Positions 1-64,000 of a DNA stretch of 64,000 nt are shown piece by piece. Source of the DNA: Nitrosococcus watsonii C-113 (GTDB lineage Bacteria > Pseudomonadota > Gammaproteobacteria > Nitrosococcales > Nitrosococcaceae); assembly GCF_000143085.1 (NCBI RefSeq), contig NC_014315.1, positions 2,634,001-2,698,000 on the forward strand. Reading direction: 5' to 3'. The notes beneath the pieces were generated by a model that did no database searches, was not told the DNA's origin, and saw nothing but the letters and a program-made list of their open reading frames with translations. The translations under genes were made by a program, and so were the position numbers. Within the stretch, counting starts at the first letter, position 1; each line of letters opens with the position of its first letter.

Positions 1-2
1 GC

Positions 3-1031
3 ACCAAGGTGGAGCTTGGAAAACTGCATAAGCAGCTTAACCAGCAAGCTCTCACTATTAACAAGGCAATAGTCGAGCATACCCAGAATCTTATTGGTAA
101 GCTACGGGATGAGGTTAATATCCTCTATAAGGATATCCAGGGTGGCAATGGAGATGCGCCGCCCATTTGGCTCAAACTACCCAGCGAAGAAGAAACCAAT
201 AAACAGCGCATTCAACTTCTGATAGACTTTTCTGAAAACCGCAAAGGTGTAGTGCCAAGTGGGTACCTATGTGACTCACAAGTCCATACACTTGCTTTAA
301 GCTTACGGCTCGCGGCTATTCGCCTCTTCAATAAGCAAGCGCGAACCATCATTCTTGATGATGTAGTTACATCCTACGATGCGGATCACCGTAAAAATAT
401 TGCAGCGATGTTGGCGAAGCACTTTGGTGACTTCCAGATTATTCTCGCTACCCACGATGAACAATTCTTCAGCCTCCTTCAGGATCACCTCCCTCCCTCC
501 AAGTGGGCATTCCGACGGATCACTAGAATCGAGCCCGGTTTTGGTCCTAATTTTCACGATCATTTAACTCCGGACGAGGTTATCCAATCAAAGCTGGATA
601 GCGGCGAAAGTGCTGCTGTCCAGATACGACAGGCTGAAGAAGAATGGCTGCTCAGGATATGCCGGGATTTTGGTACAAAGGTTGTGATTCGCTCTGTAGA
701 GCGTGCCTACAAATATGACCGGAGCGAACTGGCGGATGCACTAGCCAGCTTTTTGAAGGGAATTGATATTTCTCCCCCGAAGGTTCCCGGCATTTCTAAT
801 CCTTTTCTTTTCAGCCTTCAGCGAGGTTCCGTGGAGAATTTAAATAGCCACTTCTCCGATAATCCGAGCCAATCTGCATCCATAGGCGATGAAAGGGCAC
901 GCTGGGAGGAATTCAAGTTCTTTCGAGATAAGTTTACATGTCCGAATTGTGGTAAGCGCCGTTTTAGGAGACCACATGGTTTTACGAAACCCATGTGTAG
1001 AAGTTGCCAAACACCATTTAATTTTTCTTAG
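3..1031 (+). CDS. SMC/RecF-like ATPase, C-terminal part (cut by window edge)
   Basis: The reading frame is open to the window edge, so the N-terminus with the Walker A motif is missing; a GTG at 9 is probably internal. What remains shows the C-terminal half of an SMC/AAA_23-type ATPase: a helical coiled-coil-like start, a signature-like stretch SGYLCDSQVHTLALSLRLA, a Walker B TIILDDVVTSYDADHR and an H-loop ATHD. After the ATPase core comes a further region ending in a zinc ribbon (CPNCG and CRSCQ, last 30 residues), which is unusual for housekeeping SMC proteins and suggests nucleic-acid contact. Two small genes follow at 7 and 5 bp, so the three probably form one operon. This arrangement resembles multi-gene phage-defence operons, but no named system is recognised. 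ATPase assignment is firm; the biological role is inference. Confidence 0.8.
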   Translation, partial: TKVELGKLHKQLNQQALTINKAIVEHTQNLIGKLRDEVNILYKDIQGGNGDAPPIWLKLPSEEETNKQRIQLLIDFSENRKGVVPSGYLCDSQVHTLALSLRLAAIRLFNKQARTIILDDVVTSYDADHRKNIAAMLAKHFGDFQIILATHDEQFFSLLQDHLPPSKWAFRRITRIEPGFGPNFHDHLTPDEVIQSKLDSGESAAVQIRQAEEEWLLRICRDFGTKVVIRSVERAYKYDRSELADALASFLKGIDISPPKVPGISNPFLFSLQRGSVENLNSHFSDNPSQSASIGDERARWEEFKFFRDKFTCPNCGKRRFRRPHGFTKPMCRSCQTPFNFS

Positions 1032-1038
1032 GTTGAGA

Positions 1039-1458
1039 ATGTCCAAATCGCAGAAACTAACTGAGTTCCATGTTTTAGAAGTTTTCGTTGATGAAATGGA
1101 AGCGCAAGGGCGCAGCAAAAACCTTGTCCGCCTAAATCTTGATGAGACATTTGCCAAGAGGGTTTCAGAAAGATTAGGAGATTCTATTTCGTTAGATACG
1201 ATTCATGAACTAGCGGATAGATGTCTTGCTAACGAGTGGCTTGAACCCAAAGTGATGGGAGGTGGCAACTATGGGGGTCTAGAGTTGACGACTACAGGCT
1301 TTGGCGTAGTTCGTTCTCGGCAACGCAAAGAGCAGCAGCTGGCGGAAAGATCTCTTCTTAAGCGAGCCTCTGATTACATAGAGGATCACAAAGGTCTATT
1401 CGTTGCATTCGCCGCGGCAATAGGACTTATAGGGATACTTATACGACTACTGAGGTAG
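1039..1458 (+). CDS. Small protein with predicted helix-turn-helix-like region and C-terminal membrane anchor
   Basis: The ATG at 1039 lies just after the stop of the upstream ATPase and gives 139 residues; an in-frame extension upstream would overlap the ATPase gene heavily and is rejected. The first 100 residues are mostly helical with a compact winged-helix-like pattern. The last 21 residues (LFVAFAAAIGLIGILIRLLR) form one hydrophobic segment, so the protein is probably tail-anchored with its soluble part in the cytoplasm. It is sandwiched between the ATPase and a zinc-ribbon protein. In a defence operon a membrane-anchored partner is often the effector, but no family is recognised and the function is unknown. 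Confidence 0.72.
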   Translation: MSKSQKLTEFHVLEVFVDEMEAQGRSKNLVRLNLDETFAKRVSERLGDSISLDTIHELADRCLANEWLEPKVMGGGNYGGLELTTTGFGVVRSRQRKEQQLAERSLLKRASDYIEDHKGLFVAFAAAIGLIGILIRLLR

Positions 1459-1463
1459 GTAAT

Positions 1464-1700
1464 ATGGAAGGTATTGAACGAAGAGTGACATTGGTCTGTT
1501 TGTTTTGCAATTCCCCACTTCAAGGCCCGGAAGATGCCGAATATGCCTCCGGTGATGTGATCGAATGTAACGAATGTGGTGAGTCCAATGATTACGACAG
1601 TGTCGTTGAGGTCGCTAAGGAAAAAGGAGTCGAGGAGGTATCAGAAGAAATTCAGCGGCAGCTTAAGAAGGAATTGGGCAATCTATTCAAGACAAACTAA
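1464..1700 (+). CDS. Small zinc-ribbon protein
   Basis: A 78-residue protein with a four-cysteine zinc ribbon: CLFC near residues 12-15 and CNEC near residues 35-38, followed by an acidic and then helical C-terminal half. It starts 5 bp after the preceding gene, so the two are almost certainly co-translated. It is the second zinc-ribbon-bearing product of this operon; the ATPase also ends in one. No named family is recognised. The cysteine spacing suggests a structural zinc site for protein or nucleic-acid contact. Confidence 0.7.
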   Translation: MEGIERRVTLVCLFCNSPLQGPEDAEYASGDVIECNECGESNDYDSVVEVAKEKGVEEVSEEIQRQLKKELGNLFKTN

Positions 1701-1703
1701 ATA

Positions 1704-1967
1704 TCATGGTGATAACGGGACGTATCCCCGCCTTGTTTTCTGCTTCATGAGTTTTTCCCCCGCTGCCACGGCTTCCTGCTCACTGTCATACCAGACTTCC
1801 CGCACGGTGCCGGGGCTGCCGATCCTGCCCCATTCGCGGATCAAGGCCCAGGGGCCAAAGAGCGTCTGGGTGATGATAATGCGGTAGAAGCGAAACTGGC
1901 GTTTCTCCGGGTCTCGTTTTTCCAAGTAGGCCGCTCTCATCCAATCTGCTTCATTGGGGTGATTCAT
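1704..1967 (-). CDS. WGR domain protein
   Basis: An 87-residue protein from the ATG at 1967; upstream in-frame codons to 2039 lack a good start context. It consists of one WGR domain, with FRFYRIIITQTLFGPWALIREWGRIGSPG carrying the W-G-R signature, then a conserved tail with a YDSEQEA motif. WGR domains occur in PARP-like proteins and in short bacterial proteins, where they are thought to bind nucleic acid. It converges on the zinc-ribbon gene with 3 bp between their stops. A degraded second copy of the same gene sits at 5270-5375. Confidence 0.82.
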   Translation of the reverse strand: MNHPNEADWMRAAYLEKRDPEKRQFRFYRIIITQTLFGPWALIREWGRIGSPGTVREVWYDSEQEAVAAGEKLMKQKTRRGYVPLSP

Positions 1968-2058
1968 GCCCGCAGTGTACCGCCCTCCAGGCGCAGGACA
2001 AACTCCCGCCGTATTTCCAACTTGCAATGTGCCCCGCATAAAATTGCTACCTTGCTCG

Positions 2059-2088
2059 ATGAGTATAAAAGGTATATTTTATACTCAT
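2059..2088. promoter_or_regulatory. Perfect 12-bp inverted repeat over the brnT start, probable BrnA operator
   Basis: ATGAGTATAAAA at 2059-2070 and TTTTATACTCAT at 2077-2088 are perfect inverted arms around a GGTATA spacer; the right arm includes the first bases of the brnT start codon. BrnT/BrnA operons are autoregulated by BrnA binding to palindromes in their promoters, so this is the likely operator. No Shine-Dalgarno sequence is visible before the ATG, so the transcript may be leaderless or very short. Confidence 0.75.
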
Positions 2089-2350
2089 GCACGTGTTCAC
2101 GTATGACGAAGCGAAAAGCCAAGCCAACCTGAAGAAACACGGTATCGATTTTCTTGCGGCACAGGCGTTATGGGCCGATCCTGACGCCCTGGAAGTGCGG
2201 GCAAAATCAGATGACGAGCCCCGATTCATTGTGATTGGCCTTATAGACGGGCGGCATTGGTCTGCTGTTGTCACGTATCGCGAAGATAAAATTCGCCTGA
2301 TTTCCGTCAGGCGTTCACGTAAAAAAGAGGTGCTGCTCTATGAAAGCTAA
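2087..2350 (+). CDS. brnT: BrnT family ribonuclease toxin
   Basis: An 87-residue protein of typical BrnT length. It shows the family pattern: FTYDEAKSQANLKKHGIDF near the N-terminus, a central DEPRFIVIGLIDGRHWSAVVT block and the C-terminal IRLISVRRSRKKEV. BrnT is a RelE-fold ribonuclease neutralised by BrnA. The ATG overlaps a perfect palindrome and has no visible ribosome-binding site. The 3' end overlaps brnA by 11 bp, the usual toxin-first order of this family. Confidence 0.92.
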   Translation: MHVFTYDEAKSQANLKKHGIDFLAAQALWADPDALEVRAKSDDEPRFIVIGLIDGRHWSAVVTYREDKIRLISVRRSRKKEVLLYES

Positions 2351-2582
2351 AGACTTCGACAAAAAGTTTGACCGGGGTAAAGAGGATATAGTTGATGAAC
2401 TTGATTTGTCGACTATGCGTCGTCCTAATCAGGAGCAAAAGCGAATTAACGTTGATTTCCCCTCTTGGGTTGTTGATTCGCTTGATCGCGAAGCGGCACG
2501 CATAGGCGTTACTCGCCAGTCCATTATTAAAGTCTGGTTGGTCGAGCGCTTGCGCTCTGAAGCGGCTAACAAGTCTGGTTAG
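2340..2582 (+). CDS. brnA: BrnA family antitoxin
   Basis: An 80-residue protein overlapping the toxin gene by 11 bp. The N-terminal half (KDFDKKFDRGKEDIVDELDL) is the toxin-binding extension of BrnA, and the C-terminal half (RINVDFPSWVVDSLDREA, then RIGVTRQSIIKVWLVERL) is a ribbon-helix-helix DNA-binding domain. It should bind BrnT and repress the operon through the palindrome at 2059-2088. Both genes appear intact, so the pair is probably functional. Confidence 0.9.
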   Translation: MKAKDFDKKFDRGKEDIVDELDLSTMRRPNQEQKRINVDFPSWVVDSLDREAARIGVTRQSIIKVWLVERLRSEAANKSG

Positions 2583-2735
2583 CGGACGGTGTTAATAAGG
2601 AACTATCATTCTCATACAATTGATCTGATTCGCCTCTTGGCGGCTTTGGCCAGATGAGCCGTTACAAGAATATGTATGGTGGAGTGCGCGAGCACCGAAC
2701 CCTTAAGTGTGCTGTTTACTCTAAGGGAGCAGTCT

Positions 2736-3197
2736 ATGGAACCCGTTATCGTCATTGTGTCGGCCTTCGCGGCCGGCGCTGCCGTTGCTGTTAAGTCTAC
2801 GACTGAACAGGCTATCCAGGATGCCTACCAGGGCCTCAAAGCGCTCATTCAGAGCAAGTATGGGGATGTTGCTTTGGAGACTTTGGAAAAGAAACCCGAA
2901 TCCGAGGCAAAGCAAGCCTCGGTGGCCGAGGACCTGACCGATGCCGACGCTGGCAACGATGAGGAACTACTGGACCAAGCCAAGGCGCTACTCGATGCCA
3001 TCAAGGCCCATGAACCGCAGGCGGCCGCCACTATCGGCGTTGACCTGGAAAAGGTAGAAGCCGAATACATCCGCTTGAAGGACATCCTGTCGACAGGCAC
3101 GGGTGTTCGCGGCCGAGACATCAAAACTCGTGGTGGCGTCGAGGTAGAAGGTGTTAGGGCAGGCTATAATCCGGAGACCGACCCAAAAAAATCCTAA
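2736..3197 (+). CDS. N-terminal domain partner of the STAND ATPase (probable frameshift donor ORF)
   Basis: The ATG at 2736 follows a GGGAG ribosome-binding site at 2724-2728 and gives 153 residues; the longer upstream version is rejected on that basis. It begins with a hydrophobic, alanine- and glycine-rich segment (IVIVSAFAAGAAVAV), continues with an acidic helical region and ends with a glycine-rich stretch (RGRDIKTRGGVEVEGVRAG). This is typical of short N-terminal modules fused to STAND/NACHT-type ATPases. It ends at TAA 3195-3197 directly after a run of seven A. In the -1 frame the open frame continues without a stop into the ATPase ORF, so this ORF probably encodes both a free short protein and the N-terminus of a fusion. 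Confidence 0.78.
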   Translation: MEPVIVIVSAFAAGAAVAVKSTTEQAIQDAYQGLKALIQSKYGDVALETLEKKPESEAKQASVAEDLTDADAGNDEELLDQAKALLDAIKAHEPQAAATIGVDLEKVEAEYIRLKDILSTGTGVRGRDIKTRGGVEVEGVRAGYNPETDPKKS

Positions 3198-3225
3198 CGG
3201 CGGATGGTGAATCCCTGCCGCCGTT
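3173..3225 (+). promoter_or_regulatory. Candidate programmed -1 ribosomal frameshift site
   Basis: Three elements occur in order. GGAG lies at 3173-3176. The heptamer A AAA AAA lies at 3185-3191, with zero-frame codons AAA 3186-3188 and AAA 3189-3191. After a 4-nt spacer there is a perfect stem, AACGGCGG 3196-3203 with CCGCCGTT 3218-3225, around a 14-nt loop. The zero-frame stop TAA is at 3195-3197. In the -1 frame translation continues to 5227. This matches the SD / slippery / stem arrangement of the dnaX signal; that it works is inference. Confidence 0.7.
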
Positions 3226-3361
3226 CGCCGTTTATCTTCAGGATGTTTCCGCTGACGGTCCTATCCATATTCACGATATCGCCATTCAGCACCTCATCCA
3301 GGGCGTTGCCGCCCTGTCTACCGACTATGCGACTCGTGTCGAGAATTTCCTTATTGAATAC

Positions 3362-5227
3362 TTGGGCACACCTCAGCACCCTGTCCCTTTCGGAGGACGC
3401 GAAGAAGACCTGGCGCGCCTTGACGCCTGGCTTGAGGAGCCCAACCACCCTCCCTATCGGTTGTTAGCAGCCCCGGCGGGTCGGGGCAAGTCGGCCCTAC
3501 TGGCGCGCTGGAGCCGACGGCTCTTGGAGCGGGAGGACCTAGCGGTAGCGTTCTTTCCGGTCAGTATCCGCTTCGGTACCAACTTGGCTCGGGTGGTCTT
3601 TACCACCCTGGCGGCACGTTTAGCGAAATTCCACGGTAAACCTTTACCCGCCAAGGCCGATCCCAAATCAGAGGATTGGCAGGGGCTAGTGGCAGATTAT
3701 CTTGCCCAACCGTTGCCCGGTGAACGCCGGCTGCTGGTCATCCTGGACGGCCTGGACGAAGCCGCGGGCTGGGAGGCCGGTCCCCACCTGTTTCCCTTCA
3801 ACCTACCCGCCACGACCCGCATGGTCGTCTCCGCCCGTTATGTGGCCGGAGATAAGGACCCCAGTGGTTGGCAGCGTCGCCTGAATTGGGACACCCCCGG
3901 CCGAGCGGAGACCATGACGCTGGAGGCGCTGACGCCCTTGGGTGTGGCCGACGTGCTCACGCAGATGGCCTTCCCCCTGGACCGGTTAGGCGCTAATGTT
4001 GATATTGTGGCTGAGCTGTATCGCCTGAGTGCAGGTGACCCGCTGCTGGTGAAGCTGTATGTGGACGATCTTTGGGCGCAGGGCGAGGAGGTTACCCGCC
4101 TCCGCCCCGAGGACCTACGCGGCATCCGGCCGGGTTTGGAGGGTTTCTTTAAAAAGTGGTGGGACGATCAACGCCAACTGTGGGAAGAGCGAGATCCATT
4201 CGAAAGACCCGTCGTTGAGGAATTGTTCAATCTCTTGTCCTGTGCTCTTGGCCCGCTGAATCATGAGGATATGTTTTGTCTAGCTTCTTCCTCTACAGTT
4301 CGCCTGACCACAAGGACTTTGGATGGTGCTCTAAAACCCCTCAAGCGTTTTATCATGGGTGATGGGCGCAGCCAAGGCTATGTCTTTAGCCATCCTCGGC
4401 TAGGTATTCACTTTTATGAGCAACTCAGCAAACCCGAATGTGAAAAGTTAGAAACGCGGTTCCTCTCTTGGGGAGAGGAGACGCTAAAAGCCTTGAACCA
4501 GAAGCGGTTCGAACCGAAAGCGGTATCGCCTTACGTGGTGCAATATTATGGAGCTCACCTGGAGCGAGCCAACCAAGGGGTCGATGCCTTTCTGCCCCTG
4601 GTCAGCGATGGTTGGCGGCAAGCCTGGCTTCATCGAGAAGGTGCCTATGGGGGATTTCTGAGTGATGTACAGAGAGTCTGGCGAAAAGCAGTTCAGGTCA
4701 ATTCGCAGCGGGTTGCAGGAAACCAGCCAGCGCCTTACCTGGGTCTTGAAATCCGCTGCGCTCTCTGCCAAGCCAGCATCAATAGCCTCGCCGGCAATAT
4801 TCCATCCAATTTGCTGCTTTCGTTGGTACAACATGAAATTTGGAGCCCTGCACAGGGATTAGCCTATGTCCGCCAAGTTCCTGATAAGCAGGAAAGAGTT
4901 TCGGCATTTAGACAGTTAGTTCCCCATCTACGGGCTGAAGAGCGGGAAGAGGTGCTGGGCGAGGCGCTGGCCGCCGCGCGGGCTATTGAGGAGGAGGGGG
5001 TTCGTGCCCAGGTGCTAAGGGTGTTAATAAACAAACTGGTAAGTTTGTCTTGCGCTTTTCTTTATCCGCTTTGGCAAAACACACTTCCGGTTCTGGCGTC
5101 TCAAAGACGATCTGACTTCCTGAATGACATCCGCACACTCACTCCTCTGATTGCTAAAATAGGTGGACAAAAGGCGGTAGAGGAGACCTTTCGTGCCATC
5201 AGGAATGTGATGCGGTGGTGGCCGTAA
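3362..5227 (+). CDS. STAND/NACHT-like ATPase with C-terminal helical repeats
   Basis: TTG 3362 is the first usual start codon, giving 621 residues, but the frame is open and protein-like back to 3191 (57 codons with no ATG, GTG or TTG), so the real product is probably a -1 frameshift fusion with the ORF at 2736. Counted from 3362, Walker A APAGRGKS is at residues 37-44 and Walker B LLVILDGLDE at 124-133, both of NACHT/STAND type. A winged-helix-like region follows, then a C-terminal area with helical-repeat character (EREEVLGEALAAARAIEEEG, RAQVLRVLINKL) ending in the motif NVMRWWP. STAND ATPases act as signal-sensing switches and many serve in phage defence. Neither an effector nor a target is recognisable here. 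Confidence 0.85.
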   Translation: MGTPQHPVPFGGREEDLARLDAWLEEPNHPPYRLLAAPAGRGKSALLARWSRRLLEREDLAVAFFPVSIRFGTNLARVVFTTLAARLAKFHGKPLPAKADPKSEDWQGLVADYLAQPLPGERRLLVILDGLDEAAGWEAGPHLFPFNLPATTRMVVSARYVAGDKDPSGWQRRLNWDTPGRAETMTLEALTPLGVADVLTQMAFPLDRLGANVDIVAELYRLSAGDPLLVKLYVDDLWAQGEEVTRLRPEDLRGIRPGLEGFFKKWWDDQRQLWEERDPFERPVVEELFNLLSCALGPLNHEDMFCLASSSTVRLTTRTLDGALKPLKRFIMGDGRSQGYVFSHPRLGIHFYEQLSKPECEKLETRFLSWGEETLKALNQKRFEPKAVSPYVVQYYGAHLERANQGVDAFLPLVSDGWRQAWLHREGAYGGFLSDVQRVWRKAVQVNSQRVAGNQPAPYLGLEIRCALCQASINSLAGNIPSNLLLSLVQHEIWSPAQGLAYVRQVPDKQERVSAFRQLVPHLRAEEREEVLGEALAAARAIEEEGVRAQVLRVLINKLVSLSCAFLYPLWQNTLPVLASQRRSDFLNDIRTLTPLIAKIGGQKAVEETFRAIRNVMRWWP

Positions 5228-5266
5228 GGTGCTGGCTGCTGACACTGATCTGCGACAAGCTTACTT
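5180..5266 (+). repeat. 87-bp direct repeat, copy 1 (3' end of STAND gene)
   Basis: This segment covers the last codons of the STAND gene (EETFRAIRNVMRWWP), its stop and about 40 bp downstream. It matches 6637-6723 at 81 of 87 positions by eye. The two copies bracket a Tn3-family relic. Confidence 0.85.
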
Positions 5267-5269
5267 CAA

Positions 5270-5375
5270 TTCTCGGATCATAGCCTACGGGCCGAAGAGC
5301 ATCCGCGTAATCATGATGCGATAAAAGCGAAACTGCCAATTTCTCCAGGTAGGCTGTTCTCATCCCCTCAGCACT
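5270..5375 (-). pseudogene. Relic of a second WGR gene
   Basis: The stretch aligns with the middle of the WGR gene at 1704-1967: the blocks for FGPWALIREW and for FRFYRIIIT are still readable on the minus strand, with several substitutions and a deletion near 5340. No complete frame remains. With the intact copy it brackets BrnTA and the STAND genes. Confidence 0.65.
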
Positions 5376-5402
5376 GTCGCAAAAAACTTCGGTTTTAGAA
5401 CT

Positions 5403-5954
5403 TCAGGCTGGGTCGGTTTCCAGATACCGATAGACAGTGGCTTTTGAGAGATCGTATTCTCTCATCAGGTCTTTAATCAGCGCGCCGCTATTTCTTTTTT
5501 CACGCAGCTGGGTCACTTGCTGAGGCGTCAGTTTTTTCCTCCGACCGAAGGCGACGCCACGTTCTTTGGCTTTGTGGATGCCGTCCATTTGCCGTTCGGC
5601 GCGGATTTCGGTCTCGAACTGGCCGATGGCCCCTAACATATTAAACAGGAGACGGCCCGTTGCATCGCCGGTGTTGATGCGCTGGTCTAGCACCTGAAGG
5701 TCTACCTGCTTGTGCTTCAGAGATTGGGCGATCTGGCACAGGTGGAAGGTGGAGCGCGCCAGCCGGTCGAGGCGGGTCACCACCAACACGTCGCCCTCGC
5801 GGACATATTCCAGGCAGGCTTTAAGGCGGGGACGGGCATCGGAGGCGCCGCTGTGCTTTTCCTGGAAGAGCTTTTCGCAGTGCGCCAGCTTGTCGAGCTG
5901 GACATCGAGGCTTTGTCCGATTGAGCTGACGCGGGCATATCCGACAAGGGCCAT
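5403..5954 (-). CDS. tnpR: Serine resolvase/invertase, Tn3 family TnpR type
   Basis: A 183-residue small serine recombinase of full family length. The catalytic serine lies in GYARVSSIGQSLDVQLDKL near residue 11. The family motifs DVLVVTRLDRLARS and GRLLFNMLGAIGQFETEI follow. The C-terminal helix-turn-helix is DLMREYDLSKATVYRYLE. It resolves cointegrates of a Tn3-family transposon. It is divergent from a broken transposase gene at 6086, with res-like repeats between them, the standard Tn3 arrangement. The gene itself looks intact although its transposon is dead. Confidence 0.92.
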   Translation of the reverse strand: MALVGYARVSSIGQSLDVQLDKLAHCEKLFQEKHSGASDARPRLKACLEYVREGDVLVVTRLDRLARSTFHLCQIAQSLKHKQVDLQVLDQRINTGDATGRLLFNMLGAIGQFETEIRAERQMDGIHKAKERGVAFGRRKKLTPQQVTQLREKRNSGALIKDLMREYDLSKATVYRYLETDPA

Positions 5955-5980
5955 GATCTGATTTCTTTTGCGTTTCGTTA

Positions 5981-6045
5981 TGTCTAAGGCAATGTGAGAA
6001 TGCCATTTTGAGACATGGAAAAAGACACGTCAAGGGGCGTGTCTT
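5981..6045. promoter_or_regulatory. Probable res region of the Tn3-family relic
   Basis: Between the divergent tnpR and tnpA remnants there is a 35-bp segment with inverted ends TGTCT...AGACA (5981-6015), like a res subsite. A second inverted repeat follows, AAGACACG 6022-6029 with CGTGTCTT 6038-6045. The position and TGTC/GACA ends fit resolvase binding sites that also overlap the divergent promoters. Confidence 0.55.
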
Positions 6046-6085
6046 GCAAAGTATCGTTTTAAAAACAAGAAAACAGGTTTTTATT

Positions 6086-6636
6086 ATGCCAAGAATGAAT
6101 ATTCTCAATCGGACCGAACAGGAAATGTTCGATACACCCCCGGTTTTTAACAGAGCCGAGCGCAAGCAGTTCTTTGACTTTCCATCTTCTTTGCTGGAAA
6201 CGGCCCTGCGCCTGCAAAAACCTGAGAGCCGAATGGGATTTTTGCTGTCCTGCGGGTATTTCAAGGCGGGAAAAAGATTTTACAGACCGCAGGACTATCA
6301 TCAATGATCTGTGCGCAGCTAAAACCAAAGCTGATATTTTACCGCTGTGTTGATGTGCTGATCCGCGAGCATATTCAGCTTCCCGGTTATAATCAGCTTT
6401 CAAACTTGATTTTGACCGCACTTAATCAACGCAAGAGAGATCTGGCCATTGTCATCGAAAGAGAACTTAGCCCCGATGCCCTGACCTTGCTGGATGGGAT
6501 TTTCGAACAAGAAGGCGAGGATAAACACGCCCGCTACAAACTGACGCTGCTTAAAAAGCTGTCTCAATCCACCAAACCCACAAAGATAAAGGAGCGCGCC
6601 GATGATCTTGCCTACATCGCGGAGATTTATACCAGT
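6086..6636 (+). pseudogene. tnpA: Tn3-family transposase, N-terminal remnant
   Basis: From ATG 6086 the frame encodes an N-terminal DUF4158-like segment of Tn3 transposases (MNILNRTEQEMFDTPPVF, RMGFLLSCGYFKAGKRFY). The frame then shifts near 6302, passing through NDLCAAKTKADILP in a third frame, and again near 6350, resuming as REHIQLPGYNQLSNLILTAL and LLKKLSQSTKPTKIKERADD. It stops abruptly at the 87-bp repeat at 6637, so about 180 of the roughly 1000 residues of a full transposase remain. With the resolvase it defines a dead Tn3-type element. Confidence 0.78.
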
Positions 6637-6723
6637 GAGGAGACCTTTCGTGCCATCGGGAATGTGACGCAGTGGTGGCCGTAAGGTGTGGGCTGCTGAC
6701 ACTGATCTGCGGCAAGCTTACTT
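6637..6723 (+). repeat. 87-bp direct repeat, copy 2
   Basis: Second copy of the STAND 3'-end segment at 5180-5266, with six differences. It is joined in frame to the transposase remnant, so a chimeric ORF ends with the same EETFRAI...WWP tail. On its right it abuts an EEP nuclease relic. Confidence 0.85.
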
Positions 6724-7099
6724 TGGTTTGAAAGCGCGCCGCGAAAGGCTCCCGAGCAAAGAGGTTACCCGGATCCAAATAGACCACGGCGCCGCCCGTA
6801 TAGTCGATCACCTCTTCACGCCAGATAAAAGCATAGAATTCTTGGTAGCGCTTGGAGCGCCCGACGCTCGTTTCCGAAACCAGTGAAAACTAATCCGCCC
6901 CGGTTTGTTGCTCCAGAGTTTCAACCCAATGCTGGACGGCCGCCTCGTTCATCACCTCCTGCGGAGCAACGAAATCATAGGGTGCCACCACGGCTCGAAT
7001 CCCCAGGATAGCATGCCTTAAGTGGGGCAAGGGAGCTCGCGTTTTACCAGGCCGAATAATCCCGGAGAATCCCCCCCTACGCCGCTCACGGAAGTCCAT
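6724..7099 (-). pseudogene. EEP-family (DNase I-like) nuclease, central fragment with stop codon
   Basis: On the minus strand one frame reads RAVVAPYDFVAPQEVMNEA, the QEVM catalytic region of the endonuclease/exonuclease/phosphatase family, then VETLEQQTGAD. A TAG stop at 6888-6890 interrupts, and the frame goes on with LVSETSVGRSKRYQEFYAF, VYLDPGNLFAREPFAARFQT. These blocks correspond to the middle of DNase I-like secreted nucleases. The C-terminal SDH motif is missing because the gene ends at the 87-bp repeat. A second decayed EEP fragment lies at 11162-11384 beyond the DUF262 pair. Confidence 0.72.
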
Positions 7100-7180
7100 G
7101 GGCTGGCAGGATTGAAGAAAACGAGCCCGAAGCCGATAACAGAAAAGTCTTACTCAATCTAGTGGAAGCCCGATTGACCT

Positions 7181-7549
7181 ATGAAATACTATCGATGGCT
7201 GGGAGGCATGCCGCTCCTCTTGTGGGGGATACTGGCCACTCCCCTGGTAGCCAGTGAGGGTAACCTTGATCAGGGCTGGTTTTTAAATGCCTGCCAACAA
7301 ACCCTCACCCAAGAGACAGACACCCCCCAAACGGCCTTGACTGGCGGCCATTGCTATGGCTATTTCGAAGGCCTGCGGCATGCGGGCGAAGTCGCCAATG
7401 ATTTGGTCACGCGGCCGGAACTCTGGGATCGTCAGCTCTGATGTATCCCCCAAGAGGAAAGCCTTGAAGCCGTGACGTGGGGTGTGGTTGAGGCCCTGAA
7501 GGCTCGCCCGGAGAGCCCTCAGGCCGGCTACCCCGGGGAGCTGTCATGA
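7181..7549 (+). pseudogene. Secreted Rap1a/Tai-like small protein, interrupted by TGA
   Basis: ATG 7181 starts a signal peptide (LLLWGILATPLVASEG) followed by a small cysteine-containing domain: NACQQTLTQ, then GGHCYGYFEGLRHA. The frame is cut by TGA at 7439-7441 and then continues with CIPQEESLEAVTWGVVEALK to a stop at 7547-7549. The GYFEG and CIP spacing resembles Rap1a/Tai immunity-type periplasmic proteins. It lies directly upstream of the DUF262 pair, but nothing shows a functional link. Confidence 0.55.
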
Positions 7550-7590
7550 AGATTTTAAGACACCATTATCCTTGTCCCTAGGGAGTTGTG

Positions 7591-9141
7591 ATGACTTTTT
7601 CTGCTTACCCCTCGGCCCACTCCGCGACCTGCTTTGACAGAGAGGACCGGCGGCCCAATCCCCCACCCCCTAAGACTCCGATGGCGGCAAGCGTCGAAGT
7701 CTCGGTACAGAGCTTTGCCGCGCTCTTTGAGAACGCCACCCTGCCCCTAGCGATCGACAGTTATCAGCGACCTTTTGTCTGGGAGACGAATAAGATCGCA
7801 CAGTTGGTCACCGATTTGCGGGACTACAGCCGGGAGCGTCAGGAGAACCCCTCTCTGGAGTATTATATGGGCACGGTGCTGCTGCACAGAAACCCGGAGA
7901 AGGGCCGGCTTTTCGTAATTGATGGTCAGCAGCGTCTCACCGCGTTGTCGGTACTGCATCATGTTCTGAGGGGAGAGTTACCCCCCCATCATGCGCTCCG
8001 CTATGGATCCTCTCAGTCGGTCACCCATATTCAACGGGCCCAGGCCTATTTGGCCGGCGCGGATGTAAATGCCCTGGTCCGTAATGTGTTCGAGCGGATC
8101 TGTTTCACCGTGATCGTGGTGGCATCAGAAGATCTGGCCTTTACCTTCTTCGATACCCAAAACCATCGAGGAGTCCCCTTAAATGCCACCGATCTCTTGA
8201 AAGCCTATCACCTCCGGGCCATTCCAGGAGACCGCAGCTGTACCGAGCACTTGCAAGAGGACTGTGCTGAGCGCTGGGAGCGCTTGCAGCGGACTCCGCC
8301 GATCCTTGGCCATGGAGCCGATTTTGCCCCGACCCTGTTCCATGAGTTTCTGTGGCGGGCGCGGCGTTGGACCGGGCAGAAACTGATTGCCCACGACACC
8401 TATGAGGATATCCTCCAGGAGTTTCAAGAGGATACCCTCTCCCCCGAGACGCCGGAGCAGGTCCCCCTCTATCCTACACGCCACAACTGCCTGGGTGTGG
8501 CGCTCGCGGTAACGCCCCAGAGGGAGCTTCGCTTGTTGCCCCACCCTTTGGCGTTCACGGCTCATCCTGCAGAACTGCCCTTTGCGCTTCGTCAGCCGAT
8601 CAGCAAAGGCCTGGGTTTTTTCCTCTATGCCGACAAATATACCCGCATGCTGACGCAGCTACTCAAGGAAGAGGATCACCCGGCGGAGGTGAAAGCCTTC
8701 AGGAAGATGTATAAAGCAGTGCTCGCTCACCTATCGCTGTACCTGCGCGAGCTGTTCCTGCTGGCCAGTGTGATGTATGTGGATCAATTTGGGTATCGCC
8801 AATTGCTGCATTTTGCCCTGTGGCTCGAGCATGTATTGGGGGCCATCCGGTTTGAAAAGCACGCGATTTTTGCCCAAGCGCCCCTGATTTACCTGCGAGA
8901 CAACCCCCTGAACCTGCTGGATGTAATCGCCAGCGCCTTTCGGCCCGAGCAAGTGATCGATTATCTCAAGGCGGATCCAGCAAAGAGCTATGAGCAGCGT
9001 GAGGAGGAAGACATCAAGCCGGGAGAGGGCGTGCAGGGGCGCTACAAAGAACGGGTGCTGGAATATTACGGCAGGCAGGGCAGCCTGAAAGGCAAAGCGA
9101 CATGGATCACCGAAGACTTTATCCGGGAGCAGTTGTCATGA
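7591..9141 (+). CDS. DUF262 domain protein (GmrS-like), first gene of a pair
   Basis: ATG 7591 follows GGGAG at 7581-7585, giving 516 residues; GTG 7588 is an alternative. Near residues 40-125 it has the DUF262 core: DSYQRPFVWETNKIAQLV and the signature FVIDGQQRLTALSVL. DUF262 (ParB/sulfiredoxin-like fold) is the NTP-hydrolysing module of GmrSD-type modification-dependent restriction enzymes and many related defence proteins. The rest is helical and no DUF1524/HNH motif is visible. Its stop overlaps the start of the next gene (ATGA), which does carry the HNH domain, so the two products probably work together. Confidence 0.88.
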   Translation: MTFSAYPSAHSATCFDREDRRPNPPPPKTPMAASVEVSVQSFAALFENATLPLAIDSYQRPFVWETNKIAQLVTDLRDYSRERQENPSLEYYMGTVLLHRNPEKGRLFVIDGQQRLTALSVLHHVLRGELPPHHALRYGSSQSVTHIQRAQAYLAGADVNALVRNVFERICFTVIVVASEDLAFTFFDTQNHRGVPLNATDLLKAYHLRAIPGDRSCTEHLQEDCAERWERLQRTPPILGHGADFAPTLFHEFLWRARRWTGQKLIAHDTYEDILQEFQEDTLSPETPEQVPLYPTRHNCLGVALAVTPQRELRLLPHPLAFTAHPAELPFALRQPISKGLGFFLYADKYTRMLTQLLKEEDHPAEVKAFRKMYKAVLAHLSLYLRELFLLASVMYVDQFGYRQLLHFALWLEHVLGAIRFEKHAIFAQAPLIYLRDNPLNLLDVIASAFRPEQVIDYLKADPAKSYEQREEEDIKPGEGVQGRYKERVLEYYGRQGSLKGKATWITEDFIREQLS

Positions 9142-11129
9142 CCCTCCATTCTCGCTTGCTGACCCTGCAGGACATTGACGAGCACCTTTACTTTTTTACG
9201 GTGCCCCTCTATCAGCGCCTCTATGTGTGGGGCAAGGATCAGATAGACACCCTACTGGAGGATGTGCTGGCGGCTTACCAGCAGGGAGAAGAGATGCTCT
9301 ATCTGGGCACGACCCTCGTGGTGGAGCGGGAGAGCAACGAAAACGGCACCACCTTTGACCTCATCGATGGACAGCAGCGCTTGACCACTCTATGGATGAT
9401 GAGCCTGGTGTGGCGGGAGCAGGAGGCGATGCAGCGGTTTTTGTACCACCAGGACAGTTCTAAAGGCCCTGCCAAACGGCCCCGCCTCACTTTTGCCATT
9501 CGACAAGACATTAACACCTTCTTTGCCGAGCGCATCGAGGGCAAGGAGAGCAGGTGTGTCGGCAGTCCCCCCATCGAGGATGCGCTCGCCACCCTCGAGT
9601 CCTTTGTCGAGGCGCGAGAGCCAGGGCTCGATCTCCCTCGTTTCACTCGGTTTCTGTTTGAGAAGGTGAAACTGGTGCTCACTCAGGTCCCGCCCCACAC
9701 GGATCTCAACAAGCTATTCGAGGTGATCAATCACCGGGGCCTTCAATTACAGCACCACCAGATTCTCAAGGCTCGCCTGTTGAGGCAACTATCTGATACC
9801 ACGGAGCGGCAACGCTATGCCTTGCTCTGGGAGGCCTGTGCGGATATGAGCCGCTATGTGGAGAAAAACCTCAAGGACCTCACCCGGGGCAGTACCCAGG
9901 ATAACACTCCCTTTAAGATTTCCGACCTCTATGAGGATAAGGCGGGGGCCGAGGGCCGGGAAGACTTGGCCAGCGCCGAGAAAGTCCTCGAGGCACTCGC
10001 CGGCCCACAGGCCACCGCAGAAGAGGACGAGCCGTTGAGTTTGGCTGCCATCCTTAAAGGCGCCACGGGGTCGCGCCAAGATAAGGACAGTACCCCGCCG
10101 GCCGTGGATAATGAACACTATGAATCGGATGAGGTGCGCAGCATCATCAGTTTTCCCCTGCTGCTCCAGCATACCTTGAGAATTTGGCTTCAGCGCCAAG
10201 GTAAGGCCGATTTACCGAGGATTTTGGATAAAGATCTGCTAAGGTTGTTTGACGCCTATTTCCTGCAAGAGGGCGCCTCGGGAGCCCGGGTCAAGTCGTT
10301 TATCGAGCTGCTCTGGGAGATTCGTTACTGCCTTGATAAGCATGTGATCAAATGGGTGAACATCGGCGAGGAGGAACGACATCTCATTTACAGGCTACGG
10401 AAAAGCTGCAGCTTGGTGCGAGATCAGCCCGAGAGGAATGAGGGCTTTGCCCTGCTGCAAAGCATGCTCTACCATTCCCAGCAAATTACTACCCATTATT
10501 GGCTGACGCCGCTGCTGGCGTGGCTCCATCGTTACCCGGGCAAACCGTCGCAGCATTATGCTTATTTACGCCATCTGGACAACCATCTGCTTTGCGCCGC
10601 CGATGAGCGTTCCCTGATTGAGCGCACCCGGGACTTTCTGGACAATCCCTGGCACCGCAATCCCCTGGATTGCCATCTTTTAGAAGAAAACCTGGGCACT
10701 CATTTTCCCCATTATTGGTTCTACAAAATGGAGTTTGTGCTGTGGTATCTGAAATCTCCCCAGATGAAGGAGAAAGATCCCAGGCGGGATAACTTCCGCA
10801 TGACGGCGAAGAATTCGGTGGAACATATCTCGCCCCAGACCGCCCATGAGGCGGATTTCAACACAGTATCCGAGGAGGTATTGGACACCTTTGGCAATCT
10901 GGCACTGGTCTCACGAAGCATAAACTCGGAATATGGCAACAAGCCCTTCAACGAGAAGCGTCTGCAATTTCTAAATAGAAACAGGGACCGGCTCGATTCC
11001 TTGAAAATGGCGCTGATTTATGAAAATACTGAATGGAACGATGGGCTTGCAAAAGCCCATCAAAGTGAGATGATGGCGCTGATGGAGAGTTATCTCGCGT
11101 TCGATCACCGAGGTCAAGCGGGTGCCTGA
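9138..11129 (+). CDS. DUF262-DUF1524 (GmrSD-like) nuclease, second gene of a pair
   Basis: ATG 9138 overlaps the stop of the upstream gene and is preceded by GGGAGC, giving 663 residues; the longer in-frame start at 9102 lies inside that gene and is rejected. The N-terminus carries DUF262 (VPLYQRLYVWGKDQIDTLL; FDLIDGQQRLTTLWMM near residues 75-90). The C-terminus carries a DUF1524 His-Me-type nuclease region: NSVEHISPQTAHEADF, then FGNLALVSRSINSEYGNKPF. This domain order is that of single-chain GmrSD enzymes, which cut modified (glucosylated or hydroxymethylated) phage DNA. The tandem of a nuclease-less and a nuclease-bearing DUF262 protein suggests a two-subunit restriction system; substrate unknown. 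Confidence 0.9.
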   Translation: MTLHSRLLTLQDIDEHLYFFTVPLYQRLYVWGKDQIDTLLEDVLAAYQQGEEMLYLGTTLVVERESNENGTTFDLIDGQQRLTTLWMMSLVWREQEAMQRFLYHQDSSKGPAKRPRLTFAIRQDINTFFAERIEGKESRCVGSPPIEDALATLESFVEAREPGLDLPRFTRFLFEKVKLVLTQVPPHTDLNKLFEVINHRGLQLQHHQILKARLLRQLSDTTERQRYALLWEACADMSRYVEKNLKDLTRGSTQDNTPFKISDLYEDKAGAEGREDLASAEKVLEALAGPQATAEEDEPLSLAAILKGATGSRQDKDSTPPAVDNEHYESDEVRSIISFPLLLQHTLRIWLQRQGKADLPRILDKDLLRLFDAYFLQEGASGARVKSFIELLWEIRYCLDKHVIKWVNIGEEERHLIYRLRKSCSLVRDQPERNEGFALLQSMLYHSQQITTHYWLTPLLAWLHRYPGKPSQHYAYLRHLDNHLLCAADERSLIERTRDFLDNPWHRNPLDCHLLEENLGTHFPHYWFYKMEFVLWYLKSPQMKEKDPRRDNFRMTAKNSVEHISPQTAHEADFNTVSEEVLDTFGNLALVSRSINSEYGNKPFNEKRLQFLNRNRDRLDSLKMALIYENTEWNDGLAKAHQSEMMALMESYLAFDHRGQAGA

Positions 11130-11161
11130 AACCATAGACTCTAGGACTACCCCTCCCTTCC

Positions 11162-11384
11162 TTAGGGCGCCCACAGCTCGACGACCACCGGACAATGGTC
11201 CGAGATCTTGTCCCATACTGGGCGATCGGCTTGCCGGTAGGTAACATGCCGAAAAGAACTCGGATCCACAAAGGCCATGGCCCCACTCGATAAGGCGAAT
11301 GGTATCGCCTTCATGGAAGTCTTGAGCCCAAACAGGGTTGATAACTCCGAGAAGCCCCATCAGAACGCCAAACCAAAACCCCAT
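11162..11384 (-). pseudogene. EEP-family nuclease, N- and C-terminal ends fused, frameshifted
   Basis: ATG 11384, with GGGAG eight bases upstream, starts a signal peptide (MGFWFGVLMGLLGVINPVWA) and a short mature start. After a frameshift near 11285 the sequence reads GAMAFVDPSSFRHV and KISDHCPVVVELWAP to TAA. SDHCPV is the catalytic C-terminal motif of the EEP fold. The whole middle of the protein is missing; a similar middle piece lies at 6724-7099. The gene is dead. Confidence 0.7.
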
Positions 11385-11619
11385 GCCCAAATCTCCCAAG
11401 GACAGGTTTTTCTCAGCTTACCTGTCCGGTGTGACCAGCCGTGGGTTATAAATGCCCGGAAAGTAAGGTAAATAAAACGAGGGTTTAGTTGACGCCTTTT
11501 CACTGAGCCGTTTTAGGCCCTGTTTGCGGAGCGAAAAACGGCACGTAAATCAGTTAAATAATCGACGTCAGAGTTATAAGAATGTTTTTCGGGTTTCTTT
11601 ACGCAGGGAGAGACAAATC

Positions 11620-11772
11620 ATGAAAATCGGCTATGGGCGGGTCTCGACCCTGAATCAAAATCCGAACCTGCAACGGGACACCCTGGAGGTGGCTGGATAC
11701 GAGCAGGTGATTATCAATCAGCGCAGCGGTACGGTGGCAAAGCAGCCACCAAGCATTTTGCGAAATCTATAA
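11620..11772 (+). pseudogene. Serine recombinase, N-terminal fragment
   Basis: ATG 11620 follows AGGGAG and encodes MKIGYGRVSTLNQNPNLQRD, the catalytic N-terminus of a small serine resolvase (serine in RVSTLNQ). Similarity ends after about 40 residues at QRSGTVAKQ and the frame stops. The upstream 235 bp hold no gene; 11515-11552 (GCGGAGCGAAAAACGGCACG) resembles a Tn3-type terminal inverted repeat. A matching resolvase C-terminus lies at 13373-13610, beyond the FitAB/tnpR block, so one resolvase gene may have been split. Confidence 0.72.
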
Positions 11773-11787
11773 AAAGGCTCTGTATCT

Positions 11788-12207
11788 CTACGCCTCCCAC
11801 GGATTGATGATCGACACGCCCGCGGCCTCAAACGGTGCTGTGTCCCTGGTGGCCACCCTCATCCCATGGGCGGTCGCCGTTGCTGCGATATATCCATCGC
11901 TCACCCCAATCGCCAACCCGGCCGCGCGTGCCTTCGCCATCAGCGCGGCATAGGTCCGGGAGGCCGCTAGGTCGAACGACAGTACGCGGTTGGTGAACAG
12001 CGGCAACACTTGCCGCTCCAGGCTCTCATACAGTCTATCCCGCCGCTTGCCAGCCGGTAGCGACGCCACACCGAAACGCAGCTCGGCAATGGTAATGGCC
12101 GATAGGTATAGCGTTTCGAGCGGCTGGGCGTCCATCCACGCGATGACGCGGGCCTCGGGCGCCTTGCGCAGTGGCTCCGAAATCACATTCGTGTCGACCA
12201 GAATCAC
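11788..12207 (-). CDS. fitB: PIN-domain toxin, FitB/VapC family
   Basis: A 139-residue PIN-domain ribonuclease with the acidic metal-binding residues in place: D5 in MILVDTNVISEPL, the glutamate in AITIAELRFGV, the aspartate in IGVSDGYIAATA and D in ATRDTAPFEAAG, ending with IINPWEA. The MILVDTNVISE start is typical of FitB-type toxins. Its start overlaps the antitoxin stop (ATGA at 12204-12207), showing translational coupling. It would cleave RNA unless bound by the FitA-like partner. The gene is intact. Confidence 0.9.
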   Translation of the reverse strand: MILVDTNVISEPLRKAPEARVIAWMDAQPLETLYLSAITIAELRFGVASLPAGKRRDRLYESLERQVLPLFTNRVLSFDLAASRTYAALMAKARAAGLAIGVSDGYIAATATAHGMRVATRDTAPFEAAGVSIINPWEA

Positions 12208-12455
12208 TCAAAGCGGACCGGCTGGGCGGGGGTCTTGTCGCGCTGCTCAAAGACCGCATACTCCTCGTCCTTGAGCCCAGCACGCCGACCAATGCCGGCC
12301 AGCAGGGAACCGAGCTTAACCCGCCCTTCCGGCTTTACCGCCTCTTCCAGGATGGCACGCACCTCAGCTTCGGTGCTGCGCCCGTGCGTGGCGGCTCGCA
12401 CGCGTAGGGCGCGGTGCACTTCTTCGGGTAGGTTGCGAACTGTCAGCATGGCCAT
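12204..12455 (-). CDS. fitA: FitA-like antitoxin (ribbon-helix-helix)
   Basis: ATG 12455 lies 8 nt after GAGG and gives 83 residues; a TTG six bases upstream is less likely. The N-terminus (AMLTVRNLPEEVHRALRVRA, then GRSTEAEVRAILEEAV) is a FitA/Arc-type ribbon-helix-helix DNA-binding domain. The acidic C-terminal tail (LKDEEYAVFEQRDKTPAQPV) is the part that enters the toxin active site in this family. It should repress its own operon through the large inverted repeat just upstream. Confidence 0.9.
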   Translation of the reverse strand: MAMLTVRNLPEEVHRALRVRAATHGRSTEAEVRAILEEAVKPEGRVKLGSLLAGIGRRAGLKDEEYAVFEQRDKTPAQPVRFE

Positions 12456-12470
12456 TTTCAAAACCTCTTA

Positions 12471-12515
12471 TTGCATGAATGCATACATTTTATTTTTATG
12501 CATGCATTCATGCAA
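12471..12515. promoter_or_regulatory. 14-bp perfect inverted repeat upstream of fitAB, probable operator
   Basis: TTGCATGAATGCAT (12471-12484) and ATGCATTCATGCAA (12502-12515) are exact inverted arms around a 17-bp AT-rich spacer. The site lies 15 bp upstream of the antitoxin start, on the promoter side. FitAB-type complexes bind long inverted repeats of this kind to shut off the operon. Confidence 0.8.
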
Positions 12516-12598
12516 GCGTCACTGCCGCTATCCGGGGTCGCCGGCAGCGCCCTCATGAGTCGGGCCTTGTCTGGCGCCTCAACAATGCGTGATGGGGG

Positions 12599-13273
<675 letters not shown>

Positions 13274-13372
13274 TGGCGAGAAGGCTAAAACGAGACGATG
13301 TGCCCGGCTTTCCACCAGCAGCTGAAATGGAATTTGCGGTTCCCGTATCGCCTAGCCATCCCCTAAATTGCC

Positions 13373-13610
13373 GAACAGCGCTATGCGGACTGATGGGTTG
13401 CGAGCCTTACCGGGCGCAATTTGATTCAGGAGCGCACCCGGGCGGGCCTGGCGGCGGCGCAAATCCCCCAATCCTGATAAGCGGGCGGTGGCGGTCTCTT
13501 TATATGAGGAGAAGAAGCTGCCGGTCATGAAAATCTGCGAGATGATGGGGATTTCAAAGCCCACCCTCTATAGTTATGTTCGGGAGGCGCAGGAGGCCAG
13601 TAAGGAACAG
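13373..13610 (+). pseudogene. Serine recombinase, C-terminal fragment
   Basis: Read across two frames the segment gives LTGRNLIQERTRAGLAAA, the end of a resolvase catalytic domain, then KRAVAVSLYEEKKLPVMKIC and EMMGISKPTLYSYVREAQEA, its helix-turn-helix. TGA and TAA codons and a frameshift separate the parts. The coding sequence runs into the left end of an IS6 relic at 13611. It could be the other end of the resolvase fragment at 11620. Confidence 0.7.
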
Positions 13611-13990
13611 GGTTCTGTTGCATTAGCGGGAGAACTTCGGTTTGGGTAAGCTATGCTGCCCGTGAACTGCATCCCGAAATTCTGAATGATCGACTTCAAA
13701 GGCCATCGTTCCGAAAAAGACCTCATCCTGATCTGCATTCGGTGGTACCTGGCCTACCCGCTGAGCTATCGCAATCTGGCCGACATGATGGAAGAGCGTG
13801 GCGTTGAGGTTGATCATTCCACTATCTACCGCTGGGTTCGGAAGTTTACGCCGAAGCTAGAAGCGATCTTCCGGAAAGGTAGGAAACGTCCGGTGAGTTC
13901 GAGCTGGCGAATGGACGAGACGCATATCAAGAGCAAAGGCGACCTGACGGCGGCCCAACCCTGCTTGTCAAAAACTAACGCAACAGAACC
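13611..13990. mobile_element. Internally deleted IS6-family element
   Basis: The left end GGTTCTGTTGCATTAG (13611-13626) and the right end CTAACGCAACAGAACC (13975-13990) are inverted repeats with one mismatch, of the IS6/IS26 type. The element is only 380 bp against about 800 bp for the family. The 8-bp flanks do not match, so no target duplication is visible. Confidence 0.82.
13686..13990 (+). pseudogene. IS6-family transposase, N-terminal part
   Basis: ATG 13686 starts a typical IS6 transposase: MIDFKGHRSEKDLILICIRW, the helix-turn-helix SYRNLADMMEERGVEVDHST, and WRMDETHIK with the first catalytic aspartate. After KSKGD the sequence jumps to the right end of the element, losing the rest of the DDE domain. 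The frame runs out beyond the element to 14039. The enzyme cannot be active. Confidence 0.85.
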
Positions 13991-14039
13991 GAAAAAACCC
14001 CAACGTGCGGATCAGCTCAGAGGCTTGAACAATACCTAG

Positions 14040-14300
14040 TTTAAGCGAACCGGCGATACGCATTGGCTTAGCGTCCGGTTTCATTCCGCTGGACTTCAAA
14101 CCCCTATGACAGCTTCGCTGTAACTGAGCCTATATCAAAGACTTCACATTAGGGTGCATAAGGCCGATAAGAAACGAAGCGTAAGCTCTTCCTCGGTGAA
14201 GGGGCCTTTGCTGTAAGTGCATTGCACTTTGGCAAACAAGCTAGTGCGATTGGCTACAGGCCGGTCCCTTCTTATGTTTAAGAACTCATTATCGGAATAA
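14040..14300. other. Gene-free stretch with several hairpins, possibly a structured RNA
   Basis: No gene is visible. Several inverted repeats occur: AACCGG at 14047-14052 pairing with CCGGTT at 14075-14080; the near-perfect AAGTGCATTGCACTT around 14216-14230; and an outer pair formed by AAGGGGCC near 14200 and GGCCGGTCCCTT near 14261-14272. The stretch lies just upstream of the DUF262/HNH gene and could be its long 5' leader or a separate RNA. Function is unknown. Confidence 0.35.
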
Positions 14301-14310
14301 CCCTAATTTT

Positions 14311-15795
14311 ATGCCCCAAGAATCATCTTTCCCCATGACAACTGTGGAACTGGTGGAGCATTTTAATCACAATAGCAAGTCGCCAAGAATTCATCTGCCG
14401 ATTATTCAGCGCGATGCAGTTTGGAAAACCGTACAGGTGTGTGAATTGTGGGACTCGCTTCTCTGTGGCATGCCTATTCCTTCGAGCATCTTGTGTGAAG
14501 TCACAACAGCGGGGACGAATAGTCTTTCCACCCGGGATTTAAGTGGACGTTATGACGAAAAGACTGAATTCATAAAAGCCGAATTTAAGGTTAAAAATGG
14601 AGACTACATGCTGCTTGATGGTCAGCAGCGTTGCAATGCCATTCGGTTGGGGTATGCAGGTTCGAAGACGGAACGGCTGTGGCTTGATCTAGGCTGGGAA
14701 AAAAACGAGCAACGCCGCTTCGGTTTTTTCCTTTGTTCTCTTGCGAGGCCATGGGGCGATAAGCCTGATTTGAGCGAGCGAGCAGCGGGAAGGACAGTAC
14801 GGGAGGCACGTCGATTACGCCACGAGTCAAATTATCCTCTAAATGGCCAGTTCGATTTTCAAATTCCCCTTTCCCACACCTGGCCTGTCTATGCCAAAGC
14901 ACCGATCCCCATTCTAGAACTGTTAAAGGAGGTGCTACCCTTTCCTTCAGGGGATTCGCAGACACAACAAATTTACTTGGAAAGTGCCGTTCAGCGCACG
15001 GTCAAGCAAACGCTGCTGCCGCCATCGATTCGGAAGAAAGTTCATGCGGTTCTGGAAAAGTGGCGACAGGACCAATGGATGGAACTGCTTGCCGGAATCC
15101 GGCAACTTGATCAACCGGTTATTAGTGCGGTAATCACCCAAATCGACAACGGAGATTTGTTGCGTGCCTTTCGGCGTTTGAATCAAAATGGAACCGATTT
15201 GAAGCCCGCAGAGCTTTTCTTTTCAGGTCTTAAAAACTGCTTACCCGAAAGCGCTAGTCAAGTACACCAACTACATACTGGAAAGCGGCAGGTTTTTTCT
15301 GAACTAGATACTCTACGTGCGCTGACTGTACTCTCAAGCGAAAAGCTGGTAGAACAAACCGAACTCAACTTTGATCTGCTCAAGGCATTGGGCCTCGACA
15401 GTAATTCTAAAAACCAAGAAAAATTTAAGAAATTCCAAAATAGAATTTTCAGTTACTTCGGAGGACATGCTGAACGCCTAATCAATAGATTATTAGCCCT
15501 TATCCAGCGAGGAGACACGGAAGGACTTCCGATTGTGATGCTTCCCCGGCTTCGTAGCCGTACCTGGTTGCCTGTGCTGTCCTGGCTCGATGTGCTTGAT
15601 CAAGCCGGGCACGATGCCGATGCGGAAAATCATCGAGAGGCCGTGCTGCGCTTTATGCTTACCGATCACTTTTTTTCTGAATGGCGCAAAGGAGAGAATG
15701 AACTACTGCGGGCAATGCTCCAGCTAGTAAAAAAAGGAGGTTCTTTTCCAAGCCTCAGAGAATTTGAAGAATTGCCTGAGGCCCAGCAGAATTAG
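14311..15795 (+). CDS. DUF262 domain protein, ends at a TAG directly before its HNH domain
   Basis: From ATG 14311 the frame gives 494 residues; ATG 14335 is possible. It has a variant DUF262 core: RIHLPIIQRDAVWKTVQVCE near residue 30 and GDYMLLDGQQRCNAIRLG near residue 105. A helical region including IDNGDLLRAFRRLNQNGTDL (the usual DUF262 N-G-T-P-L-like block) follows. The protein ends at TAG 15793-15795, but the same frame then stays open into an HNH domain to 16551. The natural product is therefore probably one DUF262-DUF1524 nuclease of about 746 residues, now split by a single amber codon. Confidence 0.85.
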   Translation: MPQESSFPMTTVELVEHFNHNSKSPRIHLPIIQRDAVWKTVQVCELWDSLLCGMPIPSSILCEVTTAGTNSLSTRDLSGRYDEKTEFIKAEFKVKNGDYMLLDGQQRCNAIRLGYAGSKTERLWLDLGWEKNEQRRFGFFLCSLARPWGDKPDLSERAAGRTVREARRLRHESNYPLNGQFDFQIPLSHTWPVYAKAPIPILELLKEVLPFPSGDSQTQQIYLESAVQRTVKQTLLPPSIRKKVHAVLEKWRQDQWMELLAGIRQLDQPVISAVITQIDNGDLLRAFRRLNQNGTDLKPAELFFSGLKNCLPESASQVHQLHTGKRQVFSELDTLRALTVLSSEKLVEQTELNFDLLKALGLDSNSKNQEKFKKFQNRIFSYFGGHAERLINRLLALIQRGDTEGLPIVMLPRLRSRTWLPVLSWLDVLDQAGHDADAENHREAVLRFMLTDHFFSEWRKGENELLRAMLQLVKKGGSFPSLREFEELPEAQQN

Positions 15796-15846
15796 TTAAA
15801 AAATGCAAATTTCCCCACCACCGAACAGGATAGCGAAAACCGCATT

Positions 15847-16551
15847 GTGGTTTTACCGCTGTCACCGGAAGAACGGGAAATCTTTATTACCCGTCAATTT
15901 GCGCGCAATCATTGGCCGTTTGATACCGATGGGAAGCTATGGGCCGGTAGGCGTCGGGACGATTTGCTGCTTTGGAACCAGCGGGGCGCAATGGATGATT
16001 GGTTTGGGGATTACCTGGATGATATTGCCTTATTGGGGGATACCGGTCGTCCTTGGGATCATGACCATATCGTCCCCAGTAACTTTTTTAATCATTACCG
16101 TCCGAGCCCAGCCGATCTTAAATTGGTCCTACAGGACCTTCATCTGGACCAAGGAGCGGAGCAGTCGCTCTGGAACAAGTTTCGTGATTTTCGTAACCAC
16201 ACTGGTAACTATCGCGCCTGGCCACTTGGCTTTAACCGTGCCGATGGCGATCAATGTGCACGCGAAAAGCTGTCCCAAAGGGGCACCCTAGACCCTTGGG
16301 TCGTATTAGCCCACTGGTGGGAAGAGACTATCGAGCATGCAGAGTCCGGTACTCATCCTTTAAGAGAAGCGAGTGCCATAGAGATATCTGAGCGCTGGGA
16401 CGAGACACCAAAAAATAAGGGAGAATGGGAGCTAAATGAACTTTCAGCTTTTCTCGAGAGTGTCCGAAAACGCGAAGCACGGCTCTACCAAGCCCTTTTC
16501 GACTTTATCAAGCCAGGCTTTGCAGAGGATCGTTTTCATGACCGAGTATAG
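15847..16551 (+). CDS. DUF1524-like HNH nuclease domain (downstream half of split DUF262 nuclease)
   Basis: The first usual start codon is GTG 15847 (234 residues), but the frame is open back to the TAG at 15793-15795 and is identical to that of the upstream DUF262 gene. The domain carries the His-Me signature GRPWDHDHIVPSNFFNHY followed by RNHTGNYRAWPLGFNRADGD, which fits the catalytic histidine and the conserved GN...N...D elements of DUF1524. No good ribosome-binding site precedes 15847. Either the gene is disrupted by one nonsense mutation, or the halves act as two chains, or the stop is read through. Confidence 0.75.
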   Translation: MVLPLSPEEREIFITRQFARNHWPFDTDGKLWAGRRRDDLLLWNQRGAMDDWFGDYLDDIALLGDTGRPWDHDHIVPSNFFNHYRPSPADLKLVLQDLHLDQGAEQSLWNKFRDFRNHTGNYRAWPLGFNRADGDQCAREKLSQRGTLDPWVVLAHWWEETIEHAESGTHPLREASAIEISERWDETPKNKGEWELNELSAFLESVRKREARLYQALFDFIKPGFAEDRFHDRV

Positions 16552-16767
16552 CAGTCTACTACTCTGGTAAGAGTCGTATCCCTGTGAATATCTATGAGGG
16601 ATGAGGATTGGTCTAATTTACGCTCGCCCCATATGCCCTCTTTGCACCATTTGAATGAAGGTAAAGGCAGGGTTGTTAAGACTTTAAGTAAACGTGCATA
16701 TTCACAGCAATCCATCTCACCAGTCATTTCTCACAGATTCAAAAAGGCTGAAGTGGCTTTGTTATAA

Positions 16768-17115
16768 ATGGCGCTAACCTTTGGTGGCTTAGTCCGCCAG
16801 CACCAGCGCTATATTGAAGCGGTCACAACGGATAACACCCGGCGGGCTTACTGCTTAGCGATTCGCCATTTCGAGCGCTGGGGCGGACGCCTGCCGGCGG
16901 AGACCCCTACGGTGAGGGCTCACCTGCTGGCCCATGCCGAAACCCTCAATCTCCGCACCTTGTCGCTGCGATTAACGGCCCTGCGCCACTGGCATCAACT
17001 TTTCAAGGGTTTCCCGATCCCACGGCGGTGCCGGAAGTCCGTAAACTCCTCCAGGGCATTGCCCGTTAGCAGGGAAAGACCAAGCGCCAAGCCAAGGTCT
17101 TTCGCCTGGAGCACT
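16768..17115 (+). pseudogene. Tyrosine recombinase, N-terminal fragment
   Basis: ATG 16768 starts a core-binding (SAM-like) domain of a phage-type integrase: RYIEAVTTDNTRRAYCLAIR, LSLRLTALRHWHQLF. The frame shifts near 17010. In the next frame the sequence reads DPTAVPEVRKLLQGIAR, a TAG, then QGKTKRQAKVF. The catalytic domain is missing, so the gene is dead. Confidence 0.75.
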
Positions 17116-17224
17116 CTGCTCTTGAGGTACCAAACTACCAGCGTCCCGGGGATGGTGCAGATACACGATTCAGGCATTAAGGAGGAGCTTAGCGCGCTTT
17201 GTTTGCCGTTTCTGAGACGCTCCC

Positions 17225-18364
17225 TTACTCGTTCTCAAAGCTAAAATTAACTTTATACACCAGAGACTTGTGAATCCTATTCAAAGAATCGAAAAATACC
17301 TTCTTTACGCACATTAGGATTAAAAACAGGCTAATGCTAGCCAACGTCAGCATAAAGGCATTCGCAACCGTCGGACTCGTACTCCATCCGAGAAAAGTCC
17401 AGTAACAAGCTAAGATAGCAACTAGGAACATGGATATATAATCCTTGATATTCAAAAGAAATATCGGTTTATAACCCGTTCCAGCAGGCTGTTCATCGGG
17501 TGGATTATGAGTCGTATGATCATCTGTTCTCAGTTTTTTAAAGTTTTTCCAATGTCCAATCACAAAAAATAAAACCGATACGATCAAAACTAACATAGTA
17601 AAGAAAACGAAATAGATCGCATTTGTGAAAAGAAGGAAATTTTCCGGCAATGTTTTCCATTCTCGTAAGGAGATCGCAGCCAGATAGATGAAAGGAGCCG
17701 ATATGAGCGTTAACGAAGTTAAAAATAGGAAGCTGATCAATGATTTGTCTGCGGATTCAGAAAATGACCCGCCTAATCTTTCTCTCAACTCCTCATTTCC
17801 GATATAGAGCTTTCGATGTTTGCCGAAGGTCTTATAATAAATCCCGCCCTCGACCAGCGACCTCAAATGAACCGGATACTTGCCTTCAAATTTGTAATAA
17901 GTAATTGAATCCCTGGCCTGTCTTAGGCAATTTAGCTGCCTGATGAACAGGTTGGCTTGAGCTTTATAAGCTGCAATATATTTGATGGTGATCATGTTTG
18001 CCATTCCAATAAACATGGAAATGGAAACTACGGAGATCCAATGAAAATCGATTCCTGCCTCAACCTTCTCCAAATAGGAGACCATCGCCAGCATTCCCGC
18101 AATCAATCCTGGAAACAGAATCATGGAAGCATTAATGGCAAAAAATTTTCTTTTCCTTGTTTCATCCAAAGCTGCTGAAACCAACTCAGATTCCCATTTC
18201 AAACCTGCCTCATAAGATTCGAGATGATCTTTACTGATCTTGAAGCTGTTTCTAGAGCATCTGCGATCTGGACTGACATCTATACGTTCATTTCTATAAT
18301 CTCGCCATTGCCATTCTGTAAACCTTATCTCTCCTAACTCATCCGTACAATCTCCCGAATCCAT
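17225..18364 (-). CDS. Multi-pass membrane protein of unknown function
   Basis: ATG 18364 with AGAGGA upstream gives 379 residues; a TTG at 18406 would extend it. The first 95 residues are soluble and charged. Then come two close membrane segments (INASMILFPGLIAGMLAMV; ISMFIGMANMITIKYIAA), a 70-residue cytoplasmic loop, two more (LISFLFLTSLTLISAPFIYL; IYFVFFTMLVLIVSVLFFVI), and a final pair (MFLVAILACYWTFLGW; FMLTLASISLFLILMC). The composition is AT-richer than its neighbours, which suggests transfer. The layout of two-helix hairpins with a cytosolic domain recalls SLATT-type effectors, but no motif confirms this. Confidence 0.75.
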   Translation of the reverse strand: MDSGDCTDELGEIRFTEWQWRDYRNERIDVSPDRRCSRNSFKISKDHLESYEAGLKWESELVSAALDETRKRKFFAINASMILFPGLIAGMLAMVSYLEKVEAGIDFHWISVVSISMFIGMANMITIKYIAAYKAQANLFIRQLNCLRQARDSITYYKFEGKYPVHLRSLVEGGIYYKTFGKHRKLYIGNEELRERLGGSFSESADKSLISFLFLTSLTLISAPFIYLAAISLREWKTLPENFLLFTNAIYFVFFTMLVLIVSVLFFVIGHWKNFKKLRTDDHTTHNPPDEQPAGTGYKPIFLLNIKDYISMFLVAILACYWTFLGWSTSPTVANAFMLTLASISLFLILMCVKKVFFDSLNRIHKSLVYKVNFSFENE

Positions 18365-18530
18365 CAATTGTTTCCTCTTCACATGTTGGGTCAGGATATC
18401 TGTCAAAGCTGTGCCACAAGAGACTTTGGCATCATCTTCTAATTGAAATTGGGGCGGGGAAAGTTTTTCAATCCCATCTGAGCTTTAAGCTCTCCAACTT
18501 ACAGCTATCAAGAGCACCTCTTCCCATGGG

Positions 18531-19463
18531 CTACAACTTTGCCACCACCCCAGCCATCCGCTCCTCACTCACATGGGTATAAATCTGGGTGGTGGATAAA
18601 TCCACGTGCCCCAGCAAAGCCTGGATATCCACCAGTTCGGCCCCGGCTTCCAACAGCCGCGTGGCGTAGGTATGGCGCAGCTTGTGGGGCGTAACCGGCT
18701 TGTCGATGCCGGCCCGTTCAATGAGCCGCCGCAAATAGGCCCGCACCGCATGAGGTCCAAGTGGTTTTTCCCCTGGGGCCTTGGCGAACACGAAATCGCC
18801 CACTGCCCTATCTTGCAGCCAGGCGCCTAAAACTTGCCCAAAGGCTTCCGGCAAGGGCACCAGTCGTTCCCGGTTGCCCTTGCCGATAATCCGCACGGAT
18901 TTGGCTATTCCGTTCACCACCCGCACATCCCGAACTTTCACGGCCAGGGCTTCGCTGATTCGCAGGCCACTGTTAAGAATAAGGCCAAACAGAACATCAT
19001 AGCGACGCCGGACCGTTTTAATGTGCGCGCGGGTATGTCCGAAGATATTTTCGGGTAAGTCCTCAGTTCGTTGGACGGCTTCCTGGAAAGCTAGTTGCTC
19101 TTCTTTCTCCAGCCAGACGGGGATACGATAAGGGCGCTTGGGTTTATCGGCCAGATAGATGGGGTCCGATTCCACCAGGGCGTTTTTCATGGCCCATTTG
19201 TAGAATGAGCCCAAGCAACTGGAGCGGCGGGCCACGATGTGCGCCTTCGTGCCCCGCTCCCGCATCTGCCACGCCACAAACTGTTCGGTGTCCACATGGG
19301 TCGCCTGACGCCAGTCGTTGCCCGCTTCTGCCAGCCACCGACCCCAAATGCCCAGGTCCGAGTTGTAGGCATAGCAGGTCCCCTGACTGTACCCCTTGGC
19401 GTAATGCAGATGCGCCAGGAAGTCTTTTCGTGCCTGCCAGAAATCAACGGCTTTTTTTTCCAT
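18531..19463 (-). CDS. Tyrosine recombinase/integrase
   Basis: A 310-residue XerC/D-like integrase from ATG 19463, with GGAGG upstream. The N-terminal core-binding domain (KDFLAHLHYAKGYSQGTCYA) is followed by the catalytic domain. The catalytic residues are all visible: R in LNSGLRISEALAVKV, K in IIGKGNRERLVPLP, HxxR in TPHKLRHTYATRLLEAG, H in ALLGHVDLSTT, and the nucleophile Y in QIYTHVS. It appears functional. It lies between a membrane protein and a truncated parB gene and may have mobilised this part of the region. Confidence 0.92.
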   Translation of the reverse strand: MEKKAVDFWQARKDFLAHLHYAKGYSQGTCYAYNSDLGIWGRWLAEAGNDWRQATHVDTEQFVAWQMRERGTKAHIVARRSSCLGSFYKWAMKNALVESDPIYLADKPKRPYRIPVWLEKEEQLAFQEAVQRTEDLPENIFGHTRAHIKTVRRRYDVLFGLILNSGLRISEALAVKVRDVRVVNGIAKSVRIIGKGNRERLVPLPEAFGQVLGAWLQDRAVGDFVFAKAPGEKPLGPHAVRAYLRRLIERAGIDKPVTPHKLRHTYATRLLEAGAELVDIQALLGHVDLSTTQIYTHVSEERMAGVVAKL

Positions 19464-19846
19464 TGTCCAATATTCCTCCCCAGTTCAAAGTCGGGCCGCG
19501 TTCTCCATGCGGCTTTTAATCTCCTGCTGCCCTTACGGCACCTTAAGCGCCGGATTTACGATGTACTGAAATAGGTATTTTAGTGCTTTAGAGTTGAAAC
19601 CACTTTTCGTAACTATGGGGGTGTCTGGCAAAAAAACACCTATATATCAATTAAAAAACACATCCATATTCCGGAATTTTCAAATCCAATGTGCCAAAAC
19701 AAATATTTCCGTACATCAAGAGCCGAACGGACCCGCTTTGTATGCTGGAGTCGGACGTCCGACTCTGTGGGGATTGGGTTTTACCAAGAGGCCGTCTGTT
19801 GAGTTCATCCATGCTTAAAAAAGATAAGATCACTCATAAGGACAGC
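19464..19846. other. Gap between integrase and parB remnant
   Basis: No supported gene. The only ORF here (19594-19818, plus) has no family resemblance or ribosome-binding site. The stretch contains the palindrome at 19748-19765. Confidence 0.6.
19748..19765. repeat. 18-bp perfect palindrome, copy 1 (candidate ParB-type site)
   Basis: GAGTCGGACGTCCGACTC is fully palindromic. Its 16-bp core AGTCGGACGTCCGACT recurs exactly at 20164-20179 inside the parB remnant. Perfect palindromes of 16 bp next to a parB gene are typical of parS or ParB/KorB operator sites. Confidence 0.6.
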
Positions 19847-20632
19847 CTAAAATCGCCCGCCACCCTCTTCCTCTAGGGTGTTAATTAATTTGTCTATCTG
19901 CTCGCGTAATTTAAGCAACGTATAAAAATGCTCACTGTTTAATTCGTGAGGAGCAATCCCCGCCAGTTTCTTGGTAAATCCTTTTCCAGCGGAAAGCAGT
20001 TGCGTGGCGGGAGAGGACGGTTCCTTGGTGGGTATTCCCTCCTTTTTTGCTTTCCTAGCAGTCCGCACGGTGGCCCCTGCCTTTAGCCCTTCCCACAGCT
20101 TTAACTGTTCATCTTTGTTCTTTACCCTAGAAAGCTCAATAAGTGCCGACTTCGACACCATAGAGTCGGACGTCCGACTGCGATATTCCTCTTTGATCTC
20201 CTGGGGCAGCGTATTGAGGCGCAAAAGCTCATTCACGGTATTCCTGGCTTTACCGATGACCTGACTAACCTCATTTTGAGTATATGAATGGCGGCCCATA
20301 ATCTGTGCTAGCGCTTCCGCTTCTTCAAGTGGATTGAGATTTTCGCGTTGAAGATTTTCAATTAAGGCGATCTCATCATGGTTCCCCTGGGTAACGATGG
20401 CCGGTATGGTCTCACGCCCAAGCCGCTTAAAAGCACGAAACCGGCGCTCACCGGCCACCACAATGTAACCCTCTTTATTCTCCGGATCTGATGCAACGGC
20501 GATAGACTGAATTAATCCGTGTTGTTCTATGGAGTCGGCAAGCTCTTGCAGGACCGCCTCGTCAAAGGCTTTACGGGGCTGATCGGGATTTTCCCTGAGA
20601 TTCGTGAGAACGTTTCGATACCAGCTGATTAG
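19847..20632 (-). pseudogene. parB: ParB/RepB family partition protein, N-terminus lost
   Basis: The minus-strand frame is open from 20632 to 19847 (262 codons) but has no usual start codon before a GTG in IVVAGERRF. It reads NPDQPRKAFDEAVLQELADS, EQHGLIQSIAV, then VAGERRFRAFKRLGRETIPA and EIALIENLQRENLNPLEEAE, the ParB box and nuclease-like core. A helix-turn-helix follows (YTQNEVSQVIGKARNTVNEL). The C-terminal region ends in KLREQIDKLINTLEEE. A TAG precedes the frame, so the 5' end is lost or rearranged. It points to a plasmid or integrative element as the source of this stretch. Confidence 0.8.
20164..20179. repeat. 16-bp palindrome, copy 2, inside parB remnant
   Basis: AGTCGGACGTCCGACT, identical to the core of the palindrome at 19748-19765, lies in the part of parB just after the helix-turn-helix. 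It forms part of the codons for RSRTSDSM. Confidence 0.6.
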
Positions 20633-20751
20633 CTAGATAGTATGGCTTGTTTTTTGGTGCAGGCGGTAATACCATGAAAAATACCATGCTCAGAGAATCT
20701 TTCCAAATGCCTGGAAAAATTGCCGATTGGACACTGCCATACAGCTACCCC

Positions 20752-21075
20752 CTAGGCCACTTTCCGGGCTTTGACTTCCAAGTGTATGCCCTCCTGCTCC
20801 TGCAGATAATGGATCACCGCAAACAGATTGCTCGCCTGAGGATTTCCTTTCGGCCCGAACATGCGCATGAAGCTCTTGCTCGACTTATCGAAGACCCGAG
20901 AGAGTTCTTCAAACCCGATCGTCGCGTTGATATAGTCGCGCAACACAGCCTTGCCGGTGATGTCGATACCGGCAAGCAGGCATTCGGCCCCTCCTTGCAG
21001 CAGGGCCTTACGAAAGGTAGAATCCCGCTGGGCACGTGCCCGTATAGTGTCCTTAAAATCTTTCGTCAAAGCCAT
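20752..21075 (-). CDS. HigA-like antitoxin / DNA-binding protein
   Basis: A 107-residue protein from ATG 21075, preceded by GAGGTG. It belongs to the putative addiction-module antidote family: TKDFKDTIRARAQRDSTFRK, then GKAVLRDYINATIGFEELSR and FDKSSKSFMRMFGPKGNPQA, a helix-turn-helix of the lambda-repressor type. The toxin gene immediately upstream overlaps it (TAATG) but is broken, so this antitoxin now stands alone. It may persist as a regulator or simply be decaying last. Confidence 0.85.
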   Translation of the reverse strand: MALTKDFKDTIRARAQRDSTFRKALLQGGAECLLAGIDITGKAVLRDYINATIGFEELSRVFDKSSKSFMRMFGPKGNPQASNLFAVIHYLQEQEGIHLEVKARKVA

Positions 21076-21396
21076 TATGTCACCTCTTTCCGTTTCCGGC
21101 GCTTATAGTCGCGCCAATGCCCTTTTGCGGCAGCAACGTCTGCGTCCTGGTGCTTCTTTGGTACCTCCCGCGAACAATATCACCAACCGATCCCCGTCCT
21201 TGCCGAAGTAGATCCGATAACCAGGGCTAAAATCAATCCGGTACTCATGGACGCCGGCGCCAACACCTTTCACATTAGAGAAGTTATCTTGCTCCACCCG
21301 ATAGGCCGCTGTGGTCGCCTTGACCGCAGCGGCTACATTCAGACGATCGAACTATTTCGTATAAGGACTGTTTTCCTCTGCATCTCCCGTGAGTTG
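21075..21396 (-). pseudogene. RelE/HigB-type toxin, broken
   Basis: The minus-strand frame reads ENSPYTK, TAG, FDRLNVAAAVKATTAAYRVE, then NFSNVKGVGAGVHEYRIDF and GYRIYFGKDGDRLVIL, the core of RelE/HigB toxins of the family found with this antitoxin. The TAG near 21352 stands where a tryptophan is expected. After GGTK a frameshift near 21160 separates the proper C-terminus (HWRDYKRRKRKEVT), which ends at TAA overlapping the antitoxin start. Two independent lesions make it a pseudogene. Confidence 0.78.
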
Positions 21397-21639
21397 TTAC
21401 GGGGCATAGTGCGAGAATTAGGTACGAGGGACGATGGGAAATCTATTCGGTGGGTGGGGTGATTCTTAAAATTTTATGCGCATTTATCTGTCAGCAGAAT
21501 AACTACCGTTCCCTATTATCAAATTTTCAACTAGGAAGAAGAAAACGATTCTTCAGGTGAGTATGTTTAGTGAATTGAACTGAATAGACTTACTTAACAA
21601 GTAGTTAGATTTAGATTGACTCAGCAGACCAAATTACAG

Positions 21640-24600
21640 CTATGACTCCTGTGTCCAACGTGCGTCGTCATCATGACTCCGAGCTTGGTATTCAAATGAC
21701 TTTGCGATATCTTCCATCATCGCCGAAAGATTCGGCTTCTCGTCACGCCAAGTGGCGGCAAATATTTTAAACTTATTAGCAATTTCGCGTTCCTGATTTC
21801 CGCCATCATAAGGATTCCGTGAGCTAACACCTTTACTATTCTGCACCCCTATACTGAATTCTTGCCTGATGTCCTCACAGTCATCTTGATCTAACAGCTC
21901 TGCAATAACTTTATCAGGCCAAAACTCCAGGTTCTTATTACACGGCCAGTCGGAGAACCAAGTGCCTATTGTTGAGTCCGTTGCGGCTAACCTGTCTTTT
22001 TCATTTGCCAGCTCACGAACTTTCTTGATCCATTCAAAAAATATCACAGAATCAATTTTTCCATTGGAGGCTCTTCCCGGGATTCCGCGCCCATTGTAGA
22101 GCAAAGAACCAGCAGTCTGGGCTGCGCCTTGCATGCTTTCCGGTATCGGTTCAGATTCAGAATTCCGTGGTTTATATACCAAGCATATCAGTTCAATAAA
22201 GGACTCTGGCGAATTAAAAATTTCCGCGAACAAATTTGGAGTTCCATATTCTTCCCTATGCAAGATTTCATAGTAGCCGAATTCAAGGCTAGCCAATTCA
22301 GATTGGGATAACTGTCCTGCTTGGGAAAGTGCTGTAAACAGTCGGGAGATATTCCATGGCTGTGGAAGTGGTGCATCTGGCTCTTTACCCGCGCCAAGAT
22401 CTTTCAGCATTTGCATCAATAACGAACTGGGCACTTCAGCCGCCCGATGACCCAAAGCCTCAAACGCAGTTCTTGGCCTATTCACCGCCAGCAACTTTTC
22501 AATGCAAAATATCAGATCATCACCTTCTGCTCGAACGTAGTATGGTCGAACAATCTTCCAGAATTGCTCGCGAATCTCTGGCGCTTGTTCCTCGATGAGG
22601 CACCATACCCACATTCTTTGGGGAGCATTGGACATCAACCCCGCAATTGCGGCTGATTGAGCATTTCTTCGCTCTAGGTCAGCGATGACTAACACCAAAA
22701 ATTCGTGGCATTCCGTTTCTGTTACAGCGTGCAGCACACCGGACGTCAAAGAGTCCAACGAGTACTCGGCTAAATTCAAATAGCGACGACATAACCACTC
22801 CACTAATTCTTTCCAATCAAATGGATCGCTGACCAGTTCCCAGCCGATAAGTCTTGGATCGCCACTTCGATTAACAAGCTGATTGATACCTTGCCAACCT
22901 TGTAGATTAAAAATCTCCCGAACTGCGGTAGCGCGTAGATCTTCCCTAGCTCGATTGATCTCCTCGTAGTCATCCTCTCGCCCATCTGGCAAATCAACCC
23001 AGCCATTAGAAAAAAGCCATGCGTGGCGTATCACTAAATCGTCAGCGGCAAGAGAATCAAAAGCTGGCCTCAAAGCGTCAGCAGCGTAGCGATCATGCTT
23101 TTCCCCGGACGGATTGAAGGAATTTTCCCAACGGAGATATTTCCTGACTGCTGATCGTACCTGCTCTTTGTCCTCGTCCTCAAACTCCGTCGAGGCATTG
23201 ACCAGACCTATGACCGCGTCACGGAATTCGATGCCCAGGCGGTCGATCATCGGGACGAGTTCAGCTATGCGTGCGGCGTTTCCTCTCGACTGATCAACTA
23301 ATAGACTCGCAATTTCTAGGACGAAATGACGATACTCACCATGCGTGACGCCCCCTTCGGCTCCTGCATCATCCTCACGCCAACGGGGTTTTGCATTTGG
23401 TGACGCAAAATCATGATGGTTGGGCGCTAGTGCCAAGAGTAAGCGCCAGCCGATTTGCGGATATTGGTCAACGATATTCCGAACCACATGGATTCGATGA
23501 TCAACTGTTGCGGCAGTCTGTGGTAACCATGGACGAAAGAGTGAAATTAACGAATTGAAAGGTGTATTACCCCAGTTACCTTTCACTTCCGTTTCAGATA
23601 GTTTGGCCAAAATTTCAGCGACCTTCATTAGACGCCGTGGATACCAAGCCAGCATCTCAAGCGACCAGAGCAGGTTAGCATACCAGCAACGACTAAAGAC
23701 ACCCGGTGACTGGGTTTCCGTGATTAGCCTAGTCACCGGTCTCCCAGCGATATTCAAGCTTTCCTGAATCGTGGATAAATATTCATCTGGTGCGGCTTCC
23801 GCAAATGATCTGAGGTACTGAGAGACGGATAACCAACGGTCTTCGCTAGCATTCGTCAACAATTGTCTGATCAACGCTCTAACCTCTCGCCCTACCTCGC
23901 TGGCATTCGGATTGGCATCTGCAAAATAGCCCAGCTTTGCGATGGAATCTGCCATGGCATCTAAAACGACGCCGGAATGCTCACGGACTTTTCCATAAAT
24001 AGTTGCCATCCAGCGTTTATCATCTTCTAACTCCAAAACAGGGTCTGGCTCTTCGAAAACTGCCCTTGCTACTTGGAAAAATCTCGACAGAACTGCTCCC
24101 GTCAGTTTTGGACCTACTAAATTCAGTAGTTCCAGAGGCGCCTTGGCCTTCCAGAGATTTCCTATTTTCAATACAGGGGCATCATCAAGTGATACAAGCT
24201 GCAAAAGTTCGTCCTCAATTTCTTCATAGGGCCTGTTAGCAACCTGTTCTATACAAGCCTTATCACCTTGCGATTCACCGCTCCATGCTCCAACCAATGT
24301 TAGGATGCGGAGACTGGTAGCATTAGGCCCATCTATCCATTCGGGTTTTCTCACGGCAGGATTCAACGCGTTCATACGACGAAAGACTGTCCACGATCTT
24401 CCAAGAGTCCCGGTATATCGAGCTGCATCCGAAGGCGCGACATCAAGCTCCAATAATGCCTGTTCAAACTCGTCAGGCTTGGGCCGACTCATCTCGATGA
24501 CCTTCTGATCGGCTACTTTTGCGGCCGAGCCCATGAGGTTGAAAGCCGCATCTCCAACCGCTAGAGGAATGATCAAGCTCATTCCCTCGCGCGGAGCACG

Positions 24601-25401
24601 GTTAGCTGCAAGCTGATTATCGGCAACGATGACTAGTTCCACACCGGGATTAGCATCGACATACTGCCATCCCTCCATCGATGTCACACAAACAGCCCGT
24701 TGAGAATAATCACTTTCAATCAATTGGCTACCTGCGAATCCAACAGCTTCTGACTGACTATCAGCCATCACGGCAACCAAGGGCTCACGCTGATTGGTAC
24801 GCCTTAACAACTCATCGCGCGCTTTTTCGCGCCCTACCAGCAAAGCTGTTGAAGTCAAGATGGGGTTGGACTGCTTATGCCAGTGATCCCAATAGGTTTC
24901 TATTGAAACGATTCCAGATCCCGCGATACCAATTTGAGATGCCATCCATAGGGAGGTGGTTGCCGATGTTTCCAGCCAAGCTTCTAGGTCGTCAGCGTCC
25001 CACACTAAAACATCAGCCCAGACGTTCTGATTTCGTGCCTTTTTTTGCCATTTCCCCTTTTCACGCCACCGCCTAGAGGTAACAAAAACATAAGTTGTTT
25101 GTGCTGCATGCTCGGCAGATAGCTCGGTTACCCGCTTCTGAAAATCGCTTGTTGCTTTTTTGGCGGGATTGGTAGAAGTGCCAAGCTCCCAGTAACTGGC
25201 TCCATCCGGCACCCAGGCATTACCGGATTCCACGTTCAATATTCCATCACATCCGGGTTCGCCCACGGACTCACCACCAGGCATAGCGATAGATTTAATC
25301 TGGGCAGTGGCCTTGATCAATCTTCGCACCAGGATAGGGAGCATTCCCTGTGCTACCCGCTGATCTGACCAATTGACAAGGTGTGTGGCAGTGATCCGCA
25401 T
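21640..25401 (-). CDS. Very large protein with nuclease-like N-terminus and helical repeats, probable defence protein
   Basis: A 1253-residue intact frame. Residues 1-170 resemble a PD-(D/E)XK-type nuclease domain: GCDGILNVESG, WVPDGASYWELGTSTNPAKK, TTYVFVTSRRW, WADVLVWDADDLEAWLE; the D, E and K pattern fits a restriction-like active site. Residues about 180-300 look like a STAND NTPase region with a degenerate P-loop (TALLVGREKARDEL; VAVMADSQSEAVGFAGSQ has no GK[ST]). The rest is helical and repeat-like, as in sensor domains. It starts on the stop codon of a frameshifted exonuclease (TAATG), so both once formed an operon. A role in phage defence is inferred from architecture and neighbourhood. 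Confidence 0.8.
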   Translation of the reverse strand: MRITATHLVNWSDQRVAQGMLPILVRRLIKATAQIKSIAMPGGESVGEPGCDGILNVESGNAWVPDGASYWELGTSTNPAKKATSDFQKRVTELSAEHAAQTTYVFVTSRRWREKGKWQKKARNQNVWADVLVWDADDLEAWLETSATTSLWMASQIGIAGSGIVSIETYWDHWHKQSNPILTSTALLVGREKARDELLRRTNQREPLVAVMADSQSEAVGFAGSQLIESDYSQRAVCVTSMEGWQYVDANPGVELVIVADNQLAANRAPREGMSLIIPLAVGDAAFNLMGSAAKVADQKVIEMSRPKPDEFEQALLELDVAPSDAARYTGTLGRSWTVFRRMNALNPAVRKPEWIDGPNATSLRILTLVGAWSGESQGDKACIEQVANRPYEEIEDELLQLVSLDDAPVLKIGNLWKAKAPLELLNLVGPKLTGAVLSRFFQVARAVFEEPDPVLELEDDKRWMATIYGKVREHSGVVLDAMADSIAKLGYFADANPNASEVGREVRALIRQLLTNASEDRWLSVSQYLRSFAEAAPDEYLSTIQESLNIAGRPVTRLITETQSPGVFSRCWYANLLWSLEMLAWYPRRLMKVAEILAKLSETEVKGNWGNTPFNSLISLFRPWLPQTAATVDHRIHVVRNIVDQYPQIGWRLLLALAPNHHDFASPNAKPRWREDDAGAEGGVTHGEYRHFVLEIASLLVDQSRGNAARIAELVPMIDRLGIEFRDAVIGLVNASTEFEDEDKEQVRSAVRKYLRWENSFNPSGEKHDRYAADALRPAFDSLAADDLVIRHAWLFSNGWVDLPDGREDDYEEINRAREDLRATAVREIFNLQGWQGINQLVNRSGDPRLIGWELVSDPFDWKELVEWLCRRYLNLAEYSLDSLTSGVLHAVTETECHEFLVLVIADLERRNAQSAAIAGLMSNAPQRMWVWCLIEEQAPEIREQFWKIVRPYYVRAEGDDLIFCIEKLLAVNRPRTAFEALGHRAAEVPSSLLMQMLKDLGAGKEPDAPLPQPWNISRLFTALSQAGQLSQSELASLEFGYYEILHREEYGTPNLFAEIFNSPESFIELICLVYKPRNSESEPIPESMQGAAQTAGSLLYNGRGIPGRASNGKIDSVIFFEWIKKVRELANEKDRLAATDSTIGTWFSDWPCNKNLEFWPDKVIAELLDQDDCEDIRQEFSIGVQNSKGVSSRNPYDGGNQEREIANKFKIFAATWRDEKPNLSAMMEDIAKSFEYQARSHDDDARWTQES

Positions 25402-26061
25402 TAAATAAGTTTATCCTCGATTAAGTTGTCACATGTGGCTGTTTTAGGTGCCGGAGAGTGTAATGTGATGCGTAATCCGTTCCCACTACGCCTTATCACT
25501 TCAACTACCTTCGCAGTCTGCTGGCTATCAATCTCCGCCCCATGAATTCTACCCTCTTTGCCCCGGAGATCTTCAACGCCCAACACTTTCGTCAACGTAC
25601 CTAACGACGGACCTCTGTGGCCGCACTGGAGATTCATGGCCTGCGCCCAGGGAATTGCAGCTTTCTGACTACAAAATACACCTTTGATAGACGGCATGTT
25701 TAGATGGTATCGCACAACATGATCAAGCAGGATGGGCCAGTCAAAACTGGCGTTGTGAATGACGATGAGTTGATCTTTCAGGTAGTCGGCAATCTGGTGC
25801 CGCCGGGAATCAAACGATTCAAACCTGGCAGCCTGTATGTTAGTAATACCGTGTATTGATTGCGCTTCTTCTGAAATGCGTCTTTAGCAGTCGCGTTTCA
25901 AACTCTACGGATTCTGAAATCTCCCGATTTTTAACCACTGTTAGCCCTAAAATGACGATATCAGGCAGGCCGTTTTCCTCAGGGAGTCCGGTGGTTTCCA
26001 TATCGAGGACGATGTAATCGTCTGGGAGTTGGGTGAATATCCACAGCAGTTCGTTATACAT
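25401..26061 (-). pseudogene. DnaQ-like DEDDh 3'-5' exonuclease with one frameshift
   Basis: ATG 26061 has GAGGG eight bases upstream. The first frame gives Exo I (DDYIVLDMETTGLPEENG, with D and E) and runs to KTHF. From about 25880 a second frame carries RISEEAQSIHGITN, Exo II (LIVIHNASFDWPILLDH) and Exo III (GRIHGAEIDSQQTAKVVEVI, with H and D), ending at TAA 25401. All four catalytic acidic residues and the histidine are present, so only one indel near 25875-25885 breaks the gene. It overlaps the start of the 1253-residue gene by one base. A sequencing error cannot be excluded. Confidence 0.8.
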
Positions 26062-26762
26062 TGCCATTACCCTCTGCCACTGCCATCCAGGGATTCAACG
26101 CGAACGATCATCCCCTGGTCATAGAGTGGTAGCGCAGATAATGCCAGTGAATGGCATCCGAAAGCGCCTTGGGACGCATCACCCCATAACACTCCCCTTT
26201 CGCTCTCACGCTGCGATAGTGAACGCCGTAACTTTTGGCATGTCGTAACGCATAACCAAGCTTCTAGGCTTCACCGTAGTCATCGGGATGGTAAATAGCA
26301 TGTCCGTCCAGGTGCCGCACGTCGGAGTTCTCCATGGATGGTGAACGACCCCCCAGCGAGAGTGCGAAGTAAAACTTTGCTGCGAGCGCGAGGGCCAGGT
26401 TACTTGCATTTTGCCATGAATTGGCGCTATAGCTTTCCCGTTGCCGCAAGCGCGACCTATCCTCGGGAGGAGGAGAAGTGGCGCGCGTGGAGGGTGATAC
26501 CAAACTGAGGGCCTTGCGCGCTAAGTCGTGGCCAGCCCGAGGCGCCCATTGAAGCGCGAATTCTCCAGGCTGATAAGATTTTGTAGGAACAAAATTGAAA
26601 TGAGTCATGGCGAAACTCCAAATGCAAGATGACAGGTCCCAGTTGTGCGCAGATAACGCGCATTTCCTAACTGGTCTTGTCGATTCTGGATTCTCGTAGG
26701 AATCGTGCCCGATGGAAGAATGATTCGGCGATGGCCACCGCCTCATTGGTGGCGCAGTAATA

Positions 26763-27624
26763 TAGTCATTCTAAATAACTTTGTGACATATAGGCTTTTC
26801 GATATTTTTACCGGAGAATTGCCTTCGTTTTTTGAGAAGGGCGAAGGAGTGCTCAATGGGATTAAAACCAGGGGAGTAAGAGGTGGCCTGCCTTCTCAAG
26901 GATATTGCGTATCTCTGATTGTTTGTGGAACCGCGCATTATCCATCACGATCACACTGGGCTTTTTCAGCTCTTTAAGCAAAAAACCCTTAATCCATGTA
27001 TTGACCCAAGCCGTGTTGCACGAGCCGTTAAAAACAACAGGCGCGAGCCATTCATCCCGGCGCTGGGCCCTCATCAGATTAACATCTTTTCGGTTACTGC
27101 CCGATACATCGCCCTATACTTTTGCCCACGCGGCGTCCAGCTATGCGGGCAATAGGCGTATTTCTCAAACCCGCTCTCATCAAAGTAAACGATGTTTTCT
27201 TGGCCGTGGCTTTTAAAAAAGCCGCGCAAGCGGGCAAGCTACGCAGCCCTTTGCCTCTTACTTCTCTGGGAATAGCTACGCGCTTTTTTTTACCATGCTC
27301 ATGGAACGAAGTGCGTACCAGATGGCGCTCGTGTGGATCCCAAAATGAACGGCTCGTTCACAAAGCTTTGCATCCGGGTGAGCTTGCACGTGGCGTTTCA
27401 AGGCAGACTTGTCCAGCTTGCGTTGAGGCGAACCCCGTGAACCTTCGGGCGAAGATCTTCGCTCCTGCGCCAACGGTAAATCGTATTGCAGGATAGGTTA
27501 AACAAGCCGTGCGCCTCTCTCTAGCTGCCGCCTTCTTCGATGAAGGTCACAACACGATGACGAAGGTCTAAGAAATACGTCATCTCAAAACTATAACATG
27601 ATCGATTCTTAATTCAAATGACTA
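26763..27624 (-). mobile_element. IS630-family insertion sequence in the RES gene
   Basis: The 862-bp element has inverted ends TAGTCATT and AATGACTA and is flanked by TA dinucleotides (26761-26762 and 27625-27626), the target duplication of IS630/Tc1-type elements. It lies inside the RES toxin gene, whose two halves match across the joint. Confidence 0.8.
26790..27583 (-). pseudogene. IS630 transposase, broken
   Basis: ATG 27583 begins MTYFLDLRHRVVTFIEEGGS and meets a TAG, then continues in other frames with RKLDKSALKRHVQAHPDAKL (helix-turn-helix region). Towards the 3' end it shows the DDE part with WINTWIKGF-like sequence and KPSVIVMDNARFHKQSEIRN (second catalytic D), then AGHLLLPW. At least one nonsense codon and two frameshifts are present. 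Confidence 0.75.
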
Positions 27625-27853
27625 TAGATGCCGAAATCCCGGTTGAAGCGACCGTCTCGACCATCCACCGGCGGGTGGGTGAAGGCCGCCATGATCCAGG
27701 ACGCACCATCGCCATAGACACGCTCTTCCAGCGGCACCAGGCGAATATCGCCGACTTTATCTCGCAACCTGGAGTTGGTCAAAAACTCCACGGCATAGAG
27801 CACGTCCCAATCCTATGGATTGGAGACGCGCTCGAGCAGGCTGATCTGGGGAT

Positions 27854-27897
27854 AGCGTGACAGAATGAGCCGATAGACCGGTTCATTCTGTCACGCT
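27854..27897. repeat. 15-bp perfect inverted repeat at the RES gene 5' end
   Basis: AGCGTGACAGAATGA (27854-27868) and TCATTCTGTCACGCT (27883-27897) are exact inverted arms with a 14-bp spacer. The repeat marks the joint where RES sequence changes to unrelated sequence. Confidence 0.75.
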
Positions 27898-27959
27898 GCT
27901 GGGCAAGGTATCGATAGCGATCACCGCCTCAGGCGACCCCTTGGTGCCACTGGTATCGA

Positions 27960-28068
27960 TGCGAATCACTTCCACGACATCCAGGACCAGGAAACCGATC
28001 TCGCTTTCCTCAACGCCCTGCCCCTCGGTCATCTGCGGCAAAATGCCCGACGATCAAGCCTTCGCTAA
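27960..28068 (-). pseudogene. Fragment of an MFS transporter gene
   Basis: The minus strand includes LPQMTEGQGVEESEIGFLV, nearly the same as the N-terminal loop of the intact MFS gene at 33258 (LPQMTEGLGIEESEVGFLV), with about 50 bp of close nucleotide identity in the opposite orientation. The remainder (DVVEVIRIDTSGTKG and on) is not recognised. Confidence 0.65.
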
Positions 28069-28105
28069 TAGACCGCCGCTGCGCATGCTATGGTCGGTTG
28101 AGTCG

Positions 28106-29554
28106 CTAGCGTTCCACGCCCTTGGCAATTCGATCCCCCAAATTCTTGTCGATCTTGCGCCAGTATGCGAGGGCCCGCTCGAGCACTGGTGCGGAAACGC
28201 CGGCCTTGAGGTGGCCGACTACATTACCCACCAATCGGTCGCGCGCAGCGTCATCCAGCACGTCGCGAACCAGGGTCCCCGCTTGGCCGAAGTCATCGTC
28301 ATCGCGTCGCAACGTATAGGCCTTACGCACCATATCGCCGTCGGCATGCCACAGGCCCGCCTCATCGGTTCGTGTAGGGTCAGCCTTCGGGCCGCCGTAT
28401 GAGTTGGGTGCATACACGGGGTCGGCAACATTCTGGGTCCGCATGGCCCCGTCCTTGCTGTAACTGTGAACGGGCGCCTGCGGGCGGTTGACCGGGATCT
28501 GTTTGTAATTGACTCCGAGCCGGGTACGGTGCGCGTCGGAGTAGGAGAAGCCCCGTGCCAGCAGCATCTTGTCCGGACTCAAGCCAATTCCCGGTACCAT
28601 GTTACTCGGCTCGAACGCAGCCTGTTCGATCTCGGTGTGAAAGTCGGTTGGATTGCGATTCAAGGTCAGCTTGCCGACATCGATCAGCGGATAATCCTTG
28701 TGTGGCCAGACCTTGGTCAGGTCGAATGGATTGAGACGATAGGTTTTGGCGTCCTCGAACGGCATGATCTGAATCTTCAGGGTCCAGCTCGGAAAATCGC
28801 CTCTCTTGATCGACTCGAACAAATCCCGCCGGTGGTAATCGGCATCGACGCCGGCCAGTCGATCGGCCTCGGCCTGAGTCAGGCACTCGATTCCCTGGTC
28901 GGTCTTGAAGTGGTATTTGACCCAGAACTTCTCGCCTTTGGCGTTGACCCACATGTAGGTATGACTGGAGAAGCCGTCCATGTGCCGCCAGGTTTTCGGG
29001 ATGCCGCGATCGCCCATCAACCAGGCGACCTGATGCGCGGATTCCGGTGACAGCGACCAGAAATCCCACTGCATATCATGGTCCCGGAGACCGCTGTCGG
29101 CCCGGCGCTTCTGTGACCGGATGAAATGCTGGAACTTCATTGGATCGCGAATGAAAAAGATCGGCGTATTGTTGCCGACCATGTCGTAGTTTCCGTCAAT
29201 CGTGTAGAACTTGACCGAGAATCCACGTGGATCGCGCCAGGTATCGGGACTGCCACTTTCCCCGGCAACCGTGGAAAAGCGAATCAGAGTATCGGTCTGC
29301 GTGCCGGGCTGAAATACTGCGGCCTTGGTATACGCACTGATGTCGCTGGTGACTTCGAAGTGACCAAAAGCGCCGCCGCCCTTGGCATGGGGCTGGCGCT
29401 CGGGGATGCGTTCGCGGTTGAACATTGCCATCTGCTCGAGCAAATAGTGATCGTGCAATACGATCGGGCCATCCGCACCAATCGTCAGTGAGTGTTCATT
29501 ACTCGCAACCGGTATACCAGCATCAGTGGTCGTGGGCTTGGTTTGGTCAGTCAT
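28106..29554 (-). CDS. katA: Haem catalase, small-subunit clade
   Basis: ATG 29554 has AGGAGT upstream and gives 482 residues, the usual size of small-subunit (clade 3) catalases; upstream in-frame codons are rejected. The enzyme splits hydrogen peroxide into water and oxygen. Visible motifs are the catalytic histidine region [20 protein letters not shown], the distal-pocket asparagine in [15 protein letters not shown], and the proximal haem-tyrosine signature [19 protein letters not shown]-binding-type residues follow in [17 protein letters not shown]. It stands alone among decayed genes but looks fully functional. The 235 bp upstream probably hold its promoter; no OxyR-like site was recognised. 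Confidence 0.97.
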
Positions 29555-29791
29555 TTTTTTGACTCCTGGGAAAGTTGATGTGCAGGAACAGACCATGTCC
29601 CGCAAAGAGGTGTACGAGTGCGTGTCTCTGGTAGAGTTGTGGTGTGAGAGATTTCACCTGCTTCATTTTGTGGAGCAGCCTGCTCTAGCCAGTGTCCACG
29701 CGAGATATTTTCCGGTCTCGCCTCTGCCGAGTACAAGGCTGTCGTAGCGTTCGGTGGTGGACACAATAGTTTCGCCGCCAGGTCGAACCGG

Positions 29792-30170
29792 TCACTGCCT
29801 TGCCGGCGTCAGTCGCAGCAGGTCGGCATTATCACCATCGGTGAGTAGGAGCACGGCGCCGTCGGGCGCATGGATGACATCGCGGATGCGCCGCTGCATG
29901 TCGATGCGCTCTACTGCAGTCACCTTACCGTCATCCAGGCACCCGGGCTTTCCGGTGATCAACAGCCGACTATCCGGCAGAAAGACCATGCCCCAAGGAT
30001 TGTCGAGTTGGGCGAGGCACTGCACATTCACGGGACCGTGATTGTGTCGACACTGTTTGTGCAAGCTGGCTTTGCTGCGCCGGTTGTGCATGCGCTGCAA
30101 CGCCCCCTACAAGAACAGCCGCAACGCCAGCCGCACATGGAATACCATTATGAATATACAGACGCGATAC
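29792..30170 (-). pseudogene. PQQ-dependent sugar dehydrogenase, internally deleted
   Basis: The minus strand holds a signal-peptide-like start (CAAGVAAVLVGGVAAHAQ) in one frame and LDNPWGMVFLPDSRLLITGK in another, the N-terminus of soluble glucose/sorbosone dehydrogenases. It then jumps directly to the C-terminal RRIRDVIHAPDGAVLLLTDG and ADLLRLTPA. The propeller core of some 280 residues is missing. Confidence 0.72.
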
Positions 30171-30282
30171 CTCAACGACAGAGCCGATCATGCTGTCACA
30201 GTGTAAGTGCAAAGTAAAACCCTAAACCTCTTCCAATACGAGATGATACTGAAGTAGCCTGATCTCTGGCCATGATGGAAGG

Positions 30283-30558
30283 ATGAGTGCCATCATGAAT
30301 GACGACGACATCACTACACTTCTACAGGCCCCCTCCTTTCTGGACGGCCCCCGTGTCATCGAGTTTTTCCTCCAGACACAAACTGAGCACTACGACTTCA
30401 TACGCCGGACGCTGATACGGTTCGCCTACCACAGCTTGCCCAAGCCCGATAAGGGACTGTTGGTTAAGTTGGTTGAGTTGCACGGCACCTTATCAGGGCT
30501 CGCCACAAAAAATCTCTGTGAACGCGCATGGCTGGTATTTGAACAAATCGTCCTATGA
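30283..30558 (+). CDS. Short protein resembling an integrase/transposase N-terminus
   Basis: ATG 30283 has GGAAGG upstream and gives 91 residues. The stretch FIRRTLIRFAYHSLPKPDKG, LLVKLVELHGTLSGL resembles the N-terminal DNA-binding part of some integrase-type (rve) transposases. The expected catalytic domain does not follow; the frame ends after FEQIVL, next to an IS256 fragment. Probably a truncated transposase; the family call is weak. Confidence 0.4.
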   Translation: MSAIMNDDDITTLLQAPSFLDGPRVIEFFLQTQTEHYDFIRRTLIRFAYHSLPKPDKGLLVKLVELHGTLSGLATKNLCERAWLVFEQIVL

Positions 30559-30599
30559 ACGTCTGGCCACTATCTCAGTGCCACACCTCTACAATCTGA

Positions 30600-30900
30600 G
30601 ATGCTCCGGCGCCTATTAGGAGAATACAAGCACCAGTTCGATAAAATACGCCCCAGGGCGTCCTCCATCGGCGAGCGGTGCCAGCCGCAGGCACGAGACC
30701 TCATTGGGAAATAACCGGGCTACATGCATGCGCCGACGGATCTCCTGATTCAAACGCTCGACCAGATTGGTCGTCCGCATCCGGCGTCGATGGCTTGTGG
30801 GCAAACTGAACGCCGTAAAGTCCTGCAGCAGGGCCTCCTCGGCCCAAGCGGCCAGCAGGCTGTTGATTTTTACCCGGCTTCGAACGCCGTGGTCGTTTGA
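30600..30900 (-). pseudogene. IS256-family transposase, C-terminal fragment
   Basis: The minus strand reads TAFSLPTSHRRRMRTTNLVE and RLNQEIRRRMHVARLFPNE across a frameshift near 30800. The RRRMRTTNxxERLNxEIRRR pattern is the C-terminal signature of IS256 (Mutator-like) transposases. Nothing of the DDE core remains. Confidence 0.8.
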
Positions 30901-31051
30901 AGCCGGAGTTCTCGACTAAAATTAATAGTTTACGACTAATCTCTGTCTATATAGGTGGCATTCGCGGGGATTCCCCGCCATCAGAGCAGACTAACCCTGT
31001 AACGCCCTCATCCGTGCCAGGCTCTTGCAGATCATCGTCAGCATAAATACG

Positions 31052-31390
31052 CTATTCACTTTCGATATACCGCACACTTTCATTCGCCTGATCAACCCAA
31101 TCGCCGTCTATTTTTGACTCGTGGATCTCGTCATTACGCTTCTCCACGTGGAAATTAGCTTCGCTAATGCGACCACGACTCGTTGGGGACTCGCCGTCAT
31201 CATCCTTGCGGCGGTAGCTTTTTTGCGATGCCCAAGCTTGAATCAAGGTGTCGTCTAAGCTGAAGTGTTCGTCGGACGGCAGCTTTTGCTTCCTGGCTAG
31301 GCTGACCAATTCTTCGAACAGTTCGGTAATGACATCGTTTTTCAGCAGGCGATGCTGATTGATGGTGGAATGGCTCCAGACTGCCATCAA
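31052..31390 (-). pseudogene. IS5-family transposase fragment
   Basis: The frame gives STINQHRLLKNDVITELFEE, then SDEHFSLDDTLIQAWASQKS, which matches the LSxEHFSVDGTLIxAWAS block with the first catalytic aspartate in one IS5/IS4-like group, then SRGRISEANFHVEKRNDEIH. Both ends of the transposase are missing. Confidence 0.75.
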
Positions 31391-31831
31391 TCGTTAGGCC
31401 GACAAACCATCGACATTATCGATATTAAAGATTGTAGTTGATCTATTCAACTAACTGCCGCTCACTGCGGATGCTGTAAAGCACTTAGAGCAATTGCGCC
31501 CCGGTAAGCCGTTCTGGCGGGATGGATTCTCGACCAGTGTCACAATAAATACGGCGGAACAGCCGGTTCAGGTTTTTCATCGCCTCATCATCGCTAGTGG
31601 TACAACTGCGTCCGATGATTGCCTGTGTGCGAGCTTAGGAAAGCCCGCGACAGAATATCCACAAGCAACGATCTCTATGCAGCCCAACGCATAGACCAGA
31701 GTTGATAAATTTCCCCTAGTGTGTGATATATAAATATATTAGGCTAAACTCCACCGTTGGCGAAAGCCTGGTTTAATGCGGCTCATGACGCGAAAGCCGG
31801 AATTGATGTCAAAACGGAAGAATTACCATGA
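31391..31831. other. Gene-free stretch
   Basis: No supported gene, RNA or complete element is visible. It probably consists of small remnants of the flanking insertion sequences. Confidence 0.5.
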
Positions 31832-32068
31832 TTCGATGTAGATGGACGCACAGCTCTTATCACTGGCGGCACTCGTGGGATAGGCGCTGCAATCGCGGAC
31901 CTGTTTACTGAGGCAGGCGCGAACGTGGTGGTGGCCACCCGCGACGCCGGCATGAAGAAATTCATGCAGGAACCGCGCATGGAGGCTACCGGCGCCATGC
32001 CGTTCGACGGCAAGCCCATGATCTTCGGCGGCTTCGTGCCGGTGGTCGACCTGCCCACGAAGTCATGA
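31832..32068 (+). pseudogene. SDR oxidoreductase N-terminus fused in frame to DUF1428 C-terminus
   Basis: One frame without a start codon reads FDVDGRTALITGGTRGIGAA and DLFTEAGANVVVATRDAG, the NAD-binding Rossmann start of a short-chain dehydrogenase. It then passes in frame into MKKFMQEPRMEATGAMPFDG and KPMIFGGFVPVVDLPTKS, the end of a DUF1428 protein. A TGA precedes it directly. It is a deletion junction between two genes. Confidence 0.72.
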
Positions 32069-32280
32069 TCCACAAACTGCCCCTGACATCTTTTCCCCAC
32101 CCCGAAGTGATGATCGGCAATGCCGCCGAGCGGTTTGATGCGGAAGGGAACCTGACAGACGAGAAGACTAGGGAGTCTATCCGCGAGTTACTCCAGGAGT
32201 TAGGGCTTGGACAGCCCGAATTCAAACGCCTCAAGCCGAAGCGCAACCCTAGCACAAGTAAGAGATTCAAATCACTATGA
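32065..32280 (+). pseudogene. NAD(P)H-dependent FMN reductase, C-terminal fragment
   Basis: An ORF of 71 residues whose start fits HPEVMIGNAAERFDAEGNL, then LTDEKTRESIRELLQEL, the C-terminal end of NADPH-dependent FMN/quinone reductases. The flavodoxin-like core is missing and the last 25 residues are not recognised. Confidence 0.65.
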
Positions 32281-32331
32281 AACTATTGCCGCATCCGGGC
32301 TAAACCACCCAAAAGGAAAAATCATGGCTCG

Positions 32332-33175
32332 AAGCAGGCGCGCCCGCGGGCGCTTACACCAACCTTTTTATTTCCCATGATTAAGTGTCGCTTGATCGAG
32401 GACCCCCGCATCAAAGGTGTGGCGTTGACCGGCAGCTTGGGAGCTGGCAAGGCCGCGGCCGGACAAGCCGGAAAAAGTCTCAAAAATCCACTATGGAGCT
32501 GTTAGCGAACGACGCCTTTATCGTGCTTGAAGACGCCGATCTGGACAAAACCGTGGAGTGGGCGGTCTGGGCCAAAATGACGCTTGTCGGTCAGTCCTGC
32601 ATCGCCGCAAAACGTTACATTGTCGTCGAAGAATTGGCTGAGTAGTTTTTGGAAAAATTCAAGGCCGCGCTCTCGGCCCTTACGCCCGGAGACCCGATGG
32701 ACGAGGCTACAACACTCGGGCCAGTCGCCTCGGAAAGGGCGGTGGTTAAATTAGTAAAGCAGGTCGATCAAGCCGTCGCAAGTGGGGCCAAGGTCGTCCT
32801 GGGCGGCAAACGGATCGAGCGACCCGGCGCGTTCATGGAAGCGACGATCCTCACGAACATCAAGCCAGGCAATCTCGCTTACCGGGAGGAATTTTTCGGC
32901 CCGGTCGCGCTGATGTTCCAGGTCAAAGACGAAGACGAGGCCGTGGTACTGGCCAACGACTCGGACTTTGGCCTGAGAGCATCGATCTTTACCCGCGATG
33001 CTGCGCGCGGCCAACGCCTGGCCAGCCGCATCGACACTGGCATGGTATTCATCAATCAACCTATCTGGACGGCGCGGCGGAACTGCCTTTCGGCGGCATA
33101 ATGGCTTCCGGTTATGGCCGCAATCTTTCCTGCATGGGGATTCAGGAATTTGTAAACAAAAAATGGTGCGCGTAG
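32332..33175 (+). pseudogene. Succinate-semialdehyde (aldehyde) dehydrogenase, broken
   Basis: Spread over shifting frames are GAYTNLFISHD, then IKGVALTGSLGAGKAAAGQA, NDAFIVLEDADLDKTVEWAV and GQSCIAAKRYIVVEELAE with the catalytic cysteine. After a TAG at 32643-32645 come FLEKFKAALSALTPGDPMDE, EEFFGPVALMFQVKDEDEAV and, after another frameshift near 33065, LPFGGIMASGYGRN. The start, the N-terminal half and frame integrity are lost. The layout fits the YneI/Sad type. Confidence 0.82.
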
Positions 33176-33257
33176 CATCCATTAATGACCCAGCATAAAA
33201 CGTGGAAGGAATACGCCCCTGCTCCGACAAAGGAAAATAAAACCGACCGCAACAAAC

Positions 33258-34463
33258 GTGTCCACAATTTCCCGATCCAGCGAAAAGCAGACCTTTTCAT
33301 GGTTTGTTCTGGGCCTGATGGCCAGTGTCACCTTTGTGGGTATTCTGTCCGAGCTGGTGCCCTCGGGCATTTTGCCGCAGATGACCGAGGGGCTGGGCAT
33401 TGAGGAAAGCGAGGTCGGCTTTTTAGTCGGTGTGTATGCGCTGGCTTCCGCCTTTGCCGCTATCCCAGTGGTCAGCGCCACCCTGGCGTTCAACCGCAAG
33501 ACGCTCCTGATGGCGCTGCTGATCGGGTTTGCGGTCTCCAATATCGTCGTCGGTGTATCGTCGTCCTACCCGGTCATCGTCGCCTTCCGCATCGTCGGTG
33601 GCATTTGCGCGGGCGTGATGTGGCCGATGATCGCAGCCTACGGTACGCGGCTGGTCCCCGAGCACATGCACGGCAAGGCCATCACGGTCATCATGTCGGG
33701 CAACACCCTGGGCATCAGCATCGGGCTGCCGCTGATGACGACGGTCGGCCTCGCCTTTGGCTGGCGGAGCGTCTTCCTGGTCCTCGGCGCGATCGTCGCA
33801 ATCATCGCCGTGCTATCGCATTTCTATCTGCCGGTGGTGAAAGGTGAGCAGCTCAGCAAGAGCAATTCACCGCTCGCGGTGTTGAAAATGCCGTCGATGC
33901 TGATCGTCTTGTTATTGACCTTTCTATCGGTCGCGGCTCACTACGGTATTTACACCTACATCACTTTGTTGGTGGAGCTAATCAGCTTCGCGGGCGGCAT
34001 CAGCGTGGCGTTGCTAATCTTCGGCATCGGCTCGGTGATTTCGGTAATCGTTTCTGCAAAATACATCGATGCGTATCTTCGTCCCCTGATCGTACTCATG
34101 CTCGCTGTTGGTGCCATTTCCATGGCCATGTTGCTTACGTTCAAAGGGACCCTCGTCATCTCGCACGCCGCATTCTTCCTATGGGGCCTGGCCTTTGGTC
34201 CGCTGGTGACGATGTACCAGACCGCGGTGACCAAGCAGGTTGACGAGGCCAGGGATATTGCGACGTCCGTGCAATCCAGCGTCTTCAATTTGTCCATCAT
34301 GATTGCGACATGGGTCGGCGGACTGCTCCTGAACTGTTTCCCGGCAAGCGGCGTCAAGCTCATCGTCTACCTGTCACTGGTCTGCTTTATCCTGGCGATC
34401 ATCATCGCCTTCCAGTCGAAACGCACCCTGCGGTCTTCCAGAGGGCCGTCCACTAACTTATGA
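33258..34463 (+). CDS. MFS transporter (DHA1-like)
   Basis: GTG 33258 is the first plausible start (401 residues). About twelve membrane segments are visible, beginning WFVLGLMASVTFVGILSELV. The loop between the first two carries PSGILPQMTEGLGIEESEVG, typical of sugar/arabinose-efflux-like and purine-efflux MFS proteins. The signature of helix 4-5 region GRxxA is replaced by FRIVGGICAGVMWPMIAAYG. It overlaps the cytosine deaminase start by 4 bp, so a role in nucleobase or drug transport is inferred. The GC-rich codon use differs from the core genes to the right. Confidence 0.88.
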   Translation: MSTISRSSEKQTFSWFVLGLMASVTFVGILSELVPSGILPQMTEGLGIEESEVGFLVGVYALASAFAAIPVVSATLAFNRKTLLMALLIGFAVSNIVVGVSSSYPVIVAFRIVGGICAGVMWPMIAAYGTRLVPEHMHGKAITVIMSGNTLGISIGLPLMTTVGLAFGWRSVFLVLGAIVAIIAVLSHFYLPVVKGEQLSKSNSPLAVLKMPSMLIVLLLTFLSVAAHYGIYTYITLLVELISFAGGISVALLIFGIGSVISVIVSAKYIDAYLRPLIVLMLAVGAISMAMLLTFKGTLVISHAAFFLWGLAFGPLVTMYQTAVTKQVDEARDIATSVQSSVFNLSIMIATWVGGLLLNCFPASGVKLIVYLSLVCFILAIIIAFQSKRTLRSSRGPSTNL

Positions 34464-34474
34464 AAGAGAGAGCC

Positions 34475-35734
34475 ATGAAAAAGTTTACCAATGCCCACAT
34501 CTACCGCCAGCACGATGAAGCCCACGAGATCCTGGTCGATCAAGGCGTCATCAAACAGATCGGCAAAAATTTGCCCGAGGCAGATGAAGAAATCGATCTG
34601 CAGGGTCGCCTGGTGGTCCCGCCCTACGTGGATGCCCACCTGCACCTGGATTACGTTTACACTGGCGGTGGCAAAGACGCCAAGAACAAAACCGGCACCC
34701 TGTTCGAAGGTATCGCTCGCTGGCACGATGTCAAGAAAACCCAGACACTCGAAGACGCGAGGGAACGTGCGCTGAAGGGCATCGGGGAGGAGGTTTCCAA
34801 CGGTGTCCAGTTTATCCGCACGCACATCGATGTGGACGATCCCAGGCTGACCGGGCTGAAAGCAATGCTGGAAATCCGGGAACAGCTCAAGGACAAGGTC
34901 ACCATTCAGATCGTCGCGTTCCCGCAGGAGGGCATGTACGCCTACAAGGGTGGCGACGAGATGATCGAGGAGGCGCTGAAGATGGGCGCGGACTGTGTCG
35001 GTGCCATCCCGCACTTCGAGTGGGCCCGTGAGATCGGCGAGAAGTCCATCCACCGCACCGTTGAGCTGGCCGCCAAGTACGACAAACTGATCGACGTGCA
35101 TTGCGACGAGACCGACGACGTGATGAGCCGCTTTGTCGAACTGCTCAACGCTCTTGTGATGGCCGAAGGTATCGGCACGCGCACGGCCGCAAGCCATACC
35201 TGCTCGTTCGGCTCGGCGGACAATGCCTACGCTTTCCGCATGATGAGTCTGTTCCAGCAGTCGGGGCTAAACTTTATTTCGCTGCCAACCGAGAATGCCT
35301 ATCTGCAGGGCCGACAGGATACCTATCCCAAGCGTCGTGGCCTGACCCGGGTGAAGGAGCTCTGGGAAAGCGGCATCAATGTCTGTTTCGGCCAGGACTC
35401 CATCAACGACCCGTGGTATCCGGTCGGCAACGGCAATCTGATGAACATTCTCGACAACGGCATTCACCTTGCACAGACGATGTCGTTTGACGAGCTGGAC
35501 CGGTGCCTGGACCTGATCACCTACAATGGTGCCAAGACTTTGAACGTGGAAGACCAGTACGGCATCGAGCAGGGCAAGCCCGCCAGCTTTCTGGTGCTCA
35601 ACGCTGATTCGCCCTTCGAGGCCGTCCGCCAGCGCGCCGATGTGCTGGCATCGATCCGCCATGGCGAATACCTGTTCAAGCGGCCCGAGCCGAGCTACGA
35701 AGTCCCACTCGCTCTCTTCAGGAAGACGAAGTAG
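34475..35734 (+). CDS. codA: Cytosine deaminase / amidohydrolase
   Basis: ATG 34475, preceded by AGAGAGAG, gives 419 residues; ATG 34460 overlapping the MFS stop is the alternative. It is an amidohydrolase with the cytosine-deaminase pattern: metal site HLHLD in VDAHLHLDYVYTGGG, IDVHCDETDD (His and catalytic Glu), SHTCSFGSADNA (His) and the metal aspartate in CFGQDSINDPWYPVGNG. The reaction is cytosine to uracil and ammonia; related substrates such as isoguanine or creatinine are possible. It forms an operon with the MFS transporter and is intact although flanked by pseudogenes on both sides. Confidence 0.9.
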   Translation: MKKFTNAHIYRQHDEAHEILVDQGVIKQIGKNLPEADEEIDLQGRLVVPPYVDAHLHLDYVYTGGGKDAKNKTGTLFEGIARWHDVKKTQTLEDARERALKGIGEEVSNGVQFIRTHIDVDDPRLTGLKAMLEIREQLKDKVTIQIVAFPQEGMYAYKGGDEMIEEALKMGADCVGAIPHFEWAREIGEKSIHRTVELAAKYDKLIDVHCDETDDVMSRFVELLNALVMAEGIGTRTAASHTCSFGSADNAYAFRMMSLFQQSGLNFISLPTENAYLQGRQDTYPKRRGLTRVKELWESGINVCFGQDSINDPWYPVGNGNLMNILDNGIHLAQTMSFDELDRCLDLITYNGAKTLNVEDQYGIEQGKPASFLVLNADSPFEAVRQRADVLASIRHGEYLFKRPEPSYEVPLALFRKTK

Positions 35735-35814
35735 TGCTCATGCCTTTGCCTGATTGCAGGACAGCACCCGGTAACGGGTGCTATTGACCCGAGACGGAAC
35801 GTGCAGCCAACCGG

Positions 35815-36185
35815 CAGGTGAGTTATCTTTGGCATCTCAATCCCGGGGCTGCGCATCGCCGGGGAATTGATCGTGGCGCGCATCGACTTCGGGATGCTGA
35901 ATTCCACGTCGGAGAGCGAAATGCCCGAGGAGTCCTGGAAAGAGGCCGTGCGGATGGACGATGCAGCCTTCACTCCGCTGGCCATGCCATGCTCAGCGGA
36001 CCCGTCACCATCGGTATAGCAACGGAGCGGGCGAGAACTTGGCCATTGTCGTGGCTGGTCTTGCACGCCTCCGCCTGGGTGGTCCGCGCCTTGCAACCGG
36101 CATGAACGCCATGGGCCGGATCATGGGCTTCCTGCTCGTCTGCGTGGAGATCCAGTTTATCCTGTCGAGCCCAGCGTTCTGGGAC
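35815..36185 (+). pseudogene. MarC-family membrane protein, broken
   Basis: Across two frames the sequence reads FGISIPGLRIAGELIVARID, FGMLNSTSESEMPEESWKEA and DDAAFTPLAMP, then in the other frame GENLAIVVAGLARLRLG and GMNAMGRIMGFLLVCVEIQF. These are the central loop and the last helices of MarC/NAAT proteins. The N-terminal third is missing and at least one frameshift is present. Confidence 0.7.
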
Positions 36186-36214
36186 CCCATCCTGGACGCA
36201 AGCCGAAGTTGAGA

Positions 36215-36311
36215 AGCCTGCGACGGCAGGGCCTTCAAGATCCGTCAGCACGTTGTCGAGCTGCAGATCCATCTCCGCGAGTGCCTTCTGCATGTGCTGA
36301 ATACTGCGCAA
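36215..36311 (-). pseudogene. IS110-family transposase, small fragment
   Basis: The minus strand reads RSIQHMQKALAEMDLQLDNV, LTDLEG, a block typical of the region between the two domains of IS110 transposases. Nothing else of the element is visible. Confidence 0.6.
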
Positions 36312-36314
36312 CGC

Positions 36315-36640
36315 AAATAACTATATCATCAACCCTGACGCCACGTTCTTTGCGTCAATGCGCATTCATTTCCGCTTCGCTCAAATCACCGTGCTCAATG
36401 ACCATTCGTTCGATGAACGCGGCTTCCTTCTCAGAACGGCAACCCTATGGCCGCCCATCGGCTTTGGTTCATAGCTGCCCCCCTCCCGCCAGTCTTTCAC
36501 AATCCCCGTTGCCGTGCTCGCAGCTATCTCCACTTCGCTCCCGCTGATGGCGCCGACATTCCTCCGGACACCAAATTGATAAGACGTTTCTTCAGATCCT
36601 TCGATAAGGGCTTGGGCATGATGGGGTCCCCTTCCGTCAT
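36315..36640 (-). pseudogene. IS630-like transposase, N-terminal fragment
   Basis: From ATG 36619 the minus strand reads MPKPLSKDLKKRLINLVSGG, MSAPSAGAKW, and after frameshifts IVKDWREGGSYEPKPMGGHR, AFIERMVIEHGDLSEAEMNA. This is the helix-turn-helix N-terminus of a Rhizobium-type IS630 transposase. The DDE domain is absent. Confidence 0.75.
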
Positions 36641-36742
36641 GATGCTCTCTCTTTATTGACCTTTTGGGAATACACCATCAACTCTATTTAAATGCCCCTT
36701 GCTCTAGTCTGATGTTCAAGACGAAATCGCAAGGATGCGAGC

Positions 36743-37066
36743 ATGTTGCCGTTGCCGGCTGGCAGGGAGACCAGTGCGGGCGTGGGTGCTGCTCGCTATA
36801 GGCGCCTCCGCCCGAAACAGACTCTCCTTTACCAGATTGTCGAAGACTACTACCCGGCTTTCGTATCCCATATGGCGGCACGGGGTATGGCATTGCCGGG
36901 GTATTTCCAGCGGGAGTTCGAGGACCATCTCACATGTGACGGTCTGGAACACGGATTTCTGCGCGTACGCTGCGATACCTGTCATGCCGAACATCAACGA
37001 CGTGGTTTCTGCGCCAGTCACGGGGCACGGCGGACCGCTGACTGTGAACTACCCGTGAACTTGTGG
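36743..37066 (+). pseudogene. IS91-family transposase, N-terminal zinc-finger fragment
   Basis: The frame reads YRRLRPKQTLLYQIVEDYYP, GYFQREFEDHLTCDGLEHGF and RVRCDTCHAEH, then RRGFCASHGARRTADCELP. This is the zinc-binding N-terminus of IS91/IS801 transposases, with a small deletion between the cysteine pairs and a cysteine-to-histidine change. The Rep-type catalytic domain is missing. It marks the left limit of the core chromosome in this window. Confidence 0.78.
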
Positions 37067-37259
37067 AGAAGTGGAGAAAGGGCGTTTATTTTTTCTATAC
37101 GCAGGTCAGACAATACCATCAAACATACCATTAGAAAAGCCTGCTTGGTGGTACTAGGAAGCGCCTGACATTGCCAGACAAGATAGGAAATAACCCATTT
37201 ATACAAAGGGTTATATTTGATTTACTGCTTGCAGGTGCTAGTCAGTGCCAGACGTGGAA

Positions 37260-38834
37260 TCATTCCCACTCAATAGTTGCAGGAGGTTTCCCAGAAATAT
37301 CATAAGTAACCCGGGAAATACCCGCTACCTCGTTAATAATGCGCCGGGAAACATGATCCAAGAAATCGTAGGGCAAATGAGCCCAACGGGCAGTCATGAA
37401 ATCCACGCTCTCCACCGCCCGCAGGGCAACCACAAAATCGTAGCAGCGCCCATCACCCATAACACCCACAGACTTTACTGGCAAAAATACGGCGAAAGCC
37501 TGACTCACCTTATCGTACCAATCGTGAGTGTGTAATTCTTCAATAAAAATGGCATCCGCCAGACGAAGTAAATCCGCGTATTCCTTTTTAACCTCACCTA
37601 GAATCCGTACGCCCAGTCCCGGCCCTGGAAATGGGTGCCGGTAGACAAGCTCAAAGGGCAATCCTAGTTCAGTGCCGAGTTGGCGCACTTCATCCTTGAA
37701 CAGCTCCCGCAGGGGCTCAAGGAGCTTTAGATTAAGCTCCTCGGGGAGCCCCCCTACATTATGATGGGACTTGATGACCTGGGCCTTTCCCGTTTTGCCT
37801 CCCGCGGATTCGATCACATCAGGATAAATGGTGCCCTGGGCCAACCACTGCGCATTAGACAATTTCGCGGCTTCTTCTTCAAAAACCTCGATAAATACCC
37901 GCCCAATGATTTTTCGTTTCGCCTCCGGATCGATCACCCCGGCCAAGGCTTCCAAAAACCTGGCTTCAGCCGAGATACGGATAACTTTAATGCCTAGATG
38001 ACGGGCAAAAGTAGCCATAACCTGATCGGCCTCTCCTTGGCGCAGCAGGCCATTGTCCACAAACACGCAAATGAGTTGATCGCCAATGGCCTTATGCAAC
38101 AAAGCCGCAGCAACCGAGGAGTCGACCCCCCCGGAGAGTCCCAGCAGGACGGTATCAGCGCCCACTTCGGTTCGTATATGTTCAATACTCTTAGCGATAA
38201 TATGGCGGGGCTCCCAGAGGGCTTCGCAGCCACAAATATCATAGACAAAGCGCTCCAAAATGCGAATTCCCTGACGGGTGTGGGTCACTTCCGGGTGGAA
38301 CTGGAAACCATAGAAACGCCGCTTCTCATCAGCCATTCCCGCCAGGGGCGCATGGGTCGTTGCAGCAATCCGCTTAAATCCCTCGGGCAAGCCTATCACC
38401 CGATCCCCATGACTCATCCACACATCCAATAACGCCTCACCTTCGGCGGTGGTATGGTCCTCGATATCCTGGAGCAACCGTGAATGACCATGGACGTACA
38501 CTTGGGCATAACCATATTCCCGCTGGGCGGAGACTTCCACCCGTCCCCCCAATTGGGCTGCCATTACCTGCATGCCATAGCAAATGCCCAGCAACGGCAC
38601 GCCCAGCTCAAAAATCAGCGGAGAGAGTCGGGGCGCGGTTTCCCCTACCGTAGAAGCTGGTCCACCGGAAAGGATAATGCCTCGTGGGGCAAAATCCCGC
38701 AGGGTCGACTCGGCCACATCATAGGGGTGAATTTCGCAGTAGACTCCCGCTTCCCGGACGCGGCGGGCAATCAGCTGGGTGTACTGGGAACCAAAATCAA
38801 GAATCAGGATACGGTGGGCGTAAAGATCGCTCAT
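37260..38834 (-). CDS. guaA: GMP synthase (glutamine-hydrolysing)
   Basis: 524 residues from ATG 38834, one base after the guaB stop. It converts XMP, glutamine and ATP to GMP. The N-terminal class I glutamine amidotransferase domain shows GICYGMQ with the nucleophilic cysteine and FHPEVTHT with the catalytic histidine. The synthetase domain has the PP-loop [12 protein letters not shown]. The dimerisation domain ends in [19 protein letters not shown]. guaB and guaA form one operon read from the minus strand. Confidence 0.98.
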
Positions 38835-38835
38835 C

Positions 38836-40314
<1,479 letters not shown>

Positions 40315-40381
40315 TTAATACAATTAAAATCTTTTAATTATACGATTTCTCACCCTTAGGTACATAGTCCATTATAAAAGA

Positions 40382-41740
40382 ATGGAAAATACGTCCTATA
40401 ATTTAAATCCTGCCCGGGAAATCTACACCATATCACGCTTAGTGCGCGAAGCCCGCCACCTCCTGGAGGGCAGCTTTCCCCTGCTCTGGATCGAAGGAGA
40501 AGTATCCAATTTATCACGCCCTTCTTCCGGGCATTTTTATTTTACCCTTAAAGATAAAACAACCCAGGTACGTTGTGCCATGTTCCGCGGCCGCAACCGT
40601 TTGCTGGGGATTACGCTTGAAGAAGGAATGCAAATTCTGGCGCGGGTCCAAGTAGGACTCTACGAAGCCCGGGGCGAGTTCCAATTAATCGTCGAATACC
40701 TAGAGAAAGCGGGAGATGGAGCCTTACGCCGAGCCTTTGAAGCACTCAAGCAACGTCTCTCCTCCGAGGGTCTATTCGCTACGTCCCATAAACGATCCCT
40801 GCCCATCCTGCCACGGCAAATTGGAATCATCACTTCTCCTTCAGGCGCCGCTATCCGAGATATCTTAAGCGTTCTTAAGCGGCGTTTCCCCACTGTTCCG
40901 GTGCTGATTTATCCCGTCCCCGTCCAGGGGGAAGGGGCCGCGCAAAAAATCGCCACGGCAATTGCCAAAGCCGAACAACAGCATACTTGTGATCTGCTAA
41001 TCTTGGCTCGCGGCGGCGGTTCTCTGGAAGATCTCTGGGCCTTCAACGAAGAGGCACTAGCCCGTGCCATCTACCATTGCCCTATCCCGATTATCTCTGG
41101 TGTTGGCCATGAAATAGACTTTACTATCGCCGATTTTGCCGCCGACCAACGGGCGCCTACGCCCTCAGCAGCAGCCGAAATGGCGGTTCCTGATAGCCGT
41201 GAATGGTATCGAAATGTTCTAAATCTTGAGCAACGGCTGGGATCTCTATTCCAGCAACGCTTGCGCTACCTCCGGCAATCGCTGGAAAGCCTGACTCAAC
41301 GTCTCCGCCATCCCCAGGCCCGGTTACAAGAAGGCGCCCAACGGATCGATGAATTAGAACAACGCCTCGACCGAGCCTGGACTCACCTGAAGAGAGAACG
41401 GCTCCATCAGCTAGGTGGGTTGTCACTCCAATTACAAAGATTAAATCCAGCACAGTATTTAAAAGCCTGCCACTTGCGCTTAGGAGAGCTTAACCAGCTG
41501 CTCCATACTTACCAGCAACAGCACCTGGAAAAGCAGCGAATGCAGCTTGAAATGGCCCAGCGATCCCTCCAGGCGATAAATCCCCAAACAACCTTGGAGA
41601 GAGGATATGCCATTGTTACCGGACCTAAGGGAATTGTGCTACGTAAAGCCAGCCAGGTACAGCCTGGAGCAAGGATCGAAGTCCAGCTCGCAGAGGGCCA
41701 TATTCGTGGTGAGGTAACGGAAACCCTAGATAAACCTTAG
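40382..41740 (+). CDS. xseA: Exodeoxyribonuclease VII large subunit
   Basis: 452 residues. The N-terminal OB-fold domain (YTISRLVREARHLLEGSFPL, LWIEGEVSNLSRPSSGHFYF) binds single-stranded DNA. The catalytic domain contains IGIITSPSGAAIRDILSVLK, ILARGGGSLEDLWAFNEEAL and ISGVGHEIDFTIADFAADQRAPTPS-type motifs. A long coiled coil follows (residues 275-390), where the small subunits would bind. xseB is not adjacent. The gene is divergent from guaB. Confidence 0.97.
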   Translation: MENTSYNLNPAREIYTISRLVREARHLLEGSFPLLWIEGEVSNLSRPSSGHFYFTLKDKTTQVRCAMFRGRNRLLGITLEEGMQILARVQVGLYEARGEFQLIVEYLEKAGDGALRRAFEALKQRLSSEGLFATSHKRSLPILPRQIGIITSPSGAAIRDILSVLKRRFPTVPVLIYPVPVQGEGAAQKIATAIAKAEQQHTCDLLILARGGGSLEDLWAFNEEALARAIYHCPIPIISGVGHEIDFTIADFAADQRAPTPSAAAEMAVPDSREWYRNVLNLEQRLGSLFQQRLRYLRQSLESLTQRLRHPQARLQEGAQRIDELEQRLDRAWTHLKRERLHQLGGLSLQLQRLNPAQYLKACHLRLGELNQLLHTYQQQHLEKQRMQLEMAQRSLQAINPQTTLERGYAIVTGPKGIVLRKASQVQPGARIEVQLAEGHIRGEVTETLDKP

Positions 41741-41742
41741 AA

Positions 41743-41759
41743 GCCGTTTTAAAAACGGC
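41743..41759. terminator. Hairpin after xseA, possible terminator
   Basis: GCCGTTTT and AAAACGGC form a perfect 8-bp stem with a single-base loop just after the xseA stop. No T-run follows on the plus strand, so intrinsic termination is uncertain. Confidence 0.35.
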
Positions 41760-41903
41760 CCTTGGCAATAGGGCTGCCGCGAGGAACTTTTGTAAGGAGC
41801 GGGGGGGGGATAATCCCGTGGAAAATCGTAAAGAGAGGGAGCCTAGCTCGAAATTCTAGACTCCCTGCTAGCTTAAGAAAGTTCTCCTAAGAGAGGCGAC
41901 ATC

Positions 41904-42035
41904 CTAACGGTTAAGCTGCTCCAAAAAAGTTGTTTCATCTGGCGCCATATCTGACTTTGGCAGATCGCATCCTGCTACTCCCAGCATAAAGGCCAGGGTA
42001 CATAGCAATAGCAGGCAACGGCTCGTTAGTTTCAT
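41904..42035 (-). CDS. Small lipoprotein, 43 residues
   Basis: ATG 42035 is preceded by a perfect AGGAGAG ribosome-binding site with 7-nt spacing. The product begins MKLTSRCLLLLCTLAFMLGV and has the lipobox VAGC, with the lipidated cysteine near residue 23. A 20-residue acidic mature part follows (DLPKSDMAPDETTFLEQLNR). The N-terminus with K, hydrophobic core and lipobox, together with the strong ribosome-binding site, makes a real gene likely. It resembles entericidin-type or other tiny outer-membrane lipoproteins only in form; function unknown. Confidence 0.72.
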   Translation of the reverse strand: MKLTSRCLLLLCTLAFMLGVAGCDLPKSDMAPDETTFLEQLNR

Positions 42036-42364
42036 AAATTCTCTCCTTAATATTTATAAAAATTTATAAGCTAAAAATACTACTCCCGTCCAAAGCTTTT
42101 GCCCAAACCTACCCTCCTCTCGGGGAGGGGCAGCTTCCCATAAGCGTCTGTCCAGGAACTCTTTATGCGAAGAGTTTTCCCGATTCTCAAATTATCTGTA
42201 AAGAGTCAGGTTCCTAGCTTCCTGGCATATTATTTTTAATTCCCTTAAATCAATATATAAGCAAAATTTTAGCGGAAAGCAAGCCCTCTCAGAGAATAAT
42301 TTTTTCCCACAATATTAACGAGATGAAGGGAATAAAAAACAAATTTCCAAGCAAAGGGAATAAC
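42036..42364. other. Intergenic region, AT-rich
   Basis: It should hold the promoter of the small lipoprotein on its left side and the end of the TonB2-type operon on its right. No other gene or clear terminator is seen. Confidence 0.5.
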
Positions 42365-43639
42365 TTAACCTTTGCCGTCAGCTCCCTGCTTCCGGACTAC
42401 TTGCAAATGCTTTAACCATTGAGCGGCCTGTTTGCTATAAGCTGAGGAAGCCTGAATTAACTTTAACGTCTGAATAGCATCCGCAAGGCGCCCTTGCTCA
42501 TACCTCGCCTGACCCAAGAAAAAGCGGACCTGCCCAGGATCATCCAGTCCCCCTTTGCGCAAGGCTTGCCCAAAGGCTTCCTCTGCTTGCTCCCAGTCTT
42601 GCAGCTCGATGAAAACCTGGCCACGGCGAAAGGCCATTTTGCCATCCTGCCTCAGCCGCCCTGCCTCTTTAAAAGCAACAGCGGCCCGTTCCCATTCCCG
42701 GGCGGCAAGCCAAGCATTGCCAAGAGACTCCCAGTGTTTGCTGCTTGTTTGGATAATTTCATCCTTTAAACCCTGCTGCAAAACTTGCGCGGCTTTATAG
42801 GGAATATGGAGGTAACGATAAAGATTAGCAAGATGAATGAGACTTTTACTATCAAGAGACTCCATACGTGCTACTAGCGCCTCCACGGCTAACGCCCGAT
42901 GCTCTTTATTCATCTCCATATATACCGCCCCCAACTGCTTCCAATACTGCTCCTTTTTAGGGAAGTAGCTTATCAAGGTTTCCAACACTTGGGCCGCCTG
43001 GGAATATTGCTTCAGCTCTAACCGGGCAGCAAGATGCAGTTGATACCAATCTTCCTGCGGCGCTTTGGCAAGCTCAATCGCTGCCTCAATATGAGGAATG
43101 ACTTCGGCATACTGCTTCAAATGGTAGTAGGCACTAGCAGCCAATACATGGGCTTCCGCCGGAGGAGATTCCGCAGCCTTAAACCATGCTTCCAGGAACT
43201 GGAGAGCTTTTCCATACTGCTCCGTGACCATATAAAGTTGCGCCAGACTATAACGCAAATCATGGGCGACCCGGGCAGGCAATGCATCTAGGGCAAGGCT
43301 AGCTTTAAACGCTTGGATCGCCTTGGGATATTTTTCTAAAGAAGAATATACATAGCCGAGGGTTTGGAGTACCATCGCCTGCTCGTAAGCCTTACCGTTC
43401 ACCTTGTCTTGTAAGGCGGTGAGTTGTTGAAGAGCAGATACATACTGCTGCTTGTCCATGAGCTTATGGACAGCGCTCAGAGATTCATAAGTAGCAGGAG
43501 TCAGAAGGTACTGCTCAGCCGCTTGGGCATTCAGCGATAACCCTCCCCCTAAGAGCAATACCTTCGCTAGCATAAAAAGCGGTAACCGCCCAGCCCACAC
43601 TCCCGCAAGCGTACGGCTACGCTTTCTTAAGCACTGCAT
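42365..43639 (-). CDS. TPR-repeat protein of the TonB2-type system
   Basis: ATG 43639 with GGAAGGG upstream gives 424 residues; a TTG at 43660 is the alternative. A signal peptide (LPLFMLAKVLLLGGGLSLNA) is followed by about ten tetratricopeptide repeats, e.g. QTLGYVYSSLEKYPKAIQAF and WKQLGAVYMEMNKEHRALAV. It is the last gene of the six-gene operon. The same TPR gene closes the TonB2 operons of vibrios and relatives, where it is exported to the periplasm and supports TonB2-dependent uptake. Confidence 0.85.
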   Translation of the reverse strand: MQCLRKRSRTLAGVWAGRLPLFMLAKVLLLGGGLSLNAQAAEQYLLTPATYESLSAVHKLMDKQQYVSALQQLTALQDKVNGKAYEQAMVLQTLGYVYSSLEKYPKAIQAFKASLALDALPARVAHDLRYSLAQLYMVTEQYGKALQFLEAWFKAAESPPAEAHVLAASAYYHLKQYAEVIPHIEAAIELAKAPQEDWYQLHLAARLELKQYSQAAQVLETLISYFPKKEQYWKQLGAVYMEMNKEHRALAVEALVARMESLDSKSLIHLANLYRYLHIPYKAAQVLQQGLKDEIIQTSSKHWESLGNAWLAAREWERAAVAFKEAGRLRQDGKMAFRRGQVFIELQDWEQAEEAFGQALRKGGLDDPGQVRFFLGQARYEQGRLADAIQTLKLIQASSAYSKQAAQWLKHLQVVRKQGADGKG

Positions 43640-43665
43640 AAACCCTTCCACGCTTTGCAATCCCC

Positions 43666-44319
43666 TTACCTTGACAGATTAAACTCAATTTCCTGCGTAG
43701 CTCGTTGCTCTACCAATTGTCCCTCTATCTGTTTAGGCTTGAACTTCCAGCGCTTAATGGCCTGCAGGGCAGCTTGCTCAAAAATACCTGAGGGATGGGA
43801 TTCAATAACCTCCGGATCACGGACCGAGCCCTCCTTCGTAATAATAAACGCAACGGTGACTGATCCCTCCAGGCCGCGGCGAGCCGCACGCCGTGGGTAT
43901 TGAGGAGAAATCCTTACCAGAGGAAGCAGATCGCCCTCGCCCGCTGGCACGATGCCGGACCCTAAAGACGTTCCCGGCGTTTGTCCATAGTCCCCTAAAT
44001 AAGGACCGTTACTCTTAAGGTTAAGTGGGAGTTCAATATGAGGAGTCACTTTGGCTAACGCCGACGGCTTGGGTTGAGGCGCTTGAACCCGAGGCATCAT
44101 CATGGGCGGAGGTTCTTCTGGAGGCGGAGGCTTCTTAGGTAACTGGCGCTCCTTAGGTTGGGGGGGAGCCGAATCGCGCTTTAAGCGCACAAAATCCACT
44201 ACGGTCGCTGTTTCAATCCCTTCCGGGCCCCGTTGCTGCCCAGCCACCATAAACGACATAAGCAACAACAATCCCAGATTGACTAGCCCGGCAATAGCAA
44301 TAGCAATTAAGAATCTCAC
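43666..44319 (-). CDS. tonB2: TonB family protein (TonB2 type)
   Basis: 217 residues: one N-terminal membrane helix (IAIAIAGLVNLGLLLLMSFM), a proline-rich periplasmic spacer (KKPPPPEEPPPMMMPRVQAP) and a C-terminal TonB domain with LVRISPQYPRRAARRGLEGS, VTVAFIITKEGSVRDPEVIE and AALQAIKRWKFKPKQIEGQ. It passes proton-motive energy to outer-membrane transporters. It overlaps exbD by 4 bp. The short spacer is typical of TonB2 rather than TonB1. Confidence 0.93.
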   Translation of the reverse strand: MRFLIAIAIAGLVNLGLLLLMSFMVAGQQRGPEGIETATVVDFVRLKRDSAPPQPKERQLPKKPPPPEEPPPMMMPRVQAPQPKPSALAKVTPHIELPLNLKSNGPYLGDYGQTPGTSLGSGIVPAGEGDLLPLVRISPQYPRRAARRGLEGSVTVAFIITKEGSVRDPEVIESHPSGIFEQAALQAIKRWKFKPKQIEGQLVEQRATQEIEFNLSR

Positions 44320-44726
44320 TGATCTTTAGCAGCAGCGATAGAAACGTCCGTTACCCCAGCCAACCTGACCTGATCCATCACATGGATCACCAGTCCGGTT
44401 TTGGAATCCTCATCAGCCACGATAACCACGGCCCCCTCCGGATTCTCGGCATACAAGCGTTCCACATTGGCCCGCACCGCACGAACATCGATCTGCCGCT
44501 GATCCATCCAGATCTCATTATTAGCGCGGATAGCAATAAGAATATTGCCGCGTTCCTTACGTACTGCCGTCTTTGCCGAAGGACGATTGACCTCAACCCC
44601 CGTTTCCTTCACAAAAGAGGTGGTCACAATAAAAAAAATCAGCAGAATAAACACCATATCGATCAAAGGAGTAAGGTTGATATTTACTGCCGATCCGCTT
44701 TGGCGTTGGCTATACCGTTCTCTCAT
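44316..44726 (-). CDS. exbD: ExbD-type biopolymer transport protein
   Basis: 136 residues with one N-terminal membrane helix carrying the conserved proton-relay aspartate (NINLTPLIDMVFILLIFFIV) and a periplasmic domain with KTGLVIHVMDQVRLAGVTDV, the usual ExbD/TolR C-terminal block. It works with the ExbB-like proteins encoded just upstream in the same operon. Confidence 0.95.
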   Translation of the reverse strand: MRERYSQRQSGSAVNINLTPLIDMVFILLIFFIVTTSFVKETGVEVNRPSAKTAVRKERGNILIAIRANNEIWMDQRQIDVRAVRANVERLYAENPEGAVVIVADEDSKTGLVIHVMDQVRLAGVTDVSIAAAKDQ

Positions 44727-44731
44727 CGTTT

Positions 44732-45256
44732 CTATTCCCGGCGCAGGGAGTCGCTAGTGTACTGAATGGCCCGCTGGACCCGATGCTCCAGATTAGCGCT
44801 AAAATAAAGTCCTGACAGAGCGGTCACCAAACCGGCCATCGTTGTGATCAAGGCAATAGAAATACCTCCCGCAAACCCGCGGGCATTACCCGTACCAAAA
44901 ACCGTCATTACATCAAAAACCTGAATCATCCCCATCACCGTACCTAATAAACCCAGCATGGGCAGCACCGCCGCCAAAGTCTTTATGAGTAGGAGGAAGC
45001 GGTGCAGGCTAACAGAGATCTCGGCAACCATTCCTTCCCGAATACGCTGGGCATACCAAGACTGACGATCTTGCCGTTGCTGCCATTGCCCGAGAAATTG
45101 CCGTAAACGCGCAGGGTAAATCAAAAATAAAAAATAATACCGCTCAACAATCAACGCCCACATTAATAAAGAGGCTATAAGAATGAGCCACAAAACAATA
45201 CCGCCCTTCTCCAGCAATAGCTCAATGCGGAATAAGCTATCAGACAGCACTCCCAT
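44732..45256 (-). CDS. exbB: ExbB-type proton channel protein
   Basis: 174 residues, MotA/TolQ/ExbB family with three membrane segments: VLWLILIASLLMWALIVERY, LLIKTLAAVLPMLGLLGTVM and GGISIALITTMAGLVTALSG. The block PMLGLLGTVMGMIQVFDVMT is the family signature. It is the compact channel subunit of the TonB2-type motor; the longer homologue at 45240 overlaps it by 17 bp. Confidence 0.94.
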   Translation of the reverse strand: MGVLSDSLFRIELLLEKGGIVLWLILIASLLMWALIVERYYFLFLIYPARLRQFLGQWQQRQDRQSWYAQRIREGMVAEISVSLHRFLLLIKTLAAVLPMLGLLGTVMGMIQVFDVMTVFGTGNARGFAGGISIALITTMAGLVTALSGLYFSANLEHRVQRAIQYTSDSLRRE

Positions 45257-46685
45257 CCCTTTCCCTGTTCTCCTCCAGTAACCCCTGTTTCTCTTCCGCT
45301 AACCGGGCCACAATAGCCGCGCTTTCCTCATCCAACACTTGTACTAGGCGGTTACTCTTACTGGAAAGACTACTATGAATCAGCAACACGGGAATAGCCA
45401 CTGCCAGCCCTAATTCCGTAGTTACTAATGCTTGGGAAATACCCCCAGACATCAACTTGGGATCACCCGTTCCAAACAGCGTAATCGACTGGAAAGTTTC
45501 GATCATACCCGTGACCGTGCCCAAAAGACCCAAAAGCGGTGCAATAGCCGCCAGGATTGCCAGTGTCGGCAACCCCCGCTCAATACTTGGAATCTCTTTT
45601 AGAATAGCTTCATCCAGTTTAAGACTCAGCGTTTCCACATCCTCCCTGCCACCAGTATAGGCCCCTAGTATCCGCCCTAGAGGGTTATTTTCACTAGGCG
45701 TTTTTTGCTGGCGCTGACGATCGATGCGCCGCCCGATAATCAGGAGGAAAATAAACCGTTGCAGAGCGATGAGCAGTGCAATCGCCCCAAGACCCAGTAT
45801 TAAATAACCAATCCATCCACCCTGCTGGATTCGCTCTAACAGGCTGGGATTCCGTACCAAAAGCGAAAGGATAGCGCCCCGGCTCGGGTCCACCGCCATG
45901 GGCACAACCTCGCCGCTTTCCGCCTTCTCGAACTCAGCCGCAGCTTCAAGAAAGCGGGAGGGGGGCTGCCGATTAAGCTCCACCAGCCCGGAAACAGGCT
46001 CGGCAAGATAGCGCAGGTATTTACCCTCAGAAACAGCGGTAAAGGTCCCTATCCGTGAAACTTCCCGTGTCTCAACTGCTCCGCCTGCCGTAATCACGGG
46101 AGCCGAAAAAGTGACAACTTTTCCCGATTCTGTCATCTGCTCCTGCAAGCTCAACCACAATTGGCGCAGTTCAGCGATGGTTGGTAACGCCTTGTGCGCT
46201 ACCATGGCTGACAGATCCTCGGCACGTCCAGGAAATTGGGCCGATACGAGAGAATGGTTAATAATTTGCAGGAGGTCATTGGTTGCTTGCCGAGCTACCC
46301 CAAATAGCTCTCCCAGAGAGGCAGAATGCTCCTTGAGTTGAGTCTCCCTTGACGCCAAAGCTTTTTCATTTTGTTCAAAAGCTTGCCTCAACTTTTCTTC
46401 TCGCTGCTCAGCGGCCTGAAGCTCTGCTTTTGCCTTTGCTAGCAATTCCTTTTGTTGGTTGCGGGCAGCAAGAAAACGCGCTTCCCGCTTTGCATTTAAC
46501 TTGCGATCTTGAAGGCTGTCCTGGCGGACCTGCTCCAAGAGCTGGTCCAATGTTTTCGGCGCCTGAGTACCCCAAGCATTCAGCGGGGTCCACCATGAGA
46601 TCACGCCAAGGAGAAATATTAAGCCTTTTACCCCAAGCAATACCTGCTTGCCCTTAAGTAGGGCATAAAACTTGGCCGTTCTCAC
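45240..46685 (-). CDS. Long MotA/TolQ/ExbB protein (TtpC-like)
   Basis: 481 residues. A signal-like N-terminus (LLGVKGLIFLLGVISWW) is followed by a periplasmic coiled coil (KAELQAAEQREEKLRQAFEQ) and a soluble domain. The C-terminal third is an ExbB-like channel with IGYLILGLGAIALLIALQRF, APLLGLLGTVTGMIETFQSI and GGISQALVTTELGLAVAIPV. This architecture is that of TtpC, the extra component of the Vibrio TonB2 complex that links the inner-membrane motor to TonB2. It overlaps the DUF3450 gene by 4 bp. Confidence 0.9.
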   Translation of the reverse strand: MRTAKFYALLKGKQVLLGVKGLIFLLGVISWWTPLNAWGTQAPKTLDQLLEQVRQDSLQDRKLNAKREARFLAARNQQKELLAKAKAELQAAEQREEKLRQAFEQNEKALASRETQLKEHSASLGELFGVARQATNDLLQIINHSLVSAQFPGRAEDLSAMVAHKALPTIAELRQLWLSLQEQMTESGKVVTFSAPVITAGGAVETREVSRIGTFTAVSEGKYLRYLAEPVSGLVELNRQPPSRFLEAAAEFEKAESGEVVPMAVDPSRGAILSLLVRNPSLLERIQQGGWIGYLILGLGAIALLIALQRFIFLLIIGRRIDRQRQQKTPSENNPLGRILGAYTGGREDVETLSLKLDEAILKEIPSIERGLPTLAILAAIAPLLGLLGTVTGMIETFQSITLFGTGDPKLMSGGISQALVTTELGLAVAIPVLLIHSSLSSKSNRLVQVLDEESAAIVARLAEEKQGLLEENRERDGSAV

Positions 46686-47458
46686 TGCCTGGCCTCCGGC
46701 GCTTGAATGGGGAGCAATAATAGATCCGGCGGGGCCTGCTTACGGGCAATGAGGAGGCCCTCAGCGATGGCAGCCCGATAGTGATCAGGCAAAATCGTCC
46801 AGCGTTGCTCATGAGCATTCCAACGCCCAGAGGTCTTACCATCCAGAGTGTAAAAAAGCAGAGCCGTGCGCCCAATCCGAAGAAAATCGACTGTATGAGG
46901 TTTTCCATCCATATCCAACGTTCCCCGGTAGGCTTCAATGGTCCGTCCATATTCCACTTCTACTTGATAGGCCTCTATAAGGCGCCGGTACTTCTCTGAC
47001 AAGCTTACGTCCGCTCGATCCATGAGAAGCTGAAGCTGCTCGATACGAGTCTGACGCTCTTCCGGAAGAAAAGGCAGGTCCAATGCCACAAATTGCTTCA
47101 AGGATGAAACCATGCGCAGCATCAAAGGTACAATTTCCCGCTGAGTAATTTCAATATCGGTTAGCTGTTGTTGCAGAGAAGTAAACTCTTCCTTTTGAGA
47201 GCGAATTAATTTCTCTAACTGACGGTTATAAGTACGAAAACTGTCAAGCTGGGTTGTTACCTGGCGATATTCCGCCAAAAGCCCCGCCGTCTCCTCAGAT
47301 AGAGCATCGATTTTGCGCTGTGATCTCGAAGCCGCCTGATCCGCCTTGACCTGCGTGTCAATAGCACTCTCCAGCGGAGCCCCTATCCCCTGCATGGTAA
47401 CCCCCATGCCAAGGGCCAAAAATATATAGAAGCTTAATTTAGCTAACTTCTGAGGCAT
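46682..47458 (-). CDS. DUF3450 periplasmic protein
   Basis: From ATG 47458 (258 residues; a TTG at 47470 is too close to the GAGAG to be preferred). A signal peptide (LAKLSFYIFLALGMGVTMQG) is followed by a long coiled coil (SQRKIDALSEETAGLLAEYR to IRSQKEEFTSLQQQLTDIEI) and a DUF3450 domain ending in RTIEAYRGTLDMDGKPHTVD and FLRIGRTALLFYTLDGKTSG. It is the first gene of the TonB2-type operon and is always found with TtpC-like genes; its precise role is not known. Confidence 0.9.
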   Translation of the reverse strand: MPQKLAKLSFYIFLALGMGVTMQGIGAPLESAIDTQVKADQAASRSQRKIDALSEETAGLLAEYRQVTTQLDSFRTYNRQLEKLIRSQKEEFTSLQQQLTDIEITQREIVPLMLRMVSSLKQFVALDLPFLPEERQTRIEQLQLLMDRADVSLSEKYRRLIEAYQVEVEYGRTIEAYRGTLDMDGKPHTVDFLRIGRTALLFYTLDGKTSGRWNAHEQRWTILPDHYRAAIAEGLLIARKQAPPDLLLLPIQAPEARQ

Positions 47459-47756
47459 AAATTTTTTCAACTCTCAAATAAATAAACTGCTTCATTGCCC
47501 TACCAATATTTGCAAAAAAGCACTATATAATTCTGGGTCCACCGACAGCGGAAAAACATCCCTCTGAAATAGCTAAAATCCAAATTAAAGATAATTCTTT
47601 CTTGATAAACGGACCACATAATAATTTAAATACAAACTATTCTCAATAAATTCTTGTTAGATAAATTTACTAGAGAACCCTTTCACTAAAGCCCCACATA
47701 TCCCCCATGGAACCCATACCAACCGCTGATATTCTCCAATTTAGCCCCTCAAAATC
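47459..47756. promoter_or_regulatory. AT-rich intergenic region upstream of the TonB2-type operon
   Basis: About 300 bp without a gene between the DUF3450 start and the rubredoxin stop. It must carry the promoter of the six-gene operon. No Fur-box-like palindrome could be recognised by eye. Confidence 0.45.
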
Positions 47757-47921
47757 TTAAATCTCCACCATTTCAAAATCGTCCTTACCTGCGCCACAAT
47801 CGGGGCAAAGCCAAGTTTCAGGAACATCTTCCCATTTGGTGCCGGGGGCAATGCCATCCTCGGGCCAGCCTTCCGCCTCATCATAAATAAAGCCACAAAT
47901 AATACACATATAGCGCTTCAT
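47757..47921 (-). CDS. rubA: Rubredoxin
   Basis: 54 residues from ATG 47921; the longer in-frame version to 47984 adds a non-family extension. The iron site is formed by two CxxC pairs, [20 protein letters not shown] and [17 protein letters not shown], with the typical W and P residues between. It is a small one-electron carrier, used for example by alkane hydroxylases or oxidative-stress reductases. It is divergent from thiE. Confidence 0.96.
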
Positions 47922-48071
47922 AAGCCGTTCACTCAATCTATATATAATGAAATCCATGGGGTACGATGAAGCGGATTCTCGCATGTTTTTTCAGCATGGG
48001 AAAATCGCATCTCAGCCAGGAGATTGATAAACTTTTATATTTATTTATATCTTAGTTATCCACGCATACCC

Positions 48072-48725
48072 ATGAGCAGTTCCATTCGCGGCCTTTATGC
48101 CATCGCTGACACCCACCTATTGCCCCGTCAAGATTTAGGCAATGCCGTTGCCCTAGCATTACAGGGTGGCGCTTCTCTAATCCAATATCGGGATAAAAGC
48201 CAAGAGGTAGCACGGCGCTATGAAGAGGCCGAGTCCTTGCACCAAATCTGCCGCCAATATCAAGCACCGCTGATTATTAATGACGATGCTTTGCTTGCTG
48301 CTGAAATTGGCGCAGAGGGCGTTCACCTGGGACGGGATGATTCTTCTATTAGGTCAGCCCGAAAGATTCTGGGTGCCAAGGCAATTATTGGTATCTCTTG
48401 TTATAATGAACTGGCGCGGGCAATTGCAGCGGAGCAAGCCAGCGCCGATTATGTGGCCTTCGGCCGGGTATTTCCATCCATTACAAAACCAGAACCCGTT
48501 TGGGCTTCCCTGGCATTGCTGCGAGAAGCCCGAAAGAGTTTAAACCTGCCGATTGTAGCCATTGGCGGCATCACACCGGAAAACGCGCCACAAGTTATTG
48601 AAGCGGGTGCCAGCGCGGTCGCCGTGATCGGCGGACTCTTCAGAAGCCAGGATATCCGCGCCACCGCCGCTGCCTATCAGCAACTTTTCCCAAGCTGGCG
48701 TTTACCTAAACCCCGTCTTTCCTAA
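48072..48725 (+). CDS. thiE: Thiamine-phosphate synthase
   Basis: 217 residues from ATG 48072; in-frame codons back to 48024 are rejected as atypical. A TIM-barrel enzyme joining the pyrimidine and thiazole parts of thiamine. Family motifs are GGASLIQYRDKS, LIINDDALLAAEIGAEGVHL, IIGISCYNELARAIAAEQAS and ADYVAFGRVFPSITK, with the phosphate-binding IVAIGGITPENA and AVAVIGGLF near the end. It is followed 18 bp later by the thioredoxin-domain gene; no TPP riboswitch is evident before it. Confidence 0.95.
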   Translation: MSSSIRGLYAIADTHLLPRQDLGNAVALALQGGASLIQYRDKSQEVARRYEEAESLHQICRQYQAPLIINDDALLAAEIGAEGVHLGRDDSSIRSARKILGAKAIIGISCYNELARAIAAEQASADYVAFGRVFPSITKPEPVWASLALLREARKSLNLPIVAIGGITPENAPQVIEAGASAVAVIGGLFRSQDIRATAAAYQQLFPSWRLPKPRLS

Positions 48726-48743
48726 CCTTTTCCGTAACGTCCG

Positions 48744-49607
48744 ATGAGCGAAAACAACTATATTTTTGATGTCACCGAAACCAACTTTGCCGAACAGGTG
48801 CTGGCGAAATCCCACCAAGCCCCTGTCCTCGTGGATTTCTGGGCAGCTTGGTGCCAGCCTTGCCAAATGCTCATGCCTCTTTTAAAGCAGTTAGCCGAAA
48901 GCTACCAGGGCCAATTTTGGCTAGCCAAGGTAAACGCTGACGAAGCGCAAAGCTTAACCCATCAGTACGGAGTGCGCGGTCTGCCCACTTTAAAACTGTT
49001 CCGCCATGGCGAAGTCGTTGAAGAATTGGTGGGTGTCCAACCGGAATCGGCTATCCGCGCTGCCATTGATCGCCATCTCATCCGCGAATCCGATCGGCTG
49101 CTGGAGCAAGCCCAAACAGCACGGGCAACTGGACAAAAGGAGCGGAGCCTTGAGCTCTTGCATAGGGCTGCAGAAATAGACCCCAAAAATCAACGTGTCT
49201 CCCTAACCCTAGCAGAAACCCTCCTCCAACAAGGAGAAATAGCAGAAGCCGAACAAATTCTAACGGCACTACCCCGCGAAATACGGGAGGAAGAACCCGC
49301 AAGCGGCCTACTGGCGCAGATCGAATTTACTGCCCTTGCCAGCCATGCCCCAGATATCGCGCTTCTAAAGCAACGTCTCAAAGCAAGTCCGGAGGATTCC
49401 GAGGCCCGTTATCTCCTTGGCGTACAGCAAGCGTTTTCTAGGGATTACCAGGGCGCCTTGGAACAATTCCTGGATCTGCTCAAGCGGGATCCCAAGTATG
49501 GAGACAGCGCTGCCCGCAAAGCTCTACTAGCCGTGTTTAACATACTCGGCTCCGATCACGAGCTCGTTCCCCATTATCGGCGACAAATGTTTCGTTGCCT
49601 GCACTAA
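48744..49607 (+). CDS. cnoX: CnoX/YbbN-type thioredoxin-TPR co-chaperone
   Basis: 287 residues. The N-terminal thioredoxin domain has the active-site-like WCQPC in VDFWAAWCQPCQMLMPL and the cis-proline loop VRGLPTLKLFRHGE. The C-terminal half is made of TPR-like helices (ERSLELLHRAAEIDPKNQRV, ARYLLGVQQAFSRDYQGALE). This architecture is that of YbbN/CnoX, a redox-linked holdase that hands clients to GroEL. Both cysteines of CxxC are kept, whereas E. coli CnoX has SxxC. Confidence 0.92.
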   Translation: MSENNYIFDVTETNFAEQVLAKSHQAPVLVDFWAAWCQPCQMLMPLLKQLAESYQGQFWLAKVNADEAQSLTHQYGVRGLPTLKLFRHGEVVEELVGVQPESAIRAAIDRHLIRESDRLLEQAQTARATGQKERSLELLHRAAEIDPKNQRVSLTLAETLLQQGEIAEAEQILTALPREIREEEPASGLLAQIEFTALASHAPDIALLKQRLKASPEDSEARYLLGVQQAFSRDYQGALEQFLDLLKRDPKYGDSAARKALLAVFNILGSDHELVPHYRRQMFRCLH

Positions 49608-49665
49608 GCCGGGCGAAAATTTCCCCAAATAATTCAAAATTTCAGATAAAAGGAGAAGTTTTCCA

Positions 49666-51372
49666 ATGGAGAATTGGCGCCTCTTATTATTTTTTTTAGC
49701 TATTGTCACCTCCGGAAACACCCACGCCGAAGAAACTTTAACACCGCAAGAAACCACCACAAAAGATTCAGCTTCGCCAACGATTACGGCGGTTAAACCC
49801 AATCCTGTTCCAGGAGCCCAGCAACGGCAATGGATCAAGCTAATCGGAGAAGGCTTTAGCGCGAATTCAAAAGTCATGTTGCGCCTTGGGGAGCGGATTT
49901 TCCCCATCCCCTCCGAACGGACCCGGTTCACAAACGGCCAAGCACTGGAAATCTATGTCAACGTTTCCACGGGACCCGCTACCTGGCAGGCGCAAGTGAG
50001 CAACCCGGAGGGGCAGAAGTCTAAACCCATTAGCTTTGAGGTCAAGCCGCCAGCCGCAATTGCCTCGCAGCAACAAGCAGCAGAAAAACAAGAAAGAACG
50101 GCTGAAGTAGAGGCCCTGGAAAAAAAAGCGGAACAAACCAATGGAAAAATAGATCAGGCCAAGGAAACCGCTGAAAAAGCTAAACTGGAAGCAGTAAAAG
50201 CTTCTGCCGAAAAAGCAGCAGTACAACAACAAGTGGAAAAAACAGCTCAGGCAGCCAGAACGGCCCAACAGCAATTAGAGGCCGCCAAAGCCCAAGCCAC
50301 GGGAAATCCAGCCGGCCAAAAAAAAGTTCAAAAGCTAGCAGAAGAGGCAGAAAAACGCGAACAGGCGGCTACCGCTGAGAAAAACAAGCTTGCCGCCATC
50401 GAAGCTAAAGAGCAGGCCGCGAAAGAAAAAGCAACCGTCACGGAAACTAAAATTGAAAAACTTCAACAAGAATTTGCCGAATTAAGAAAGCAGCGGGCAA
50501 CAAAGCGGACTTTCCTAGAGCAAGCCACGACCGCAGTTTGGATTAGTTTAGCGGGCTTTATTATTTGGTTTATAAAAAGGCTTGCCGTCAATAAGTTTGA
50601 AAGTATAACGGTAAAAAAAGAGGAGGTCCGGGAAGGCAGCACCAGGCTAAGAACCCTGGTGTTACTACTCAACTGGCTCGGCACCATTCTAATTGTGCTC
50701 ACTGTGGGCTATCTCATCCTGGATGAATTTGGCATTAACATGGCGCCGATTTTAGCCAGCGTGGGAATTGCGGGCCTTGCCCTAGGTTTCGGGGGACAAT
50801 ACCTCATCCGGGACATCATCAGCGGCATTTTTATTCTGATAGAAGGGCAATACAATATTAATGACATCGTCCAGATCGGAGAATTTTCAGGAGTGGTCGA
50901 GACAGTCAACCTGCGCCATACCCAATTACGGGACCTCAATGGCCGCGCTATCTATATCCCTAACGGCGAAATCAAGGCAGTCATTAATTTTACCAAGGGC
51001 TATGGACAGATGGTCCTCGATATTAGCGTCGCCTACAAGGAAAATATCGACCATGTCATGGAGGTGATGACAAAAGTCGTGGAGGAAATGCAGCAGGCGC
51101 CAACATGTGCCAGGTCCATTAAAGGCTTTGAAATGTTTGGGGTGGAGGATTTTGGGGAGTCAGCAGTCACCATTCGCTGCCGTTTTAAAACCAGAGCCGG
51201 TAAACAATGGGAAATTGCCCGGGAGTACCGGCGGCGACTGAAAAATCGTTTTGATGACCTAGGGATTGAAATTCCATTTCCCCATCGAACCTTAAACTGG
51301 GAGAAGCCCCCACAAAACTGCCAGACGGAGGAATGTGAGCCAACCACCAGGAGCGCCTCTGCCCCTAGTTAG
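49666..51372 (+). CDS. MscS-type mechanosensitive channel with IPT and coiled-coil N-terminus
   Basis: 568 residues, with AAAGGAGA before ATG 49666. A signal peptide (LLLFFLAIVTSGNTHAEE) is followed by an IPT/TIG-like domain (residues 40-125), a long alanine-, glutamate- and lysine-rich coiled coil (125-275), membrane helices (AVWISLAGFIIWFIKRL; LLNWLGTILIVLTVGYLIL) and the MscS core: ILASVGIAGLALGFGGQYLI, RDIISGIFILIEGQYNINDI and NLRHTQLRDLNGRAIYIPNG. It probably releases solutes during hypo-osmotic shock. The large periplasmic coiled coil is unusual and may contact the cell wall. Confidence 0.93.
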   Translation: MENWRLLLFFLAIVTSGNTHAEETLTPQETTTKDSASPTITAVKPNPVPGAQQRQWIKLIGEGFSANSKVMLRLGERIFPIPSERTRFTNGQALEIYVNVSTGPATWQAQVSNPEGQKSKPISFEVKPPAAIASQQQAAEKQERTAEVEALEKKAEQTNGKIDQAKETAEKAKLEAVKASAEKAAVQQQVEKTAQAARTAQQQLEAAKAQATGNPAGQKKVQKLAEEAEKREQAATAEKNKLAAIEAKEQAAKEKATVTETKIEKLQQEFAELRKQRATKRTFLEQATTAVWISLAGFIIWFIKRLAVNKFESITVKKEEVREGSTRLRTLVLLLNWLGTILIVLTVGYLILDEFGINMAPILASVGIAGLALGFGGQYLIRDIISGIFILIEGQYNINDIVQIGEFSGVVETVNLRHTQLRDLNGRAIYIPNGEIKAVINFTKGYGQMVLDISVAYKENIDHVMEVMTKVVEEMQQAPTCARSIKGFEMFGVEDFGESAVTIRCRFKTRAGKQWEIAREYRRRLKNRFDDLGIEIPFPHRTLNWEKPPQNCQTEECEPTTRSASAPS

Positions 51373-51403
51373 CCCCCCTAAAGCTTTTAATGGAAAATAG
51401 ACA

Positions 51404-51733
51404 ATGCAGTGGGTTTTTCTGTCACTGGCTATCCTAGCGGAAGTGATTGCCACCTCATCTCTGAAGGCCGCGGCTGGATTTACCCGGCCCGGCCCATCGC
51501 TAGCCGTTATTCTCGGCTACGGCGCAGCCTTTTATTTTTTATCCCTTACCCTGCGCACTCTCCCTGTTGGCGTTGCTTATGCGGTCTGGTCAGGGGTTGG
51601 CGTAGCCTTAATTACCCTCATTGCCTGGCTTTTTTATGGGCAGAGCTTGGATGCACCCGCGCTCCTTGGGCTCGCGCTCATCATGGCAGGCGTGGTGGTA
51701 CTCAATGTTTTTTCAAAATCCATTGCCCCTTAA
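51404..51733 (+). CDS. Small multidrug resistance (SMR) family transporter
   Basis: 109 residues with four membrane helices. The essential glutamate lies in [20 protein letters not shown] at residue 13, and the GxG-type signature [20 protein letters not shown] fits EmrE/QacE-like exporters. The drug/proton antiporter type (EmrE) is more likely than the guanidinium exporter type (Gdx), which usually has a different helix 2-3 signature. It follows the channel gene by 31 bp and may be co-transcribed. Confidence 0.93.
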
Positions 51734-51902
51734 TGGGGGTCCCGCGCAACAAGCACCTTATTCGCTGGTGGAGAAATCTAGCCTCACCTTATGATTATGA
51801 TATATTGCCCCTGGAAAATAAAAAGCGCCCTTAGCCATTTCGAGTGCACAAAATACCCAATTTTTTACCTAACGCCGTGATACAAATAGCAGAGGTTTTC
51901 TC

Positions 51903-53195
51903 ATGACCCAGATCCATTCAGATGACTTGTTTCGACGGGCCCAAGCTCATATTCCCGGCGGGGTCAATTCTCCCGTGCGCGCCTTCAAGGGCGTTGGCGG
52001 GGAGCCCGTGTTTTTTACCCGCGGCGAGGGTGCTTATCTCTATGATGTGGACGATAACCGTTATATCGACTACGTCAACTCCTGGGGGCCTTTGATTGTC
52101 GGTCATACCCATCCAGAAGTGGTTACAGCGGTCCAGGAAGCGGCAGCTCAGGGACTGGGCTTTGGCGCTCCGACCGCCACTGAAATCGAAATGGCTGAAA
52201 CTCTGTGCCGTCTCGTCCCTAGCATGGATCTGGTCCGCATGGTCAGCTCAGGCACGGAAGCCACCATGAGCGCTATCCGACTCGCCCGTGGTTTTACCGG
52301 GCGGGACAAGATATTAAAGTTTGAAGGTTGCTACCACGGTCACGCCGATTCTCTGCTGGTGAAAGCCGGCTCAGGCGCCCTGACCCTAGGGGTACCCACC
52401 TCTCCCGGTATTCCCCTGTCGGTAGCCGAGCATACCCTGACCGTTAGCTACAATAACCTAGCGGAGGTCCAGGAAGTTTTTAACCATTTTGGCGAGCAAA
52501 TTGCCGCCATCATTGTCGAGCCTGTTGCCGGAAATATGAATTGCGTTCCGCCTGTTCCAGGTTTTTTAGAGGGATTGCGGACTATCTGCGATAATCACGG
52601 CAGTGTTCTAATTTTTGATGAAGTCATGACCGGTTTCCGGGTCGCCCTGGGAGGCGCTCAGGCATTGTATGATGTCACCCCGGATTTAACCACCCTAGGC
52701 AAAGTGGTGGGTGGCGGCCTGCCGGTAGGTGCCTTTGGTGGCCGCCAGAAAATTATGGAGATGATCGCCCCCCTAGGACCCGTCTATCAAGCCGGTACTC
52801 TCTCTGGCAATCCAGTGGCCATGGCGGCTGGATTGGCCACTCTCAAACTGATCCAGGCCCCTGGGTTTTACGAGCATTTATCCCGCCAAACCCAAAAGCT
52901 GGTGAATGGTATCCTAGGCCGGGCCCGTGACGCGGATATTCCCATGACGGCCAATCAGGTGGGAGGCATGTTTGGCCTCTTCTTCACCGGAGAGGAAGAA
53001 GTCACCTGCTACGAACAAGCAACCCACTGCCATCTGGATCGTTTTAAATCCTTCTACCATGGCATGTTGGAGCACGGCATTTACTTTGCTCCCTCTGCCT
53101 TTGAGGCAGGTTTCGTCTCCAGTGCCCATAACGACGAACACATAGCGGCCACCCTGCAAGCAGCAGAACAGGTGCTGGCTAAACTATCGCTCTAG
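51903..53195 (+). CDS. hemL: Glutamate-1-semialdehyde 2,1-aminomutase
   Basis: 430 residues, PLP-dependent class III aminotransferase fold. It makes 5-aminolevulinate for haem and sirohaem in the C5 pathway. Motifs: [72 protein letters not shown]-type PLP-binding block ([18 protein letters not shown]) and the Schiff-base lysine in [19 protein letters not shown]. It stands alone with its own promoter region. Confidence 0.98.
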
Positions 53196-53309
53196 CAGAT
53201 GAAATTATGTAAATTTATGAAAATCCGCCCTGCTGCCGCACCCAGCCCATACTCTTTAAGCTAATGCCTGTATCCCCTAGCAGATGCGCAATTTGTTAAA
53301 ATTGCGCCC

Positions 53310-55463
53310 ATGGATATTTCCTCTTTACTCAACCCGCTAAATAAAGCCCAACGTGAGGCCGCCGCCGCCCCTCCAGGGCACCATTTAGTACTTGCTGGAG
53401 CAGGCAGCGGAAAAACCCGAGTCCTGGTCCATCGGATGGCTTGGCTGATCCGCAGCCAAGGGATTGCTCCCGTCAATCTCCTGGCCGTCACTTTTACCAA
53501 TAAGGCCGCCGGAGAAATGCGGGGGCGCATCGAGGAATTACTGGAAACGCCTGCGGGTGGCATGTGGGTGGGAACCTTTCATGGCATTGCCCACCGCTTG
53601 TTACGGGCCCATTGGCAAGAAGCCCAGCTTCCCCAGGACTTTCAAATTCTGGACTCCGAGGATCAATACCGCTTGATCCGCCGGATTTTGCAGAATCTCA
53701 ATCTGGATGAAAGCCGCTGGCCGCCACGCCAGGCCCAATGGTTTATCAATAGCCATAAAGATAAAGGGCTCCGCCCCCAGTACCTTGAAGAGGGCACTAA
53801 TCCCCATGTTCGGCAGCAAATTCGTATCTATCATGATTACCAAAGCCATTGCGAGCGCAGCGGTTTGGTGGACTTTGCCGAGCTTTTGTTGCGGGCTCAC
53901 GAACTATTACGGGACCATGCCCATGTACTCCAACACTACCAAAACCGTTTTACCCATGTTTTAGTGGATGAATTCCAAGATACCAACGCCATTCAGTACG
54001 CTTGGCTGCGATTATTAGCCGGCCATCAGGGAGAACTCTTTATTGTCGGTGATGACGATCAATCCATCTATGGCTGGCGGGGAGCGCAGATTGAGAATAT
54101 TCAGCAGCTAAGCCGGGATTTTCCCACTATACGGACACTCCGCCTGGAACAAAATTACCGTTCAACGGGTGTTATCCTCGCTGCGGCTAATGCCGTCATT
54201 GCCAACAATACGGAGCGTCTAGGGAAAAATCTTTGGACGGAGAGCGAAGATGGCGAGCCTATTAAAATCTACCAAGCCTCTAACGAACGGGATGAAGCCC
54301 ATTTTATAATCGAACGTATCCATGCCTGGAAAGCCCAAGGAGGAGCGGGTTCCGATATCGCCGTACTCTACCGCTCCAATGCCCAATCCCGAATAGTAGA
54401 AGCCGCCTTGGTCGAGGCAGGCATACCCTATCGGGTCCATGGGGGACTGCGATTTTTCGAGCGGGCTGAAATTAAGGATGCCCTGGCTTACCTGCATTTG
54501 GTAACGCATCAAAATAATGATTCCGCCTTTGAGCGAATTGTCAACACCCCGCCACGGGGTATTGGCGAAAGGACACTCTCCCAAGTCAGGGAATATGCCC
54601 AGCAGACGGGGGTTTCTCTGTGGCAGGCCACCATCCAGCTTGCCGCTCAGCAGCAACTCCCCGCGCGCAGCGCCACCGCCCTGCGGCACTTTCACTCACT
54701 GATAGAGCACATGGCCACGGATATCATGGAGCTTTCCCTGCCCGCACAAATTGAGAGCGTACTCGACCATAGTGGTTTGCTCAACCACTATCGCAAGGGC
54801 CGTGGCGAAAAATCCCAATCACGCTTGGATAACCTAAAAGAACTCATTAATGCTGCTTCCCAGTTTAAATCCGAAGATCCAAGCCTGGAAACACTATCAG
54901 AGTTTTTAGCCCACGCTGCCCTAGAGTCGGGGGGGACTCAAGCTGAAGGCTGGGAGGACTGTGTGCAATTGATGACTTTGCATGCAGCAAAAGGACTGGA
55001 ATTCCCCCTAGTATTTATGATCGGCATGGAAGAGGGCCTCTTTCCAAGCCCCCAAACCCGCCATGAACCGGAGCGATTGGAAGAAGAACGCCGCCTCTGC
55101 TACGTGGGGATGACTCGGGCTCAGCGCCACCTCTACCTCATTTACGCAACACGCCGCTGGCTGTATGGTTCGGACAACTATCCCCAGCCCTCCCGTTTTC
55201 TCCATGAGATTCCCACTGAACTGACCTCCGAGCAGCGGCCCCGCATCGATATCATTCATTCCGGCAGTGTTCCCCGGCCTACCGCGCCTGTTTCTTCGAT
55301 AGATGGATTTCGAATCGGCCAGCGGGTCAGTCACCCCAAATTTGGCGAGGGAGTCGTATTAAATTTAGAAGGAAAAGACAATCAGAGACGCATTCAAGTC
55401 AATTTTACTCAAGGAGGAGCTAAATGGCTGGTGGTGATCTACGCTAATCTCCAAATCATTTAA
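53310..55463 (+). CDS. uvrD: ATP-dependent DNA helicase II (UvrD)
   Basis: 717 residues, the usual UvrD length. SF1A helicase motifs in order: LNKAQREAAAAP (Q motif), LAGAGSGKTRVLVHR (Walker A), LLAVTFTNKAAGEMRGR (Ia), FTHVLVDEFQDTNAIQYAW (II), FIVGDDDQSIYGWRGA (III), LRLEQNYRSTGVIL (IV), VQLMTLHAAKGLEFPLVFMI (V) and RLCYVGMTRAQRHLYLI (VI). The C-terminal Tudor-like domain (VSHPKFGEGVVLNLEGK) binds RNA polymerase in UvrD/PcrA. It acts in nucleotide-excision and mismatch repair. Confidence 0.97.
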   Translation: MDISSLLNPLNKAQREAAAAPPGHHLVLAGAGSGKTRVLVHRMAWLIRSQGIAPVNLLAVTFTNKAAGEMRGRIEELLETPAGGMWVGTFHGIAHRLLRAHWQEAQLPQDFQILDSEDQYRLIRRILQNLNLDESRWPPRQAQWFINSHKDKGLRPQYLEEGTNPHVRQQIRIYHDYQSHCERSGLVDFAELLLRAHELLRDHAHVLQHYQNRFTHVLVDEFQDTNAIQYAWLRLLAGHQGELFIVGDDDQSIYGWRGAQIENIQQLSRDFPTIRTLRLEQNYRSTGVILAAANAVIANNTERLGKNLWTESEDGEPIKIYQASNERDEAHFIIERIHAWKAQGGAGSDIAVLYRSNAQSRIVEAALVEAGIPYRVHGGLRFFERAEIKDALAYLHLVTHQNNDSAFERIVNTPPRGIGERTLSQVREYAQQTGVSLWQATIQLAAQQQLPARSATALRHFHSLIEHMATDIMELSLPAQIESVLDHSGLLNHYRKGRGEKSQSRLDNLKELINAASQFKSEDPSLETLSEFLAHAALESGGTQAEGWEDCVQLMTLHAAKGLEFPLVFMIGMEEGLFPSPQTRHEPERLEEERRLCYVGMTRAQRHLYLIYATRRWLYGSDNYPQPSRFLHEIPTELTSEQRPRIDIIHSGSVPRPTAPVSSIDGFRIGQRVSHPKFGEGVVLNLEGKDNQRRIQVNFTQGGAKWLVVIYANLQII

Positions 55464-55542
55464 ATCCCCTACTATCATTGGCTGCTTTTCCACTTTCTGG
55501 CGTTGGCGCAAAGCGGGCACTCAAAATTTGAAGGTAACAGGC

Positions 55543-56646
55543 ATGGTCCAAATGACGAAACGGGTTTCAACATTCCTCTTGTTCTTGGTATTGCTCAGCC
55601 TTAGCGCCTGCCGCTCCGAATCCCCAAATACCACTATCGAAGGCCCCTCAACCCCAATCATTCACTGGCGAATGGTGACGACCTGGCCGCCTGGCTTCCC
55701 CGTTCTCCAGGAAGGAGCGGAACGCTTTGCCCACGATATCAAAGCCATGAGCGGAGGACGGCTTAACATCAAAGTCTTTGCGGGCGGGGAATTAATTCCA
55801 CCACTGCAAACCTTCGAAGCAGTTTCCCAGGGAGCGGTACACATGGGCCATGGCTCGGCCTATTACTGGGCCGGCCGGATTCCCGCCGCGCAATTTTTCT
55901 CCACCGTCCCCTTTGGTATGACGGTCAAGGGCATGAATACCTGGCTTTATGAGGGTGGCGGACTGAAGCTATGGCGAGAAATTTACGCTCCCTATCATGT
56001 GATTCCCTTTCCACTCGGCAACACTGGGGTCCAAATGGGCGGATGGTTTAATAAGAAAATTGAATCTACTAAAGATCTGGAAGGTCTCAAAATGCGTATT
56101 CCCGGTCTCGGTGGCAAGGTTTTCGCCAAGGCTGGCGGTAATCCGGTGCTTCTAGCAGGGGCGGAGGTCTATACCGCTTTGGAGCGTAATACTATCGATG
56201 CCACCGAATGGATCGCCCCCTTCCATGATTTACGCTTGGGCTTGAACCGGGCCGCCCAGTATTACTATTATCCCGGCTGGCATGAACCAGGCGCGGTGCT
56301 GGAATTGACTGTCAATAAAAAAGCCTGGGAATCTCTGCCTGAAGATCTCCAAGCTATTATTTCCACAGCTGCCCAAGCTGAAAACTTGCGAATGAGCTCG
56401 AAAATGGAAGCAAGAAATGCACAAGCACTGAGTGAACTGCAAGCGCAGACGCACACCAAAATTCTAGCTTTCCCCCACGATGTGCTCACCAAGCTACGTC
56501 AGCTTACCCAGCAAATGCTAGCAGAACATGCGGCTAACGATCCCCAATTTAAGCAAGTCTATGAAGCCTACAGCGCTTTTAGGAAAAAATTTGATGCCTG
56601 GGATGCTATTTCAGAGCGCGCCTATCAACGTGCATTAGAGAAATAA
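55543..56646 (+). CDS. TRAP transporter solute-binding protein, DctP family
   Basis: ATG 55543 lies 8 nt after GAAGG; the TTG at 55528 is rejected. About 367 residues, beginning with a lipoprotein-type signal (STFLLFLVLLSLSACRSE, lipobox LSAC). The DctP-fold motifs are WRMVTTWPPGFPVLQEGAER, VKVFAGG-type GRLNIKVFAGGELIPPLQTF, KDLEGLKMRIPGLGGKVFAK and NTIDATEWIAPFHDLRLGLN. These fit the TakP/mannitol-type subgroup binding 2-oxoacids or similar acids. No DctQ or DctM gene is adjacent, so the membrane subunits must lie elsewhere. Confidence 0.92.
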   Translation: MVQMTKRVSTFLLFLVLLSLSACRSESPNTTIEGPSTPIIHWRMVTTWPPGFPVLQEGAERFAHDIKAMSGGRLNIKVFAGGELIPPLQTFEAVSQGAVHMGHGSAYYWAGRIPAAQFFSTVPFGMTVKGMNTWLYEGGGLKLWREIYAPYHVIPFPLGNTGVQMGGWFNKKIESTKDLEGLKMRIPGLGGKVFAKAGGNPVLLAGAEVYTALERNTIDATEWIAPFHDLRLGLNRAAQYYYYPGWHEPGAVLELTVNKKAWESLPEDLQAIISTAAQAENLRMSSKMEARNAQALSELQAQTHTKILAFPHDVLTKLRQLTQQMLAEHAANDPQFKQVYEAYSAFRKKFDAWDAISERAYQRALEK

Positions 56647-56690
56647 CACTTTTTCGAAGCAACACTTGGCAAGCTGCTGAATATTATTCT

Positions 56691-57305
56691 TTAATAATGG
56701 TGCCAACCGCCCCTTCGCCAATAGAACCGGTAAGGGTAATTATAATACCAGCGGCGATAAAATAGCGGCTGCCAGCGGTTACGCCATTTGAAATAGGCAT
56801 CTTCTGCCTGCCGGGCTTCTCTTGCCTCCACCAAAATCGTTTGCGCTTCTTCATTACCACGGCCCGCCGCAATAGACAGCCATTTTTCAGCCTCACGGGG
56901 GTCCGAGCCTAGCTCTTCAAGACCTGTTAAGTAGAGCTGTCCCAAGGCTACTTGAGCGTCGAGATTACCCCTTTCCGCCGCACTGCGCATCCATTTGAGC
57001 GCACGGTAGCTATCTTGCGGCACCCCATCACCACGGAAAAACCGCAGCCCTAGATCGTACGCAGCCTGGGGATCCCGTTGCGCAAGTATTTCCAGGGCTG
57101 CAATACGCCCCTCTGGGTCTTCATCGGGTACCGCGGCAGAGGAATCGTAGGTAGCGGAATCACTAGGACGATAGGAACAACCTTTAGAATCACAAACACG
57201 TATCATTGCCGCAGGGGGGGCTTGAGTACAGGCTATTAGCATTGCACACAACATTAGTCCACATAAAAGCCCTATGCCTAGCTTCTGAATGCTTATTCTT
57301 TTCAT
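56691..57305 (-). CDS. Sel1-repeat lipoprotein
   Basis: 204 residues from ATG 57305; the in-frame region back to 57386 is atypical. A lipoprotein signal (IGLLCGLMLCAMLIACTQAP) is followed by Sel1-like repeats: DPQAAYDLGLRFFRGDGVPQ, YRALKWMRSAAERGNLDAQV and ALGQLYLTGLEELGSDPREA, EAEKWLSIAAGRGNEEAQT. The tail is rich in W, Y and R (RRWYYNYPYRFYWRRGGWHH). Sel1 proteins mediate protein contacts; the specific role is unknown. Its promoter region faces the CsgG-like gene. Confidence 0.87.
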   Translation of the reverse strand: MKRISIQKLGIGLLCGLMLCAMLIACTQAPPAAMIRVCDSKGCSYRPSDSATYDSSAAVPDEDPEGRIAALEILAQRDPQAAYDLGLRFFRGDGVPQDSYRALKWMRSAAERGNLDAQVALGQLYLTGLEELGSDPREAEKWLSIAAGRGNEEAQTILVEAREARQAEDAYFKWRNRWQPLFYRRWYYNYPYRFYWRRGGWHHY

Positions 57306-57421
57306 TGCTGGTACAGCTAAATTCCACGTAGATAAAAAATGATACATCATGATAAGGTTATGCTCGCTTATAGTAGTGTTTTTCAATAATTAGCGAAATT
57401 TAAGTAGAGAATAAAAATATT

Positions 57422-58228
57422 ATGTTGAATTTCCTCAGATTACAGAAACTACTTTTCATAGGTTGTAGTTTTCTCTTTGCGGGCTGTGTAACCACCGGAG
57501 ACCAGCACACAGCAGTATCCGGAGCCGCAGGGGGAGGCGCCAGCGTAGATGCCAACACCTCGTTAGAACGATGCGAGCAACCCTTAGGAACACTGGCGGT
57601 AGACGATGGCCGGGCGGCAGATTGGTATGGTCGCTTTGGCAGTACCACCCACGTCACCTCCATTGAGCCATTACTCCGGCTTGCAGTACAACAGTCGAAC
57701 TGTTTTGTCATTACCACTATAGGCAACCTGCGCACCGACAGCCGCCTAACCCGAGTCACCGATTTACAGCGTAATTCCGGGGAATATCGTGCTGGCTCAA
57801 AACAACACAAAGGACAACGGGTAGCCGCCGATTATTATCTGGAGCCACAAATTATTATTGATGATTCATCCCTGGGCCAAGTGGGTGGGGCACTCGGCGG
57901 ATTAGTTAACAGCACGGTGGGATTACTCGCCGGCGCGCTTGAAACAAAAGCATCGGTCGTAACCCTTTCCTTGTATGATATCCGCTCGGCAGTACAAATT
58001 TCAGCCTCCGAGGGGAGTTCGACCGCTACCAATTATGGCGCGGCCTTGGGTGCATTTGGAGGAAGCGCGGCAGGTGGCCTAGGTGGCTTTTCAAAAACAC
58101 CGGAAGGCAAAGCAACTGTCGCTGCTTTTATGGATGCCTACAACGGCATGGTACAAGCCCTAAGAAACTACGAAGCACAAGACGTGAAAGGAGGTTTAGG
58201 CCGTGGCGGCACGCTGCAGGTTAAGTAA
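57422..58228 (+). CDS. CsgG/HfaB-like outer-membrane lipoprotein
   Basis: 268 residues. A lipoprotein signal (KLLFIGCSFLFAGCVTTG, lipobox FAGC) is followed by a CsgG-like fold: PLGTLAVDDGRAADWYGRFG, IEPLLRLAVQQSNCFVITTI, ADYYLEPQIIIDDSSLGQVG and a glycine-rich hairpin region, then ASVVTLSLYDIRSAVQISAS. CsgG proteins form secretion pores for curli; many distant members are lipoproteins of unknown role, and no curli genes are nearby. It is divergent from the Sel1 gene. Confidence 0.82.
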   Translation: MLNFLRLQKLLFIGCSFLFAGCVTTGDQHTAVSGAAGGGASVDANTSLERCEQPLGTLAVDDGRAADWYGRFGSTTHVTSIEPLLRLAVQQSNCFVITTIGNLRTDSRLTRVTDLQRNSGEYRAGSKQHKGQRVAADYYLEPQIIIDDSSLGQVGGALGGLVNSTVGLLAGALETKASVVTLSLYDIRSAVQISASEGSSTATNYGAALGAFGGSAAGGLGGFSKTPEGKATVAAFMDAYNGMVQALRNYEAQDVKGGLGRGGTLQVK

Positions 58229-58404
58229 CTCAAACAACAATGTTTATTAATTACGCTATTGTATCTTTAAGTTACTAAAAATCTGTGGGATTTTATTCTA
58301 AAATATAGCCAGGATAGGTGACTCAATATTTAATAAGCCGGGTCTGGAGCAAGATTCAGAGAAGCGGTTTGCAAGAGCCGGGAGCACAGTAGCAGAGCAG
58401 CCGG

Positions 58405-59301
58405 ATGCCCATTACCCCCGCTTCTAAGCAACAGCCTTCGCGAAACGAGAGGCGCGTCTTTTGGGCTGCGCTAGTCACCGGCGTTTTTACAATTATAGAG
58501 ACCATCGGTGGAATACTCTCCGGCTCTCTCGCTTTGCTAGCCGATGCGGGGCATATGCTGGCGGATACCGCCGCCCTAACGCTAGCCTGGCTCGCTTTTC
58601 GAGTGAGCCGTAAACCCGCCGATGCTCGCCGTTCCTATGGCTATCAGCGATTTCAGGTGCTTGCGGCTTTAATCAATGGACTAGCCCTGTTTTTCATCGT
58701 CATCTGGATCTTCCTTGAAGCTATTGCCCGGTTCCTGGAACCCGTTGAGATACTAGCTGGTGTCATGCTAGCAGTCGCGGTAGCAGGTTTAGTTATTAAT
58801 CTCCTAACCTTCGCTATTCTTTATGGCGCCGATCACCACAATCTTAATCTCCGCGGCGCCCTATTACACGTATGGGGAGATTTACTGGGCTCGGTAGCTG
58901 CCCTAACCGCCGCCGCCGTGATTCTCGTAAGCGGCTGGACCTTTATCGATCCCTTGTTGTCATTATTTGTCGCCCTACTCATTCTCCGCAGCGCCTGGAT
59001 ACTGATGAAGAAATCAGCCCATATCCTGCTAGAGGGTAGTCCAGAATGGTTAAATGTAGAGGAGTTACGCACCCAACTAATAGAGACCGTTCCTGATGTA
59101 GAAGATATCCACCATGTCCACGTTTGGTTACTCACCTCTGAGAATCCGCTCCTCACACTCCATGCAAACATCTGTCAAGGCGGCAACTACGATCAAACTT
59201 TGATGGCTATCAAGGAATGTCTTCACCAACAATTTGGGATCGAACACTCCACCATCCAAATCGAAACTCATCGCTGCGCGGACAAAACGCCTAGCCCATG
59301 A
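58405..59301 (+). CDS. Cation diffusion facilitator (zinc/cadmium exporter)
   Basis: 298 residues with six membrane helices. The metal sites are HxxxD in helix 2 (LLADAGHMLADTAALTLAWL) and HxxxD in helix 5 (ALLHVWGDLLGSVAALTAAA), the ZitB/CzcD pattern. The cytoplasmic C-terminal domain has VPDVEDIHHVHVWLLTSENP and HSTIQIETHRC. It exchanges zinc or cadmium for protons. It stands alone. Confidence 0.96.
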   Translation: MPITPASKQQPSRNERRVFWAALVTGVFTIIETIGGILSGSLALLADAGHMLADTAALTLAWLAFRVSRKPADARRSYGYQRFQVLAALINGLALFFIVIWIFLEAIARFLEPVEILAGVMLAVAVAGLVINLLTFAILYGADHHNLNLRGALLHVWGDLLGSVAALTAAAVILVSGWTFIDPLLSLFVALLILRSAWILMKKSAHILLEGSPEWLNVEELRTQLIETVPDVEDIHHVHVWLLTSENPLLTLHANICQGGNYDQTLMAIKECLHQQFGIEHSTIQIETHRCADKTPSP

Positions 59302-59400
59302 TCGCCTGCCGCCCGATTGGGTGAGGGTTTACGCCGGATTTTGCTCAACAAAATAGTCTATATTTTAATGAGGAAAGTATCCTGAAATATCAATAATACA

Positions 59401-60087
59401 GTGCGGTTCAAACGCTTTTCTAAAAATCCGGTTGGCAAGGACTACGTGGTTGGCGATATACACGGTACCTATAGCTTACTGGCGCAAGCGCTAAAACGCG
59501 TGAACTTTGACCCCAACCAGGATCGGTTATTCGCCGTTGGCGATCTGGTAGACCGGGGCCCCGAATCCCCTGACGCCCTCACTTGGCTTGAATACCCCTG
59601 GTTCCATTCCTGCCGAGGCAACCATGACGAGTTTGTTATTAACGCCCAAAACCCTGACTTTGATGGGGCCTGGTGGATGCTGGTTAACGGCGGAGAATGG
59701 TGGTTGGACCTAGATCCAACGACCCGACATCTTTTTTCGGAACGTTTCCAGCAGCTTCCTCTCGCCATGGAGGTTGAAATAGACCAGGGCAAGGTTGGAA
59801 TCGTTCATGCTGACGTTCCTTCCCAGCTCAATTGGGCGCAGTTCACGGCCGCCATTGAGCGGGGCAGTCCCGCTATCCAGCAATATGCCCTTTGGAGCCG
59901 CAATCGCGCTACCGGCAAGTGTACTGTCCCGGTTGAGGGTATTGAGCGAGTCTACTGTGGACATACCGTCATCAAAAGCGGCACTATTAAAATAGTAGGC
60001 AATGTGTACTTCATCGATACCGGCGCTGCCTATGCCTTTCCCAGTGCTAGACTGACCCTCCTCCCTTTAACTGACCAGCAAAGCTAA
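59401..60087 (+). CDS. Serine/threonine-type metallophosphatase (PrpA/PrpB-like)
   Basis: 228 residues from GTG 59401. Phosphoesterase motifs are present in order: VVGDIHGTYSLL (DxH), LFAVGDLVDRGPESPDAL (GDxxDRG), FHSCRGNHDEFVINA (GNHD), GIVHADVPSQLNW (metal His) and VYCGHTVIKSG (GHT). It is a two-metal protein phosphatase or bis(5'-nucleosyl)-tetraphosphatase-like enzyme; length and pattern favour the PrpA/PrpB/lambda-phosphatase group. Confidence 0.92.
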   Translation: MRFKRFSKNPVGKDYVVGDIHGTYSLLAQALKRVNFDPNQDRLFAVGDLVDRGPESPDALTWLEYPWFHSCRGNHDEFVINAQNPDFDGAWWMLVNGGEWWLDLDPTTRHLFSERFQQLPLAMEVEIDQGKVGIVHADVPSQLNWAQFTAAIERGSPAIQQYALWSRNRATGKCTVPVEGIERVYCGHTVIKSGTIKIVGNVYFIDTGAAYAFPSARLTLLPLTDQQS

Positions 60088-60128
60088 GTTGCTTTTATAT
60101 AAAGGGCAGCAAACTTCGTAAGATTAGT

Positions 60129-60986
60129 TTAATCATGGGTTTCATCCCCCGTGGCCACAGGCCGGGTTCCATCGGTGATCCACTGGCTCCAGGACCCAGG
60201 ATATAACCGTGCCCCCTGAAACCCCGCAATTTCCATGGCAAGTAAATTATGGCAGGCAGTGACGCCGGAGCCACACATGCACACCACTTGCTCTGACGGT
60301 ACCTCCCCCATCTGCTTTCGAAAAGCGCCTGCCAGCTCTTGGGAAGGCAAAAATCTTCCCTGCTCATCCAAATTTTGCTGGAAAGGGTGGTTTTTTGCCC
60401 CCGGGATATGGCCAGCAACCCTATCGACGGGCTCAAACTCACCCCGAAAACGTTCTGGCGCCCGTCCATCCAAGAGAAGATATCCAAGCAACGAGGCATG
60501 CTCTACATCTTCCACGGTGATCGTCATGGAGGGTTGGACCTGACCCTCAAAACGAGCCGGCGCTGGTTCAGGCACTATACTATTCAGTGGATACCCTTCC
60601 TCCCGCCAGCGGTGTTCTCCCCCATCTAAAACAGCTACGGCTTTGTGACCCAACCAACGCAGCAACCACCATAAACGTGCCGCAAAGGCACCCGCAGCGT
60701 CATCGTAAACAACAACCTGAGTCGTCGAATCCACACCCCAACCGCCCAATTTATCCGCCAACCGCTCTGGCTTGGGGAGAGGATGACGCCCGCTGCCGGG
60801 AGTCACTGGATCTGACAAATCCTCCTCTAGGTGGACATAACATGCCCCCGGAATGTGATCTCGTTGATAGGCGTACCAACCGGCTGATGAATCCATGAGA
60901 TTAAAACGGCAATCAAAAATAACCCAGTTAGGCTTGCCGAGAACTTGAGCCAGCTCAGCAGGACTAATCATCGTAGAATAAGACAT
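60129..60986 (-). CDS. sseA: 3-mercaptopyruvate sulfurtransferase-type rhodanese
   Basis: 285 residues with two rhodanese domains. The N-terminal one (VIFDCRFNLMDSSAGWYAYQ, IPGACYVHLEEDLSD) is inactive by family rule. The C-terminal one carries the catalytic cysteine in VVCMCGSGVTACHNLLAMEI. The CGSGVTA loop is the mercaptopyruvate sulfurtransferase (SseA) type rather than the thiosulfate (CRxGx[R/T]) type. The gene converges on the phosphatase gene, with 42 bp between. Confidence 0.94.
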   Translation of the reverse strand: MSYSTMISPAELAQVLGKPNWVIFDCRFNLMDSSAGWYAYQRDHIPGACYVHLEEDLSDPVTPGSGRHPLPKPERLADKLGGWGVDSTTQVVVYDDAAGAFAARLWWLLRWLGHKAVAVLDGGEHRWREEGYPLNSIVPEPAPARFEGQVQPSMTITVEDVEHASLLGYLLLDGRAPERFRGEFEPVDRVAGHIPGAKNHPFQQNLDEQGRFLPSQELAGAFRKQMGEVPSEQVVCMCGSGVTACHNLLAMEIAGFQGARLYPGSWSQWITDGTRPVATGDETHD

Positions 60987-61199
60987 CTGATTCCCAACTA
61001 TCCGCTTGTTAACAATACTAACAGGATAGAGGGTACTTACAATTTTACAAAAACCATATCCAACCCCAAGAACTTTTTAAATTTGGGGTTCTTGATAGAT
61101 CCGCCTACCCTAGACAAGCTACTTGAAAGCTTGAATAAAAAGAAGCTGACTATATACTTTGCTGAATTCTAAAATCCCCCGATACTTAAGGAGAAACAA

Positions 61200-61775
61200 A
61201 TGTTCTTGCGTCACTTTATCCTGACTGCGCTTGTCCTTTCTCTTATGCTTAACGCTGCTGCTTCAGCTCAAGAGAAAGAGCAGCCACCTATATTTGGATG
61301 GCTCGAACTGGCCAAATTTGTAAATTGGCCGGTAGTCGCCAAGGTCAAAATGGATACCGGCGCACTTAGTTCCTCACTCCATGCCACTAACCTGGAATAT
61401 TTTCAACGAGATAATACCGAATGGGTGCGCTTCACGGTAGACATTGAAAATCAGCGCGGCCAGAAAGAAAAAGTTCAGGAAATATTTGAAGAACCAGTCT
61501 ACCGTTTCGTAACGATCACTAGCTCGAACGGTGAAAGTGATCGCCGGCCCTCCGTTTTGATGAGGCTTTGTCTAGGAGGTGAAATTTACGAGGAACAATT
61601 TACTTTAAATGACCGCAGTGATTTGACTTACCCTATCCTATTAGGCCGGCGCACCATCGAGCACCTGGGGTTAATCGACGTTACGCGCACTTTCACGAGA
61701 CAGCCCCAATGTAGCAACAAAGCCCCGGTGCATACCATTGAAGACCGAGAACTCAACAAAAATATCGGAATCTAA
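61200..61775 (+). CDS. Retropepsin-like RimK-associated protease domain protein
   Basis: 191 residues with a signal peptide (ILTALVLSLMLNAAASAQ) after AAGGAGAA. The mature part is the domain often called putative ATP-dependent zinc protease: FGWLELAKFVNWPVVAKVKM, DTGALSSSLHATNLEYFQ with the aspartic DTGA motif, and ILLGRRTIEHLGLIDVTRTF. The fold is retropepsin-like, with D as catalytic residue. Homologues without a signal are paired with RimK-like ligases; this one is secreted and has no RimK neighbour. Confidence 0.9.
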   Translation: MFLRHFILTALVLSLMLNAAASAQEKEQPPIFGWLELAKFVNWPVVAKVKMDTGALSSSLHATNLEYFQRDNTEWVRFTVDIENQRGQKEKVQEIFEEPVYRFVTITSSNGESDRRPSVLMRLCLGGEIYEEQFTLNDRSDLTYPILLGRRTIEHLGLIDVTRTFTRQPQCSNKAPVHTIEDRELNKNIGI

Positions 61776-61833
61776 CAGCTCATCCAATTGCAGGTACCCT
61801 AAATTGCAAAGGCAAAGCGATTAGATAATTAAG

Positions 61834-62583
61834 ATGGGAAATACGGTACACCCTCCAATCATCACTCCCCACTGGCCCGCTCCAGCCAATGTTCGCGCCT
61901 ATACTACGACTCGCAACGGTGGAGTCAGCCTCCCTCCCTATCACTCATTTAACCTTGCTGAACACGTAGGCGATACCCCGGAAGCGGTTAAAAAAAACCG
62001 CTTTCACCTTCACCAGTTCCTTTCTTTGCCTAGCGAGCCAAGCTGGTTAAAGCAGGTCCATGGCGCAAGAATCGTCTCCGCGAGCCATGGTCCAGGACAG
62101 CAAGGCGATGCCAGTATTGCCTATGGACCCGGCCCTGTATGCGCCATACTCACCGCCGATTGTTTGCCACTGCTGCTCTGCAACCAGGAGGGAACGCGGG
62201 TGGCGGCGGTGCATGCAGGCTGGCGGGGGCTGGCTGCAGATATTATTGAGGTCACCATTAGCGCTTTGGGCACTCCTGGAGAACATTTGCTGGCCTGGCT
62301 GGGACCAGCGATTGGCCCCCAGGCTTTTGAAGTTGGCCCCGAGGTAAAACAAAGCTTTTTAGAACAGGATAATGGCCATGCCCAGGCTTTCAATGCTGGC
62401 CGTCCAGGACGCTGGTTAGCGGACATTTACCAACTTGCGCGCCTTTGTCTAACAAGACAAGGAGTCCGATCTATTTATGGCGGCGAATACTGCACCGTTG
62501 CTGATCCGGAGCGTTTCTATTCCTATCGGCGGGAGGGGAAAACAGGGCGCATGGCAACGCTCATTTGGCTAGCGGCTGCTTAG
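61834..62583 (+). CDS. pgeF: Peptidoglycan editing factor PgeF (YfiH/DUF152)
   Basis: 249 residues. The copper/zinc-type active site is visible: SWLKQVHGARIV (His), ILTADCLPLLLCNQEGTRVA (Cys) and AAVHAGWRGLAADIIEV (His), followed by AWLGPAIGPQAFEVGPEV and SIYGGEYCTVADPERFYSYR. PgeF removes wrongly incorporated amino acids from muropeptide precursors; other members act as purine nucleoside phosphorylases. Confidence 0.96.
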   Translation: MGNTVHPPIITPHWPAPANVRAYTTTRNGGVSLPPYHSFNLAEHVGDTPEAVKKNRFHLHQFLSLPSEPSWLKQVHGARIVSASHGPGQQGDASIAYGPGPVCAILTADCLPLLLCNQEGTRVAAVHAGWRGLAADIIEVTISALGTPGEHLLAWLGPAIGPQAFEVGPEVKQSFLEQDNGHAQAFNAGRPGRWLADIYQLARLCLTRQGVRSIYGGEYCTVADPERFYSYRREGKTGRMATLIWLAAA

Positions 62584-62628
62584 GCTAGTCTGGTATGATC
62601 CGCCATTCTTCCAAGCTCCGATCAAAAC

Positions 62629-63537
62629 GTGCACCGGATATTGTTTTTCACGCTCAGCAACATTGGCGATGCGGTGCTGACCACACCGGCTCTCGAAGCC
62701 TTACAGCAATGTTTTCCCGAAGCCGCTATCGATCTTGTGGCGGACCCGCGTTCGGCACAGCTATTTGCCCATTGCCCTTATCGGGGTCGCATCTTTCATA
62801 AAAAAAAGAAAGCCGGCTGGCAAGGACTGCTCAGCCTGGTGTATCAGCTACGCCGCGTTCCTTATGATCTGGTGGTTGACCTCCGCACTGATGGTCTGGC
62901 CTATCTGCTCAGGGCGCAAAAACGCCTGACCAAACGAGGAATTAAACCTGCCGGTCCCCATGCCGTAGAGCGCCACATGGCGATAGTGGCGTCTCTGCGG
63001 TCTCCCGCTGCGCCTATTCCTCCTTGCCGGGTTTGGCTGCAAGCTAAACAGGTGCAGTTTGCCAAAGCGCAGTTATCCCCCCTGCCGGGGCATCGCTGGC
63101 TTGCTTTAGGGCCAGGGGCGAATTGGCTCCCCAAAATCTGGCCCGCATCTGCCTTCACCGCACTAGTCAATACAGTCAAAAATCACTTTGATGGCGTAGT
63201 TCTTGTCGGCGGCCTCCAGGATCGGGAACGCAGCCAAGCCATCAGTGCCCATTTGCCATTGCCCTATGTTGATCTGTGTGGAAACACTGATTTACTGCAA
63301 GTGGCCGCAGTACTCCAGCAAGCCAGTATCTTTGTAGGAAACGACTCGGGGCTTGGGCATTTAGCGGCGGCAATGAATATTCCGACCCTAACTCTCTTTG
63401 GCCCCGGACAACCGGAACGTTATCATCCCTGGGGGAATCGTAACGCCTATGTATTAGCGCCCAATCGTCAGCTTGCGCAACTGCCAGCAACTACCGTTGC
63501 TCAGCGCCTCCTTCAACTTCTGGAGAAAACGCCATGA
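62629..63537 (+). CDS. Glycosyltransferase family 9 (heptosyltransferase)
   Basis: 302 residues from GTG 62629. GT-B fold of family GT9: HRILFFTLSNIGDAVLTTPA (G-D-A-V acceptor-side motif), RWLALGPGANWLPKIWPASA, SIFVGNDSGLGHLAAAMNIP and TLTLFGPGQPERYHPWGNR. These are the motifs of WaaC/WaaF-type enzymes adding heptose or similar sugars to lipopolysaccharide core. Its stop overlaps the start of the next glycosyltransferase (ATGA), so both belong to one surface-polysaccharide operon that continues past the window. Confidence 0.93.
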   Translation: MHRILFFTLSNIGDAVLTTPALEALQQCFPEAAIDLVADPRSAQLFAHCPYRGRIFHKKKKAGWQGLLSLVYQLRRVPYDLVVDLRTDGLAYLLRAQKRLTKRGIKPAGPHAVERHMAIVASLRSPAAPIPPCRVWLQAKQVQFAKAQLSPLPGHRWLALGPGANWLPKIWPASAFTALVNTVKNHFDGVVLVGGLQDRERSQAISAHLPLPYVDLCGNTDLLQVAAVLQQASIFVGNDSGLGHLAAAMNIPTLTLFGPGQPERYHPWGNRNAYVLAPNRQLAQLPATTVAQRLLQLLEKTP

Positions 63538-64000
63538 TTCGTTGCCTACATCTTATAGGAAGTAAGCAATCAGGCGGTGCGGAGCGTTTTTATTGCCGGT
63601 TAGTTAACGCTCTGCACGAAACTACCGGAACTATCCTGGCGGCTTTACCTCCCCAAAGTACACTCAGAGAGGCGCTAAACGCCCAGGTTCCCCAGAAACC
63701 AATCTCCATGAGAAATGTCTGGGACCCCTGGGCTCGTTGGCAAATTAGGCGACTTATCCGCGACTATCAGCCTGACATTATACAAACCTATATGGGCCGG
63801 GCCACACGCCTAACTCGTATTCCAGGTAATGTTGGACCCATCCATATTGCCCGCCTGGGCGACTACTATAACCTTAAAGGCTACCGCCATGCCCACGCCT
63901 GGGTTGGCAACACCCGCGGGATCTGCCAGTACTTGGTGCAGCAAGGAATGCCTGCGGCGCGGGTATTCCATATTAGTAACTTTGTCGATCTTCCCCTGCC
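63534..64000 (+). CDS. Glycosyltransferase family 4, N-terminal part (cut by window edge)
   Basis: ATG 63534 overlaps the preceding stop; the frame stays open to the window end (155 codons). It begins MIRCLHLIGSKQSGGAERFY, the GGAE motif of the acceptor-binding domain of GT4 glycosyltransferases, then RLIRDYQPDIIQTYMGRATR and HAWVGNTRGICQYLVQQGMP, with RVFHISNFVDLPLP at the edge (the xNGVD-like hinge block). It probably extends the lipopolysaccharide core or a related glycan together with the GT9 gene. Confidence 0.88.
   Translation, partial: MIRCLHLIGSKQSGGAERFYCRLVNALHETTGTILAALPPQSTLREALNAQVPQKPISMRNVWDPWARWQIRRLIRDYQPDIIQTYMGRATRLTRIPGNVGPIHIARLGDYYNLKGYRHAHAWVGNTRGICQYLVQQGMPAARVFHISNFVDLPL

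What the first reader, a model, noticed from the sequence alone, without database searches (positions are those of the whole stretch)
21640..26061. 1253-residue nuclease-like giant coupled to a DEDDh exonuclease
The giant has a PD-(D/E)XK-like N-terminus, a STAND-like region with a degenerate P-loop and about 900 residues of helical repeats. Its start codon overlaps the stop of a DnaQ-like exonuclease whose four acidic residues and histidine remain but which has one frameshift. An exonuclease plus giant nuclease-sensor operon is an uncommon pairing and may be an undescribed defence system, here perhaps in a damaged state.
Basis: partly seen in the sequence, partly recalled or inferred. Interest (0 to 1): 0.6.

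Follow-up and report, generated by a model that had tools for sequence, protein, structure and literature searches.

The report
Intact nuclease-sensor giant, bystander exonuclease
A large, intact protein that looks like a bacterial immune sensor fused to a DNA-cutting domain belongs to a widespread, unnamed family, but the exonuclease in front of it is a decayed leftover of a toxin-antitoxin module and not its partner.

Summary
The 1253-residue giant is intact and under selection. Its N-terminus has the strand order of a PD-(D/E)XK nuclease with D52, E72, K82 and D86 invariant in 46 of 46 sequences, though no solved nuclease was matched to that part. A STAND-like domain without P-loop (0 of 46) and about 830 residues of helical repeats follow; the best solved match is Avs4. 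The family is widespread (12 of 398 genomes of the phylum), is often fused to a helix-turn-helix, and has no curated name. The DEDDh exonuclease is genuine but broken, differently here and in the sister genome. It adjoins the giant in 2 of 32 records searched, both of this lineage. All four copies found follow a RES toxin gene; in the two with an intact Xre/ParS-RES-exonuclease module the next gene is another defence gene, Drt3 or an Avs4-like giant. Flank matches put our giant in the same slot of an integrative conjugative element (ICE), a hotspot type described in Pseudomonas islands. So: an Avs-like, probably NTP-independent defence nuclease of an uncharacterised family, in a decayed ICE cargo slot.

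The parts
21640..25401 (-). Giant, 1253 aa, intact: PD-(D/E)XK-like + P-loop-less STAND-like + helical repeats
24922..25401 (-). Residues 1-160: PD-(D/E)XK-like domain; alpha-beta-beta-beta-alpha-beta order; D52, E72, G74, K82, D86 invariant
   Evidence: model pLDDT 88.1; conservation 46/46 and 9/9 in a wider set. No solved nuclease matched to this part on its own
24358..24921 (-). Residues 161-348: STAND/AAA-like alpha-beta domain without P-loop (conserved ADSxxEA in its place)
   Evidence: Foldseek best hit of residues 1-420 is Avs4 8dgf; VIA Z about 10 to AAA/STAND ATPases, Avs5 9jap Z 9.7; 0/46 canonical P-loop
21640..24141 (-). Residues 421-1253: all-helical, HEAT/armadillo-like repeat region, inferred sensor
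   Evidence: model pLDDT 84.7, pTM 0.67; best matches karyopherins and other HEAT proteins, VIA Z at most 8.8
25404..25883 (-). DEDDh exonuclease remnant, 3' part (second frame; its stop codon 25401-25403 shares one base with the giant's ATG)
25840..26067 (-). DEDDh exonuclease remnant, 5' part (first frame, 75 aa)
26069..26324 (-). RES toxin gene remnant, 3' piece
   Evidence: blastn to the RES genes of L012, L203 and L166; RES PF08808 in L012 and L166
26325..26621 (.). Second insert inside the RES gene (about 297 bp, nature not determined)
   Evidence: gap between blastn pieces
26622..26762 (-). RES gene remnant, middle piece
26763..27623 (-). Insert inside the RES gene: IS element with DDE_3 transposase remnant (26862-27074)
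27624..27925 (-). RES gene remnant, 5' piece, with an in-frame stop; no match to the antitoxin gene upstream
21378..21469 (.). 92-bp remnant of the ICE right flank (89% identical to L203 10955-11046)

Best explanation
The giant is a stand-alone, Avs/NLR-like immune nuclease of an uncharacterised family. Inferred mechanism: the C-terminal helical-repeat superhelix recognises an invader component, a pseudo-STAND domain that has lost its P-loop holds the protein in an inactive or assembled state without using ATP, and the N-terminal PD-(D/E)XK-like domain cuts DNA once assembled. In many relatives an N-terminal helix-turn-helix, probably for autoregulation, is part of the same chain; in the window lineage it is absent. 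The exonuclease is not its partner. It is the third gene of an Xre/ParS antitoxin-RES toxin-DEDDh exonuclease module at the left side of an ICE cargo slot, and the giant, Drt3 and an Avs4-like giant are alternative cargos behind it. In the window this module is decayed (antitoxin lost, RES interrupted, exonuclease frameshifted) while the giant is kept by selection. Shown: coding integrity, selection, conservation, fold class of the middle and C-terminal parts, gene orders and flank matches. Inferred: nuclease activity, sensing, ligand, phage defence.
For: Fold: top Foldseek hits of residues 1-420 are Avs4 8dgf (E 2.8e-5) and, at rank 4, AVAST5 9nc9 (7.2e-4); VIA Z about 10 to AAA/STAND proteins including Dark, CED-4, plant NLRs and Avs5; helical repeats. 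Catalytic-type residues invariant, canonical P-loop absent. Selection on the giant. No exonuclease elsewhere. Module and cargo swap: L166 and L203 are collinear at 84% through the exonuclease and diverge at its 3' end; L203 matches window 25480-27925 on one side and 21378-21469 on the other; L203 10957-11824 matches L012 12896-13741 beyond the giant. Families: Xre/ParS, RES, RNase_T over Pfam cut-offs (L166); Drt3a/Drt3b, TraD (TIGR03754), TIGR03747, TIGR03745 (L203) and RAQPRD (L012) over NCBIfam cut-offs. Defence-type neighbours of other members (AbiEii, RES/Xre, SIR2, Abi, a Shedu-domain protein, restriction) in 7 of the 15 plasmid regions that carry annotation, of 18 fetched; no background rate was measured.
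Against: No member is known to me to be tested, and no curated defence profile covers the family: PD-Lambda-4_A matches only a 69-residue stretch at E 0.0027, and hhalign gives 2.7% probability. The nuclease fold of residues 1-160 rests on strand order and conservation; VIA rows barely cover it, and the usual lysine two residues after the glutamate is a glycine in 46 of 46. Foldseek TM-scores are low (about 0.3), and many ordinary AAA ATPases score as well as STAND proteins. The exonuclease fragments also show low dN/dS (0.034/0.120 and 0.032/0.075), so selection alone does not separate exonuclease from giant; the lesions do. The exonuclease subfamily is known from four copies in three genomes only.
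Confidence: 0.62

Rival explanations
1. One reading: the DEDDh exonuclease and the giant form a dedicated two-gene defence system, damaged here.
For: One-base overlap of stop and start (TAATG) in both genomes that carry the pair; both genes of nuclease type.
Against: RNase_T adjacent in 2 of 32 genomes or records with a family match, both of one lineage; 0 of 109 other loci by a second profile; the exonuclease has other downstream partners in its two intact copies; broken by different lesions in the two genomes while the giant stays intact.
Confidence: 0.06
2. The exonuclease, RES toxin and antitoxin are a guard or addiction leader that works with whatever defence gene occupies the slot behind it, the giant included: loss of the cargo system would free the toxin, or the exonuclease degrades DNA that the cargo nuclease has nicked.
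For: The same three-gene module before Drt3 and before an Avs4-like giant, and its remnant before this giant; overlapping start and stop codons inside the module.
Against: Three cargos in one bacterial order; the module may simply be a fixed resident of the ICE slot. In the giant's locus the exonuclease is dead in both genomes and the antitoxin missing, yet the giant persists.
Confidence: 0.15
3. The giant is mainly a regulator or antitoxin-like DNA-binding protein (many members are annotated as HTH regulators, one as HigA antitoxin) and not a defence nuclease.
For: HTH_3 or HTH_17 over the Pfam cut-off in 3 of 3 HTH-fused members tested; RefSeq names.
Against: The window protein and several others have no such extension; the conserved part is the nuclease-like and repeat region; the best Foldseek hit is Avs4.
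Confidence: 0.12
4. The split exonuclease is one functional protein made by programmed frameshifting, so the pair is not damaged.
For: Both genomes with the pair have two overlapping frames.
Against: The lesions lie at different places and have different sizes; intact single-frame copies of 208 and 199 aa exist; one copy also lost the conserved FD aspartate.
Confidence: 0.03

Closest known systems
Avs4 (AVAST type 4)
   Same: Nuclease-type N-terminus, STAND domain, long C-terminal repeat sensor (Avs4 anatomy partly recalled); best Foldseek hit of residues 1-420 (8dgf)
   Different: The family lacks the canonical P-loop (0/46), is shorter, is often HTH-fused; the window giant matches no Avs profile in NCBIfam or PADLOC, nor do 7 relatives in PADLOC
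PD-Lambda-4 (PADLOC PD-Lambda-4_A)
   Same: Similar size and order (restriction-type N-terminus by my reading, STAND, repeats); weak match to one conserved stretch of the repeats in the window giant and in 3 of 7 relatives
   Different: The profile-matching gene in L017 has a canonical GLSGVGKT P-loop and lies next to an M48 peptidase gene; a review table lists a P-loop NTPase domain for PD-lambda-4 (PMC10952713, one passage); hhalign probability 2.7%
RES/Xre (MbcA/ParS) toxin-antitoxin
   Same: The upstream module in L166 has PF20432/PF09722 and PF08808 over cut-off
   Different: Here it carries a third overlapping gene, a DEDDh exonuclease; in the window it is decayed
GI-Hotspot 8 (traD to RAQPRD) of Pseudomonas islands, PMC12629846 (passages seen)
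   Same: Same boundary genes in the copies compared here; variable defence cargo
   Different: Different bacteria; a RES-exonuclease leader sits inside the slot; the word 'exonuclease' does not occur in that paper's main text

Membership tests
Avs4 | Match to the curated Avs4 profile (NCBIfam NF041815 / PADLOC Avs4) | tested here: not met
   No hit for the giant at E<=1, while the cargo of the second G002 copy (L166) does hit
Avs4 | STAND NTPase with intact P-loop | tested here: not met
   0 of 46
Avs4 | Overall fold order nuclease-STAND-repeats | tested here: inconclusive
   STAND-like and repeat parts seen; nuclease part by strand order only
Avs4 | Recognises phage portal protein | not testable with these tools
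   Needs a phage assay
PD-Lambda-4 | Full-length match to PD-Lambda-4_A | tested here: not met
   69 residues at E 0.0027; hhalign 2.7%
PD-Lambda-4 | Second gene (an M48 peptidase gene lies beside the PADLOC-matching gene in L017; that it is component B is my inference) | tested here: inconclusive
   M48 in L017; the window giant's neighbour is the exonuclease remnant, but component B itself was not searched for
STAND superfamily | STAND/AAA-like fold | tested here: met
   VIA Z about 10 over 161-348, tied between AAA and STAND chains
STAND superfamily | Walker A motif | tested here: not met
PD-(D/E)XK nuclease | Core strand order with acidic residues and lysine | tested here: inconclusive
   Order and D52/E72/K82 present; no solved nuclease matched to residues 1-160; lysine is not at E+2
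DEDDh exonuclease | RNase_T profile with DxE, D, H and D motifs | tested here: met
   Intact copy PF00929 E 3.3e-16; residues present in the window fragments
RES/Xre toxin-antitoxin (window copy) | Intact antitoxin and toxin genes | tested here: not met
   Antitoxin region not matched by blastn, RES interrupted
ICE defence hotspot of traD-RAQPRD type | Both boundary genes present | tested here: not met
   Boundary genes seen in L203 (TraD) and L012 (RAQPRD); in the window only a 92-bp right-flank remnant was matched

The most novel reading that the evidence does not exclude
A widespread class of NLR-like bacterial immune nucleases that switch without a nucleotide: a P-loop-less STAND scaffold between a nuclease and a HEAT-like sensor, often self-regulated by a fused HTH and with exchangeable N-terminal effectors. 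Some travel as swappable cargo behind a fixed antitoxin-RES-exonuclease leader that stabilises the slot.
Probability: 0.3. Interest if true: 0.72.

Novelty: new variant of a known kind. Interest (0 to 1): 0.47.

Why it matters
If the giant is an active defence nuclease, a whole family (12 of 398 sampled genomes of the phylum) would sense phage through a STAND fold that cannot bind nucleotide by a P-loop. A paper seen here reports the Walker A motif essential in Avs5 (PMC12931631, passages). That makes the need for ATP in NLR-like switching directly testable. The cargo comparison also shows that an exonuclease next to a defence gene can be a resident of the slot and not a component, a trap for guilt-by-association searches.

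Tried and rejected
Exonuclease-giant system: rejected. Programmed frameshift: rejected. Membership of PD-Lambda-4: followed because; rejected; the original paper (PMC9519451; outline, one section and passages) does not spell out 'PD-lambda-4' in the text held. Curated family names for the giant: none for the window protein in Pfam, NCBIfam or solved structures; of 46 aligned N-terminal parts, three weak Pfam matches, one member each, best E 0.026, to three different families. Close relatives of the window protein in named genomes: none found by the search for related loci (viral contigs), which uses six short exact peptides. Exonuclease subfamily in viral contigs: none; in plasmids, 30-32% identity in the 20 of 317 records listed. 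Sequencing error at the frameshift cannot be excluded for this genome, but the RES insertions and the separate lesion in the sister genome do not depend on it. Mapping the 49-genome RNase_T output onto loci was not possible because contig numbers differ and the listing was cut; I did not use it for counts. Papers: no hit for RES, Xre, toxin-antitoxin, exonuclease and integrative conjugative element together (0 papers) or for STAND NTPase, Walker A, degenerate, anti-phage and nuclease together (0 papers); these are narrow word searches of one open library.

A domain-swap lead: two relatives (L054, L042) carry a different N-terminus and one (L011) lacks the nuclease region; Pfam names none of them, so it stays a lead.

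Full report
The observation. The window holds a 1253-codon gene at 21640-25401 on the minus strand whose ATG shares one base with the TAA of an upstream frame. Single fragments match RNase_T or exonuclease profiles weakly, and the locus is recognised by PF00929 in the genome search.

The giant is alive, the exonuclease is not. A same-genus genome (G002) has a giant of identical length, 89% identical. Between the two genes dN is 0.052 and dS 0.176. Random placement of the observed 281 substitutions gives on average 10.7 stops and 191 amino-acid changes (minimum 161); observed are 0 and 132, and 1 of 2000 simulations has no stop. The exonuclease is broken in both genomes but differently: a one-base frameshift here, a seven-base tandem duplication there plus loss of the conserved FD aspartate. 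Against my reading: the exonuclease pieces themselves still show low dN/dS (0.29 and 0.43 from the values), so the damage is recent.

Is the exonuclease a conserved neighbour? Of 32 genomes or plasmid records with a giant-family match, Pfam RNase_T lies next to it in 2, this genome and G002; the next closest on the same record is about 19 kb away, on a Rhizobium plasmid. Some of these genomes are drafts with the giant on a short contig. Independently, a DEDDh profile built from natural exonucleases (13 of 13 seeds recovered when left out) was run on 17520 frames from 110 fetched loci plus the window surroundings: hits only in the window and L012, that is, none in the other 109 loci. A recount shows 99 of the 110 with a near-full-length giant, 9 partial and 2 without; 87 of the 99 have at least 1 kb upstream and 82 at least 3 kb. 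Most of these loci (those) were selected with an alignment of HTH-fused members, so they sample that branch more heavily.

What the exonuclease belongs to. G002 has a second, intact copy of the exonuclease (L166 6475-7101, 208 aa). It is the third of three overlapping genes: an Xre/ParS antitoxin (PF20432, PF09722), a RES toxin (PF08808), then the exonuclease (PF00929), all over Pfam cut-offs. A third genome of the order, G020, has the same trio with an intact 199-aa exonuclease (trio read from the ORFs and the 84% collinearity). Within 63 genomes of the order, copies at 70% identity or more occur only in G000, G002 (two) and G020; the other matches are generic DnaQ-like at 34% or less. A sample of 398 genomes of the phylum adds none: apart from G000 the rows listed, best first and cut, reach 37% at most. 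All four copies follow a RES gene; in G002's giant locus the RES gene still reaches the Pfam cut-off, in the window it is cut by two inserts, one holding a DDE_3 transposase remnant, and has a stop. In both giant loci blastn finds no match to the antitoxin gene (ORFs).

Cargo swap. Behind the module in G020 come Drt3a and Drt3b, both over NCBIfam cut-offs; behind it in G002's second copy comes an Avs4-like giant (NCBIfam Avs4 E 1.6e-31, 108.5 bits against a cut-off of 1500) split by an IS3-type insertion ('IS3', and that the two pieces are one gene, are my reading of the ORFs). L166 and L203 are collinear at 84% up to the exonuclease end and then part. The left neighbours in L203 are TraD (TIGR03754) and TIGR03747, the right one TIGR03745; RAQPRD (TIGR01690) follows the giant in L012. 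blastn joins the picture: L203 matches window 25480-27925 on the module side and window 21378-21469 just beyond the giant, and L012 12896-13741 beyond its giant. The giant therefore sits where Drt3 sits in G020. Published work on Pseudomonas islands describes a variable hotspot bounded by traD and RAQPRD (GI-Hotspot 8, PMC12629846, passages read), which is this slot type.

The giant's family. tblastn finds 22 plasmid records, 17 with at least 80% coverage, at 24.6-29.2% identity in the 20 rows listed; 3 of 95 relatives, own genome included; 12 of 398 genomes of the phylum at E<=1e-20, own genome included; 75 loci in named genomes, two of them contigs already held, with titles from several proteobacterial classes to Saccharibacillus and Dyadobacter; and 5 viral contigs. 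Many members carry about 95 extra N-terminal residues with a helix-turn-helix (HTH_3 or HTH_17 over cut-off in 3 of 3 tested). Of the ten full-length members, four align from model position 3-5 (HTH region) and six, the window's among them, start at 45-74. The two closest relatives, G377 and G147, have neither this extension nor a neighbouring exonuclease. Seven of 15 annotated plasmid regions (18 fetched, 3 without annotation) show AbiEi/AbiEii, RES/Xre, SIR2, Abi, a Shedu-domain protein or restriction genes nearby; no background rate was measured. In the window itself three GmrSD-type restriction genes and a NACHT-like ATPase lie about 6 to 16 kb away.

Fold. Residues 1-420 model at pLDDT 88.1, pTM 0.81, with 46 sequences. 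The order helix 16-32, strands 34-39, 53-59, 67-74, helix 79-93, strand 102-108 is that of a PD-(D/E)XK core (recalled), with D52 and E72 at the expected strands and K82 in the following helix; D52, E72, G74, K82 and D86 are invariant in 46 of 46 and in 9 of 9 of a wider set. Foldseek's best hits are Avs4 8dgf (E 2.8e-5) and, at rank 4, AVAST5 9nc9, with TM about 0.3. VIA gives Z about 10 to many AAA ATPases and to STAND proteins (Dark 10.0, Avs5 9.7, RPP1 9.6, CED-4 9.5), all tied, over 161-348 or to 420; residues 1-155 are barely tested there. So the middle domain is AAA/STAND-like, not specifically Avs4. Residues 400-1253 model at pLDDT 84.7, pTM 0.67 as helical repeats; matches are generic HEAT proteins with Z below 9, which the tool warns is weak for helical folds.

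Conclusion. The finding is real but composed of two unrelated things: a living member of a widespread, uncharacterised, Avs-like and P-loop-less nuclease-sensor family, and the corpse of an ICE-resident antitoxin-RES-exonuclease module. The first deserves phage tests; the second explains the odd pairing.

Noticed in passing
window 7588-11129 and 14311-15795 (+): Three GmrSD_N proteins (type IV restriction family), two of them overlapping in tandem (7588-9141, 9102-11129): a second defence-type cluster in the window.
   Followed up: partly
window 3362-5227 (+): 621-aa protein with AAA_16/NACHT-like ATPase domain; may belong to the same defence cluster.
   Followed up: no
window 20752-21297 (-): HigB/HigA-like pair by my reading of the ORFs just beyond the giant's 3' end, also present in G002 (L012 14002-14622).
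   Followed up: no
L166 7241-13837: Avs4-like giant in G002 interrupted by an IS3-type element, behind an intact antitoxin-RES-exonuclease module.
   Followed up: partly
L203 5530-10719: Intact Xre/ParS-RES-exonuclease trio directly before a Drt3a/Drt3b pair inside ICE conjugation genes.
   Followed up: yes
L054 5128-8691, L042 8372-10792, L011 4890-7664: Relatives that keep the C-terminal repeats but have a different N-terminus, or lack the nuclease region: possible exchange of effector domains.
   Followed up: partly
L051 4068-11086: In Thalassospira xiamenensis a RES/Xre toxin-antitoxin pair lies on each side of the giant, a second link between RES modules and this family.
   Followed up: no
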